Source: Sulfurovum sp.
Lineage (GTDB): Bacteria > Campylobacterota > Campylobacteria > Campylobacterales > Sulfurovaceae
Assembly: GCA_027082955.1 (NCBI GenBank)
Contig: JALWTA010000002.1
Span: 1 to 32,490 of the forward strand
DNA: 32,490 nt
Direction: 5' to 3'
In this document: one piece after another, positions 1-32,490 of the stretch
Layout of the letters: each line of letters begins with the position of its first letter
Position numbering within the stretch: the first letter of the stretch is position 1
Position numbers and translations under genes: made by a program
The notes under the pieces: model-generated
Told to the model about the DNA's origin: nothing
Seen by the model: the letters and a program-made list of their open reading frames with translations, nothing else
Database searches by the model: none

Positions 1-97
1 TATAAATTCTATTAAAAAAGTAGATTGCTCTTTGTGACGTATAAAACTACACTCTTTTTGTATTTATGAAAAAGACATTTTTAGATTTCGAAGATCA
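1..97. other. Left flanking DNA, probably host chromosome
   Basis: This AT-rich stretch lies outside the proposed phage end at 98. A short reading frame begins at 66 (MKKTFLDFEDH) and meets a stop at 102-104, just inside the proposed prophage. The same codons from TTA (Leu) to CAT (His) reappear at the right border at 32371, followed there by different codons. This would fit insertion near the 5' end of a host gene, but the frame has no clear ribosome site and is too short to identify. Confidence 0.4.
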
Positions 98-99
98 TG
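81..99 (+). repeat. 19-bp direct repeat, left border copy
   Basis: TTAGATTTCGAAGATCATG is identical to 32371-32389, in the same orientation, at the opposite edge of the prophage. If the phage starts with TG at 98 and ends with CA at 32370, the part of the repeat lying outside the phage is 17 bp. Mu-family transposition normally duplicates about 5 bp of target, so this length is unexpected. Confidence 0.8.
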
Positions 100-125
100 T
101 GTAAGTAATCACAAAAAAGGTTAAT

Positions 126-148
126 TTTTTACAGTAAAAATGAGAATT
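126..148 (+). repeat. End element, forward copy (possible transposase site)
   Basis: This element, with core TTTTTTACAGTA, matches the reverse complement of 32042-32064 at 21 of 23 positions. It therefore forms an inverted pair across the whole prophage, one copy inside each end. A related inverted copy lies at 163-183. Inverted sites inside each end are what a MuA-type transposase needs to pair the ends. The core is also close to palindromic, so an operator or terminator role cannot be excluded. Confidence 0.5.
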
Positions 149-162
149 AGGCACACAAGTTC

Positions 163-183
163 ATGTTTATACTGTAAAAATAC
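163..183 (-). repeat. End element, second left copy (inverted)
   Basis: The plus strand reads TTTATACTGTAAAAA here, and the same 15 bases occur at 32046-32060. Read on the minus strand it is a relative of the 126-148 element. Multiple transposase sites of differing orientation at one end are normal in Mu, but the function here is inferred only from position and repetition. Confidence 0.45.
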
Positions 184-186
184 CAA

Positions 187-1287
187 TTAAAGTTTCACAA
201 GATCGTTAAAAATATTATTAAGTATTTGTCCGGTTAAGCGGCTTTTTTGTAGTTTTATATCTTTGCTTTTTGGGTCTTCAAAGAAAGAAACCCTTCCATC
301 TCTGTCAAGTTTGATTTTTCCGTGAGTTTCCGTCCATATTTTGTTTTTGTGCCAGTCAGTCCCGGTGATTGCGTATAGTGCTGCTGCAGCATCCCAAACA
401 CAGTCTCTATCTTCTATTTTTGCATGAGATCCATACATCGCACTAAGAATCATTGCCATTGGACTGTCAGTCTTGTTAGTCTGATATTGTCTGTATACAT
501 CCGTAGGATAACAGCCAGCTGCTTCATCAATAAGCACAACTGGTACTGGAGAAATGTTGATTGTATTTTTCGCTGCTTTTACTGCAGCGGGATGGAATCG
601 TCCAAAAGCTCCAAAATTCATATCCCATTGATTTTTGTTAACAAGCCCACCAACAATGACAAGTTTGTCAACTTTTTCTCTTACCAATTCAATACCGTGG
701 CATCTTGTTGTTTCCTTAAAAAGTTGTTCGATGTTATAACAATTACCTGCTACCACTATAGTAACTTTCTGTTCTGCAGAAGAAAGGATCCTGCAGTACA
801 TATCTATGGCATCCTCCCGCTGATCATCCAAAAGACCGTCGTTGTCAAATTCTGACACATCCCTGCCCTGACCTCTATAAACATCTGAAAGTTTTGGATA
901 ATTGCTGAATGGAGACGGCTGCACCCTTGTATCTTTTCTTTTTGACATGCTAATTGGTATATCTTCTCTCTTATAGTAGTAGAGGATGGAAGAAACAGCC
1001 AATGAACGCTTATTGTGTGTATCTACACCGCTTAGAGCAATACCAAGAAGATGTGTTTTTCCTGCTTTCTCGAGAGCAAGTATTGAGGAAAGAGACTGTG
1101 CTATGTCGTTGTCCCCAAGCGCATCATCATCAAATATGATGTCGTGATCATGATCGTATTTAATGTTGATTTTGTTTTGTGTAATTGTCTTGTTGTTTTC
1201 GTCTATGTGCGTATTTCTTGTTCCGCAAGCTGTGACAAAAAGTACGATTATTGTTATGGCTGCAAAAAGTATGTGACTTTTTCTCAT
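187..1287 (-). CDS. Nucleoside hydrolase-like lipoprotein (phage cargo gene)
   Basis: The 366-residue product starts with a lipoprotein signal: a basic start, a hydrophobic stretch at about residues 7-18, then lipobox VTAC with Cys21 as the lipidated residue. The mature part resembles inosine-uridine nucleoside hydrolases: an Asp-rich calcium-site-like motif FDDDALGDND near residue 52, the strand VTIVVAGN, and a later VIVGGLVN...WDMNFGAF block equivalent to the family's GG...EFN region. Substrate use cannot be assigned, because these motifs diverge from characterised enzymes. It would act at the cell envelope. The ATG follows AGGAG by 7 bases and sits 9 bases after the fibre-chaperone gene, so it is probably the last gene of the late operon, although base composition is AT-richer than the head genes. 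This position is typical for lysogenic-conversion cargo; superinfection exclusion or nucleoside scavenging are guesses. Confidence 0.75.
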   Translation of the reverse strand: MRKSHILFAAITIIVLFVTACGTRNTHIDENNKTITQNKINIKYDHDHDIIFDDDALGDNDIAQSLSSILALEKAGKTHLLGIALSGVDTHNKRSLAVSSILYYYKREDIPISMSKRKDTRVQPSPFSNYPKLSDVYRGQGRDVSEFDNDGLLDDQREDAIDMYCRILSSAEQKVTIVVAGNCYNIEQLFKETTRCHGIELVREKVDKLVIVGGLVNKNQWDMNFGAFGRFHPAAVKAAKNTINISPVPVVLIDEAAGCYPTDVYRQYQTNKTDSPMAMILSAMYGSHAKIEDRDCVWDAAAALYAITGTDWHKNKIWTETHGKIKLDRDGRVSFFEDPKSKDIKLQKSRLTGQILNNIFNDLVKL

Positions 1288-1296
1288 TTTTTTCTC

Positions 1297-1875
1297 CTAT
1301 TTGAATGTTGGGTATTCCGGGTATTGTGGGTCTCGTCCAGTCGCAATTGCTGATTTCCACTCGTCAATGCAGATTTTTGTCCACTTTAACCGCAAACCGA
1401 TTTTTGATAGCTTTTCATAGTGTTCTTGAAGTTCTTCTGGCTTTGATGAAATATAATCCTGCAGCGTCATATCTCCAGCATTTATTTTCAGTACGACACC
1501 TGCTATCTCTATTGTTAAACCATCCAGCGTCACTGGGTTATCTGTCTGTGCCGTCATCGCAACTATTGCAGCCTGCGCATAGGATTGATAGCTCCTGTCT
1601 TGAGACTGTTTTTTCATTGAATAGTGTTCATAGATATACTGTTCAATACTACCAATTCTCCTCTCTACTGAAGCTTGTGTGGCAGCATCTGTATTGCCTT
1701 CAACCCACTCAGTTCCGTCCCATTTTGGTTTATAGAGAGGTTTATCATGAGAGAATTCCTCTCTTATTAAGTCTTTTGGTTTAGACTCTAAAGGGGTGCC
1801 ATTCTTATCAAGTTTTGGCTCCCATATCACATCCTCAAGATAGTATCCGTTTTTGTCAATTTTTCTATATATCAT
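1297..1875 (-). CDS. Tail fibre assembly/chaperone-like protein
   Basis: This 192-residue protein directly follows the fibre gene (1-base gap). Its N-terminus (MIYRKIDKNGYYLEDVIW) and a central proline/tryptophan segment (YKPKWDGTEWVEG near residue 50) are of the kind found in fibre-associated proteins with DUF4376-type C-termini, as is the final LRLKWTKICIDEWKSAI...PEYP region. Such proteins help fold or cap the tail fibre. The assignment rests on position and these weak motifs. No transmembrane segment or signal is visible. Confidence 0.6.
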   Translation of the reverse strand: MIYRKIDKNGYYLEDVIWEPKLDKNGTPLESKPKDLIREEFSHDKPLYKPKWDGTEWVEGNTDAATQASVERRIGSIEQYIYEHYSMKKQSQDRSYQSYAQAAIVAMTAQTDNPVTLDGLTIEIAGVVLKINAGDMTLQDYISSKPEELQEHYEKLSKIGLRLKWTKICIDEWKSAIATGRDPQYPEYPTFK

Positions 1876-1876
1876 T

Positions 1877-2929
1877 CTAATTCTCCGCTTTATAGATGAA
1901 AGTCATATACATATAATATGCGCCGATCGTTTCGCAAAATATACGACCATCCGCATACACCATCGCGCGTGGGACACCTCCTGCATTGTGTCTGTTCGAG
2001 GCAGCTGCCGCATACATTGTTGTCGATGGCCTATACCCTGCCGGTAGTGTGCATATTTGACGACTACCCCAACCGCTTGAGCCGCTTGAATTGTACGGTG
2101 CTCCAGTCACGACAACTGTCCCGTCATTAAACTTCTTGTAGTATAGATTTCCTGTCCACCCATTTATTTTTGACACATTAAACCACCCAGTATTTGAGCT
2201 TGTATATGCAACTTTTTTCCAGTTTGTCCAAAATTTGTTATATCGCGATCTGACATACATATCAGCACCATTATTATATTGTGCTGCTATCTGTCTGCAA
2301 TTATCAGTGCTTGAGTAAAACTGCGTGTTGATATGCCAGTAGTACGTACTGTCGGGGGTGTTTGCATGGTTTGAGACAATATTGATATGGTCAGGATTGC
2401 CATTTTCAACAGCGTTTGGGTCGAATGATGTCGATGTTGTACTGACGCTAAGAAGCGTGTTCATGTAAGTCATGATATCAGCTACAATATGACCGCTTTT
2501 TGTGAGATTACCTTGAACGTCAAGATCGCCTACTATCGCACCTCCATTTTTTTTAATGTATTGCTCTCCTTGTTCTACCCAGTTTACACTTGGAGGAGAA
2601 TCGGTATTTCCATCAATTTTTGATACGTAAAAAGTATTTCCAATACTTACAGATTCTCCAGTATTGATCGTTGTTGGTGTTCCTTGTGCTCCCCACTCTC
2701 CTCTGTATTGTGTCAAATCTGCCATGCTGGCAGCAGCATTGACACTTGGTAAAACACCATTCAATTCTAAGACAAAAGCATTCAATTTTTCGATAAAGGT
2801 TGTCTCTTCGACTGCATGAGTATTGAACCATGCAAGAAGTGAGTTCACCTTGTTTTGGAAGTCTGCATCATAAAGTCCTGTCGGCGGAGCCGGTGGAATT
2901 GTGATGTCTTGTTGTATTTCATTTACCAT
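1877..2929 (-). CDS. Tail fibre protein
   Basis: This 350-residue protein has a short Pro-rich N-terminus, which could attach to the tail, then an alpha-helical segment (about 25-70). A collagen-free shaft region with IGNTFYVSKIDGN and GGAIVGDLDVQGN follows, the latter typical of phage fibre repeats. Around residues 190-245 the pattern of a pyocin-knob domain is visible (INTQFYSS, YVRSRYNKFWTNWKKV). The C-terminus (GTVVVTGAP...LPAGYRPS...MVYADGRIF) is a beta-rich tip like those of Mu gpS/T4-type receptor fibres. It should determine host range. It lies between the tail-tip gene (3-base gap) and the fibre chaperone. Confidence 0.85.
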   Translation of the reverse strand: MVNEIQQDITIPPAPPTGLYDADFQNKVNSLLAWFNTHAVEETTFIEKLNAFVLELNGVLPSVNAAASMADLTQYRGEWGAQGTPTTINTGESVSIGNTFYVSKIDGNTDSPPSVNWVEQGEQYIKKNGGAIVGDLDVQGNLTKSGHIVADIMTYMNTLLSVSTTSTSFDPNAVENGNPDHINIVSNHANTPDSTYYWHINTQFYSSTDNCRQIAAQYNNGADMYVRSRYNKFWTNWKKVAYTSSNTGWFNVSKINGWTGNLYYKKFNDGTVVVTGAPYNSSGSSGWGSRQICTLPAGYRPSTTMYAAAASNRHNAGGVPRAMVYADGRIFCETIGAYYMYMTFIYKAEN

Positions 2930-2932
2930 TTT

Positions 2933-4120
2933 TTAACACTCCTTATTATTTTTTTTGTATTTGAAGCTTTCAATCTTCACCGGCATCCCCGTTTTTGATG
3001 CATTCTCAAGCGACAGTTCGTTGTCTTGCATCATGCCAAACGTGTTAAATGCCTGATGTCTGTCATCTGTCAGATAATAGGTTGCAGGTTGATTAAAAAG
3101 AAGGTCTATGACACTATCCATATAATCAATATCTTCTGTGTCAAACATCGCTTTTGCTGTATAGATCTTCACATAGTCGTCTCCTCCATCTTCGATGTCA
3201 CCCCATTTATCTCTTTTGGGTGGACGCAGGGATATTCTTCTGGATGACAATCCTCTCATTGTGCACCCTATTTCTCTTTTTTCTCCCGCGGTTACAGATG
3301 CTAATTCTGCGAGAAGAACCCCTTTATATGGTTTTGGTTCTATGGTGATACGAACCTGTTGATACTCTTTTTTTATGAGAGGAATTTGTGCGCTCCTCTC
3401 CGTATCGCAAGATACAAACCTGAGCCATGAGGCAAAATCGTGTATCATTGAGGTATCAACAAGGCTTCTCTGGTATGTTCCAATGTCGGTGCCATCGACA
3501 GTAACTCCCCCTACACTTCCAAACAGCACCCACGAGGAAAAATCACTAATACTTGCAGGATCTGTGTGTGGGACGATGTTTGTTTGAATCACATTCCCGC
3601 TTTCGTCAAGCTGCTCTACTTTTAAAAAAGTTCCATACAGTCCAAAAAGGCTTAGGGTGTCACATCGCTGAAATGCAAGTGTCATTATGAGGTGTTCCCC
3701 TATTTTTTTGGTCGCTGTTGTAAAGTAATAATCAAGGCATGCATGTGCATTGTCTTTGCCGAGCGACGACCATTTGCTGTTATGCGAGAGTGGAGATGTG
3801 TCATTGTTTATTTCCTGCGACAGATATCTGTTACCCTTAAGCACAACGGTTGCATTCTCCGGATACACCCTTCCCGCTTCATATTCAAGATATCCGATTG
3901 CCCTCCATGCCGATGTGTCTTCTACAGGATCTGATATGTTTTGGTCTATAATACTTTGAAATATGACACCAACATAGCTGCTTGGATCTCCTGATGTACG
4001 TTCCTTCACATAAACAATGCTGTTTTTTGCATATGTTGTACCAGACTGATACTCTGTATCAGATGTGACATATGCATTCGAAGAAACAAGTGTGATTGGT
4101 TTTGCAGGAATAGCTATCAT
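2933..4120 (-). CDS. Tail tip/baseplate protein with carbohydrate-binding-like repeats
   Basis: This 395-residue protein overlaps the end of the tape-measure gene by four bases (ATGA). Two similar blocks near the N-terminus (about residues 22-70 and 74-118) have the Y..G..Y..N..V......Y.......S..W pattern of chitin-binding CBM5/12-like modules, which phages use at tail tips to touch surface sugars. The rest is unassigned and ends with a Lys-rich tail. It is the only gene between tape measure and fibre, so it probably takes the place of the usual distal-tail and hub proteins. That role is inference from position. Confidence 0.6.
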   Translation of the reverse strand: MIAIPAKPITLVSSNAYVTSDTEYQSGTTYAKNSIVYVKERTSGDPSSYVGVIFQSIIDQNISDPVEDTSAWRAIGYLEYEAGRVYPENATVVLKGNRYLSQEINNDTSPLSHNSKWSSLGKDNAHACLDYYFTTATKKIGEHLIMTLAFQRCDTLSLFGLYGTFLKVEQLDESGNVIQTNIVPHTDPASISDFSSWVLFGSVGGVTVDGTDIGTYQRSLVDTSMIHDFASWLRFVSCDTERSAQIPLIKKEYQQVRITIEPKPYKGVLLAELASVTAGEKREIGCTMRGLSSRRISLRPPKRDKWGDIEDGGDDYVKIYTAKAMFDTEDIDYMDSVIDLLFNQPATYYLTDDRHQAFNTFGMMQDNELSLENASKTGMPVKIESFKYKKNNKEC

Positions 4121-7100
4121 GCAGCGCCTCCTGCTCTATATGCAGCAGCTACGGCATCACGTGCCTGCGTTTCTTGGATCTCTATTCCTTTTGCATTCTG
4201 TGCATTTGCTTCTTTTTGAAGGGCGATTAATTCTTTGAGCAACTCTATGTTTCTATCAAGTTTGTTGTCTTTTTCCGTTGATGCTTTTGTATCTGCCTGA
4301 ATTCCTGTTGCAATTCGCTGCAGACGCACAATCTCTTCTGTATTTGCAGATGTTGCAATGTTTGCGTCAAGAAGACTCATCTCATCCTGTCTTGTTACAG
4401 ACTGGACTGCTGCATTCATCCCTATTATCCCTCTAAGGTATGACTCTTTGCTGTTTGCTGTTTCCTCAAGCTTCTTTGCATAATCACTGAACAATCCAGG
4501 TACTTTCTCGTAGTTCTTGTCTGCAATTGCTGTATACAGATTATCGACGATCTTTGGGATATCTTTGCCCATTAGTTGACTAAACGTGCCATATACACTA
4601 TCCTGCATTGATGCAATAGACCTATTGAGTGCATTTCTCAGTTTAATCTCTTTGTTTATAAGGTCTATCGCCTCTTTCAGTTTCGCAACGCGCTTTTCTT
4701 CTGTTGATTTCGCATCGTTGTTTGTTTTTGCAATTGAGTCTCCGGTTGCATTGTAGTATTCTGCAAAATCACCCATATTTGACATCAGTGTCCCATAAAG
4801 CCCCTCAAGGTTTTTAAGCTCTGCTTGTGCTGCTGCAATTGCGGGAGACGTAATGCGACTGTAGTCTATTCCTCCAACAGCATCGACTGACTGCTCTACC
4901 CCATCTGCAGCAGCCTGCCCCACACCTGTTACCATTGCCTGTATTGAACTGTGTACAGACTTACCAAAGCTTACTGCCGCTTTGCCTGCTTCGTGTGAAC
5001 TTTTAATCAGCACATTGTTGTCAGATATTTGCCCCTTGATGACATTGGAGTGCGCTTGCGCTATTTTCCCTTTTGCACCAAGTTCCCCGTAGGCAACCTG
5101 AAGGCTCATTTCACCTGCGGCTACTTTGGCTGCAATTTCCGCTTTCAGTGTCGAGATTGTAGCTCTGACAGAAATAATTTTTTGCTGCGTCTCAAGAACG
5201 AGTGCCCTAAATTGAGCTTTTGAGGCTGGTAGTGCAACATTGTGTATCTGAAGAGCATATTGCAACTGCTGCTGCATAAATTGCTTTTGCTCAGCACTGC
5301 TGAAAAAGTTTTTTGTGAAAGTGTCCATGGCAGACTTGAATCTGTCAAGCCCACCGGCTGCCTGCACAAGTGTGTCGGAAGCTGCAAAGTCCTGGACAGT
5401 CTGACCAAATAGTGCAAGCTGCTGTCTGACAGTTTCGTGTTCTGTGGCAATTCTCACCAACTCCTGTACATACTCTTCTCCAGTTGTTCGCAGGCTGTTT
5501 AGTTTGCTGATATTCTCTGGAGACGCAATAGTATTGATGGCTCCTGAAACTGCGTTATTCAACTGTTCTGTAAGGGCAGCATTAATGGCTTTTGCTTGCT
5601 CTTCGGCAGACATGTCTTTTAGATTCACTTTCCCAATATTGACGACATACTCATTGATTTTCTGTTCAATTGCATTTGTGTCTAATCCAAGTGTATCGAG
5701 CGCTGTGCCGGCAGCATCGATGCCGTCTTGAAAAGCTTGACCAAGCTGCTTTGCAATGCTTTGTGGCAACTTGCTGGTCTGTTCTTTGATCTTCTCGCTA
5801 TGGAAGATACCAAGGATTGACGAACTCTTTTTGATTGCCTCATATTTATCTGCTTCCACGCCTTTCACAAAGCCTTCGACCGCCTGATCGTAAAACTTTA
5901 TTCCAGACCCTATCAGCTCCGTTGTGGATGCAGAGATGATGCCACCAAGCACAGAAGATGTCTTCGGGGCAAAGTTTGATCCTGATAGATTAAGACTGCT
6001 CGAAGATGCCAGCGCAGACAAAAGGTTTTGATCCATACTTTCGAGGTGTGCCAGCATCTGTCGGGTTGCGGTCAGTTGTGGATCCTGGTATTTTTTGAGT
6101 GTATCGATGATCTGCTGTGTACCTTTGGACTCAAATTCACCGCGCCCTGCTGCCGCCCTGATCTCTGCTTCTGAAAGTGTATTGGAGAACATCGCCCCAA
6201 TGGTTTGCACTGCGGTACCAAGACCCGGCATCAAAGTGTCCAAAGAGGAACCTATCAGGTTCCCTGTAGCGTTAGCAACAGAGAAAGGATCTCCGCTGCC
6301 AAATGCCTTGCCAAACGCGTTTATGCTGCCAAGAAGGTTGTCAAACAGATGCCCAAAAACGCTGTCGTTTTTGATGCCGAAAGCCTCCTGAAGCTTATCG
6401 GCAAGAGAATCTGTAGACTGCTTCATCTTCGCTATCTCTGCTTCGTAGATCTCTGCGAGTTCAGACTGCTTTAGATATTTGCCAAGACCGGCCAGCTCAT
6501 TCCCAAGTTTTGCGATCTGCACAAGCTCATCGCCGCCGGCATTGAAGAGTCTCGCATCCCTCAGTCTATCTTGCGCTTTTTTCAGCCCTTTTGCGTAGGC
6601 TTCCGCGGCTTTTTTGGCTTCTTTGAGTGCTTTTGTGTGCGATTTTGTATTGGATGTGAGTTTTTTTGATGAGTCCCCCGCTGCACTCATTTTGTATGCA
6701 AGTTTTTGTGTTTCAGACACTATCTCTTTTGTGTCCGATATGGTTCCTTTTGGTATAGTGATTGTTTTTATGGATGATGCAACCCCTTGAAGCTTCTCAT
6801 CAAAGGCTGCAATATCTTCAAGATCTTTATCGGCTTCTGCCCACAGTCTTGCTCCCGCATCAGAAGCTTTCATGTCTTTTTTGAGCGAACGGATCTTTGA
6901 AAGCACAAGTGTGACACCTACCCCACTCTTTTTTGCCTCTTCGAGATCTCGTTTTAATTCTTCCATTTTTGCTGCATTTTCCGCATGGCTTCCGTTCCAC
7001 CATACACGTGCTGCACCTGCAAGTTTTTTATACCCAGCATAGGCAATCCTAAACCCTGCTACAAGCTTGGATACCCATTTTATCAATGTGCCAACAGCAC

Positions 7101-7983
7101 TGATCCCTCCATTGACCATTGATACCAAAGCATCTGAAAAAACTTGCATAGCATCAGGACCGGCTGTATTCATCTGGAGGGTAACGGTTTTTAGTGCCTG
7201 TTTGATACCGGAAAAAACAGGCTGTGTAATCTGCCCTGCCATCGTGTCCCATGCCACCTGGAAGTTGCTTACTGCGACTGCCCATGTGTCTTGTGCTGCA
7301 CCCGTCTCTTTCATCTTTTCTTTAAGGTAGGCAACTTTGTCTGCAGCGGCTTTGTACTCTTCTTTGCTTACCCCAATAGCTTTCATCATCTTTCCAAAAC
7401 CGGAAGATGCTTCCCATGTGCCTGCTGCAAGATCATCGATGCCGGATTGAAGTTCTTCTGCGGTCATGCCAAAGTTTGATGCCGTATTGGAGGCAAGTTT
7501 TACTATTTCAATTTGATCTTTTACTGCCCATTTGTATTTATCCATACCTGGCTTTGCAAGAGCATAAATATCTACAAGGTCACTCATGCCCATTGCTGTT
7601 TGTGCATTGGTGGTTTTCAGTATCTGCATCATGTCGTTAACCTCTGCAGCAACAAGCTTTTTGCGCTGCATAGCATCAACTGCTTCACCAGATATCGTTA
7701 CATAACTCTTCGAGGCACTAACCATTGCTGTCAATTTTGCTCTTGAAGCATCCATCGCTTTGTTATATTCAAAGCCACTTTCAACAACAAAACCGACAGC
7801 CTTCCCTAAACCATAGATAGCTCCTGTCACACCCGCTATGGTAAGAAGACTTTTATGAAAAGAGGAAAGAGCTGTCTGTGCTTTTAAGACTTTTCTATCC
7901 AGCTTGTCAAACGAGTTGCGTACAGCAGTCACTTCACCTGTCTTCGCGTCAACAGACAGGGTGATTTTCAAGTTTTTGTTCAT
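4117..7983 (-). CDS. Tail tape measure protein
   Basis: The product has 1288 residues and is the largest in the window. It is mostly helical, rich in Ala, Lys and Gln, with long coiled-coil stretches. Hydrophobic glycine-rich segments occur near residues 50-75 and 285-315, and another around 560-600 (FGKAFGSGDPFSVANATGNLIGSSLDTLMPGLGTAVQTIG). This is the standard build of a tape measure, which sets tail length and passes into the host envelope at DNA entry. Its ATG overlaps the stop of the frameshifted chaperone product (ATGA at 7983-7980), the classic order chaperone-tape measure. By the usual ratio of about 1.5 Angstrom per residue, the tail would be near 190 nm. Confidence 0.92.
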   Translation of the reverse strand: MNKNLKITLSVDAKTGEVTAVRNSFDKLDRKVLKAQTALSSFHKSLLTIAGVTGAIYGLGKAVGFVVESGFEYNKAMDASRAKLTAMVSASKSYVTISGEAVDAMQRKKLVAAEVNDMMQILKTTNAQTAMGMSDLVDIYALAKPGMDKYKWAVKDQIEIVKLASNTASNFGMTAEELQSGIDDLAAGTWEASSGFGKMMKAIGVSKEEYKAAADKVAYLKEKMKETGAAQDTWAVAVSNFQVAWDTMAGQITQPVFSGIKQALKTVTLQMNTAGPDAMQVFSDALVSMVNGGISAVGTLIKWVSKLVAGFRIAYAGYKKLAGAARVWWNGSHAENAAKMEELKRDLEEAKKSGVGVTLVLSKIRSLKKDMKASDAGARLWAEADKDLEDIAAFDEKLQGVASSIKTITIPKGTISDTKEIVSETQKLAYKMSAAGDSSKKLTSNTKSHTKALKEAKKAAEAYAKGLKKAQDRLRDARLFNAGGDELVQIAKLGNELAGLGKYLKQSELAEIYEAEIAKMKQSTDSLADKLQEAFGIKNDSVFGHLFDNLLGSINAFGKAFGSGDPFSVANATGNLIGSSLDTLMPGLGTAVQTIGAMFSNTLSEAEIRAAAGRGEFESKGTQQIIDTLKKYQDPQLTATRQMLAHLESMDQNLLSALASSSSLNLSGSNFAPKTSSVLGGIISASTTELIGSGIKFYDQAVEGFVKGVEADKYEAIKKSSSILGIFHSEKIKEQTSKLPQSIAKQLGQAFQDGIDAAGTALDTLGLDTNAIEQKINEYVVNIGKVNLKDMSAEEQAKAINAALTEQLNNAVSGAINTIASPENISKLNSLRTTGEEYVQELVRIATEHETVRQQLALFGQTVQDFAASDTLVQAAGGLDRFKSAMDTFTKNFFSSAEQKQFMQQQLQYALQIHNVALPASKAQFRALVLETQQKIISVRATISTLKAEIAAKVAAGEMSLQVAYGELGAKGKIAQAHSNVIKGQISDNNVLIKSSHEAGKAAVSFGKSVHSSIQAMVTGVGQAAADGVEQSVDAVGGIDYSRITSPAIAAAQAELKNLEGLYGTLMSNMGDFAEYYNATGDSIAKTNNDAKSTEEKRVAKLKEAIDLINKEIKLRNALNRSIASMQDSVYGTFSQLMGKDIPKIVDNLYTAIADKNYEKVPGLFSDYAKKLEETANSKESYLRGIIGMNAAVQSVTRQDEMSLLDANIATSANTEEIVRLQRIATGIQADTKASTEKDNKLDRNIELLKELIALQKEANAQNAKGIEIQETQARDAVAAAYRAGGAA

Positions 7984-8833
7984 GCTGTAACCCCTCGCTC
8001 CATTCGCTTGACACGCTCCAGTGTCTTTATGTCATCCATGCCGAACTTGTCGGCATACCTGAAAACCACATCAGCATTGATGCTGAAACCAAATCCGTTT
8101 GGCTCTCTTGCTGTTGCCCAGACACGCACATGCCACAGGCTCCACATGTCATCCAAAAAGACAATCCCCTTGCGCTCATAGTATGCGCGCTGCTGTGCTA
8201 CCGAATAGACTGGGTGATCTTCGTCGATATCCGGCAGATCACCCTTCTGCAGCTGCGCAGCATATGCTACGAGCGCTTCTTCTTTTTTTTCTTTGCCTCT
8301 TCTATGAGACGGCCGATCTCTCTGACGATCACGGAGTATTTGATGCCGTATCGTGCGATGGCGCTCTCGAGAGCCTCTTTTTTCTCATCCTCTACCACAT
8401 TGATATCGAAAGATTTTCTCGCCACATCCTCAACGATCTTGTTTTTTGCGTCTGTGTAGGCAGCCAGATCGAACCTCTCTTCGAGACTGAGCAGCTCGTC
8501 CTCTGTCTCTCTTAGCTCACAACGAAGTCTACGGCGTTGCGCCCGTAGTGCCTTTCGTTCTGCCGCAAGATCATCCTCTACCTCGATCTCCTCGATCTCT
8601 TCTGTGATATCCTCGATATCCTCTTCGAGGCGCGTGATCTTTTTTGAGAGAAGCTTTGATCTGTCTGCTGCCTCCATGATCTCTTTATACTCAGCTTCGA
8701 TCTCTTCTTTGAACCGCTCCAGTGCTTCTTTATCCTCCGGTGAAGGCTCAAGCTTTACTGTGATGTGGTAGACACTCTTTTTCTCTTCTGTTTTGATTGC
8801 AAGATCAATTTTTTCATACAGTTCTATTGCCAT
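7980..8833 (-). CDS. Tail assembly chaperone, -1 frameshift product (GT-type)
   Basis: Bases 7984-8266 have no gene in the normal frame, but the -1 frame is open from the A-run at the end of the 188-residue chaperone gene to a TGA at 7982-7980. Slipping at A AAA AAG (8288-8282) gives 184 residues in frame 0 plus 100 in frame -1, 284 in all. The extension looks like real protein: it reads EEALVAYAAQLQKGDLP early and has a Trp-rich middle (WSLWHVRVW). Its stop overlaps the tape-measure start. This matches the G/GT arrangement of lambda-like and many Mu-like tails, where the T part binds the tape measure. An 8-bp stem (8237-8244 with 8212-8219) lies downstream of the slip site and could stimulate slippage. 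Confidence 0.8.
8267..8833 (-). CDS. Tail assembly chaperone, unshifted product (G-type)
   Basis: This 188-residue, very acidic/basic coiled-coil protein (Glu/Lys/Arg-rich heptads about 30-125) lies between tail tube and tape measure, where the tail assembly chaperone is always found. It ends KKKKKKRS immediately before TAG. The Lys run is the slippery sequence used to make the longer product ending at 7980. It is expected to coat the tape measure during tail assembly and be absent from the virion. Sequence alone would only say coiled coil; the role comes from position and the frameshift. Confidence 0.8.
   Translation of the reverse strand: MAIELYEKIDLAIKTEEKKSVYHITVKLEPSPEDKEALERFKEEIEAEYKEIMEAADRSKLLSKKITRLEEDIEDITEEIEEIEVEDDLAAERKALRAQRRRLRCELRETEDELLSLEERFDLAAYTDAKNKIVEDVARKSFDINVVEDEKKEALESAIARYGIKYSVIVREIGRLIEEAKKKKKKRS
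8282..8288 (-). promoter_or_regulatory. Programmed -1 ribosomal frameshift site
   Basis: On the minus strand the codons GCA AAG AAA AAA AAG AAG contain the canonical bacterial heptamer A AAA AAG, as in dnaX, in the correct phase. After a one-base slip the next codons (GAA GAA GCG CTC GTA) open a 100-codon frame. Downstream stem candidates are GGGTGATC/GATCACCC (8244-8237 with 8219-8212) and the short palindrome AGCATATGCT at 8268-8259. Confidence 0.8.
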
Positions 8834-8844
8834 AGTATTTCTCC

Positions 8845-9774
8845 TTAGTAGGCTCTTAGTTCAAAGTTGTCATCACCGTTGACCTTGCGCAGTTCAAAGG
8901 TGCGCTCTAGGGCGATACGCCCCTCATCTTTTGGTTTTTTGTGTTCGATCACTACACACTTTGGTGCGACGATCTCCCACTTTTTGGTACCGGTAGCATC
9001 AAAGAGCGGAATGATGAAGTTAAACTCCGTACCGTTTTGCAGATCCGCAAAGCTCTGTTCATTGTCGATTGAATCCATCATAGATACACTCATCTCTGGT
9101 TTGATATCCTTTGTCCAGCTCTCTCCGGGGCAGGTGTCTTTTGCGGTACCAATGTCCGCACCAAGTTTGAGCTCTACTTTTGTAAAGTGTGCCTGATTGC
9201 CATTGACAAGGTATGCTGTACAATTCTTTGTCATGAACACCTGATCGAACGCCGGAGTATCAGGGATGGTATTGTCAGCATCGGCAGCAGCCACTCTTAC
9301 CTGTTCTTTAAACATCCCCTTGAAGTCAAAGTTGATCTCTGCGGGTTTGCCTACTTCACATGTGAGTGTAAAATCCCCTCTAACGCCGTATGCACGCGTT
9401 GTTTCACGCTCAGCTACCTGCATCATAGAGACTGTTTTTTTGTTTGCTGTGGTGTAGCTGTAGCTGACCCCGCCTGTAATGGCGGTACTGTTCATACCGC
9501 AGGCTGTCAGTGCAGCGGCAATGAGGGTATGGTCACTTGGCAGTTTCATCGTTGCCTTGACCGGCATGGTGGCAAACTCGGTGATGATGGTAGTCTCTTT
9601 GGATCCGTGATGACCGCTTTCTGGGTCGAAGTCTGTTTTGTCAAACTCCGGCACCCACATATCGCTGCCCTTCTCTATCGGTAGCGCAGTCGTAGGCTCC
9701 TCGTAAGTACCAGGGACTGTCTCCAGCCCGATCAGCACCGCACTTCTGTCGGCAATATATTTTCCTGCGCCCAT
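8845..9774 (-). CDS. Major tail tube protein
   Basis: This 309-residue protein starts MGAGKYIADRSAVLIGLETVPG, the kind of N-terminus seen in siphovirus tail-tube proteins. It continues as alternating beta-strands (VKATMKLPSDHTLIAAALTACG, YGVRGDFTLTCEVGKPAEINFDF), as expected for a tube subunit that polymerises in rings around the tape measure. It directly precedes the tail chaperone. No sheath gene accompanies it, so the tail is probably non-contractile. It starts at ATG 9774, overlapping the stop of the 49-residue gene. Confidence 0.8.
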   Translation of the reverse strand: MGAGKYIADRSAVLIGLETVPGTYEEPTTALPIEKGSDMWVPEFDKTDFDPESGHHGSKETTIITEFATMPVKATMKLPSDHTLIAAALTACGMNSTAITGGVSYSYTTANKKTVSMMQVAERETTRAYGVRGDFTLTCEVGKPAEINFDFKGMFKEQVRVAAADADNTIPDTPAFDQVFMTKNCTAYLVNGNQAHFTKVELKLGADIGTAKDTCPGESWTKDIKPEMSVSMMDSIDNEQSFADLQNGTEFNFIIPLFDATGTKKWEIVAPKCVVIEHKKPKDEGRIALERTFELRKVNGDDNFELRAY

Positions 9775-9924
9775 CTATCTCTCCTTTGGTGTCTCTTTTG
9801 GATTTTGTTCGAAAAAACCACGCCCCACAAACATATGTTTCCAAGCAGCATCGATCTCAACAGCGTTCCCGTTTTTGGTGTAAATTTTCACATACACTTT
9901 TCTTTTTTCTTCTTTTTTTCTCAT
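9775..9924 (-). CDS. Small basic protein upstream of tail tube
   Basis: This 49-residue gene (MRKKEEKRKVYVKIYTKNGN...) is supported by AGGAG six bases before its ATG at 9924. Its stop TAG (9777-9775) directly abuts the tail-tube ATG, so it is probably translationally coupled. It is rich in Lys/Arg at the start and has no membrane segment. Its function is unknown; the place in the operon suggests a small head-tail or tail-completion factor. Confidence 0.65.
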   Translation of the reverse strand: MRKKEEKRKVYVKIYTKNGNAVEIDAAWKHMFVGRGFFEQNPKETPKER

Positions 9925-9938
9925 CTGTTTCTCCTACA

Positions 9939-10166
9939 TTACATTGCTGCAGAGAGCAGCTTCTTGACTGTCTCAACAAATCCGACCTGTTCAAGCATGT
10001 AGAAACTGCCCACACCGACAAGCCACCACCTGATATTGAGCAGGATCCGCTTGAGATCTGTCAGATCCGCATGCAAAGAAGCGACCTTGTTCTCTACATG
10101 GCTGATGCGCTGTGCGTGCTGCGCCACGTTGACCTCCACCTTGACCAGCCTCTCGTTAGTATCCAC
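9939..10166 (-). CDS. XhlA-like small membrane protein, lysis-associated
   Basis: This 75-residue protein has an N-terminal coiled coil (about residues 3-42: ERLVKVEVNVAQHAQRISHV...) and one C-terminal hydrophobic segment (WWLVGVGSFYMLEQVGFV). This is the architecture of the XhlA haemolysin/holin-partner family. It begins with GTG at 10166, preceded by a G-rich ribosome site, and overlaps the upstream 3TM holin-like gene. It likely assists membrane permeabilisation at lysis; a tail-anchored structural role is possible. Confidence 0.6.
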   Translation of the reverse strand: MDTNERLVKVEVNVAQHAQRISHVENKVASLHADLTDLKRILLNIRWWLVGVGSFYMLEQVGFVETVKKLLSAAM

Positions 10167-10572
10167 GCTCTACCCCCTTGACCTTCTCTACCGTACGGAA
10201 CGCCCCAAAACCAAGCATGCCGCCCAGAAGTGCCATCAGGGTACCGATGTCCAGCGTCGGCATCTCAAGCACTTTCCCTGATGCTGCAAGCAGCGTATAG
10301 ATCAACGGCTGTGCAATGTAGTTGTAGGCGAGTGCACTGCCACTGATCCATCCGATAAACGGTCTCCACCCCGCGACAAAAATACTTTTGTGCTGCGCTT
10401 CTGTCTTGTTGACATCCATCTGCGACATCTTGAGCTTCGCTTCCATCTGGTCAAGGGCGAGCATGATCTTCGCCTGTTCCGCAGGATCCTTGATCTTCTC
10501 GCCCGTGATTGCTTCACGAAGGCTGGTAAAAAGTGTACCAACGTCACCGAGCGAAAAATCTACCATTGCCAT
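10156..10572 (-). CDS. Holin-like protein (3TM holin family)
   Basis: The 138-residue product (start at 10572, MAMVDFSLGD, after GGGGA) has a helical, charged first half and a C-terminal membrane region with FVAGWRPFIGWISGSALAYNYIAQPLIY and a second hydrophobic run TLMALLGGMLGFGAFRTVEKVKG. This is the layout of the holin family first described for gene-transfer-agent release. It would open the inner membrane for the endolysin, which here is encoded far away at 23718-24263. An upstream in-frame ATG at 10611 exists but lacks a good ribosome site. Confidence 0.7.
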   Translation of the reverse strand: MAMVDFSLGDVGTLFTSLREAITGEKIKDPAEQAKIMLALDQMEAKLKMSQMDVNKTEAQHKSIFVAGWRPFIGWISGSALAYNYIAQPLIYTLLAASGKVLEMPTLDIGTLMALLGGMLGFGAFRTVEKVKGVERGY

Positions 10573-10582
10573 ATCTTCCCCT

Positions 10583-10894
10583 TTACTGAATAATTTCTGA
10601 TTCGATCTCAATCAAAAAGAGATCCATGAGCCTTGCCTGATCTCTCATGTCTATATTTGAGCTCAATACCTTCAGGCACAGCTGACTTTGTGTCTGAAGC
10701 CTCAATAGGTCTTCAAAAAGTGCCGTATTCTTCTCCAGATCAGGTTTGACGACCAGTCCCACAGTGACCTTGTAGCTGATGCCGCCTGTAGCAGTACGGT
10801 TGGCGACAAAGATCTTGTAGTCACCGGGGTGATACTGCTCTGCTGCCTGTGCGATCTGCTCTTTGGCGCCCAGAAACCCTACACAGCACGACAC
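10583..10894 (-). CDS. Hypothetical head-tail connector/tail completion protein
   Basis: This 103-residue protein begins with GTG at 10894, seven bases after AGGAGG, and overlaps the preceding gene. It contains a beta-rich segment YKIFVANRTATGGISYKVTVGLVV and ends acidic. Size and position (after capsid and connector, before lysis and tail tube) fit a tail-terminator or completion protein, but no family is recognised. Confidence 0.5.
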   Translation of the reverse strand: MSCCVGFLGAKEQIAQAAEQYHPGDYKIFVANRTATGGISYKVTVGLVVKPDLEKNTALFEDLLRLQTQSQLCLKVLSSNIDMRDQARLMDLFLIEIESEIIQ

Positions 10895-11235
10895 TGGATG
10901 CCTCCTGTGCTTCTCTCTTCTGTCTGTGCATCACGAAACGGTATCGAATCGGCACGCTCACTCCAGTACTCCCGGAACACCTCCATGTCACCAAATGTCT
11001 GAAGCGTCTCGTCATACTCGTTGGCTCTTTGCTGTATGCGCTGCCACAGCAGTGGCGCCAGATAGTAGATGGTACGGCAGGAGACAGCCTCGATCTCATC
11101 GAAGTTGTCATCTGCAGTATCAAACACCTTTCCCCTGAAGTCACGGTTGGCACGCTTGAGGTGCGGCAGGATCTCCTCGTCGCCTAGCTGCTCAAGCTTG
11201 AGGCGTTCGCGTATGTCAGAGACCTGCGTGACCAT
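10879..11235 (-). CDS. Probable head completion/connector protein
   Basis: This 118-residue mainly helical protein directly follows the capsid gene (1-base gap). Helical segments such as EEILPHLKRANRDFRGKVFD and AVSCRTIYYLAPLLWQRIQQRA resemble head-tail connector proteins of the gp6/GpL type that sit under the portal after DNA packaging. The family call is tentative; the position is the stronger evidence. Confidence 0.55.
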   Translation of the reverse strand: MVTQVSDIRERLKLEQLGDEEILPHLKRANRDFRGKVFDTADDNFDEIEAVSCRTIYYLAPLLWQRIQQRANEYDETLQTFGDMEVFREYWSERADSIPFRDAQTEERSTGGIQCRAV

Positions 11236-11236
11236 C

Positions 11237-12181
11237 TTACGCCTCCGTTACGATCGCGACATACTTTTTGATGTCAAACTCATAGTCTGGGCGCACTACG
11301 AACTTGTAGCACAGAGATGAGATCTCGTTGGAGTACCAACGCTTTCTGTCGATCGCTCTGGAGAGACCAAAAACCATGTTTTTCTCAGGTGTCCCAAAGA
11401 ATGTACCATCCGGGATGCCCTTTTGCGGTCGAAGTGTGCGCCCCTCAAACTCCAGCATCTCTCCAGACTTGAGCACGCCAAGCGCTTTGTAGTCTTTGGC
11501 GAGCATACGTACGTAGGCGCTGTAGTCTTTTTTGCTGAGGAAGATAGACATATCGTCTGTGACATCTTCGTGTGCGATGTCGCAGACCTTCTGCAGCGCG
11601 CGCTCGACAAATTGACCTCTTTTCTCACCGCCTGCGGTATCCTGTGTCAGTGTCGCTTTTTTGGTATCTGTCGCCTCTGCTGCAACAGTCAGCCACCCCT
11701 TGGCAAGTTCATTGAATGGAGCAGCATCCAATGGATTGTCATCGATCCCAACCCAGCCAAGGTAAACAAGATCATTACGAAAGGCTGTTGTTGCTGCCTC
11801 AAACTGCTCTTTTTCGAAGTTCGGGTTGTCCTGGTTGTCATCGAGCGCCTCGTCTGTGATGTTGATCTGCAGTGTCACACCGTTTGTCATGTTGAGCCTT
11901 GCTCCAACGACACCGAGCTTCTTAAGCTGTGCGTCGCTTAGCGCCTTGCCCGCGACATGGCGCACCAGCATTCCTTTTGAGGTGCTCAGCGCGCTTCTGT
12001 CTTTAAGAAGCTTTTTTGTAATGTCTACAGTGATGTTTTTCAGCAGACCGGAGTCGTCGACAATGGCATTGGCAAAGGCTCTGCCCTGCTTTGGTGTCAG
12101 CTCTCCGTTGAGGGCTACATCTGCTGCCGTGACGGCACCGCTTTTGAGGATCTCGCTTAGATCAAGATAGTTTTCTGGCAT
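11237..12181 (-). CDS. Major capsid protein, P2 gpN-like
   Basis: This 314-residue protein has the order of features seen in P2-type capsid subunits: a helical N-terminus, LLKNITVDITKKLLKDRSAL, GMLVRHVAGKALSDAQLKKLGVVGARLNMTNGVTLQINI, then NDLVYLGW and a C-terminal KNMVFGLSRAIDRKRWYSNEISSLCYKFVVRPDYEFDIKKYVAI. It forms the shell with the HK97 fold. The ATG overlaps the stop of the protease/scaffold gene (TAATG), so the two are coupled, consistent with co-assembly. Confidence 0.85.
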   Translation of the reverse strand: MPENYLDLSEILKSGAVTAADVALNGELTPKQGRAFANAIVDDSGLLKNITVDITKKLLKDRSALSTSKGMLVRHVAGKALSDAQLKKLGVVGARLNMTNGVTLQINITDEALDDNQDNPNFEKEQFEAATTAFRNDLVYLGWVGIDDNPLDAAPFNELAKGWLTVAAEATDTKKATLTQDTAGGEKRGQFVERALQKVCDIAHEDVTDDMSIFLSKKDYSAYVRMLAKDYKALGVLKSGEMLEFEGRTLRPQKGIPDGTFFGTPEKNMVFGLSRAIDRKRWYSNEISSLCYKFVVRPDYEFDIKKYVAIVTEA

Positions 12182-12540
12182 TACATGACTCCTTTTGTTT
12201 CATCTTCTTTTGTTTTGGATTTTGTTGTTTTAGTCTGCTTGGACTTCTGCACCGCTTCTTTGACCTCCTCGGTCACCTCTTTGACTTCGGCGATCTGCTC
12301 ACCCTGCTCTTTGATCTGTGCTTCGAGTGCCGCATTGCTTTCAGAGAGTGCTTTGTTCTCCTCTTTGAGTGTCTCATTCTCGCTTTTGAGCAGTGCGATC
12401 TGCTCCTGCGCCTCATCGACAGACTTCTGTAGCGTCTCTACCTTTTGCAGATGCTCTCCGAGTGACGCTTCCGCCTCTTTGGCTGCAGCCTGCAGTTTGC
12501 TTTTGACCACTTCGCCAAAATCCTCTACCTTTTTTGCCAT
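12181..12540 (-). CDS. Nested in-frame scaffold protein
   Basis: Inside the protease-scaffold gene, ATG at 12540 (MAKKVEDFGEVVKSKLQ) is preceded by AAGGAG at a five-base spacing, as good as the site of the full gene. It would give a 119-residue protein made only of the coiled-coil part (QKVETLQKSVDEAQEQIALL...). This repeats the lambda C/Nu3 plan, in which the scaffold is also made separately from a nested start. Confidence 0.6.
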   Translation of the reverse strand: MAKKVEDFGEVVKSKLQAAAKEAEASLGEHLQKVETLQKSVDEAQEQIALLKSENETLKEENKALSESNAALEAQIKEQGEQIAEVKEVTEEVKEAVQKSKQTKTTKSKTKEDETKGVM

Positions 12541-13125
12541 ATCTTCTCCTTTTTCTGATTTTTTGATGACCCCGCCAAAGTCAAACCACACATCGCTGAC
12601 CGCATCGGCAAAGGCTTCAAAAAGCTTCTTGAACGATCCGTCAGACTTCTCTACCGGCTCTCTCTGTGCTACCCCAGCCATAGAGATGCCGCCGATCTCT
12701 CCGGACTTGGCAAGCTGCTTGAGACTCTCATCTTCAAGCTTGATAGCCACTGCCCAGCTCCCTTCTGGTTCATCCGGGAAGGTCGGGTCGTTGCTTTTGA
12801 CGATCCAGCTCTCCGCAACGAACGCCGCTTCGCTTCTGAAACTGTGCTCGACGTCGACATTGTTGGCATTGAGCGACTTCATGAAGTCGTATGCTGCCTT
12901 TTCGATCTCATCTTTGGTGGCGAAGTCACCCTGAGAGTCCACCTGGTCAGGTGCATATACGATGCCGTAGATCACCCCCTTCTCATCATCTGTCTTTTTG
13001 ATACTGATCATACTCTCATAGTTGCCGTTGTCAGCTGCAGATTTGTAGATGACCTGCTTGCCGTTTGCGCCGGCTTTTACCAGAGAGATATGCGTGATCG
13101 AGATATCGGTCAGCTTGTTTGGCAT
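12181..13125 (-). CDS. XkdF-like head maturation protease fused to scaffold
   Basis: The product has 314 residues from the ATG at 13125, five bases after AAGGAG; an upstream in-frame ATG at 13185 lacks such a site. The N-terminal half has the signature of the XkdF-type phage serine protease family (VIYGIVYAPDQVDSQGDF, NVDVEHSF, AFVAESWIVKSND, GEIGGISMAG). The C-terminal third is a Glu/Lys coiled coil ending in a Lys/Thr-rich tail, as in scaffold domains. It should shape the procapsid and cut itself and the capsid subunits. A second start at 12540 can give the scaffold alone. It is the first gene of the leftward late operon. Confidence 0.8.
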   Translation of the reverse strand: MPNKLTDISITHISLVKAGANGKQVIYKSAADNGNYESMISIKKTDDEKGVIYGIVYAPDQVDSQGDFATKDEIEKAAYDFMKSLNANNVDVEHSFRSEAAFVAESWIVKSNDPTFPDEPEGSWAVAIKLEDESLKQLAKSGEIGGISMAGVAQREPVEKSDGSFKKLFEAFADAVSDVWFDFGGVIKKSEKGEDMAKKVEDFGEVVKSKLQAAAKEAEASLGEHLQKVETLQKSVDEAQEQIALLKSENETLKEENKALSESNAALEAQIKEQGEQIAEVKEVTEEVKEAVQKSKQTKTTKSKTKEDETKGVM

Positions 13126-13156
13126 GATGCTCCTTTTTGTCATTTGGAATGCGGCA

Positions 13157-13185
13157 GTATAACACCGCGGCCACACAGCGCACAA
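13157..13185 (-). promoter_or_regulatory. Candidate late promoter for the leftward morphogenesis operon
   Basis: On the minus strand TTGTGC (13185-13180) and TTATAC (13162-13157) are 17 bases apart, about 30 bases upstream of the protease/scaffold start at 13125. The segment 13126-13273 is the only gap between the divergent late operons. The -35 is imperfect, so an activator may be needed. Confidence 0.4.
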
Positions 13186-13273
13186 CCGAGATAATCGCGC
13201 CTCTTTATGCCCCTATATGCCTTGCTTTGCACGCGCTTTTTTCATAGACTTGTCGGCAAAAACAAGGCAGGAA

Positions 13274-14347
13274 ATGAAAAGACAACTCGTCATAAAAAGC
13301 GGCAGCGGCAGCCGGCAGAAGATCATCGGTGATGACACCATTGTAGATGATGTCAAGCTCATAGAACCGTTCCTTGACTACAATGCCCTGCGCATGCTCT
13401 ACGCATCCAACGTCTATCACCAGCGTTCACTCAAGCTCAAAGCCATGCTGCTTAGCCACATCGAGGAGAGCGCTCTTGAATCACACCTGCCTGATGGCAT
13501 GACTCCCAAGAAGTTTCTCTACAAGTTCATGCTCAACGCCGAGACATACGGATCTGCCTTCTTTGAGCAGAGTGCCACGATTGCAGAGAGCTTCAAGCTC
13601 TACAATCTCAACAGCTATCATGCAAGGGTAGACAAAGAGGGGTCTATCTATCAGGTGGTAGGTGCAGAGCATATCCCTCTGGATGGCGCACACTTTATGT
13701 ACGACACCATCCTCTCAGACAACTACGGTGAGCCAGACTATACGGCTGCCATCAACCAGATCGTCACCATCTACAAGGCTGACCGGTACAACGAAGCCTT
13801 TTTTGACAACGGCGCCAAACCCGATCACGCCATCATCTTTGAAGACAGTGACCCCACAGAAGAGCAGCTTGACGCCATCACCGAGTACTACCGCAAAGAG
13901 TTTCGAGGCTACAAAAACGCGCACAAAACCCTCATTCTCACAACAGGCGAAGGTAACGGGGAGACAAAGCCCAAGATCCGCATCGAGGAGATGGGCAAAA
14001 TAGAAGATCTCAGTTTTGAGAAGCTCAAGAAGGTAGGCAGGGACGAGATCATCGCTGCGCACGGTGTACCGCCGCGTCTTGTAGGTGTGGTAGACCCCAA
14101 TGCGCTTGGCGGAGGCGGAGAGCTCATCAGCCAGCTGCACATGTTCAATGAGATCCACATCAAACCAAAAATGGCAATGATAGAGACCTTCTTTGCATCG
14201 CACGGCATCCCGCTCAAACTCAAAGAGTTCGACGCCACGGCGTTCAAGGACGATGCCGATGTGGTCACAGGTCTGGTGGGTGCAGGCATCCTCACACCGG
14301 CAGAAGCCAAAGCGGTCATGGGGTGGAGTAAACAAAGTGGCGATTAA
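13274..14347 (+). CDS. Phage portal protein (PBSX/P2 gpQ type)
   Basis: The product has 357 residues from the ATG at 13274 (MKRQLVIKSG); longer in-frame starts lack a ribosome site. It shows the portal pattern of the PBSX/P2 family: FLDYNALRMLYASNVYHQRSLKLKA, TPKKFLYKFMLNAETYGSAFFEQ, a HARV and AEHIPLDGAHFMY block, ILTTGEGNGETKPKIRIEE, and DEIIAAHGVPPRLVGVVDPNALGGG. As a ring at one vertex it is the DNA channel and terminase docking site. It is on the plus strand, opposite to the capsid gene it works with, and the terminase start overlaps its end. Confidence 0.9.
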   Translation: MKRQLVIKSGSGSRQKIIGDDTIVDDVKLIEPFLDYNALRMLYASNVYHQRSLKLKAMLLSHIEESALESHLPDGMTPKKFLYKFMLNAETYGSAFFEQSATIAESFKLYNLNSYHARVDKEGSIYQVVGAEHIPLDGAHFMYDTILSDNYGEPDYTAAINQIVTIYKADRYNEAFFDNGAKPDHAIIFEDSDPTEEQLDAITEYYRKEFRGYKNAHKTLILTTGEGNGETKPKIRIEEMGKIEDLSFEKLKKVGRDEIIAAHGVPPRLVGVVDPNALGGGGELISQLHMFNEIHIKPKMAMIETFFASHGIPLKLKEFDATAFKDDADVVTGLVGAGILTPAEAKAVMGWSKQSGD

Positions 14348-15947
14348 GAAGGAGAAGAAACAGCGGATCCTCACACTGGTTGATGCGGGCATCCCAGCAG
14401 GAGAAGTCGCCAAAGAGGAAGGGGTAAGCAAAGGTACCATCTACGCATGGCTGCGCAAACGCAAAGCCGAGGGCAAGGAAGATACCGCCGGTACGTTAGA
14501 GCAGATCAAAAAGCAGCTGCAGGTACTCTCCAAACGCAAGCCCACCGAAGCGGTCAGCCGGAAGATCGCCATGCTCTCTGCCGCGCTGGCAAGGCTGGAA
14601 CGCTCCCACGACAAAGCACAAAGAGCCAAAGAGAAGTCGCTGACCAAACCCTTCATCACAGACATCACCTCCAACGAAGAGGCAAACACGCTGCGCGGCC
14701 GTGCGCTGCTTGGTGAGTTTGGAGAGCTGTACCTCTATCAGCGTGAGTTCCTCTCCTGCAACGACCAGTTCAGACTGGTACTCAAGTCCAGACAGATCGG
14801 TTTCTCTTATGTGGCAGCGCTCGATGCCCTCATCGCAGCTGTAGCCGGTAGAAACCAGCTCTTCCTCTCCGCCTCCGAAGAACAGGCGCTCATTTTGATG
14901 CGCTACGTGGAGCACTGGGCCGGGAGGATGGGCATCGTCTTTAGCACGGACAAAGACAACGAAAAGCGTCTAAGCAACGGTGCCATCATCAAAGCGATGG
15001 CAAACAACTTCCGTACCGTGCAGGGCTTCACCGGTGACATCTGGATGGATGAGTTCGCCTGGTACCAGAACCCCAAGAAGATATGGCTTGCCTTTGTGCC
15101 GTCCATTGGTGCGGTACAAGGTAGACTCACCATCCTCTCTACCCCGTTTGAGGAGAACTCGCTCTTCTATGATCTGGTCACAGACGAAGAGAAGTACTAC
15201 ATGTTCACCCGCTTCCGCATCGACATCTACCGCGCGATGGCCGACGGGCTCAAGTTCGACCTGGAGACAATGCGCGCGCTGTTTGATGCAGACACCTGGG
15301 CAAGCGCCTACGAGTGCCAGTTTATCGACGATGAGAGCGCGCTCTTTACTGTAGGGCTCATCAAGAGCTGTGTCGACCCTGACCTGCGCTACTACTCACC
15401 GCCCAAAAGTGCCGTACTCTTCAGCGGGTTCGATATCGGTCGCAGTGCCCACCGCTCCGCACTGGCGGCACTGCTGCTGACTGAGCACAGTAGACGCTAT
15501 GAGCTGTGCAAGATGGAGGTGCTCACCAAAGCCTCGTTCGATGAGCAGCGCATGCTCATAGACCAGTTCATGACGCTCCATCCGCTCGCACAGATACGCA
15601 TCGACCGCACCGGTATCGGTATGGATCTTGCCGAGGGGATGGCCAAACGCTACAAAAAGCGTGCCAAAGGCGTACACTTCACCGCCACTGCCAAGGAAGC
15701 CATGGCGCTCAACCTCAAGAAGATGTTTGAAGACCAGACCATCACCATACCAAACGATCCGCTGCTCATCGCCGACATCCACGCCATCAAACGCAAAGCC
15801 GGCGCAAGGGGGTTCCTCTACGACTCCAAGCAGAACGAACACGGGCACGCCGACCGCTTCTGGGCACTGGCACTGGCGGCAAGCCATGTGGCAGCCATAG
15901 AGCGCACTACCAAAAAAGGAGGCAGAGGTTTTGTCATACGCAACTAA
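14337..15947 (+). CDS. Terminase large subunit (gpP-like, with N-terminal HTH)
   Basis: The product has 536 residues from a GTG at 14337, eight bases after GGAG, overlapping the portal stop by 11 bases. Residues about 10-42 form a helix-turn-helix (AGEVAKEEGVSKGTIYAWLRK), as in P2 gpP-type terminases. An ATPase domain follows, with a Walker A variant KSRQIGFS (150-157) and Walker B DIWMDE (about 234-239). The C-terminal nuclease has acidic positions in FSGFDIGRSAHRSALAALLL and IRIDRTGIGMDLAEG and ends near HGHADRFWALALAA. It packages DNA into the head. No separate small-subunit gene is seen; the HTH part may serve. Confidence 0.9.
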   Translation: MAIKKEKKQRILTLVDAGIPAGEVAKEEGVSKGTIYAWLRKRKAEGKEDTAGTLEQIKKQLQVLSKRKPTEAVSRKIAMLSAALARLERSHDKAQRAKEKSLTKPFITDITSNEEANTLRGRALLGEFGELYLYQREFLSCNDQFRLVLKSRQIGFSYVAALDALIAAVAGRNQLFLSASEEQALILMRYVEHWAGRMGIVFSTDKDNEKRLSNGAIIKAMANNFRTVQGFTGDIWMDEFAWYQNPKKIWLAFVPSIGAVQGRLTILSTPFEENSLFYDLVTDEEKYYMFTRFRIDIYRAMADGLKFDLETMRALFDADTWASAYECQFIDDESALFTVGLIKSCVDPDLRYYSPPKSAVLFSGFDIGRSAHRSALAALLLTEHSRRYELCKMEVLTKASFDEQRMLIDQFMTLHPLAQIRIDRTGIGMDLAEGMAKRYKKRAKGVHFTATAKEAMALNLKKMFEDQTITIPNDPLLIADIHAIKRKAGARGFLYDSKQNEHGHADRFWALALAASHVAAIERTTKKGGRGFVIRN

Positions 15948-16293
15948 AGAGGCACTCTATCGTGCCTGTGTCACTTCACCAGAGAGAGACGGCAACGTCA
16001 TGCTCATTAAATCATTCCGCTACTACAACATCAAAGTACCTGCTGGGTACCTCACCAACGGCGCGAACATCCCACGCATCTTCTGGAGTATCATCCCGCC
16101 CTTCTCCCCTCAGCTGCTGCCGGCTGTCATCGTGCATGACTACCTCTGTGACCAAGAGGCGTATGACCTTGCTGACAAAGCCTTCGAAAGACTGCTGCGT
16201 GATCTGGAGGTGGCGGTATGGAAACGTGTGGTGATGGTGTGTGCGGTGAAGTGGTACCACCGCATCAGGTACGGCGTGAAGCAAAAGTGCTAA
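15931..16293 (+). CDS. DUF1353 family protein
   Basis: This 120-residue protein starts with TTG at 15931, about eight bases after AGGAGG, overlapping the terminase end by 17 bases. The family pattern is clear: YYNIKVPAGYLTNGANIPRIFW (VPAGf.T..AsiPr), then PAVIVHDYLCD. DUF1353 proteins are common in phage morphogenesis clusters, with no settled function; the conserved His-Asp suggests an enzyme or metal site. It is the last gene of the plus-strand operon, before the terminator at 16464. Confidence 0.8.
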   Translation: MSYATKEALYRACVTSPERDGNVMLIKSFRYYNIKVPAGYLTNGANIPRIFWSIIPPFSPQLLPAVIVHDYLCDQEAYDLADKAFERLLRDLEVAVWKRVVMVCAVKWYHRIRYGVKQKC

Positions 16294-16415
16294 AATCGTG
16301 TTTCACGAAAAAGTGCGGTGTAGCGGGGCTTTGAGAGGGCGCGATACAGTGAATCACATGAAACGCATCATAGCGGTCTCTCCCGCAAAACCCAACCGTT
16401 TCCAAAAAACAGACC

Positions 16416-16453
16416 AAAAAAAAAGCCCCGCAACGCCAAAGCGTTACAGGGCT
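16416..16453 (-). terminator. Intrinsic terminator of the leftward early/middle operon
   Basis: On the minus strand a 13-pair stem (arms 16453-16441 and 16436-16424, two G-U pairs, four-base loop TTTG) is followed by nine T residues (16424-16416). This is a strong Rho-independent terminator. It stops transcription from the muA-to-antirepressor operon before it meets the plus-strand packaging genes. Confidence 0.85.
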
Positions 16454-16463
16454 CCGCTACAAA

Positions 16464-16495
16464 AGAGCGCGTGTCCCCAGATCCACGCTCTTTTT
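16464..16495 (+). terminator. Intrinsic terminator of the packaging operon
   Basis: On the plus strand AGAGCG and CGCTCT pair around a TG/CA extension with a two-base bulge, followed by TTTTT (16491-16495). It lies 170 bases after the DUF1353 stop and back-to-back with the minus-strand terminator, so the two convergent operons are insulated. Confidence 0.7.
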
Positions 16496-16589
16496 CGGAC
16501 GGTATTGAGGAGTAACCAGCTCCTACATCCGTAGTATAGCACAACTTTTTTTACCATATAGTAAAAGTACTCTGTTTTTGTTCACATTC

Positions 16590-16763
16590 TTAGTGCAAAA
16601 TCTCTGCGGGTTTGACCTGCTCTTTGATGCACTCTATGGTCTGCCACAGCCCGTCGATGAGCTCCTCGTCTATCTCTACTCTGTCGGTGTCCCATGCCAG
16701 CAGCATGGCGCTGAGAAAGTCAAGCTGTCTGTAGGCGGCTTTGAGTTTGTCTGTCGGTGTCAT
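16590..16763 (-). CDS. Small hypothetical protein
   Basis: This 57-residue product starts at ATG 16763 (MTPTDKLKAAYRQLDFLSAM), seven bases after AAGGAG. It is helical with an acidic middle (DTDRVEIDEELIDGLW). It starts 12 bases after the antirepressor stop and is the last gene before the terminator. No family is recognised; it may act with the antirepressor. Confidence 0.55.
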   Translation of the reverse strand: MTPTDKLKAAYRQLDFLSAMLLAWDTDRVEIDEELIDGLWQTIECIKEQVKPAEILH

Positions 16764-16774
16764 GGTGTTGCTCC

Positions 16775-17425
16775 TTATAGATCGTTTTCGAGTAGTTTGG
16801 CAGCCACTGCCGCGCGCAGTCTTGTGCATTTTGCACGGATGGCGGCGTTGGTGCGACCAAGCTTTTTGGCAATGTAGTCGTTGGTCTTGCCTTGAGACTT
16901 GAGATGCATGATCAGGTGCTCCTCCTCTTTGGTGTAGCTCTCCTCTTTTGTCTCTTCGCACAAAAAACGCTCTTTTGTCGTGCGCTCATCCTCAAGAGCC
17001 TCTATCCGTTCAAAGAGGCGCAGCTGTGCCGCAAGAATGCTCTCGATGCTGCGGCTCATCTGTGTAAGCACAGGCAGCAGTGCTGCAGGAGCCATGGCTT
17101 GATGCCTGTACTCTTTTTCCACCTCGATGAAGTAGGCACGCACCGCTTTGCCTTTGGCGCTTCGGCTTGCCATGGCGATGTGTTTGGCGGCATCGATGGA
17201 GAGGATGTATTCTGTGCCTGGTCTCCCGCCTGAGAGGTTTTCACCTTTTTGGGTGAAAACCATATAGTCCACATTCTCCTCCAGACCAAGGCTCTCTATT
17301 TGACCCTTAATCCAGCTGGAAAAATCTTTCTTGATCTCAAGCGCCTTGTGAACTTCTCTGGCATTGACCGCATTGGTCTCCTCGGTACCGATGATCTGTG
17401 TTGTAATGGTAATGGGTGGGTTCAT
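16775..17425 (-). CDS. AntA/AntB-type antirepressor
   Basis: This 216-residue protein has an AntA/AntB N-terminal domain (about 18-110: VNAREVHKALEIKKDFSSWI, then ENVDYMVFTQKGENLSGGRPG and YILSIDAAKHIAMASRS). A helical linker follows. The C-terminal segment EEEHLIMHLKSQGKTNDYIA..LGRTNAAIRAKCTRLR resembles a SANT/HTH unit. Antirepressors of this class bind or displace a phage repressor to promote induction. It has its own near-consensus promoter and two operator-like palindromes, so it may be regulated apart from the main operon. The target could be the adjacent XRE protein or the S24 repressor at 31410. Confidence 0.85.
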   Translation of the reverse strand: MNPPITITTQIIGTEETNAVNAREVHKALEIKKDFSSWIKGQIESLGLEENVDYMVFTQKGENLSGGRPGTEYILSIDAAKHIAMASRSAKGKAVRAYFIEVEKEYRHQAMAPAALLPVLTQMSRSIESILAAQLRLFERIEALEDERTTKERFLCEETKEESYTKEEEHLIMHLKSQGKTNDYIAKKLGRTNAAIRAKCTRLRAAVAAKLLENDL

Positions 17426-17449
17426 GTGTGTCCTTTTGAGTGGATAAGC

Positions 17450-17462
17450 TGAAAAATTCAGC
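17450..17462. promoter_or_regulatory. Operator-like palindrome, copy 1
   Basis: CTGAAAAATTCAG is a palindrome with a three-base centre, lying just downstream of the -10 of the antirepressor promoter and extended to AAGCTGAA/TTCAGCTT. A near-identical copy lies at 17515-17526, on the other side of the promoter. The adjacent XRE protein is the likely binder. Confidence 0.5.
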
Positions 17463-17474
17463 TTTCAAAAGGAA

Positions 17475-17503
17475 TTTTAACTAAATATTTTAGTGTTTGT
17501 CAA
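17475..17503 (-). promoter_or_regulatory. Sigma70-type promoter of the antirepressor
   Basis: On the minus strand TTGACA (17503-17498) and TTAAAA (17480-17475) are 17 bases apart, about 50 bases upstream of the antirepressor ATG at 17425. The -35 is perfect consensus. It lies between two copies of CTGAAAAATTCA. Confidence 0.75.
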
Positions 17504-17514
17504 GCAGGAAATAT

Positions 17515-17526
17515 GAATTTTTCAGT
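17515..17526. promoter_or_regulatory. Operator-like palindrome, copy 2
   Basis: TGAATTTTTCAG is the inverse of the first 12 bases of the site at 17450. It overlaps the last codons of the XRE gene and sits just upstream of the -35. The pair, about 65 bases apart, could support looping or cooperative repression. Confidence 0.45.
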
Positions 17527-17749
17527 TTTCGTCTTGTAGTTCTTCTGAAATAATTCGTTTTATAGTATTAAATTTCTTCTCTATTAGCAAGAGTTCAAAT
17601 ATTTTTTGTGCCCATTTCGGCGTTTCTATTGCACCACGTGCCCAGTTGCCAAGAGTGTCCTTGTTTACCCCTATCCTCTCCGCCAACTCCTTCTGCGTCA
17701 TCCCCAGCGCCTTGGCGGTCTCTTTGACGATGTTGTGTTTGTCGCTCAT
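17522..17749 (-). CDS. XRE-family helix-turn-helix regulator
   Basis: This 75-residue protein has a typical HTH at about residues 8-38 (ETAKALGMTQKELAERIGVN, then KDTLGNWARGA). Its first part is duplicated, with two base changes, at 18571-18646. It overlaps the stop of the upstream 272-residue gene (ATGA) and is followed by the antirepressor promoter with two palindromes. It probably represses the antirepressor or autoregulates; that is inferred from position. Confidence 0.8.
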   Translation of the reverse strand: MSDKHNIVKETAKALGMTQKELAERIGVNKDTLGNWARGAIETPKWAQKIFELLLIEKKFNTIKRIISEELQDEN

Positions 17750-17763
17750 TTGGTTTTCTCCTT
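17688..17763. repeat. 76-bp direct repeat, intact-gene copy
   Basis: This segment covers the ribosome site and first 21 codons or so of the XRE gene. It matches 18571-18646 at 74 of 76 bases in the same orientation. The two copies bracket the 272-residue zinc-ribbon gene. Confidence 0.9.
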
Positions 17764-18564
17764 GTACAGTATTTGTTTTAGCTCCCCAAAGCTCTCTTTT
17801 GGTGATATCTCCGGTGAGTATGCCGCATACAGACTCCTGTTTGCCTCTACATACAAAGCCTCTGCCTCACCCTCGTCAGTACCGGAAAGATCGATGAGAA
17901 CATAAGCCATCTCAACAAGCGCGGGAGGAACCGAACCTTTTGTGTATGGCATGACAGACGCGAGAGTCGGATCATGCATAAGCATCACAACCTTATACAT
18001 ATTGCAGTGATCAAGATAGATCACCTCAAAAAGCAACCTCAATGCTGTAGCATAGTTGCCTCTCTCGTAAGAGACGCGCGCCATATCCAAGCGCACATTC
18101 TGGTAACTGCCGATATTGTATGTGTCTGAGAGGGTTCGCACACTCTCCTGGTTTAGTATATACCAGGCTATGTCTGATGCCAACGGCTCTTTGCCAAATC
18201 TCTCTTTCAACTCTTTTCGTATCGCCGCAAGCGCATACCCCCTGTGTGCGGCATAGTTGCTGTTAAGCGTTTCTATGTCACAAGAGATTACCCTTCTTAC
18301 TTCATATTCTTTGTCAATTTTCTCTTTTTCCTCTTCTGTCACAACGATGCTTTCGCCACTGATCGATGTACGTTTATACACCGTTTTGCCACAGGCTTTG
18401 CATTTTGATTTGGCTTTCACCACTCTCTTGAAGTCGTTACCACAATAAGGACACAGTGTGGTTTTGGTATGTGACTTCGATGTCTCTTTTTTTGTCTCGC
18501 TTTTTGTCTCTTTTGTTGTATCAACCTCTTCTATTTTGCGCTTTTTGCGAAACCATCCAAACAT
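17746..18564 (-). CDS. Zinc-ribbon protein of unknown function, between direct repeats
   Basis: The product has 272 residues from ATG 18564 (MFGWFRKKRKIEEV), which has a strong AGGAGG five bases upstream. A longer frame from 18705 reads through duplicated XRE-gene DNA in the wrong frame and is less likely to be the native start. A Lys/Glu/Thr-rich linker is followed by a four-Cys zinc ribbon (CPYCGNDF...KCKACGK, near residues 38-60). A helical domain (AAHRGYALAAIRKELKERFG) and a TPR-like stretch (YNIGSYQNVRLDMARVSYERG) follow. Function is unknown. The gene fills the space between two 76-bp direct repeats, so it looks like a recombination-acquired or excisable cargo unit. Confidence 0.7.
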   Translation of the reverse strand: MFGWFRKKRKIEEVDTTKETKSETKKETSKSHTKTTLCPYCGNDFKRVVKAKSKCKACGKTVYKRTSISGESIVVTEEEKEKIDKEYEVRRVISCDIETLNSNYAAHRGYALAAIRKELKERFGKEPLASDIAWYILNQESVRTLSDTYNIGSYQNVRLDMARVSYERGNYATALRLLFEVIYLDHCNMYKVVMLMHDPTLASVMPYTKGSVPPALVEMAYVLIDLSGTDEGEAEALYVEANRSLYAAYSPEISPKESFGELKQILYKEKTK

Positions 18565-18632
18565 TGCCCCTCCTTCTGCGTCATCCTCAGCGCCTTGGCG
18601 GTCTCTTTGACGATGTTGTGTTTGTCGCTCAT
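18531..18632 (-). pseudogene. Truncated copy of the XRE regulator
   Basis: From ATG 18632, with its own AAGGAG, this frame reads MSDKHNIVKETAKALRMTQKE and then leaves the XRE homology, ending after 33 codons. It is the 5' piece of the XRE gene left at the right junction of the inserted segment. The ribosome site of the zinc-ribbon gene lies inside it. Confidence 0.7.
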
Positions 18633-18646
18633 TTGTTTTTCTCCTT
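18571..18646. repeat. 76-bp direct repeat, truncated-gene copy
   Basis: Second copy of 17688-17763, with two mismatches. Homology stops abruptly just before the zinc-ribbon start and at the ribosome site on the other side, marking the edges of a duplication. Confidence 0.9.
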
Positions 18647-18708
18647 TTCTTTTTTGCCAGTTCTGCCGCCCATCGTGCAGCCTCTTCTATGCTCTTAAAT
18701 TTCATGAT

Positions 18709-19395
18709 CTACGGCAGTAGATTCGTCAGAAAATCACTAAAACTGCTTATCCTCTCTGGAAGCGAGGCAATATAGCCTGCTTCGTTGACCGCTTTTTTTG
18801 CCTTGTTGTATGCGCTGATCATGGAGCGTATATACTCTTTTGGAGACTGTTTGATGTTCTCAAACTCCATATTGCTTTTGCAGTAGATCAGCTCTATCAT
18901 CTCTCTTACACCTTCGGCACCGTTGATCTTGGCGATCATTGATGCATTCTCAAACATCTTGATGATCTCTTCAAGTACCATTGAAAGGTGTTTGTCTCCA
19001 ATCTCCTTTAAGGCATCTTTCATTGTAGCCATATCGTCGTCAATATCAAGCACGATATCTTTTTCACTACTACCCATGATACTGATGCCATAGAGCCTCT
19101 CTATGGTAGTGATGGGCAGCTTTTTATGCACAACACTTGCGTGCATCTCAAAGTTTGTATACCGTATGACGGCTCTTGCCTGTTTGACGATTGGCTCGTA
19201 TATGGTTTTGTCATAACCTTTCTCTTCACACTCCATCTCAAACAGTGTGACCTCCCGGTCAACCCTTTCAAGCATATAGTACACGGTAAACATCTCTTCT
19301 GCTTTAAAGATCTTCTTCCATGCCTCACCAAGTGTAAGATTGGCATATTCGTGCAGCTGTTTGAGTACTCTGTGCAGCCTTCCTGCTCTTGTCAT
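18709..19395 (-). CDS. Hypothetical helical protein
   Basis: This 228-residue protein is almost all alpha-helical, with no signal peptide or membrane segment. Recognisable stretches are WKKIFKAEEMFTVYYMLERV and an acidic DIVLDIDDDMATMKDALKEIG. Its ATG overlaps the stop of the 75-residue gene (ATGA). It ends four bases before an in-frame MKFKSIEEAARW start at 18705 that runs into the duplicated region. No family is recognised. Confidence 0.6.
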   Translation of the reverse strand: MTRAGRLHRVLKQLHEYANLTLGEAWKKIFKAEEMFTVYYMLERVDREVTLFEMECEEKGYDKTIYEPIVKQARAVIRYTNFEMHASVVHKKLPITTIERLYGISIMGSSEKDIVLDIDDDMATMKDALKEIGDKHLSMVLEEIIKMFENASMIAKINGAEGVREMIELIYCKSNMEFENIKQSPKEYIRSMISAYNKAKKAVNEAGYIASLPERISSFSDFLTNLLP

Positions 19396-19619
19396 GATAG
19401 ATTCCCCCTGATCGCTTCCCAGTTAGTGCCGGTTAACTGCATTCGGCTTTTAAAATCGATCACATTACGTGTCGCAATAAGATTTTTGATCGCGATATCG
19501 AGCATATCTATTTCATACTGATCAATCTCTTCTATACCGTTTTGCAGTGTGCTTGCTGCATCCATTACCAATTTGCATGCTGCTTTGACAGTGTCGTTTT
19601 TACCGGTTCTTTTTTGCAT
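19392..19619 (-). CDS. Small hypothetical helical protein
   Basis: This 75-residue protein starts at ATG 19619, after AAGGAG. It is helical (KAACKLVMDAASTLQNGIEE) and overlaps the next gene by four bases. It follows the HK97-gp10-like gene with a 10-base gap. Function is unknown. Confidence 0.6.
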   Translation of the reverse strand: MQKRTGKNDTVKAACKLVMDAASTLQNGIEEIDQYEIDMLDIAIKNLIATRNVIDFKSRMQLTGTNWEAIRGNLS

Positions 19620-19629
19620 ATAGTGCTCC

Positions 19630-20061
19630 TTATTTTACTTGAATATGTTTAAGCGAACGGATCACATTCGCAAAGATCTCTTCACTCATCTCCTCGCCAA
19701 ACCCCTCCAGCAGCCTCTCCAGTCTTCCGCTTGAGACCAGTCTCTCCAGCGCAAGGTCGAGGTACTTGTTCGACCTGGTACCGGGGTGGTTTACCTTTTT
19801 GAACGCTCCGTATGGCGTCTTGAGCGCCTTTTTGCGCTTTGGGCTTATGGTGTGCGGCTTTGTACCGTAGTAGACATACCGTGCATACGCGATCAGCGGG
19901 GAGTTTCCCACCGACACGGCGTGCGGGCTTGGCTCTGGGATGACGCTGATGTCGGCTCTCAACTTTCCTGTCACCACCGGCGCAGTCTGCGTGACCGCTT
20001 CGGTGCGCAGCATCTCTGCCGCAACATTCAAAAAACGGGCTATGTTCTCATCATACATCAT
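19630..20061 (-). CDS. HK97 gp10-like / Mu gpG-like neck protein
   Basis: The product has 143 residues from ATG 20061 (MMYDENIARFL), preceded by GAGGGG; a longer start at 20085 lacks a good site. The family pattern is clear: TAPVVTGKLRADISV, then PLIAYARYVYYGTKPHTI and a C-terminal helix YLDLALERLVSSGRLERLLE. HK97 gp10 and Mu gpG/virion-morphogenesis proteins occupy the head-tail joint. It sits next to MuF and away from the rest of the structural genes, as in some Mu-like phages. Confidence 0.7.
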   Translation of the reverse strand: MMYDENIARFLNVAAEMLRTEAVTQTAPVVTGKLRADISVIPEPSPHAVSVGNSPLIAYARYVYYGTKPHTISPKRKKALKTPYGAFKKVNHPGTRSNKYLDLALERLVSSGRLERLLEGFGEEMSEEIFANVIRSLKHIQVK

Positions 20062-20398
20062 ACTGCTTCCCCTCGTTCGCCGCAATCAGCAGCGCATCGT
20101 AGAGCGTGCCGTCAAATGCGTAGAGCTTGTCCTTGATCTCTTTGCCATCCAGCGAAAAGACCTCCAGATGCACCTTCTCCTCAAAGAGCGGTTCGTCTTT
20201 GAGGCTTTTGGCAATGCCCGGGGCATGGCACGGCTGGTAAAACATGTGTATCAGCCTGCCATCTTCATCCTCTTCCATGCCTGCTACATGCTTGTAACGC
20301 TCATCATCATTCATCATGGGCTTGAACGGCCCGGCGTATTTGCCGCCATCGATGTCAAGCAGTACCAGTCTGCCGAGCCTCAGTGTCGCTTTTCTCAT
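20051..20398 (-). CDS. Hypothetical protein after MuF, immunity candidate
   Basis: This 115-residue acidic protein overlaps the MuF stop by 44 bases and the neck gene start by 11. It has beta-rich segments (LRLGRLVLLDIDGGKYAG, EKVHLEVFSLDGKEIKDKLY) and no family is recognised. Proteins directly after toxin-tailed MuF genes are often their immunity partners, which is one possibility; a small head-tail protein is another. Confidence 0.45.
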   Translation of the reverse strand: MRKATLRLGRLVLLDIDGGKYAGPFKPMMNDDERYKHVAGMEEDEDGRLIHMFYQPCHAPGIAKSLKDEPLFEEKVHLEVFSLDGKEIKDKLYAFDGTLYDALLIAANEGKQYDV

Positions 20399-21611
20399 CG
20401 TTCTCTCCTTTCTTGACAGAGCGGCTCTCTATGGTGCCTGCCTCTGCATTTTCTTTAAAATAGTTCTTGTTTGTAGGGTGAAACACCGTCACCACCTCTT
20501 CATCCAGGAACGAAAAAAAGAGGTTTTTGTCCCTTGAGTATCCCACTGTCTTTGGCGGCTCATCGTCGTGCAGCCCCAGCTGCTCCATGCTGTTGATCCC
20601 CGCGATGATCTCTTTGTGCCGAAGGTTGTGCGGGTTCCCGCCATGATCAAGACTCTTCTCTGTCACCACACGCTCATACCCAAAGGGGTCGATGTGGCTA
20701 AAGAGCACCTTTTTGTCCTTGTATGTCTCTCCGGGAAGCAAAGAGCCGTTCACGTTTTTACCGTCAATTTCTGCCTTTTGTCTAAAGTATGCTACCACAA
20801 CCGTCCTGCATCTGAAATGATACGGCGGCAATCCTACCTCAGGCGGCAGCTTGCCAAAGAGCGGCTGAGACTGCCAGCGTGAGGCGGCTTTCTTCTCCTC
20901 GACACTTTGTGCGGAGAGGATGGCGTTTGCCTGCTGCACCACATGCCGCAGCGGGATGATCCGCCCGTGCATGCTGCGGCAGATGGCAGAGGTGCGCGAG
21001 TCGATGACGGCGACCACCTTCACCTCTTCGACACCCGCCTTGACAAACTGCTCTACCCGTGCCAGCGACTGGCTCTGCCTGATGACATGCTCACTGACAG
21101 CCTGAAAGTAGCTGCTCGTACCCTCCACCACATCACCAAGCTGCTCTCTGAGCACTTCACCAAGCTGCTCGATGTTCACCTCCCCCTCCATCGCTTCGGC
21201 GATGACTTTTTTGAGCTTGTGCTGCGTGTCGGCGGTACCGTCATCCTTCATCCACGTCAGTGCGCGGTACATCGACGACATCACCTCCGCATCGACCTTG
21301 TCAAAAGAGAATGCCGCACCCACACTCGCAGCCGCCACCTCTGCGCTCTTGGTGTAGATGCTCTCCAGCGACTGGGTAGGCAGGGTGTAGCCAAGCTGCT
21401 CGATCTTCTGTTCGACCATCTGCAGCAGCACCTCTTTGGAGAGCTTCGGGGCTTGCTGCAGCACATAGACGATGATCTCACCCACCAGCTGCTCTGTCTG
21501 CTCTTTGCCGCTCTTTTTGATCTCCTTGAGGTACTTCTCTATGAGCACCTCCACCTCTTCGTTCGCGTCACTTTTTGATTTCAGTAAGGCTTTGAGCAAT
21601 GTATGTCTCAT
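20355..21611 (-). CDS. MuF minor head protein with toxin-like C-terminal domain
   Basis: This is a 418-residue protein. The central region has the MuF/SPP1-gp7 signature: VIDSRTSAICRSMHGRIIPL (about 202-221) and FGKLPPEVGLPPYHFRCRTVV (about 252-272), with Cys211 and Cys268. MuF proteins bind the portal and enter the cell with DNA. The region from about 300 to 385 is extra: YERVVTEKSLDHGGNPHNLR, repeated His residues (306, 323, 328, 332), PPKTVGYSRDKNLFFSF and VVTVFHPTNKN. It resembles the nuclease-like (PBECR) domains attached to MuF in polymorphic toxin systems. That call is by pattern only. The last 20 residues are charged and probably disordered. Confidence 0.75.
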   Translation of the reverse strand: MRHTLLKALLKSKSDANEEVEVLIEKYLKEIKKSGKEQTEQLVGEIIVYVLQQAPKLSKEVLLQMVEQKIEQLGYTLPTQSLESIYTKSAEVAAASVGAAFSFDKVDAEVMSSMYRALTWMKDDGTADTQHKLKKVIAEAMEGEVNIEQLGEVLREQLGDVVEGTSSYFQAVSEHVIRQSQSLARVEQFVKAGVEEVKVVAVIDSRTSAICRSMHGRIIPLRHVVQQANAILSAQSVEEKKAASRWQSQPLFGKLPPEVGLPPYHFRCRTVVVAYFRQKAEIDGKNVNGSLLPGETYKDKKVLFSHIDPFGYERVVTEKSLDHGGNPHNLRHKEIIAGINSMEQLGLHDDEPPKTVGYSRDKNLFFSFLDEEVVTVFHPTNKNYFKENAEAGTIESRSVKKGENDEKSDTEARQTGTA

Positions 21612-21774
21612 AGGCTTTGATCTCCTCTGTATCCATCAGGTTAAACACCGGTATCTCTTTGGTGCGCCACACATAGTGGCACGCTTTGCATCTGCGGATC
21701 CTCTCAACGATGGGCCCGCTCTTGTCCGTGTCTGTCACGTAGGTCTTCTCGTTGGCACATTTTGGGCAGATCAT
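21568..21774 (-). CDS. Com/Ogr-like zinc-ribbon regulator
   Basis: The product has 68 residues from ATG 21774 (MICPKCANEKTYVTDTD), after AGGAGG. A four-Cys ribbon (CPKC at 3-6, then CKAC with HYVWRTKEIPVF) resembles small zinc proteins such as Mu Com or P2 Ogr. Such proteins act on transcription or translation of late genes. It overlaps GemA (TGATG) and the MuF start. No Mor/C-type activator is visible elsewhere, so it is a candidate for late-gene control. Confidence 0.65.
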   Translation of the reverse strand: MICPKCANEKTYVTDTDKSGPIVERIRRCKACHYVWRTKEIPVFNLMDTEEIKAYETYIAQSLTEIKK

Positions 21775-22193
21775 CACACCTCCTTGAGTGAGTTTTTCAG
21801 TGCCAGTATGACCTTCTGCGCATCCTTCTTGGCAAGTTTGTCCAGATGCAGGTAGGTATTGCCGGTGATCTTGGCGACAAACGCCCGAAGTGCTTTGTCG
21901 CTTTTGTCTCTTGCGTAGCGCTTCCACAGTCCGTGTATAGCGGTTATCTGACGCTGTGTCGCCTCGCCTGAGCGGTCTTTGATGACCGGCAGCTCCGGAA
22001 GGTTATAGTTGAGCCACTTGACCAGGGCGATGAGATGCTCGATGTTCAGCTCTTTGCTGCTGCGCTTGCCAAAGTGCGCTTCGAGTTTGTCGCGGTAGTC
22101 TTCATCGTTCTCTTTGTAGTAGTTTTGCCACTTTTTTGAGGTGTGTACCTGCTTGATGAGCGACTGCTTGAGTCTCTTCTGTTTTGCCGTCAT
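21774..22193 (-). CDS. gemA: GemA-like regulatory protein (Mu gp16, DUF1018)
   Basis: The product has 139 residues from ATG 22193 (MTAKQKRLKQSLIKQVHTSK), six bases after AAGGAG; a longer frame from 22373 has no site. The family pattern is visible: helical N-terminus, WQNYYKENDEDYRDKLEAHFG, ELNIEHLIALVKWLNYN, then TQRQITAIHGLWKRYARDK and a C-terminal LDKLAKKDAQKVILALK. Mu GemA modulates host gene expression and supercoiling. Its presence in the early/middle operon supports the Mu-like assignment. Confidence 0.8.
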   Translation of the reverse strand: MTAKQKRLKQSLIKQVHTSKKWQNYYKENDEDYRDKLEAHFGKRSSKELNIEHLIALVKWLNYNLPELPVIKDRSGEATQRQITAIHGLWKRYARDKSDKALRAFVAKITGNTYLHLDKLAKKDAQKVILALKNSLKEV

Positions 22194-23185
22194 TGCTGCT
22201 CCTTGATGATGTGGTAGATATGCTTGTTTCTGCTGAGCTCCTCGCGCCGCCAGTAGGTACCTGTCAGCTCCTGCACAATGCGCTTGCCGCGCCGGTCTGT
22301 ACGCGGCATGCCCATCGCCTCTATCAGTTTGGACATACTCAGCCCCTGTGGTGCGTTCTTCAGCGCAAAGCATGCCGCCTCAGCCGCCTCTTTGTCTGTG
22401 CTGCTCAGCCCTGAGCTGATGGCATCATACGCCATCAGTCGCAGGGTTTTGGTGTCGACAGACCAGCGGCAGTCTTTGACCAGCCCTCTGGCATGTGTCA
22501 CCTTCAGATCGTAGTTGATGATGTTCTCCATCTTGCCGGTCTGCTTCATCTCATAGACATTGTCCGGCGTATTGGTAAAGACCGGGTTGCCTGAGATCGT
22601 CTTTTTGTTCTTGGTCGCATGGTGCAGCACGATCACAGTACCGCCAGCATCGCGTATGCGTACACAGTACTGCATGAAGCGTACCGACTGGTTTTTATTG
22701 TCTGTATCGACAAAGTCCTTGGTCGTATCGAGGAAAAACACCACACCCTCATACGCATGCCGCACCGCCCCCTGCGCGATCTGCGCAAGCTGCTCGATGG
22801 GATCGCACCCTATGGTACCGCGTGTGATGTAGTGTATCTTCTCCTCTTTGAGCAGCGTCTCATGCACATTCCGCTCCTTCAGTGTGGAGATGGAGTTATC
22901 CATATCGAGGTAATAGACGCCAATCACAGACTCAAGTACCGCTATGCTTGTTGCTATGCCGTACCCAAGCCATGTCTTCCCCTGTTTTGGCGGAGAGTAG
23001 ATCAGTGTGATCGACCCGCTAAATACAAAATCATCCACATATGCGACCTTATCCTCGATCTCAAAGTCTTCATGCGTCAGTACCTTCCCCTTTGCCCACT
23101 CGAACACAGCCGGCTGCTCTACCACTTCAGCTTCATAGACAGCCTCTTCTGTGGGGATCATCTCCTTCCTCTCGTATGCATTCAT
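22190..23185 (-). CDS. RepA-like hexameric helicase-type ATPase
   Basis: This 331-residue protein has a RecA-like/AAA_25 core with Walker A SPPKQGKT (64-71) after a short beta region (VDDFVFSGSITLIY), Walker B VVFFLDTTKDFVD, and the motif GGTVIVLHHATKNKKT, typical of RepA-like plasmid/phage ATPases. The C-terminus (EAAEAACFALKNAPQGLSMS, ...RRGKRIVQELTGTYWRRE) is a winged-helix DNA-binding domain. Such proteins load or drive replication forks. Mu itself uses host PriA/DnaB after transposition, so this is an unusual addition, beside a DUF721-like gene. Confidence 0.75.
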   Translation of the reverse strand: MNAYERKEMIPTEEAVYEAEVVEQPAVFEWAKGKVLTHEDFEIEDKVAYVDDFVFSGSITLIYSPPKQGKTWLGYGIATSIAVLESVIGVYYLDMDNSISTLKERNVHETLLKEEKIHYITRGTIGCDPIEQLAQIAQGAVRHAYEGVVFFLDTTKDFVDTDNKNQSVRFMQYCVRIRDAGGTVIVLHHATKNKKTISGNPVFTNTPDNVYEMKQTGKMENIINYDLKVTHARGLVKDCRWSVDTKTLRLMAYDAISSGLSSTDKEAAEAACFALKNAPQGLSMSKLIEAMGMPRTDRRGKRIVQELTGTYWRREELSRNKHIYHIIKEQQ

Positions 23186-23188
23186 CGC

Positions 23189-23644
23189 TTATCCTTCCTT
23201 CTCTCTTCGTATGTGCTCCCTGATCTGGCGAAACTTCGCAGCAAGCGTCGGATCGTTGCATTTGATCTCAAACGTACCTTCCGCCCTCTCATGATGTTTC
23301 TCTTCAACCGACTCTTTCTTTGGCGCTCTTGGCTTGCTCTTGGCGCTTATACGGCGAAAGAGGATCAAAGAAGGGCTCATCCCCTCCTCTTTATAGATTG
23401 TCCTCATACGCGCCAGTATGGACTCTTTGTCGCGCTCAAACTCCATCAGCACGGCGGGGTGGTAGAAGTAAAACACCAGCGTCTCCCCCTCTATCGCACC
23501 GTATAGCAGAAACTGCTGCAGCTTGAGCGGTAGCGCTTTGCTCAGTTTGTGTATCGCCTGTGCCTGTGCCAGCTTTGGCGATCGTGTCGCTTCCAAGCCT
23601 TCCATCATCTCATCGACCTCTTTTACAACTGCATTTGGTATCAT
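23189..23644 (-). CDS. DUF721/DciA-like protein, putative helicase partner
   Basis: This 151-residue protein has a central segment LPLKLQQFLLYGAIEGETLV followed by FYFYHPAVLMEFERDKESI and LILFRRISAK. The pattern is that of a short DUF721 domain, where DciA helps load the replicative helicase. The C-terminus is charged and partly disordered (KPRAPKKESVEEKHHERAE). It directly precedes the RepA-like ATPase (3-base gap), so the two may form a replication module. Similarity is moderate and needs profile confirmation. Confidence 0.5.
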   Translation of the reverse strand: MIPNAVVKEVDEMMEGLEATRSPKLAQAQAIHKLSKALPLKLQQFLLYGAIEGETLVFYFYHPAVLMEFERDKESILARMRTIYKEEGMSPSLILFRRISAKSKPRAPKKESVEEKHHERAEGTFEIKCNDPTLAAKFRQIREHIRREKEG

Positions 23645-23679
23645 CTCTTCCTCTCCTTCTTGTCTTGTATAGACTTAGC

Positions 23680-23701
23680 AAAGCCCCGCGTACGGGACTT
23701 T
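23680..23701 (-). promoter_or_regulatory. Intergenic hairpin between endolysin and DUF721-like genes
   Basis: On the minus strand a nine-pair stem (AAAGTCCCG / CGGGGCTTT, one G-U pair) closes a four-base TACG loop. No T-run follows, so it is more likely an mRNA processing or stability element, or a weak attenuator, than a terminator. Confidence 0.4.
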
Positions 23702-23717
23702 GTAAGCCTAAAACGGG

Positions 23718-24263
23718 TTATGCCACTCTTGTGCGGTACCAGCCAAAGATGAACTTCTCATCTTTGACCCTTCGCTCGGCAAGCTCAATATAAGATACTC
23801 CCTGCAGGTCGTTGAGCATCTTGAAGAGCACCTGTTCTCCCTCTTCGCCGCGTTTTTTTAGGTACTTTTTAAGAGCCTTGGTCGTCTTGGCTCCGATCAT
23901 GCCGTCAACAACTAGGTCTTTGTAGTCTTTTCCTCCACGGTTGAGCACATTGAGGCTGCGCTGCAGGAACTCTCCTGCGCGACTGTGCCCCATGTTGACC
24001 GACGTATCCGCCATCTCCTCCGCAATCAGCGGACTCAGTCTGGCAATATCGTCAAAACGTATGGGTTTTAGGTACCGCTTTTCGTAGATCTCAAACGCCA
24101 CCCATTTGGGCATCAGATGCATAGGCGCCTCATATCCGTTGGCTCTGGCGACTTTTTTGGTGATACCCCACATCGTCTCACCGCCGCTGTCGCTTGGGTC
24201 ATTGACATACCCACCCTCTTTTTTAATGATCGCATTGATGATCTTCTCTTTGAGTGTGCCCAT
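23718..24263 (-). CDS. Endolysin, GH108 N-acetylmuramidase
   Basis: This 181-residue protein has the GH108 signature at the N-terminus: IIKKEGGYVNDPSDSGGETM followed by WGITKKVARANG. Glu16 in the KEGGY motif is the expected catalytic acid. The C-terminal part (LVVDGMIGAKTTKALKKYLK ... FIFGWYRTRV) matches the peptidoglycan-binding domain usual in this family. It cuts glycan strands at lysis. No signal peptide is seen, so it depends on a holin. It lies in the leftward early/middle operon, far from the holin-like genes at 9939-10572. Confidence 0.9.
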   Translation of the reverse strand: MGTLKEKIINAIIKKEGGYVNDPSDSGGETMWGITKKVARANGYEAPMHLMPKWVAFEIYEKRYLKPIRFDDIARLSPLIAEEMADTSVNMGHSRAGEFLQRSLNVLNRGGKDYKDLVVDGMIGAKTTKALKKYLKKRGEEGEQVLFKMLNDLQGVSYIELAERRVKDEKFIFGWYRTRVA

Positions 24264-24265
24264 CC

Positions 24266-24892
24266 CTACTCTCCTATCGATGCAAAATCAAGCGAAACGT
24301 TGCGCCACTTCTCATTTACGTTGTCACGTTCATAGAAGCGTATGTAGCTTTTGCTGCCGACGATCTCTATCGCCGCATCAATCAGCGCCATCCCCTCAAC
24401 CCACAGCGGATGGTCGATCTTGTAGCTTTTGAGCGCAAATATCTTCTTTGAGTCGACTTTTCCTTTTTTATCCACCTCAAACGCCTTCATGATCAGTGTC
24501 CGTATCTGCGGATCGGCATCTTTTGTTAGTTCTTTCAAGTACTCGTCGATCTTCTCTTTTGCCAGACTCAGCTTCTCATCAAAGTCAACATGCTGCTGTA
24601 CTGCGATCTGCACTTTTCTGAGCCCGTCAAAGCTCTGCAGTGTGATGTTCCCCTTGGCGCCTTTGGCAACATCGAGACGATACTTTTCTCGCATCATCTC
24701 CATGTAGTCATCGATCTGCCCGATCACCTGCTTTTTGAAGCGTCGCATCAGTTCCACACCGTTCTGTGCCCTCTCGACTATGGCATACACAAGCTCGGTC
24801 TTGAGCTTCTCTTCATGCGGCACCAGGTCTCTGTGCACCTCCTCACCTCTCTTGTTCGTCCAAAACTCCATACTGTTCCACTCTTTTTTCAT
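24266..24892 (-). CDS. DUF3164 family protein
   Basis: The product has 208 residues from ATG 24892 (MKKEWNSMEFWTNKRGEEVH), after GAGGAG. The DUF3164 pattern is well conserved: AKGNITLQSFDGLRKVQIAV, HVDFDEKLSLAKEKIDEYLK, IRTLIMKAFEVDKKGKVDSK, and SKSYIRFYERDNVNEKWRNV. The family is nearly confined to Mu-like phages and lies between transposition and endolysin genes; its function is not known. Confidence 0.85.
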   Translation of the reverse strand: MKKEWNSMEFWTNKRGEEVHRDLVPHEEKLKTELVYAIVERAQNGVELMRRFKKQVIGQIDDYMEMMREKYRLDVAKGAKGNITLQSFDGLRKVQIAVQQHVDFDEKLSLAKEKIDEYLKELTKDADPQIRTLIMKAFEVDKKGKVDSKKIFALKSYKIDHPLWVEGMALIDAAIEIVGSKSYIRFYERDNVNEKWRNVSLDFASIGE

Positions 24893-24893
24893 T

Positions 24894-25646
24894 TCACACT
24901 CTCCTCTCAAAACTCTCAAGACTGTCATACACAGCCAGTTTGCCGCGCATATAGGCAATCTGCACAGCATCTCTCATATCCATTTTCGTATAGGTTTTCT
25001 CTTCATGCATCCTCACCATCTCCTCTCTTTGCGCCTTCTCCATTCTTTGAATACCGGGGAACAGCTCCTGCATCACTGCATCAAGGTCAAACCCCGCAAT
25101 GTCTTTTTTAGTATCTGTATTTCCGGCGGTAGATTTTTCTCCTTTTCCAGTCTTTGAATCACTACACGCCTCATCACGATTGTCTTTCGTCTTATCTGTG
25201 CTATCAGCCTCCAGTAGTGCCGGTTTTGCCGGCTCTTCCTGTACCGCATCACTATCCGGTGTTTCTGTTTTGGGTGCAACTCGCTCCTCCCTGTCGTCAA
25301 TTTTCTTTTTATACATCTTTACTTCAGACTCGCGAAGCAGATCTGCCTCATAGAAAGAGAGTTCTCCTTTCTCCACAAGCACAGCAACCTCTCCCTCTTC
25401 TTTGTCAAGATAAAACGCTGCCTCTTCTATCGTCCACAGTCTCGGTTTTCTGCCGCGTTTTTTCGGCACATCACCACGCGCCTCACCAATAAAGTCAAGC
25501 ACTGACCGCTCACTGACTCCCGGAAGTCCTCCCTCTCTGTCCACAACCTCAAGCGCACCGCTCTTCATGAGACGTTTGACCTCCTCTTGTGTCGTATTGA
25601 TCTTCTCTGCCGCCGCCAAAACACTCATCACCTTGATGTTATCCAT
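24894..25646 (-). CDS. Protein with two MerR/excisionase-like HTH segments
   Basis: This 250-residue protein has two short HTH-like units: MSVLAAAEKINTTQEEVKRL (about 7-60) and LWTIEEAAFYLDKEEGEVAV (about 70-105), separated by KKRGRKPR, an AT-hook-like basic patch. A long acidic disordered linker (about 118-185) and a C-terminal helix (EKAQREEMVRMHEEKTYTKM) follow. It may bind DNA at two sites. It overlaps the 33-residue gene upstream. The specific role is unknown. Confidence 0.6.
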   Translation of the reverse strand: MDNIKVMSVLAAAEKINTTQEEVKRLMKSGALEVVDREGGLPGVSERSVLDFIGEARGDVPKKRGRKPRLWTIEEAAFYLDKEEGEVAVLVEKGELSFYEADLLRESEVKMYKKKIDDREERVAPKTETPDSDAVQEEPAKPALLEADSTDKTKDNRDEACSDSKTGKGEKSTAGNTDTKKDIAGFDLDAVMQELFPGIQRMEKAQREEMVRMHEEKTYTKMDMRDAVQIAYMRGKLAVYDSLESFERRV

Positions 25647-25740
25647 GTCTCACTCCTTTATAGCTTTTTATAAACAGCACAAACTCCTGATGGGTCTGTA
25701 CACCGTACCGGATTGCCAGTTCTATCATTGTTTTTGTCAT
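25639..25740 (-). CDS. Very small protein, translationally coupled
   Basis: This 33-residue frame (MTKTMIELAIRYGVQTHQEF...) has AGGAG ahead of ATG 25740, overlaps the stop of the Cys-rich gene (ATGA) and runs into the start of the HTH gene at 25646. It carries the ribosome site of that gene, so it may act as a coupling leader. Confidence 0.5.
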   Translation of the reverse strand: MTKTMIELAIRYGVQTHQEFVLFIKSYKGVRHG

Positions 25741-25967
25741 ACCTCTCTCCTTTTCAAAAAGTAGTCACATTTTGGTGCAGTCGCACTCAGGTTGCCCTCT
25801 CTCATCTTTGCCTTGCACCACCCCTCTTCGACCTGCCACTCGCCAAGCATGCTGTGCCAGCCGTACAGCTCGCACCCTCCACACATCGACGCATCGACAC
25901 CAAGCCCCATAAGCTCCTCAAACTTCGGTTTTGGCAACACATGGTCGCATCCGACATTACCACACAT
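25737..25967 (-). CDS. Small Cys-rich, probably zinc-binding protein
   Basis: This 76-residue protein has six Cys residues (2, 7, 29, 32, 51 and 67), including CGNVGC at the start and MCGGCELYGW. They probably bind one or more metal ions. Its start overlaps the end of the small membrane protein gene. Function is unknown; it is in the early operon with other small regulators. Confidence 0.65.
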   Translation of the reverse strand: MCGNVGCDHVLPKPKFEELMGLGVDASMCGGCELYGWHSMLGEWQVEEGWCKAKMREGNLSATAPKCDYFLKRREV

Positions 25968-26091
25968 CTTTCATTCTCCTTTTCCATGATTTTTCACGCC
26001 TGTACCACTCTCTGATCTCTCTGATCTCATCAGCAATCAACATCCATACCACTGCACCTACAGCCAGATATACAAACCATTCACCCTGCAT
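25957..26091 (-). CDS. Small single-pass membrane protein
   Basis: The product has 44 residues from ATG 26091 (MQGEWFVYLAVGAVVWMLIA), after AAAGGAG. One transmembrane helix (about 5-20) is followed by a highly basic/acidic tail (REIREWYRREKSWKRRMK). It could be a superinfection or host-takeover factor, but only membrane topology is visible. Confidence 0.6.
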   Translation of the reverse strand: MQGEWFVYLAVGAVVWMLIADEIREIREWYRREKSWKRRMKDVW

Positions 26092-26659
26092 GTTCACTCC
26101 TTTCCAACGCATACACAGGCACACCGCCCTCTTTCCCTGTCTCAATGACGCGCCCCTCCTGCTGCATCTTCATCAGCACAAAGGCAAAACGCCCGGGCGA
26201 TATCCCCGATCGCTCATTGAGTACAAGCAGTGTCAACCCCTCCGGCTCTGACGCAAGCAGCTGCTCTATGCGCCCCATGTCATACGCCACAGGATCGATC
26301 TTGCGCATTGGGCTTGGTTTGGTCACTGTCACGGGAAGCTTCATGGCGCCGTCTTTAAGTTGCAGCTTCATCTCATTGCGGTCAAAGAGCCTCCGCTGCT
26401 TCTCTATCCACACAGGGCACAAAATGCCGGTGTTCTTCACCAGACCGTAGCTTCGCTCTGTAAACCGGCGCGGTACCTTTCCTCCGATCTTCCGCGCACG
26501 GATGTACCCCGCACGCTCCAACTGCCCGAAGTACTTTCTCAGACTCTCTGTCCCCATATCTGTCAGCGGCAGCAGGTCTTCTACTTTGAAAATGCGGTTG
26601 CGACGCATATACTCCCACACATACTGCCGCTCACTCTTTTTGCGCTTAAATCGATTCAT
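26081..26659 (-). CDS. Winged-helix DNA-binding protein
   Basis: This 192-residue protein has an N-terminal winged helix (RQYVWEYMRRNRIFKVEDLL, then TDMGTESLRKYFGQLERAGY and IRARKIGGKVPRRF). A second one lies near the C-terminus (RIEQLLASEPEGLTLLVLNE ... GRFAFVLMKMQQEGRVIETG). It overlaps the end of muB. It may be an accessory early regulator. Confidence 0.7.
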   Translation of the reverse strand: MNRFKRKKSERQYVWEYMRRNRIFKVEDLLPLTDMGTESLRKYFGQLERAGYIRARKIGGKVPRRFTERSYGLVKNTGILCPVWIEKQRRLFDRNEMKLQLKDGAMKLPVTVTKPSPMRKIDPVAYDMGRIEQLLASEPEGLTLLVLNERSGISPGRFAFVLMKMQQEGRVIETGKEGGVPVYALERSEHAG

Positions 26660-27386
26660 GCCGTTTCTTCTCCACGTTGCTGAGCTTGTAGGTCTTCATG
26701 TCCACCTCATAGATGCCGTTTGTCTCACACCAAAGCTCCAGCTGCTTGAGCAGCACTTTTATCGCTCTGATACTTTTGAATTTTCCGTGCAGGTACGTCC
26801 GCAGATCCTCTTTGATCACGATCGGCTCAAACCGATCCCCCTCCCCGATACCGCACAGGTTGATGAACTGGTCTATGTCGTCTTTGGGCGTATCGGTAAA
26901 GTATGTCTTTTTCACGATCCTGTCATAAAAGTGCCTGTGCCGCTGCAGCCGTGCGTCACACTGCCCCATGCCCACAAGCAGCAGCGGTACCTGTGCCTGG
27001 TCGTGCAGATCGCGAAAACTCTCCAGTATCCCTATCTTGCCTCCTACCAGTGCCCTGTCTATCTCATCGACGATGAGTGGCCGCGGGTTTTCTATGAGAC
27101 TCTCGATGATCCGCTGCACCACCTCCGCTGTTGACCCTTTGGTGTGCACGCCCAGTGCCTCCGCCACCGCTGTCATCGCAGACGCGGGCGTCCAGCTCTC
27201 CAGCACACGCACCAAGACCCCGTCAAACTCTTTGGTCAGCCGCTCCAGTGCCGTGGTTTTGCCCACACCGGGGTTCCCATACCCAAGACCGATGCGCTCC
27301 GGGTTCCCCTCCATGTCCACCAGGGTTGACAACAGCTCGAACATTGCTGTATAATTCTTCGTCTTCACAAACGCACGTTTACTCAT
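26646..27386 (-). CDS. MuB-like transposition target-selector ATPase
   Basis: This 246-residue AAA+ ATPase has Walker A GNPGVGKT (37-44), Walker B PLIVDEID (103-110), sensor-1-like PLLLVGMG and an arginine-rich HRHFYDRIVKK. It is shorter than Mu B (312) and lacks the long N-terminal part. It should bind target DNA as filaments and stimulate the transposase. It follows muA after a 149-base gap with two hairpins. Confidence 0.9.
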   Translation of the reverse strand: MSKRAFVKTKNYTAMFELLSTLVDMEGNPERIGLGYGNPGVGKTTALERLTKEFDGVLVRVLESWTPASAMTAVAEALGVHTKGSTAEVVQRIIESLIENPRPLIVDEIDRALVGGKIGILESFRDLHDQAQVPLLLVGMGQCDARLQRHRHFYDRIVKKTYFTDTPKDDIDQFINLCGIGEGDRFEPIVIKEDLRTYLHGKFKSIRAIKVLLKQLELWCETNGIYEVDMKTYKLSNVEKKRHESI

Positions 27387-27410
27387 GTTTATCCTTTTAA
27401 AAATGTTTTA

Positions 27411-27451
27411 GTCTTTCGCTCAAAAGACTTGAACGAAGGGTGAAGACACCC
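27411..27451 (-). promoter_or_regulatory. Two hairpins between muA and muB
   Basis: On the minus strand a seven-pair hairpin AGGGGTG-TCTT-CACCCTT (near 27452-27437) is followed by AGTCTTT...AAAGACT (27430-27411), then an A-rich stretch and the muB ribosome site. The arrangement suggests control of the transposase/target-selector ratio by attenuation or mRNA processing. Confidence 0.45.
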
Positions 27452-27464
27452 CTCTATCAAATCT

Positions 27465-27536
27465 TCACAAATCACTCGCGATCATATATATGGCGATGAT
27501 TAAAAACAGATATGCTATATCTTCAATATGCTCCAT
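27465..27536 (-). CDS. Possible 23-residue membrane peptide after muA
   Basis: The ATG at 27536 overlaps the muA stop (TGATG) and gives MEHIEDIAYLFLIIAIYMIA followed by three residues, a single hydrophobic helix. It has no ribosome site of its own but could be translated by coupling. Its shortness means it may not be real. Confidence 0.3.
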   Translation of the reverse strand: MEHIEDIAYLFLIIAIYMIASDL

Positions 27537-29548
27537 CACCCAGCCTTTCTCTTCTCATACTCCTCGACAGCCATCTGCCAAAGCCCCTCATGTTTTTCTG
27601 CCAGCCGCTCTGTGCTCTCATCGACCATATCGTTCTCCAGATCCCACGCAAACCGCTCGCTCACGCTACCAAAGATCGGTCTGCCGTTGATGGTCACACT
27701 CTCTTTGCTCTCGTCTGTAACCTCCTGCTGCTCTTCTGGCTCCAGTGCGCTCTCTTCGGCAAGCGATGAGGCGACATTGCCAATGAGCTCGCTCTTCATC
27801 TCCACGCCGACGGTCAGCTCCTCCGCCTGTGTCGCCACATCTTCCACCAGCAGCCGGTACCGCTCAGGTGCCTCTCTGCGCAGTTCGTTGAGTTCTCTGA
27901 TGATCTTCTCGCTCTTTTTGTCAAAGAACCGGCTCGCCATGTACTCCGCCCTGCTCTTGCCGATGTGTTCCGCACTCTCGGCACGGCACAGGAAGTTCAT
28001 CTCAAGGTCATAGATGTACAGATACCCAAGTTCATCATCACTCAGCATCCACACACTCTCTCCAACCCTGTCATAAAAGAGGTCATGCCAGTAGCTGATC
28101 TTCTTCCACGTCACACCCTTTTTGGTGATCCGCTTCTTCTCACTCAGCCCTACCAGCACATCAAGCACACGCGTATCGCTGATGGTACGCACCGGAATGG
28201 CACACTCGCTCCACCGCTCTATCGGCGTCTGACGTATGCCTCTGTGGAACTTCTGCTCATACCGCTTGATCCACCGGTCTATGTACAGCTCCAGCTCATC
28301 GCGCGTCAGCGTCGTTGGGATGTACAGGTCAAGCTCTTTCTGCTTGCGTGCCAGCTTCTTCGCTGCTGCGTTGCCCACTCTGAGCACCTCTTTGGCACGT
28401 TTCCGTGCCTCCAGCTTCTTCTCGTAGGTCGCACGGTCATCGATGCGTTTTCGCTCTTCGACATCATGCCCCACATACCCGGGCAGCTCCTCGAACAGAT
28501 CCCGCGTCAGCGTCCCGAAAAACCGCTCTATGTGCGGCTTTTGCCATCCGCTGTAGGGTGCGGTGAACTGCTGCTCTATCTTCAGACGCGCACAGGTGTA
28601 CTCAAACGCAAGGCTCTTGTACTCCCGCCCGTTGTCCAGCCGCACCTTCTCTGGCACGCCAAGCTTCTGTATCCCTTTTTTGAACACTTTGGCAAGCGCT
28701 GAACTGTTCGCTGTCGGTGTCACCACCACGATCACCCGCCGGCTGTACACATCTATGGCAGCACTCAGCTGGTACCGCACCCCGTCTGCACACATCACAT
28801 CCGCAGGCGTACCGTCCATCTCCCAGATGGCGTTGTTGTACGGTGCGCTCTCACTGGCGCTCCCCGGTGCCGGACGCAGTTTGTTGTTCGCCTCCTGCGG
28901 ACTGCGTGCCAGCGTGGTTTCGAGGATGTTCTCCTCCTTGTACCGCTTGATCATCCGCGACACCGTCGCATAGCTCAGGCACCCTTTGCCAAACTCCTCC
29001 TCAAGGTACATGTGTATCTTCGTCAGACTTCTGTCAGGGTTCTCCAGAAACAGCCGCGCCACAAACGCATACTGCTCATCCGTATAGCTGCGGTTGCTGC
29101 TGTTCTTGCCCCGCAGATCAAGCAGATGCTCCAGCGCCACCTCGCCGTTCTCTTCACACTTTCTTACGATGTCAAGCCAGCGAAACAGCTTCCCTTTGCT
29201 CGGCTTGATCTCCCGGTACTTGTACTCCACCCGCTCCAAAAACTTCTTCCAGCTCTCGCCGCTTGGACGGTTGCGGTACAGCCGCACCAGTGCCAGCCGC
29301 TTGCTTGCAAGACGCTGCTGCTCCTCACTTGCACGCCGCCATGCCGCGCTCAGTTCCGTATCGCTGGTATCGACCACCTCGGCAAAGATCTCTTCGTACT
29401 GATAGTTCCCAGAGATCTTCTCAAACTTGAAATAGCGATCATTCAACTTGATGCTGTCTCTTCCTGCTTCCGTAGCCTCTTTTGTCTTTCTTCTTATCTG
29501 CTTATAGTTTATGTTTAGGATTGTTGCCAGATCATTAGTTGTTATCAT
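27536..29548 (-). CDS. MuA-like DDE transposase
   Basis: This 670-residue protein is close in size to Mu A (663). It has an N-terminal helix-turn-helix (TTNDLATILNINYKQIRRKT), middle DNA-binding helices, and a catalytic rve-type domain with Asp245 (IWEMDGTP), Asp305 (VRLDNG) and Glu341 (PHIERFFG). A 35-residue spacing between the second Asp and Glu gives DD35E, shorter than the 55 of Mu A and like TnsB-type enzymes. The C-terminal basic part would carry the MuB contact. It cuts and joins phage ends for integration and replication. The start overlaps the Ner-like gene by 14 bases. Confidence 0.95.
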   Translation of the reverse strand: MITTNDLATILNINYKQIRRKTKEATEAGRDSIKLNDRYFKFEKISGNYQYEEIFAEVVDTSDTELSAAWRRASEEQQRLASKRLALVRLYRNRPSGESWKKFLERVEYKYREIKPSKGKLFRWLDIVRKCEENGEVALEHLLDLRGKNSSNRSYTDEQYAFVARLFLENPDRSLTKIHMYLEEEFGKGCLSYATVSRMIKRYKEENILETTLARSPQEANNKLRPAPGSASESAPYNNAIWEMDGTPADVMCADGVRYQLSAAIDVYSRRVIVVVTPTANSSALAKVFKKGIQKLGVPEKVRLDNGREYKSLAFEYTCARLKIEQQFTAPYSGWQKPHIERFFGTLTRDLFEELPGYVGHDVEERKRIDDRATYEKKLEARKRAKEVLRVGNAAAKKLARKQKELDLYIPTTLTRDELELYIDRWIKRYEQKFHRGIRQTPIERWSECAIPVRTISDTRVLDVLVGLSEKKRITKKGVTWKKISYWHDLFYDRVGESVWMLSDDELGYLYIYDLEMNFLCRAESAEHIGKSRAEYMASRFFDKKSEKIIRELNELRREAPERYRLLVEDVATQAEELTVGVEMKSELIGNVASSLAEESALEPEEQQEVTDESKESVTINGRPIFGSVSERFAWDLENDMVDESTERLAEKHEGLWQMAVEEYEKRKAG

Positions 29549-29777
29549 CTTTCACCTCCCACGGCAGCGCACCGATCCACACACCGTCTTTTTTCAGCTG
29601 TGCGTACACCTTTCTGGTCTCTCCGCGCTGGGTTCTGCGTGTCCCTGCCGTATCTTCTCTCTCCGAGAGCACATTGCTCAGTATCACACGGCTCAGCCCA
29701 TGCGCCCTGGCATACTTCACCACCCCGAACCCTTTTGCATCAAACCGCTCACGCAGCGTTTTTCCTCTTACTTTCAC
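29535..29777 (-). CDS. Ner-like / BcepMu gp16-family HTH regulator
   Basis: The product has 80 residues from GTG 29777, which follows AGGAGG; the upstream ATG at 29918 would read through the promoter region. The pattern RERFDAKGFGVVKYARAHGL followed by SRVILSNVLSERED is a Ner/BcepMu-gp16-type helix-turn-helix, and the end ...KVYAQLKKDGVWIGALPWEV is typical of the latter family. It sits directly upstream of muA and should damp early transcription, probably through the palindrome at 29833-29860. Confidence 0.75.
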   Translation of the reverse strand: MKVRGKTLRERFDAKGFGVVKYARAHGLSRVILSNVLSEREDTAGTRRTQRGETRKVYAQLKKDGVWIGALPWEVKDDNN

Positions 29778-29822
29778 AAAACCTCCTTTTATCACAAATC
29801 CACACCGATGACCCCTCTGTGC

Positions 29823-29860
29823 TATAATGCAACATGGCTGCCACACACAAGTCAGCCATG
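29823..29860. promoter_or_regulatory. Divergent promoter with palindromic operator
   Basis: TATAAT (29823-29828) reads as ATTATA on the other strand, so it can serve as -10 in both directions: plus toward the 29904 gene and minus toward ner-muA (with TTGTGT about 18 bases away). An 8-bp perfect inverted repeat CATGGCTG/CAGCCATG (29833-29840 and 29853-29860) lies at the plus-strand start point and in the minus-strand spacer. It is a likely Ner or repressor site. Confidence 0.5.
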
Positions 29861-29903
29861 ACACCAAAACACAAACCCACCAAAGCACAAAGGAGCCACC
29901 GCT

Positions 29904-30179
29904 ATGGATGAAAGACAATTAACACTCAAAGAACTTCAGGAAGAACTCTACCTCTGTCACAGCAGAGAAAGAGTCCTTTATGAAGAAATAGAAAACCTCT
30001 ACACCAAATACTACGCATTGCACGAACTTCTTTTAAAACAAAGTCCTCACACCACACAGCAGGACATAAACGCTCTACAGGAGGAGAAAGAGGACAAAGA
30101 AGAAGAGTTGTACGCACGTACACGCAAAGGTAAAATCTTTGAAGACCTATACGACCAAAGACCCATGCGGCTTGGGTAA
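29904..30179 (+). CDS. Cassette 1 plus-strand coiled-coil protein
   Basis: This 91-residue, charged, helical protein (MDERQLTLKELQEELYLCHS...) starts after AAAGGAGCCACCGCT. It shares the EIENLYTK motif and the leader sequence AAAGGAGCCA...CTATGGA with the 30856 gene, so the two are paralogues. Its 3' end overlaps the oppositely oriented 30147 gene by 33 bases. It is transcribed against the phage early direction. Function is unknown. Confidence 0.65.
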   Translation: MDERQLTLKELQEELYLCHSRERVLYEEIENLYTKYYALHELLLKQSPHTTQQDINALQEEKEDKEEELYARTRKGKIFEDLYDQRPMRLG

Positions 30180-30443
30180 AGCAAACAACTCTTTAATGAA
30201 CCCATACTTGATCATAATGGATCTGTAAGCATGTTTTGTTGCATCATTTTCCTCTGTGCCAAATTTTGCAACATAGGCATCAAAAGAACACCCCTCTTCC
30301 TCTCGAAGGAGGGTGTCTATCTTAAAATAAGCCTCACGTTGAACACGAAGTTCCTCAGCTCTTCTACTTGCCCTTGTCGCTCTGTATAGTCTTTTCTCTC
30401 GAAGTTGTACTTCTTTGGTTTTTTTTCTTCTCAAATACTGCAT
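30147..30443 (-). CDS. Cassette 1 minus-strand GCSFDAY protein
   Basis: The product has 98 residues from ATG 30443 (MQYLRRKKTKEVQLREKRLY), after AAGGAAGG. The basic N-terminus is followed by EEEGCSFDAYVAKFGTEEND, a motif shared with the 31034 gene (17 identical bases, GCATCAAAAGAACACCC at 30277-30293 and 31164-31180). It is convergent with the plus-strand partner, with overlapping 3' ends. It lies in the early lytic direction. Function is unknown. Confidence 0.65.
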   Translation of the reverse strand: MQYLRRKKTKEVQLREKRLYRATRASRRAEELRVQREAYFKIDTLLREEEGCSFDAYVAKFGTEENDATKHAYRSIMIKYGFIKELFALPKPHGSLVV

Positions 30444-30464
30444 AACCCTTCCTTTTTTTACTTG

Positions 30465-30554
30465 GTGAAACACTTTACCCCGTTTTCACGTTTCACGCCA
30501 AACCCCCGCCACACCGCACATATAGAGCCGTGAAGCAGGTGAAACGCGTGAAAC
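30465..30554. repeat. Cluster of GTGAAAC/GTTTCAC sites
   Basis: GTGAAAC occurs at 30465-30471, 30539-30545 and 30548-30554, and its complement at 30490-30496, in a 90-base gene-free stretch. The same heptamer is at 16300-16306 and 32094-32100. It recalls the TTTCAC core of Mu end and enhancer sites, so an internal transposition enhancer or operator cluster is possible. Confidence 0.45.
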
Positions 30555-30587
30555 GCACCTTTTTGTTTCGTGGACAAATCCACACAA

Positions 30588-30657
30588 GAGCCCTCGCAGC
30601 GAAGATCGGGGGAAGGAGGAAGATCTCTGCAAAAGGAAGGAAGGCCCGCGAGGGCTC
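30588..30657. promoter_or_regulatory. Long imperfect inverted repeat with purine-rich loop
   Basis: GAGCCCTCGC (30588-30597) pairs with GCGAGGGCTC (30648-30657), and after one mismatch five more bases match outward (ACACA/TGTGT). Inside, AGATC (30603-30607) and GATCT (30622-30626) with GCAG/CTGC form a second stem. The loop is rich in GGAGG-like sequence. The rest of 30444-30855 contains no gene. Confidence 0.5.
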
Positions 30658-30797
30658 ATGTGTAGATTTTGGGTGCGTGCTGCTCTCCGGCACACACCCG
30701 TTTACAAATACCTCGACATCACTTGTTCAAAGTGTCTCCGGCGGACGCACCGGAGAGGTAAGACAAATATCACAGTGCATTCACACTGAAAGCCCAT

Positions 30798-30825
30798 TTT
30801 GTGGTAAGATATCATGTGCCACAAA
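30798..30825 (+). promoter_or_regulatory. Cassette 2 promoter with inverted repeat
   Basis: A -10-like TAAGAT (30805-30810) lies between TTTGTGG (30798-30804) and CCACAAA (30819-30825), about 46 bases before the ATG at 30856. A protein bound to the repeat would block the promoter. The -35 is weak. Confidence 0.4.
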
Positions 30826-30855
30826 CACAACATCAAAACAAAAGGAGCCATCACT

Positions 30856-31053
30856 ATGGACAACACACAACTAAAAGAGATACTCGAAACACTACGCCTG
30901 TGTACACAGGCAAACACCGGTCACCTCAGCGCACTTTACGAAAAGCTCAAAGAAAATGAGCCGGAAAACCATGGAATCTCTACCGCTTTAACCCAGCTTG
31001 CCGATCTGACAAAAGAGATAGAGAACCTCTACACTAAAATTGAAGACTTCTAG
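30856..31053 (+). CDS. Cassette 2 plus-strand coiled-coil protein
   Basis: The product has 65 residues from ATG 30856 (MDNTQLKEILETLRLCTQAN), after AAAAGGAGCCATCACT. It ends TKEIENLYTKIEDF, sharing EIENLYTK and leader sequence with the 29904 gene, and is therefore its shorter paralogue. Its 3' end overlaps the convergent 31034 gene by 20 bases. Function is unknown. Confidence 0.65.
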   Translation: MDNTQLKEILETLRLCTQANTGHLSALYEKLKENEPENHGISTALTQLADLTKEIENLYTKIEDF

Positions 31054-31264
31054 CCATCTCTCGCAGGTCTTCATTCTTTGCATATATCGCTAGCTCAGCC
31101 AATGCAAGGTGCTTAAGACCTGCTACCTTCAGATGTTTACTGTCTCGAAAACGCTCCATATACGCATCAAAAGAACACCCAAACTCCTCTTTCACCATCT
31201 CATCAAGCTCCTCTTCCATCTTCCGTTTTGCCCAGCTCACAACAGTAAGTATGTCTTTTCTCAT
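31034..31264 (-). CDS. Cassette 2 minus-strand GCSFDAY protein
   Basis: The 76-residue helical product (MRKDILTVVSWAKRKMEEEL) contains VKEEFGCSFDAYMERFRDSK, the motif shared with the 30147 gene. It is the first gene after the near-consensus early promoter at 31345-31373 and so is probably among the first lytic proteins made. It is convergent with, and overlaps, the plus-strand partner. Confidence 0.65.
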   Translation of the reverse strand: MRKDILTVVSWAKRKMEEELDEMVKEEFGCSFDAYMERFRDSKHLKVAGLKHLALAELAIYAKNEDLREMARSLQF

Positions 31265-31344
31265 CGTTTTTCCTCTTGGTTTATTCTCACTCTTATTGTA
31301 AAAAGTGTCGCTTTTTGGCTATACTTTTACGAAGTGGTAAGAGA

Positions 31345-31373
31345 ATTATACGACAAAATATGTCATAAGTCAA
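31345..31373 (-). promoter_or_regulatory. Main early (lytic) promoter with operator in the spacer
   Basis: On the minus strand TTGACT (31373-31368) and TATAAT (31350-31345) are exactly 17 bases apart. The palindrome GACATATTTTGTC fills the spacer (31364-31352). A bound repressor would exclude RNA polymerase. Transcription would run left through both GCSFDAY genes, ner and muA. Confidence 0.8.
31352..31364. promoter_or_regulatory. Repressor operator O1
   Basis: GACAAAATATGTC follows the pattern GACA-N3-TA(T/C)GTC seen three times around the repressor start. It lies between the -35 and -10 of the early promoter. Confidence 0.65.
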
Positions 31374-31382
31374 GAGAATAAC

Positions 31383-31395
31383 GACAAATTACGTC
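31383..31395. promoter_or_regulatory. Repressor operator O2
   Basis: GACAAATTACGTC lies 31 bases (three helical turns) from O1, between the early promoter -35 and the repressor ATG, so it could also autoregulate the repressor. Confidence 0.6.
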
Positions 31396-31409
31396 AGAAA
31401 GGTGAAAAA

Positions 31410-32033
31410 ATGGAGAATATAGGTGACAGAATATGTCGTGTCAGGAGAGATAGAAAGCTTTCACAGTCCGATATAGCCGATGCTTTAGGTATATCGACAC
31501 GTACTTATCAACGTTTTGAAAAAAATCCAGAGGAACTTGATAGAATACGTCAAGTGGCATCATTATTGGATGTTTCTTATGATTGGTTGCTTACAGGAAA
31601 AGACAACAATGATATAGCACCTATCATAGATAATTCGTTGTCTGTGTCTCTTTACAGAGGAGGAGCTGGGGAAGGAATATATAATTTTGAAAGCAGTAAA
31701 TACCTTCTTTCTCTTAATACTGATATATTCCCAGAGCTAAAAGGAAAACCAATTACTGCTATAGAGGTTGTTGGTGACTCTATGGAGCCTATTTTGAGAA
31801 AGGGGGACTATATCCTTGTTACGCCACAGGACAGAGAGCGTCGTACCGAGGATGGTATTTATGCTATACGCCTTGATGGTGCCATCAAGATCAAGGCACT
31901 GCAGTTCCAGCTTGATGGTACAATTAAGATTATCTCATATAACCACCATTACTCATCAGAGATCTATGATCCGGCTGTCTCTCAGGTCGACTTCGAGATC
32001 CTTGGAAAACACTGTCTTACTATTGCAAGATAA
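31410..32033 (+). CDS. Phage repressor, HTH plus S24 (LexA-like) domain
   Basis: This 207-residue protein has an N-terminal HTH (about 5-60: RICRVRRDRKLSQSDIADAL). It also has a C-terminal S24 autoprotease domain with Ser124 in VGDSMEP and a candidate Lys at 160 or 162 (GAIKIK), plus an Ala-Gly (86-87) cleavage candidate in RGGAGEG. This architecture implies RecA-triggered cleavage and SOS induction, unlike the classic Mu c repressor, which lacks the protease. Three GACA-N3-TAYGTC sites flank or overlap its start. It is transcribed away from the lytic genes. Confidence 0.9.
   Translation: MENIGDRICRVRRDRKLSQSDIADALGISTRTYQRFEKNPEELDRIRQVASLLDVSYDWLLTGKDNNDIAPIIDNSLSVSLYRGGAGEGIYNFESSKYLLSLNTDIFPELKGKPITAIEVVGDSMEPILRKGDYILVTPQDRERRTEDGIYAIRLDGAIKIKALQFQLDGTIKIISYNHHYSSEIYDPAVSQVDFEILGKHCLTIAR
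31425..31437. promoter_or_regulatory. Repressor operator O3, inside the repressor gene
   Basis: GACAGAATATGTC lies 42 bases from O2 (four helical turns), within codons 6-10 of the repressor. It matches O1 and O2 and may serve negative autoregulation. Confidence 0.55.
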
Positions 32034-32370
32034 TACGATTCACATTTATACTGTAAAAAATCGTGTCCCGAGGTATGTCCTTAGCTTCACGGCGTTTCAC
32101 ACGGCAAACCACTCACAAACCACGCTCTCACCGACAAAAACACCGCATCCAACCCAAAAACAGTGATGCACCGCCTCGTTTCATCTGCACTATCCCTCAC
32201 AACCGCCCAAAAACCCGACAAACAACCCCAAAAATGAACCAGTTCAAAAAAGTTCAATGAAACATAAACTGCTTCATCACCTTTTTAAAACCATTTTCAC
32301 CCCACAAACCCCCACCACACCGCAAACCACACGAAACACCCCCCATTCACTTTTTAACTGATCCCCCACA
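32034..32370. other. Prophage left end (phage orientation), non-coding
   Basis: No credible gene is seen in this 337-base stretch. The plus strand is strongly C/A-rich and G-poor, unlike the genes. It contains the end element at 32042-32064, a GTTTCAC site at 32094-32100 and ends ATCCCCCACA, the mirror of TGTG at 98. Transposase-binding sites are expected here. Confidence 0.5.
32042..32064 (-). repeat. End element, right copy (inverted)
   Basis: The reverse complement of this segment matches 126-148 at 21 of 23 positions. It begins nine bases after the repressor stop. If it is a transposase site it lies about 306 bases inside the proposed end at 32370, against about 28 inside the other end. 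Confidence 0.5.
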
Positions 32371-32389
32371 TTAGATTTCGAAGATCATG
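32371..32389 (+). repeat. 19-bp direct repeat, right border copy
   Basis: This copy is identical to 81-99. It directly follows the CACA proposed as phage terminus and runs into the 14-bp tandem array. Together with the left copy it marks the prophage borders. Confidence 0.8.
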
Positions 32390-32490
32390 AAACTCCAAAG
32401 ATGAAACTCCAAAGATGAAACTCCAAAGATGAAACTCCAAAGATGAAACTCCAAAGATGAAACTCCAAAGATGAAACTCCAAAGATGAAA
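32387..32490 (+). repeat. 14-bp tandem repeat array running off the window
   Basis: ATGAAACTCCAAAG is present in seven perfect consecutive copies (32387-32484) plus six bases of an eighth. The unit is not a multiple of three and any frame through it meets TGA, so it cannot be part of a long coding sequence in this copy number. It is either a host minisatellite or an assembly end effect. Confidence 0.9.

Follow-up and report, generated by a model that had tools for sequence, protein, structure and literature searches.

Some phage-encoded lipoproteins, such as Llp of bacteriophage T5, act in exclusion. In nucleoside hydrolases (NHs), the calcium ligands given in the available part of one account (PMC8910321) are two Asp residues of a DxDxxxDD fingerprint, an Asp located about 230 residues further on and a backbone oxygen; the same part describes a Trp preceding the last calcium Asp as the group II state. 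In HopQ1, residue D108 marks the last Asp of the DD pair as a calcium position (accessible portion of PMC11685791). Nucleoside hydrolases are not unheard of in phages, because one has been annotated in an Acinetobacter phage (PMC9228384, in the part available).

Here we analyzed a 32,490-bp stretch of Sulfurovum DNA (the window), corresponding to the entire contig C2 of a 2.1-Mb draft genome in 48 contigs. The gene under study (187..1287, minus strand), which orthologues and dN/dS support as genuine, encodes P0001, a 366-aa lipoprotein to which an NH fold was assigned from a structural model. Hardly any NH-fold proteins turned up in the phage records examined, and they are uncommon in this bacterial order; P0001 appears to be maintained by selection in the three phages that carry it, and its clade lacks one of the metal ligands of the fold. 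The protein would thereby serve as a compact, testable example of how the role of an enzyme fold shifts when its gene passes from a chromosome into a phage, and would bring an envelope function to the repertoire of Campylobacterota phages. A literature search, with subscription journals mostly outside its scope, returned no report of this protein.

The carrier phage and its right end

The window carries a Mu-like Sulfurovum prophage (100-32370), which encodes MuA- and MuB-like proteins, GemA and a Mu F-like head protein and presents TG...CA ends. The MuA-like DDE transposase (27536..29548; phrog_310, 5e-74; rve and Mu-transpos_C), the MuB-like AAA ATPase (26646..27386; phrog_296, 2.9e-32; AAA_22 and TniB) and the tape measure protein (4117..7983; phrog_7740, 2.2e-14) are all encoded on the minus strand, together with DUF3164, an XkdF-type protease and tail genes. 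A CI-like S24 repressor identified in profile searches (31410..32033, plus strand) lies on the strand opposite to the other phage genes. The gene encoding P0001 is preceded, in order, by the tape measure, tail, fibre and small fibre-associated genes. The 350-aa tail fibre-like protein (1877..2929, minus strand) matches phrog_3971 (1.4e-9), a family of unknown function, and its putative fibre role was assigned by eye and from position. Position also suggests that the following 192-aa protein (1297..1875, minus strand), which returned no Pfam family at E 1, is probably fibre-associated or involved in fibre assembly. No further gene separates that of P0001 from the right end of the phage, at base 100. 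The original prediction had placed it at the extreme right end of a transposable phage, after the fibre genes, and the Mu-like proteins, the phage ends and an empty insertion site in the same assembly agree with that setting.

The right end (100..186, minus strand) extends past the stop codon and contains inverted TTTACAGTA / TACTGTAAA blocks, which are probable transposase sites, and the terminus GTGATTACTTACA. The 87 bp separating the stop codon of P0001 from the phage end align in four phages: those of the window, of the Sulfurovum genomes G032 and G034, and of an IMG/VR contig. The right terminus likewise aligns in all four, and the left terminus in two; the right and left ends of the phage read TGTAAGTAATC and TGTGGGGGATCAGTT, respectively. 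An unoccupied host site is present on contig C16, and positions 1-99 and 32371 onward of the window match its two sides. The coexistence of the occupied (C2) and empty (C16) sites in one assembly hence indicates that the prophage is polymorphic in the population or excises. A direct repeat of 19 bp, TTAGATTTCGAAGATCATG, occupies the right (81..99) and, by sequence comparison, the left (32371..32389) junctions and is present as a single copy in C16; its core has three matches in the genome, one in C16 and two at the C2 junctions. The duplication relative to the empty site is therefore 19 bp, compared with the 5-6 bp target duplications of Mu and B3 (accessible part of PMC8705779). No flanking direct repeat was visible by eye around the G034 prophage.

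Several additional observations concern the insertion region. In three Sulfurovum species (window, G032 and G034), one intergenic region harbours related Mu-like prophages, all in the same orientation (window 1-100 and 32370-32490; L003 2640-2740; L048 3990-4082; L049 15933-16985). Their right ends lie 25-110 bp away from a host motif that is conserved and begins TTAACATAATATAAATTCTAT; insertion by Mu-like phages is usually close to random. A TetR-type regulator gene lies downstream of this region where both flanks are known (window and G034), and a tandem 14-bp repeat, ATGAAACTCCAAAG, adjoins the insertion site both when occupied and when empty (window 32387-32490; L018 1516-1635). The leftmost 290 bp of the phage (32080-32370), to which no gene was assigned, are markedly C-rich on the plus strand, with G-rich runs on the phage strand. 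The phage on the IMG/VR contig (L001) is inserted elsewhere. Beyond its right end (L001 6101-8890) lie a tyrosine recombinase and, as named by eye, a filamentous-phage coat-like protein and the initial part of a Zot-like gene, which raises the possibility that this phage inserted next to, or into, an inovirus-like element. Since the flanking recombinase is 77% identical to one in a genome of the same genus (G108), the host of the IMG/VR phage is probably also Sulfurovum.

Lipoprotein features, predicted fold and metal site

The first 21 residues of P0001 (1225..1287, minus strand) comprise a signal peptide ending in a lipobox identified by eye at residues 18-21 (VTA-C21). A lipobox is also present in both phage orthologues (SAC) and in a chromosomal homolog from genome G194 (SGC), and the conservation of its Cys in all three is in keeping with the proposed lipidation of the protein. 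On sequence reading, P0001 hence combines the export signal and lipobox found in exclusion lipoproteins. A variable linker (residues 22-48; 1144..1224, minus strand) connects the signal peptide to the NH-fold domain (residues ~49-366); dN among the phage copies is 0.71-0.88 over the first 40 codons, for which dS is not estimable, versus 0.08-0.14 in the domain. The gene has its own putative ribosome site, as originally noted: an AGGAG (1294..1298, minus strand) that overlaps the preceding stop codon, 6 nt ahead of the ATG. The AT-richer composition also attributed to the gene is real (38.7% GC) but not distinctive, because third-position GC descends along the phage, with 70% in MuA, 36-37% in the adjacent fibre genes and 32% in the lipoprotein gene. 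Over 187-29548 this composition forms a gradient with no single foreign block, and atypical GC was rejected on these grounds as a sign of recent capture.

The gene starts 3-9 nt past the preceding small gene in three phages (9 nt in the window), the 100 bp upstream of it are dissimilar among these phages by eye, and a simple sigma-70 scan of positions 1-3000 returned promoter-like sites at chance level (9 found versus 8.8 expected), with none identified as a promoter for P0001. These features suggest late co-transcription with the tail genes, although read-through from other promoters may also occur; they weaken the original suggestion of a lysogenic-conversion gene and lend no support to a separate expression unit. 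Rfam searches on 1-3000 yielded no match, and PADLOC returned a single 12.6-bit match at chance level.

Sequence searches detected the domain faintly. The match to the Pfam IU_nuc_hydro family (PF01156; E 1.1e-6) scored 28.9 bits, below the curated cut-off of 34.2; PDB sequence searches with P0001 or A1 alone returned no matches, and those with the exported NH-like protein L026 only chance ones. An AlphaFold model of residues 40-366, computed from a nine-sequence alignment, reached a pLDDT of 77 and a pTM of 0.84, with model residues 84-109 below 50. Each of the 50 PDB rows listed by Foldseek was a nucleoside or riboside hydrolase (best E 6.3e-14), and the best VIA-align match was Trypanosoma brucei IAG-NH (4i73_C; Z 28.7, rmsd 2.9 over 288 aligned residues), with rows within 1 of this Z considered tied. 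In BFVD, matches at E <= 0.001 comprised six proteins, all from giant viruses. The predicted structure, which we regard as the decisive evidence on the fold, places P0001 in the NH superfamily over its whole domain; this upholds the nucleoside-hydrolase-like label originally given to it.

The alignments allowed most of the NH pocket to be located in P0001 (all on the minus strand). The metal-motif stretch reads D53-D54-D55-A-L-G-D59-N-D61-I62 (1102..1131), G181-N-C-Y-N185 (733..747) corresponds to the GxxTN segment that supplies the backbone calcium ligand, D222-M-N224 (616..624) is the counterpart of E-x-N, which we take to be the ribose-binding position, and W298-D299 (391..396) aligns with the (His/Trp)-Asp pair containing the last calcium Asp. 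W298-D299 lies 244 residues after D55, so that the downstream calcium Asp and the aromatic residue before it are both in place. Residues D53, D55, D61, N185, D222, N224, W298 and D299 are invariant in the four closest proteins (4/4), down to 49% identity, as is D59.

The exception lies in the DD pair. A nine-sequence profile aligned to PDB 8qnd sets DtDmltDvdd against DTDP--GIDD, indicating a two-residue insertion followed by DD, where P0001 has D61-I62. We take this calcium-position residue to correspond to the last Asp of the HopQ1 DxxxDxDD motif. The position is occupied by Ile in P0001, P0002, P0003 and the G194 protein, by Trp in those of G474 and G492 (in which the residue ahead of the last Asp is not Trp either), and by Asp in every exported outgroup protein (seven) and every IUNH of the order (four) that was aligned. 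In place of DxDxxxDD, all four close members hence present the D53xD55xxxD59xD61-I62 pattern ending in Ile. D59 might serve as a substitute ligand, in which case the calcium site would be normal. Because the calcium fingerprint was tested and found broken, the protein is not classified here as a nucleoside hydrolase: comparison with the IUNH active-site set supports most pocket positions, W298-D299 included, but not the second Asp of DD, and the plain name of nucleoside hydrolase goes beyond the evidence. Of the options first put forward, a repurposed fold is the one that gains most. In its predicted fold and at most pocket positions P0001 resembles an NH, and it probably recognizes a riboside as NHs do.

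Relatives in phages and chromosomes

The closest orthologues of P0001 are encoded by two other phages, on contig C9 of G032 (82% identical) and on the 24-kb IMG/VR contig (72%). In all three phages the lipoprotein gene follows the fibre gene and a small gene, and the right end comes next. The original prediction regarded such a protein as unusual in a phage, and it proved rare: tblastn with P0001 matched 0/50,697 phage records and 0/72,556 plasmid records, an ordinary IUNH query matched 11/50,697 phage records, and the exported NH-like protein L026 matched none of the phage records. IMG/VR scans with A1 and A3 recovered only the 24-kb contig already known, and neither MuA nor the 395-aa tail protein gave any match there. 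Synteny with the more distant G034 phage extends over most of that phage (MuA 65%), in which no NH gene is present and the right end holds other small genes. In the G032 phage, the fibre matches that of the window over its first 73 residues only, and the gene after it has no match in its window counterpart. The NH-fold domain presents NG86 dN/dS values of 0.122 (window-G032), 0.053 (window-IMG/VR) and 0.064 (G032-IMG/VR), the last two with near-saturated dS (2.0-2.7); by this measure, the domain is under strong purifying selection in the three phages.

Chromosomal relatives are few. A profile of the three phage proteins matched 4/398 genomes of the order, two of them through the signal peptide or a short stretch only (G134 and G357); these rows were dropped, as were G134 and G530 in a later search. 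The G134 and G530 matches cover ~55 residues at the signal peptide, and that of G357 (residues 6-150) falls in a 367-aa protein resembling, by eye, an efflux-type periplasmic adaptor. Within the family, a search of 175 genomes identified seven carriers (the window, G032, G039, G194, G474, G492 and G516). The G194 gene, from another genus of the same family, encodes a chromosomal lipoprotein 49% identical to P0001 with the same NDI change; it stands alone beside an OmpA-like and a phosphate-permease-like gene (named by eye), and no phage genes were seen on its 4-kb contig. The NH-domain proteins of G039 (L027/L004; 998 aa, with repeated beta-rich modules by eye) and G516 (L065; 516 aa) are longer and keep DD. 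Ordinary PF01156 genes were found in 4/248 genomes of the order, all of one genus.

Phylogenetic analysis of 17 proteins separated the six that lack the second Asp, three from phages and three chromosomal, from the rest by a 99/99 branch, and placed the G194 protein beside the three phage proteins (99/99). The midpoint root falls beside the four order IUNHs, and G474 and G492 have long branches. Among the genomes searched, this clade occurs only in the window's own family, and none of its chromosomal members (L056, L062, L063; 0/3) is detected by Pfam at E 0.01. The simplest and most likely reading is that the phage captured the gene from a chromosome of the host family; the reverse flow, from phage to chromosome, is possible, the chromosomal members being only three, one at 49% identity and two distant.

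Possible roles and comparison with known systems

We propose that this gene was acquired by a Sulfurovum Mu-like phage from a chromosome within the same bacterial family and forms cargo at the phage right end. Its product would be a lipoprotein facing the periplasm on a variable linker, with outer-membrane sorting suggested by the +2 residue, and would carry a complete NH-fold domain. Produced late through read-through of the tail operon, it would handle a ribose-containing ligand in the periplasm by means of its remodelled metal site, either binding the ligand or hydrolyzing it with atypical metal use. For this combination of captured cargo lipoprotein and remodelled riboside binding or hydrolysis, we consider the chances to be about even. 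A related and tentative proposal, which we hold to be on the unlikely side, is that the family-restricted exported NH-fold clade, on losing the calcium-anchoring Asp, came to act in the periplasm as a sensor of, or sink for, a ribose-containing molecule (a nucleoside, ADP-ribose or a cyclic nucleotide being candidates), which the phage would intercept in the envelope late in infection by means of its captured copy.

The metal site bears directly on whether P0001 could instead be a fully active periplasmic nucleoside hydrolase with which lysogens scavenge external nucleosides, as a form of lysogenic conversion. The complete predicted fold, the group II-like Trp-Asp and the retention of most pocket residues are compatible with this, and the family search returned no PF01156 match for the genome to which the window belongs (this search also misses P0001). 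Altered fingerprints can moreover work, as in the S. solfataricus CU-NH, which has Glu and binds sodium (PMC8910321, part available). However, the second Asp of the calcium pair is missing in 6/6 clade members, a HopQ1 mutant of that Asp and its neighbour showed altered oligomeric state and stability (accessible part of PMC11685791), and the sigma-70 scan of 1-3000 revealed no lysogen promoter. A canonical NH identity was thus considered and is weakened by I62, making full activity a doubtful proposition. An exclusion or anti-readsorption lipoprotein, in which the NH fold would serve as a surface hiding the receptor from the phage's own fibre, would fit with the adjacency of the lipoprotein and fibre genes and with the action of Ltp-type phage lipoproteins (PMC3952083, part available). 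The comparison with G032 makes a function tied to one fibre's receptor less likely, because the fibre past residue 73 and the next gene are wholly different there while the lipoprotein remains 82% identical; the ligand pocket among the invariant residues and the existence of clade members outside phages also count against exclusion, a reading that we regard as improbable.

Evidence on conservation and on the phage ends addresses two further alternatives. The absence of the gene from the related G034 phage, with other small genes at its right end, would be expected of a passenger captured by chance and unselected in the phage, but dN/dS values of 0.05-0.12 and an intact gene in 3/3 phages render this very improbable. 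A host gene lying beside the phage, or an assembly error, might be suspected in a window that is one draft contig ending 186 bp from the gene. Against this, the phage end at base 100 is conserved in four phages and, instead of falling to the right of 1287, leaves the stop codon 87 bp inside, the host flank identical to C16 starts only at base 99, and the same gene order occurs on two other contigs. The conserved end and the empty site in C16 led us to reject this reading, whose likelihood we consider negligible.

Taken as a remodelled riboside-handling lipoprotein, P0001 can be set against four groups of proteins. Like Ltp of TP-J34 and Llp of T5, both superinfection-exclusion lipoproteins, it is a phage-encoded lipoprotein, but their fold is presumably unrelated to its own. 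With the XopQ/HopQ1-like proteins of plant pathogens (4p5f) it shares the predicted NH fold (Z 25.8) and a shifted DxxxDxD-type calcium motif (available part of PMC11685791); unlike them, it reads D55xxxD59xD61-I62, with Ile for the last Asp of DxxxDxDD, scores 13.5 bits against an NCBIfam XopQ cut-off of 500, and shows no type III context that could be seen around it. Exported NH-like proteins from Bacteroidales, Pirellulales and Kiritimatiellae (L024-L026, L028, L029) and from Sulfurovum (L027), most of them with an export signal by eye, are 22-29% identical to mature P0001 and share its DTDMxTDxDD-type insertion, but keep the acidic pair (DD or ED) that P0001 lacks. The group I and II NHs (PF01156; T. 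brucei IAG-NH 4i73, E. coli RihA 3g5i) share the predicted fold of the whole domain (Z 27-29), as well as the DxD start, the GxxxN, the x-N and the Trp-Asp; P0001 differs from them in the two-residue insertion in the fingerprint, the Ile in place of the second Asp of DD, its lipoprotein nature and a score below the Pfam cut-off.

Follow-up and report, generated by a model that had tools for sequence, protein, structure and literature searches.

A promoter-leader-hairpin socket in the immunity region of Mu-like prophages as a candidate antisense switch for exchangeable lysogeny genes

Between the repressor and the ner-like gene of a Mu-like prophage in Sulfurovum lie two pairs of small convergent genes whose 3' ends overlap and whose plus-strand members run antisense to the lytic transcript. 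The question raised by this arrangement is which unit has been conserved and doubled there, and what it may do for the phage. The stretch analysed (32,490 nt, hereafter the window) is an almost complete Mu-like prophage, with a DDE transposase A, an AAA+ ATPase B, a Ner-like regulator and a divergent repressor in Mu order, and with TG...CA ends (Table 1). The ner-like gene also matches TIGR04111 at E 3.5e-6, under that model's cut-off. The right end of the prophage is TGTAAGTAATC at position 100, and the left end, at 32370, is TGTGGGGGATCAGTTAAAAAG, i.e. ...CCCCCACA, which is common to the related prophage G034. Matches to Helicobacter/Campylobacter phages point to Campylobacterota as the host phylum.

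Several features of the prophage ends deserve mention in their own right. A 19-bp exact direct repeat, TTAGATTTCGAAGATCATG, stands directly outside both TG...CA ends (81-99 and 32371-32389) and much exceeds the 5-bp duplication of Mu. On the host side of the left junction, at the contig end, a 14-bp tandem repeat (ATGAAACTCCAAAG) occurs in 7.4 copies that are 100% identical (32387-32490). Repeats of the GTTTCAC type, which read GTTTTAC in G034/L013, occupy the phage left end (32090-32360) and recur about 1.8 kb further in, next to the middle hairpin (30470-30560); they are candidate transposase-binding sites and a candidate internal enhancer (IAS). Near the right end, the minus strand at 187-1287 encodes a 366-aa putative lipoprotein with a by-eye likeness to nucleoside hydrolases, a candidate lysogenic-conversion gene.

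Table 1. Positions of the prophage genes and of the proposed control elements in the window.
Feature	Position	Strand	Remarks
Transposition ATPase B	26646..27386	-	phrog_296 3e-32
Mu-type transposase A	27536..29548	-	phrog_310 5e-74; rve + Mu-transpos_C
ner-like gene, BcepMu gp16-type HTH	29535..29783	-	phrog_925 E 1.2e-4
Slot-1 hairpin on early transcript	29798..29909	-	R2 77.9 bits (training sequence); covariation in A7
Slot-1 plus promoter	29799..29828	+	TATAAT preceded by TG; conserved AGCCC-type upstream arm; by consensus match and leader alignment
A1, slot-1 plus gene	29904..30179	+	91 aa, acidic, predicted helical hairpin; putative lysogeny-side cargo
B1, slot-1 minus gene of early operon	30147..30443	-	98 aa, basic, RBS aaggaaggg; homologue of B2
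Middle hairpin between slots	30576..30669	-	Arms of 22 nt separated by 50 nt; counterpart at this position in L054 and L013
Slot-2 hairpin on early transcript	30779..30861	-	R2 72.6 bits (training sequence); over A2 promoter, RBS and start
Slot-2 plus promoter-like site	30786..30815	+	TATCAT; by consensus match and leader alignment
A2, slot-2 plus gene	30856..31053	+	65 aa, acidic, coiled-coil-like; leader common with A1
B2, slot-2 minus gene	31034..31264	-	76 aa; first gene downstream of early promoter
Early (lytic) promoter	31345..31373	-	Reads B2, B1, ner, transposase
Three dyads GACA-N5-YGTC	31352-31364, 31383-31395, 31425-31437		Span 31352..31437
Repressor, HTH + peptidase S24	31410..32033	+	PF00717 E 6e-18; HTH_19 1e-7; phrog_4 2e-35

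The four open reading frames lie where the earlier note had placed them, with 3' overlaps of 33 nt (A1/B1) and 20 nt (A2/B2), and the likenesses that it saw between the cassettes hold. The leaders (29889 and 30841) are identical at 27 of 34 nt, the EIENLYTK patches of the plus genes (29983 and 31013) at 23 of 26, and the GCSFDAY patches of the minus genes (30273 and 31160) at 26 of 31. Within the window the leader pattern AAGGAGCCAYCRCTATGGA occurs at the two leader sites only, and it has 0 occurrences in shuffles. Similarity between the cassettes is above background, the DNA score being 42 against a best of 31 among 500 dinucleotide shuffles. B1 and B2 can firmly be taken as homologous (the protein score is 72, where shuffles average 27.3 and 0 of 2000 equal it; E 8e-8 by BLASTP). 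The A1/A2 protein score was reached by 31 of 2000 shuffles, and their apparent coding similarity past the leader is weak; the case for their homology draws mainly on the leader and one 26-bp patch. The AlphaFold model of A1 (pLDDT 86.8) has helices at 3-46 and 52-84, and Pfam, PHROGs, NCBIfam and PADLOC gave no reliable match to the protein. The predicted structure of B1 is of low confidence.

Neither protein family could be followed beyond the prophage. Among 78 genomes of the genus, its own included, no homologue of A or of B was found besides the window itself, and B alignment scans found none in 299 genomes sampled from the order and none in the viral collection. Weak B matches within the genus (E 0.001 to 0.1) fell in long open frames, mostly of about 820 aa, and look like chance. 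A DNA search of the genus with the middle region of the window likewise returned no relative.

The architecture, on the other hand, recurs. Relatives were found by a leader search, which led to the IMG/VR contig L054, and by transposase searches; a broad leader pattern run over the viral and genome collections gave matches mostly due to chance, L054 alone being real. This contig is a Mu-like phage with the same gene order and has two slots with different cargo. In its slot 1 a KTSC-domain protein (E 7.6e-20) is encoded convergent to a 148-aa HTH protein, and its slot 2 holds another unrelated convergent pair. One convergent pair each lies between ner and repressor in L240, L014, L242, L246, L251 and L245, the repressor of L240 being beyond the contig end. 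The survey thus comprises 10 convergent pairs in 8 Mu-like prophages, the window included, with a common leader and hairpin and with mostly unrelated cargo. The earlier note had staked its reading on the co-occurrence of the two protein families in other genomes: at the level of families this is not borne out, A and B being found, among the genomes searched, only in the window, whereas the architecture is kept. A convergent plus/minus pair is present also in G448/L283 and in the integrase phage G278/L284. All these phages show the same order and convergent overlap, the plus gene converging on a small minus gene of the early operon, between repressor and ner where ner exists. Other relatives have a decayed slot with a 30-codon ORF (L013), a related membrane protein without a minus partner (L217, L219 and L247) or no cargo (L241/L218 and L244).

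Cargo types include a KTSC-domain protein, coiled coils and HTH proteins. In an all-against-all BLAST, relatedness besides A1/A2 and B1/B2 was confined to the plus genes of L014/L246 and to the membrane proteins. The small plus products are mostly acidic (pI 4.6-5.2), the KTSC protein being the exception, and the minus products are mostly basic with the exception of B2; most minus genes have a good RBS. Comparison of the cargo with PADLOC, NCBIfam, Pfam and PHROGs yielded nothing reliable except the KTSC domain, an HTH/excisionase-like protein and phrog_19900 (the L217 membrane protein), and the PADLOC models for known defence systems gave nothing better than E 0.007. At L283 487-826, the hairpin socket of G448 drives a 90-aa gene (MKTYLVTYDLNAPGQ...) with a by-eye likeness to small Cas2-like proteins, whose product has no match in Pfam or NCBIfam.

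Because the architecture recurs with mostly unrelated cargo while the A and B families do not, the conserved and duplicated unit is, as judged from these comparisons, a promoter-leader-hairpin socket and not primarily a gene pair. The earlier view that an ancestral convergent pair had been duplicated is thereby amended: a cassette was doubled between repressor and ner, and its lasting part appears to be the socket.

Alignment of the plus-gene starts defines a common element made of an AGCCC-type arm, a TATNAT-like -10 box (preceded by TG in many cases), a leader, an RBS (AAGGAGCC or AAGGACTTA) and the ATG. The leaders can be aligned across the Mu-like set; they are A/C-rich, 27-37 nt long and mostly of MFE 0 to -5, slot 1 of the window being the exception with 69 nt and an MFE of -14.3. 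The upstream arm can pair with the RBS arm, which gives a minus-strand hairpin of about 20 bp over the plus promoter, RBS and start codon. In slot 1 the 5' arm is complementary to the RBS and start codon of A1, and the 3' arm is supplied by sequence upstream of the -10 box of A1. Folding is asymmetric between the strands: z is -5.08 on the minus strand against -2.57 on the plus strand for slot 1, -2.21 against -0.23 for slot 2, and -2.2 to -6.2 against -0.2 to -2.6 over 14 elements.

The two arms change together: GGCTCCTT/AAGGAGCC in G034, GTCTCCTT/AAGGAGAC in G173, AAGGGCTTAA/TTAAGTCCTT in a group to which we give the label 'Arcobacter type', and AAGTGTCCTT/AAGGACACTT in G330, where they are also given as AAGTGTCC/GGACACTT. 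Between G034 and G173, for example, GGCTCC/GGAGCC stands against GTCTCC/GGAGAC. RNAalifold finds 19 pairs in the window-type set A7, 4 of them changed on both sides, and 14 pairs in the other set A6, with 3 so changed; some of the 5' arm is constrained in any case by the RBS (CCTT/AAGG). Transition mismatches read on the minus strand comprise 71 G.T and 10 A.C, where arm composition predicts 52.8 of 81 to be G.T (the raw G.U count was 74:11, and base composition was then corrected for). The P value of this skew, 3.5e-6, comes from sequences related by descent, so that neither covariation nor mismatches are independent counts. An invertible promoter was considered and rejected since the arms reach almost to the loop (3-18 nt in most), so that nothing remains between them that could be inverted.

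Covariance models R1 and R2 were built from two disjoint phage sets. Trained on 6 window-type hairpins only, R2 matched L251 (3.6e-6), L246 (1e-5), L281 (1e-8) and L283 (2e-7) outside its training set; it finds the Arcobacter-type hairpins together with L281, L283 and L284, best on the early-transcript strand. In reverse, R1 finds L054, L240 and L247, weakly. Within the window, the two slots are the only strong R2 matches, both of them training sequences. Over 399 genomes, R1 had matches in 11, namely the already-known Mu-like prophages, G330, G448, G278 (an integrase phage with a tyrosine integrase and an S24 repressor) and one host promoter in G273. The last lies at L282 3479-3541, over the promoter and start of a host response-regulator gene that is flgR-like by eye, and is probably due to chance, though the host may perhaps use this leader too. 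Rfam 15 gave no family match above the gathering score; a mir-11 match at E 0.046 was put down to chance.

These data bear on two other readings of the locus. Ordinary morons with a promoter of their own, placed in a plastic region, would resemble the slots in several respects, convergence and hairpin then being by-products of a conserved RBS. The plus genes have their own promoter (by consensus only), vary between relatives with mostly unrelated cargo and are transcribed against the lytic genes, and fixed left-arm accessory loci or plasticity regions with exchangeable small ORFs of 34-100 codons are typical of Mu-like phages of Pseudomonas aeruginosa (PMC4378225). Those loci are not known to have a common promoter-leader-hairpin socket, whereas the window group shares one across slots and phages. 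A conserved RBS accounts for one arm only, yet the partner arm upstream of the -10 box covaries in three further sequence types (L240, L281 and L283), and we regard the moron reading as improbable. Still less probable is action of the inverted repeat as DNA, either as two operator sites for a phage regulator, one on each side of the plus promoter, or as an aba-like self-immunity element at the start of a defence gene. The arms do flank the -10 box, and in the BstA system of prophage BTP1 a DNA-based element that overlaps the bstA start neutralises a prophage-expressed gene at the lytic switch (PMC8585504). However, aba acts on protein and consists of terminal direct CCCGCC repeats, not of a dyad (PMC8585504), and no relation to BstA was seen, PADLOC and Pfam giving no match. 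A fixed protein site, moreover, would not predict arms that change together between prophages of near-identical ner (L013 and L240). Also against the DNA reading, mismatches lean to G.T on a single strand.

The main rival to an antisense switch is action in cis, in which the hairpin would serve the early transcript as an RNase III or processing site, a 5' stabiliser or an attenuator before ner and transposase, with the plus genes merely reusing the hairpin DNA as a promoter. This reading seems rather unlikely to us, but it may hold, since phages without cargo keep the hairpin, with compensated changes. The ner-proximal hairpin persists in L241/L218, which have neither plus promoter nor ORF, and in L244, where the slot is decayed; L241 and L217 differ by compensated arm changes, and the G.U polarity concerns the minus RNA. 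Against a cis role, ner is about 1 kb downstream of the slot-2 hairpins, and every convergent slot, including that of the integrase phage L284, has its hairpin placed exactly over plus promoter, RBS and start codon.

Two further hairpins lie between the slots. The middle hairpin (folding z -5.75 minus, -3.30 plus) adjoins the transposase-binding-like repeats and has compensated changes in L054, where CACA/TGTG becomes CAGA/TCTG, and in L013; its 5' part is also seen in L240, where the contig ends. R1 gives it only 13.6 bits, and with no clear match to the slot models its relation to the slot hairpins is uncertain. Upstream of slot 2, a short hairpin (window 30735-30760; L013 about 3775-3800) has the invariant loop TGCGTCCG on the minus strand and a compensated stem (CTCCGG/CCGGAG against CATCCG/CGGATG), and a related one occurs in L054.

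The early promoter (TTGACT-17-TATAAT) fits the consensus at 11 of 12 positions, and the plus genes appear, by consensus matches and in line with the earlier note, to have promoters of their own. The three dyads are likely repressor operators. A consensus scan for a sigma70-like minus promoter adjoining a hairpin (near 29910 or 30862) found none.

On this basis we hold, with moderate confidence, that the cassettes are interchangeable lysogeny-gene slots in a Mu-like immunity region, probably silenced on induction by antisense hairpins. In the lysogen, the early promoter would presumably be repressed through the three dyads, so that the plus gene can be made: the plus promoters would be free to fire towards the repressor, and a small gene directed away from ner would be expressed by way of its RBS, its start codon and a leader that is mostly unstructured. 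On induction, the early transcript would pass through both slots and fold into a hairpin at each, presenting a 5' arm and loop complementary to the 5' end, RBS and start codon of the plus mRNA. Pairing like that of IS10 RNA-OUT, aided by transcription collision, would then turn the lysogeny-only gene off as the lytic cycle starts. Silencing by antisense or collision had been suggested before, and the arm-covarying minus-strand hairpin over each plus start makes the antisense part plausible.

Antisense shut-off is favoured because the geometry is that of IS10 RNA-OUT. In IS10, RNA-OUT pairs through its first 35 nt with the initiation region of RNA-IN, and mutations of the RNA-IN promoter alter the stability of RNA-OUT, which spans that promoter (PMC5006887). 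The sockets and the IS10/Tn10 pair alike have an antisense stem-loop that spans the sense promoter and is complementary to the initiation region, together with an unstructured sense leader. In every convergent slot, plus leader, RBS and AUG recur as their reverse complement in the 5' arm and loop; the stem-loop is stable and the sense leader unstructured (that of window slot 1 excepted). RNA-OUT, however, is transcribed from a promoter of its own as a separate RNA of 69 nt and acts against the transposase, whereas the socket hairpin is one part of a long early transcript, and its targets would be lysogeny genes. As the consensus scan found no dedicated minus promoter for a discrete short antisense RNA, we call the hairpin IS10-like and do not class it as an IS10-type member. 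We also propose, tentatively, that it is an RNA family of the order's temperate phages unrecorded in Rfam, an IS10-like switch in the lytic transcript that makes plugged-in genes lysogeny-on and induction-off.

Full complementarity of the two leaders also suits a reversed reading, in which the plus RNA made in the lysogen is itself the effector and confers immunity or superinfection exclusion by pairing with the early leader of an incoming phage. A precedent is the antisense RNA STnc6030 of prophage BTP1, which excludes superinfection (PMC7067206). We give this reading very little weight: most slots keep plus ORFs with an RBS, among them one recognised domain (KTSC), and the stretch of early RNA that would be targeted is the very one taken up by a stable stem.

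For the preferred antisense shut-off of lysogeny genes, the closest precedent is the olg1/gene 10 pair of Pseudomonas phage Fc02. There, olg1 on the lysogenic strand is antisense to the lytic gene 10, both products exclude superinfecting phages, and strand-specific RNA-seq found the two genes oppositely expressed (PMC9936078). Fc02 (transposable, B3 group) and the window share a small lysogenic-strand gene that lies upstream of the repressor and runs antisense to one of the genes in the early ner operon; in Fc02, however, the two genes overlap completely and are situated beyond ner. A1, A2 and B1 have no sequence similarity to the phage B3 counterparts of the Fc02 pair, and phage B3, taken as an outgroup, has no hairpin over the start of its olg1-like ORF. 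By analogy with Fc02, the cargo probably serves prophage-benefit functions such as superinfection exclusion.

Overlapping lysogenic and lytic genes in immunity regions and IS10-like antisense stem-loops are both already known, while the open-access literature searched yielded no reusable socket that combines a covarying hairpin with exchangeable cargo. If the proposal is true, these phages follow a plug-in rule for lysogeny genes, in which the socket and not the cargo sets the control. They would also provide a clear case in which structured antisense elements directed at lysogeny genes are part of the lytic transcript, and the role of antisense in overlapping arrangements of the Fc02 type would become testable. 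The covariance model would then be a sequence handle for prophage accessory proteins, some of them probably serving in exclusion or defence, which profile searches miss because they are ORFans.
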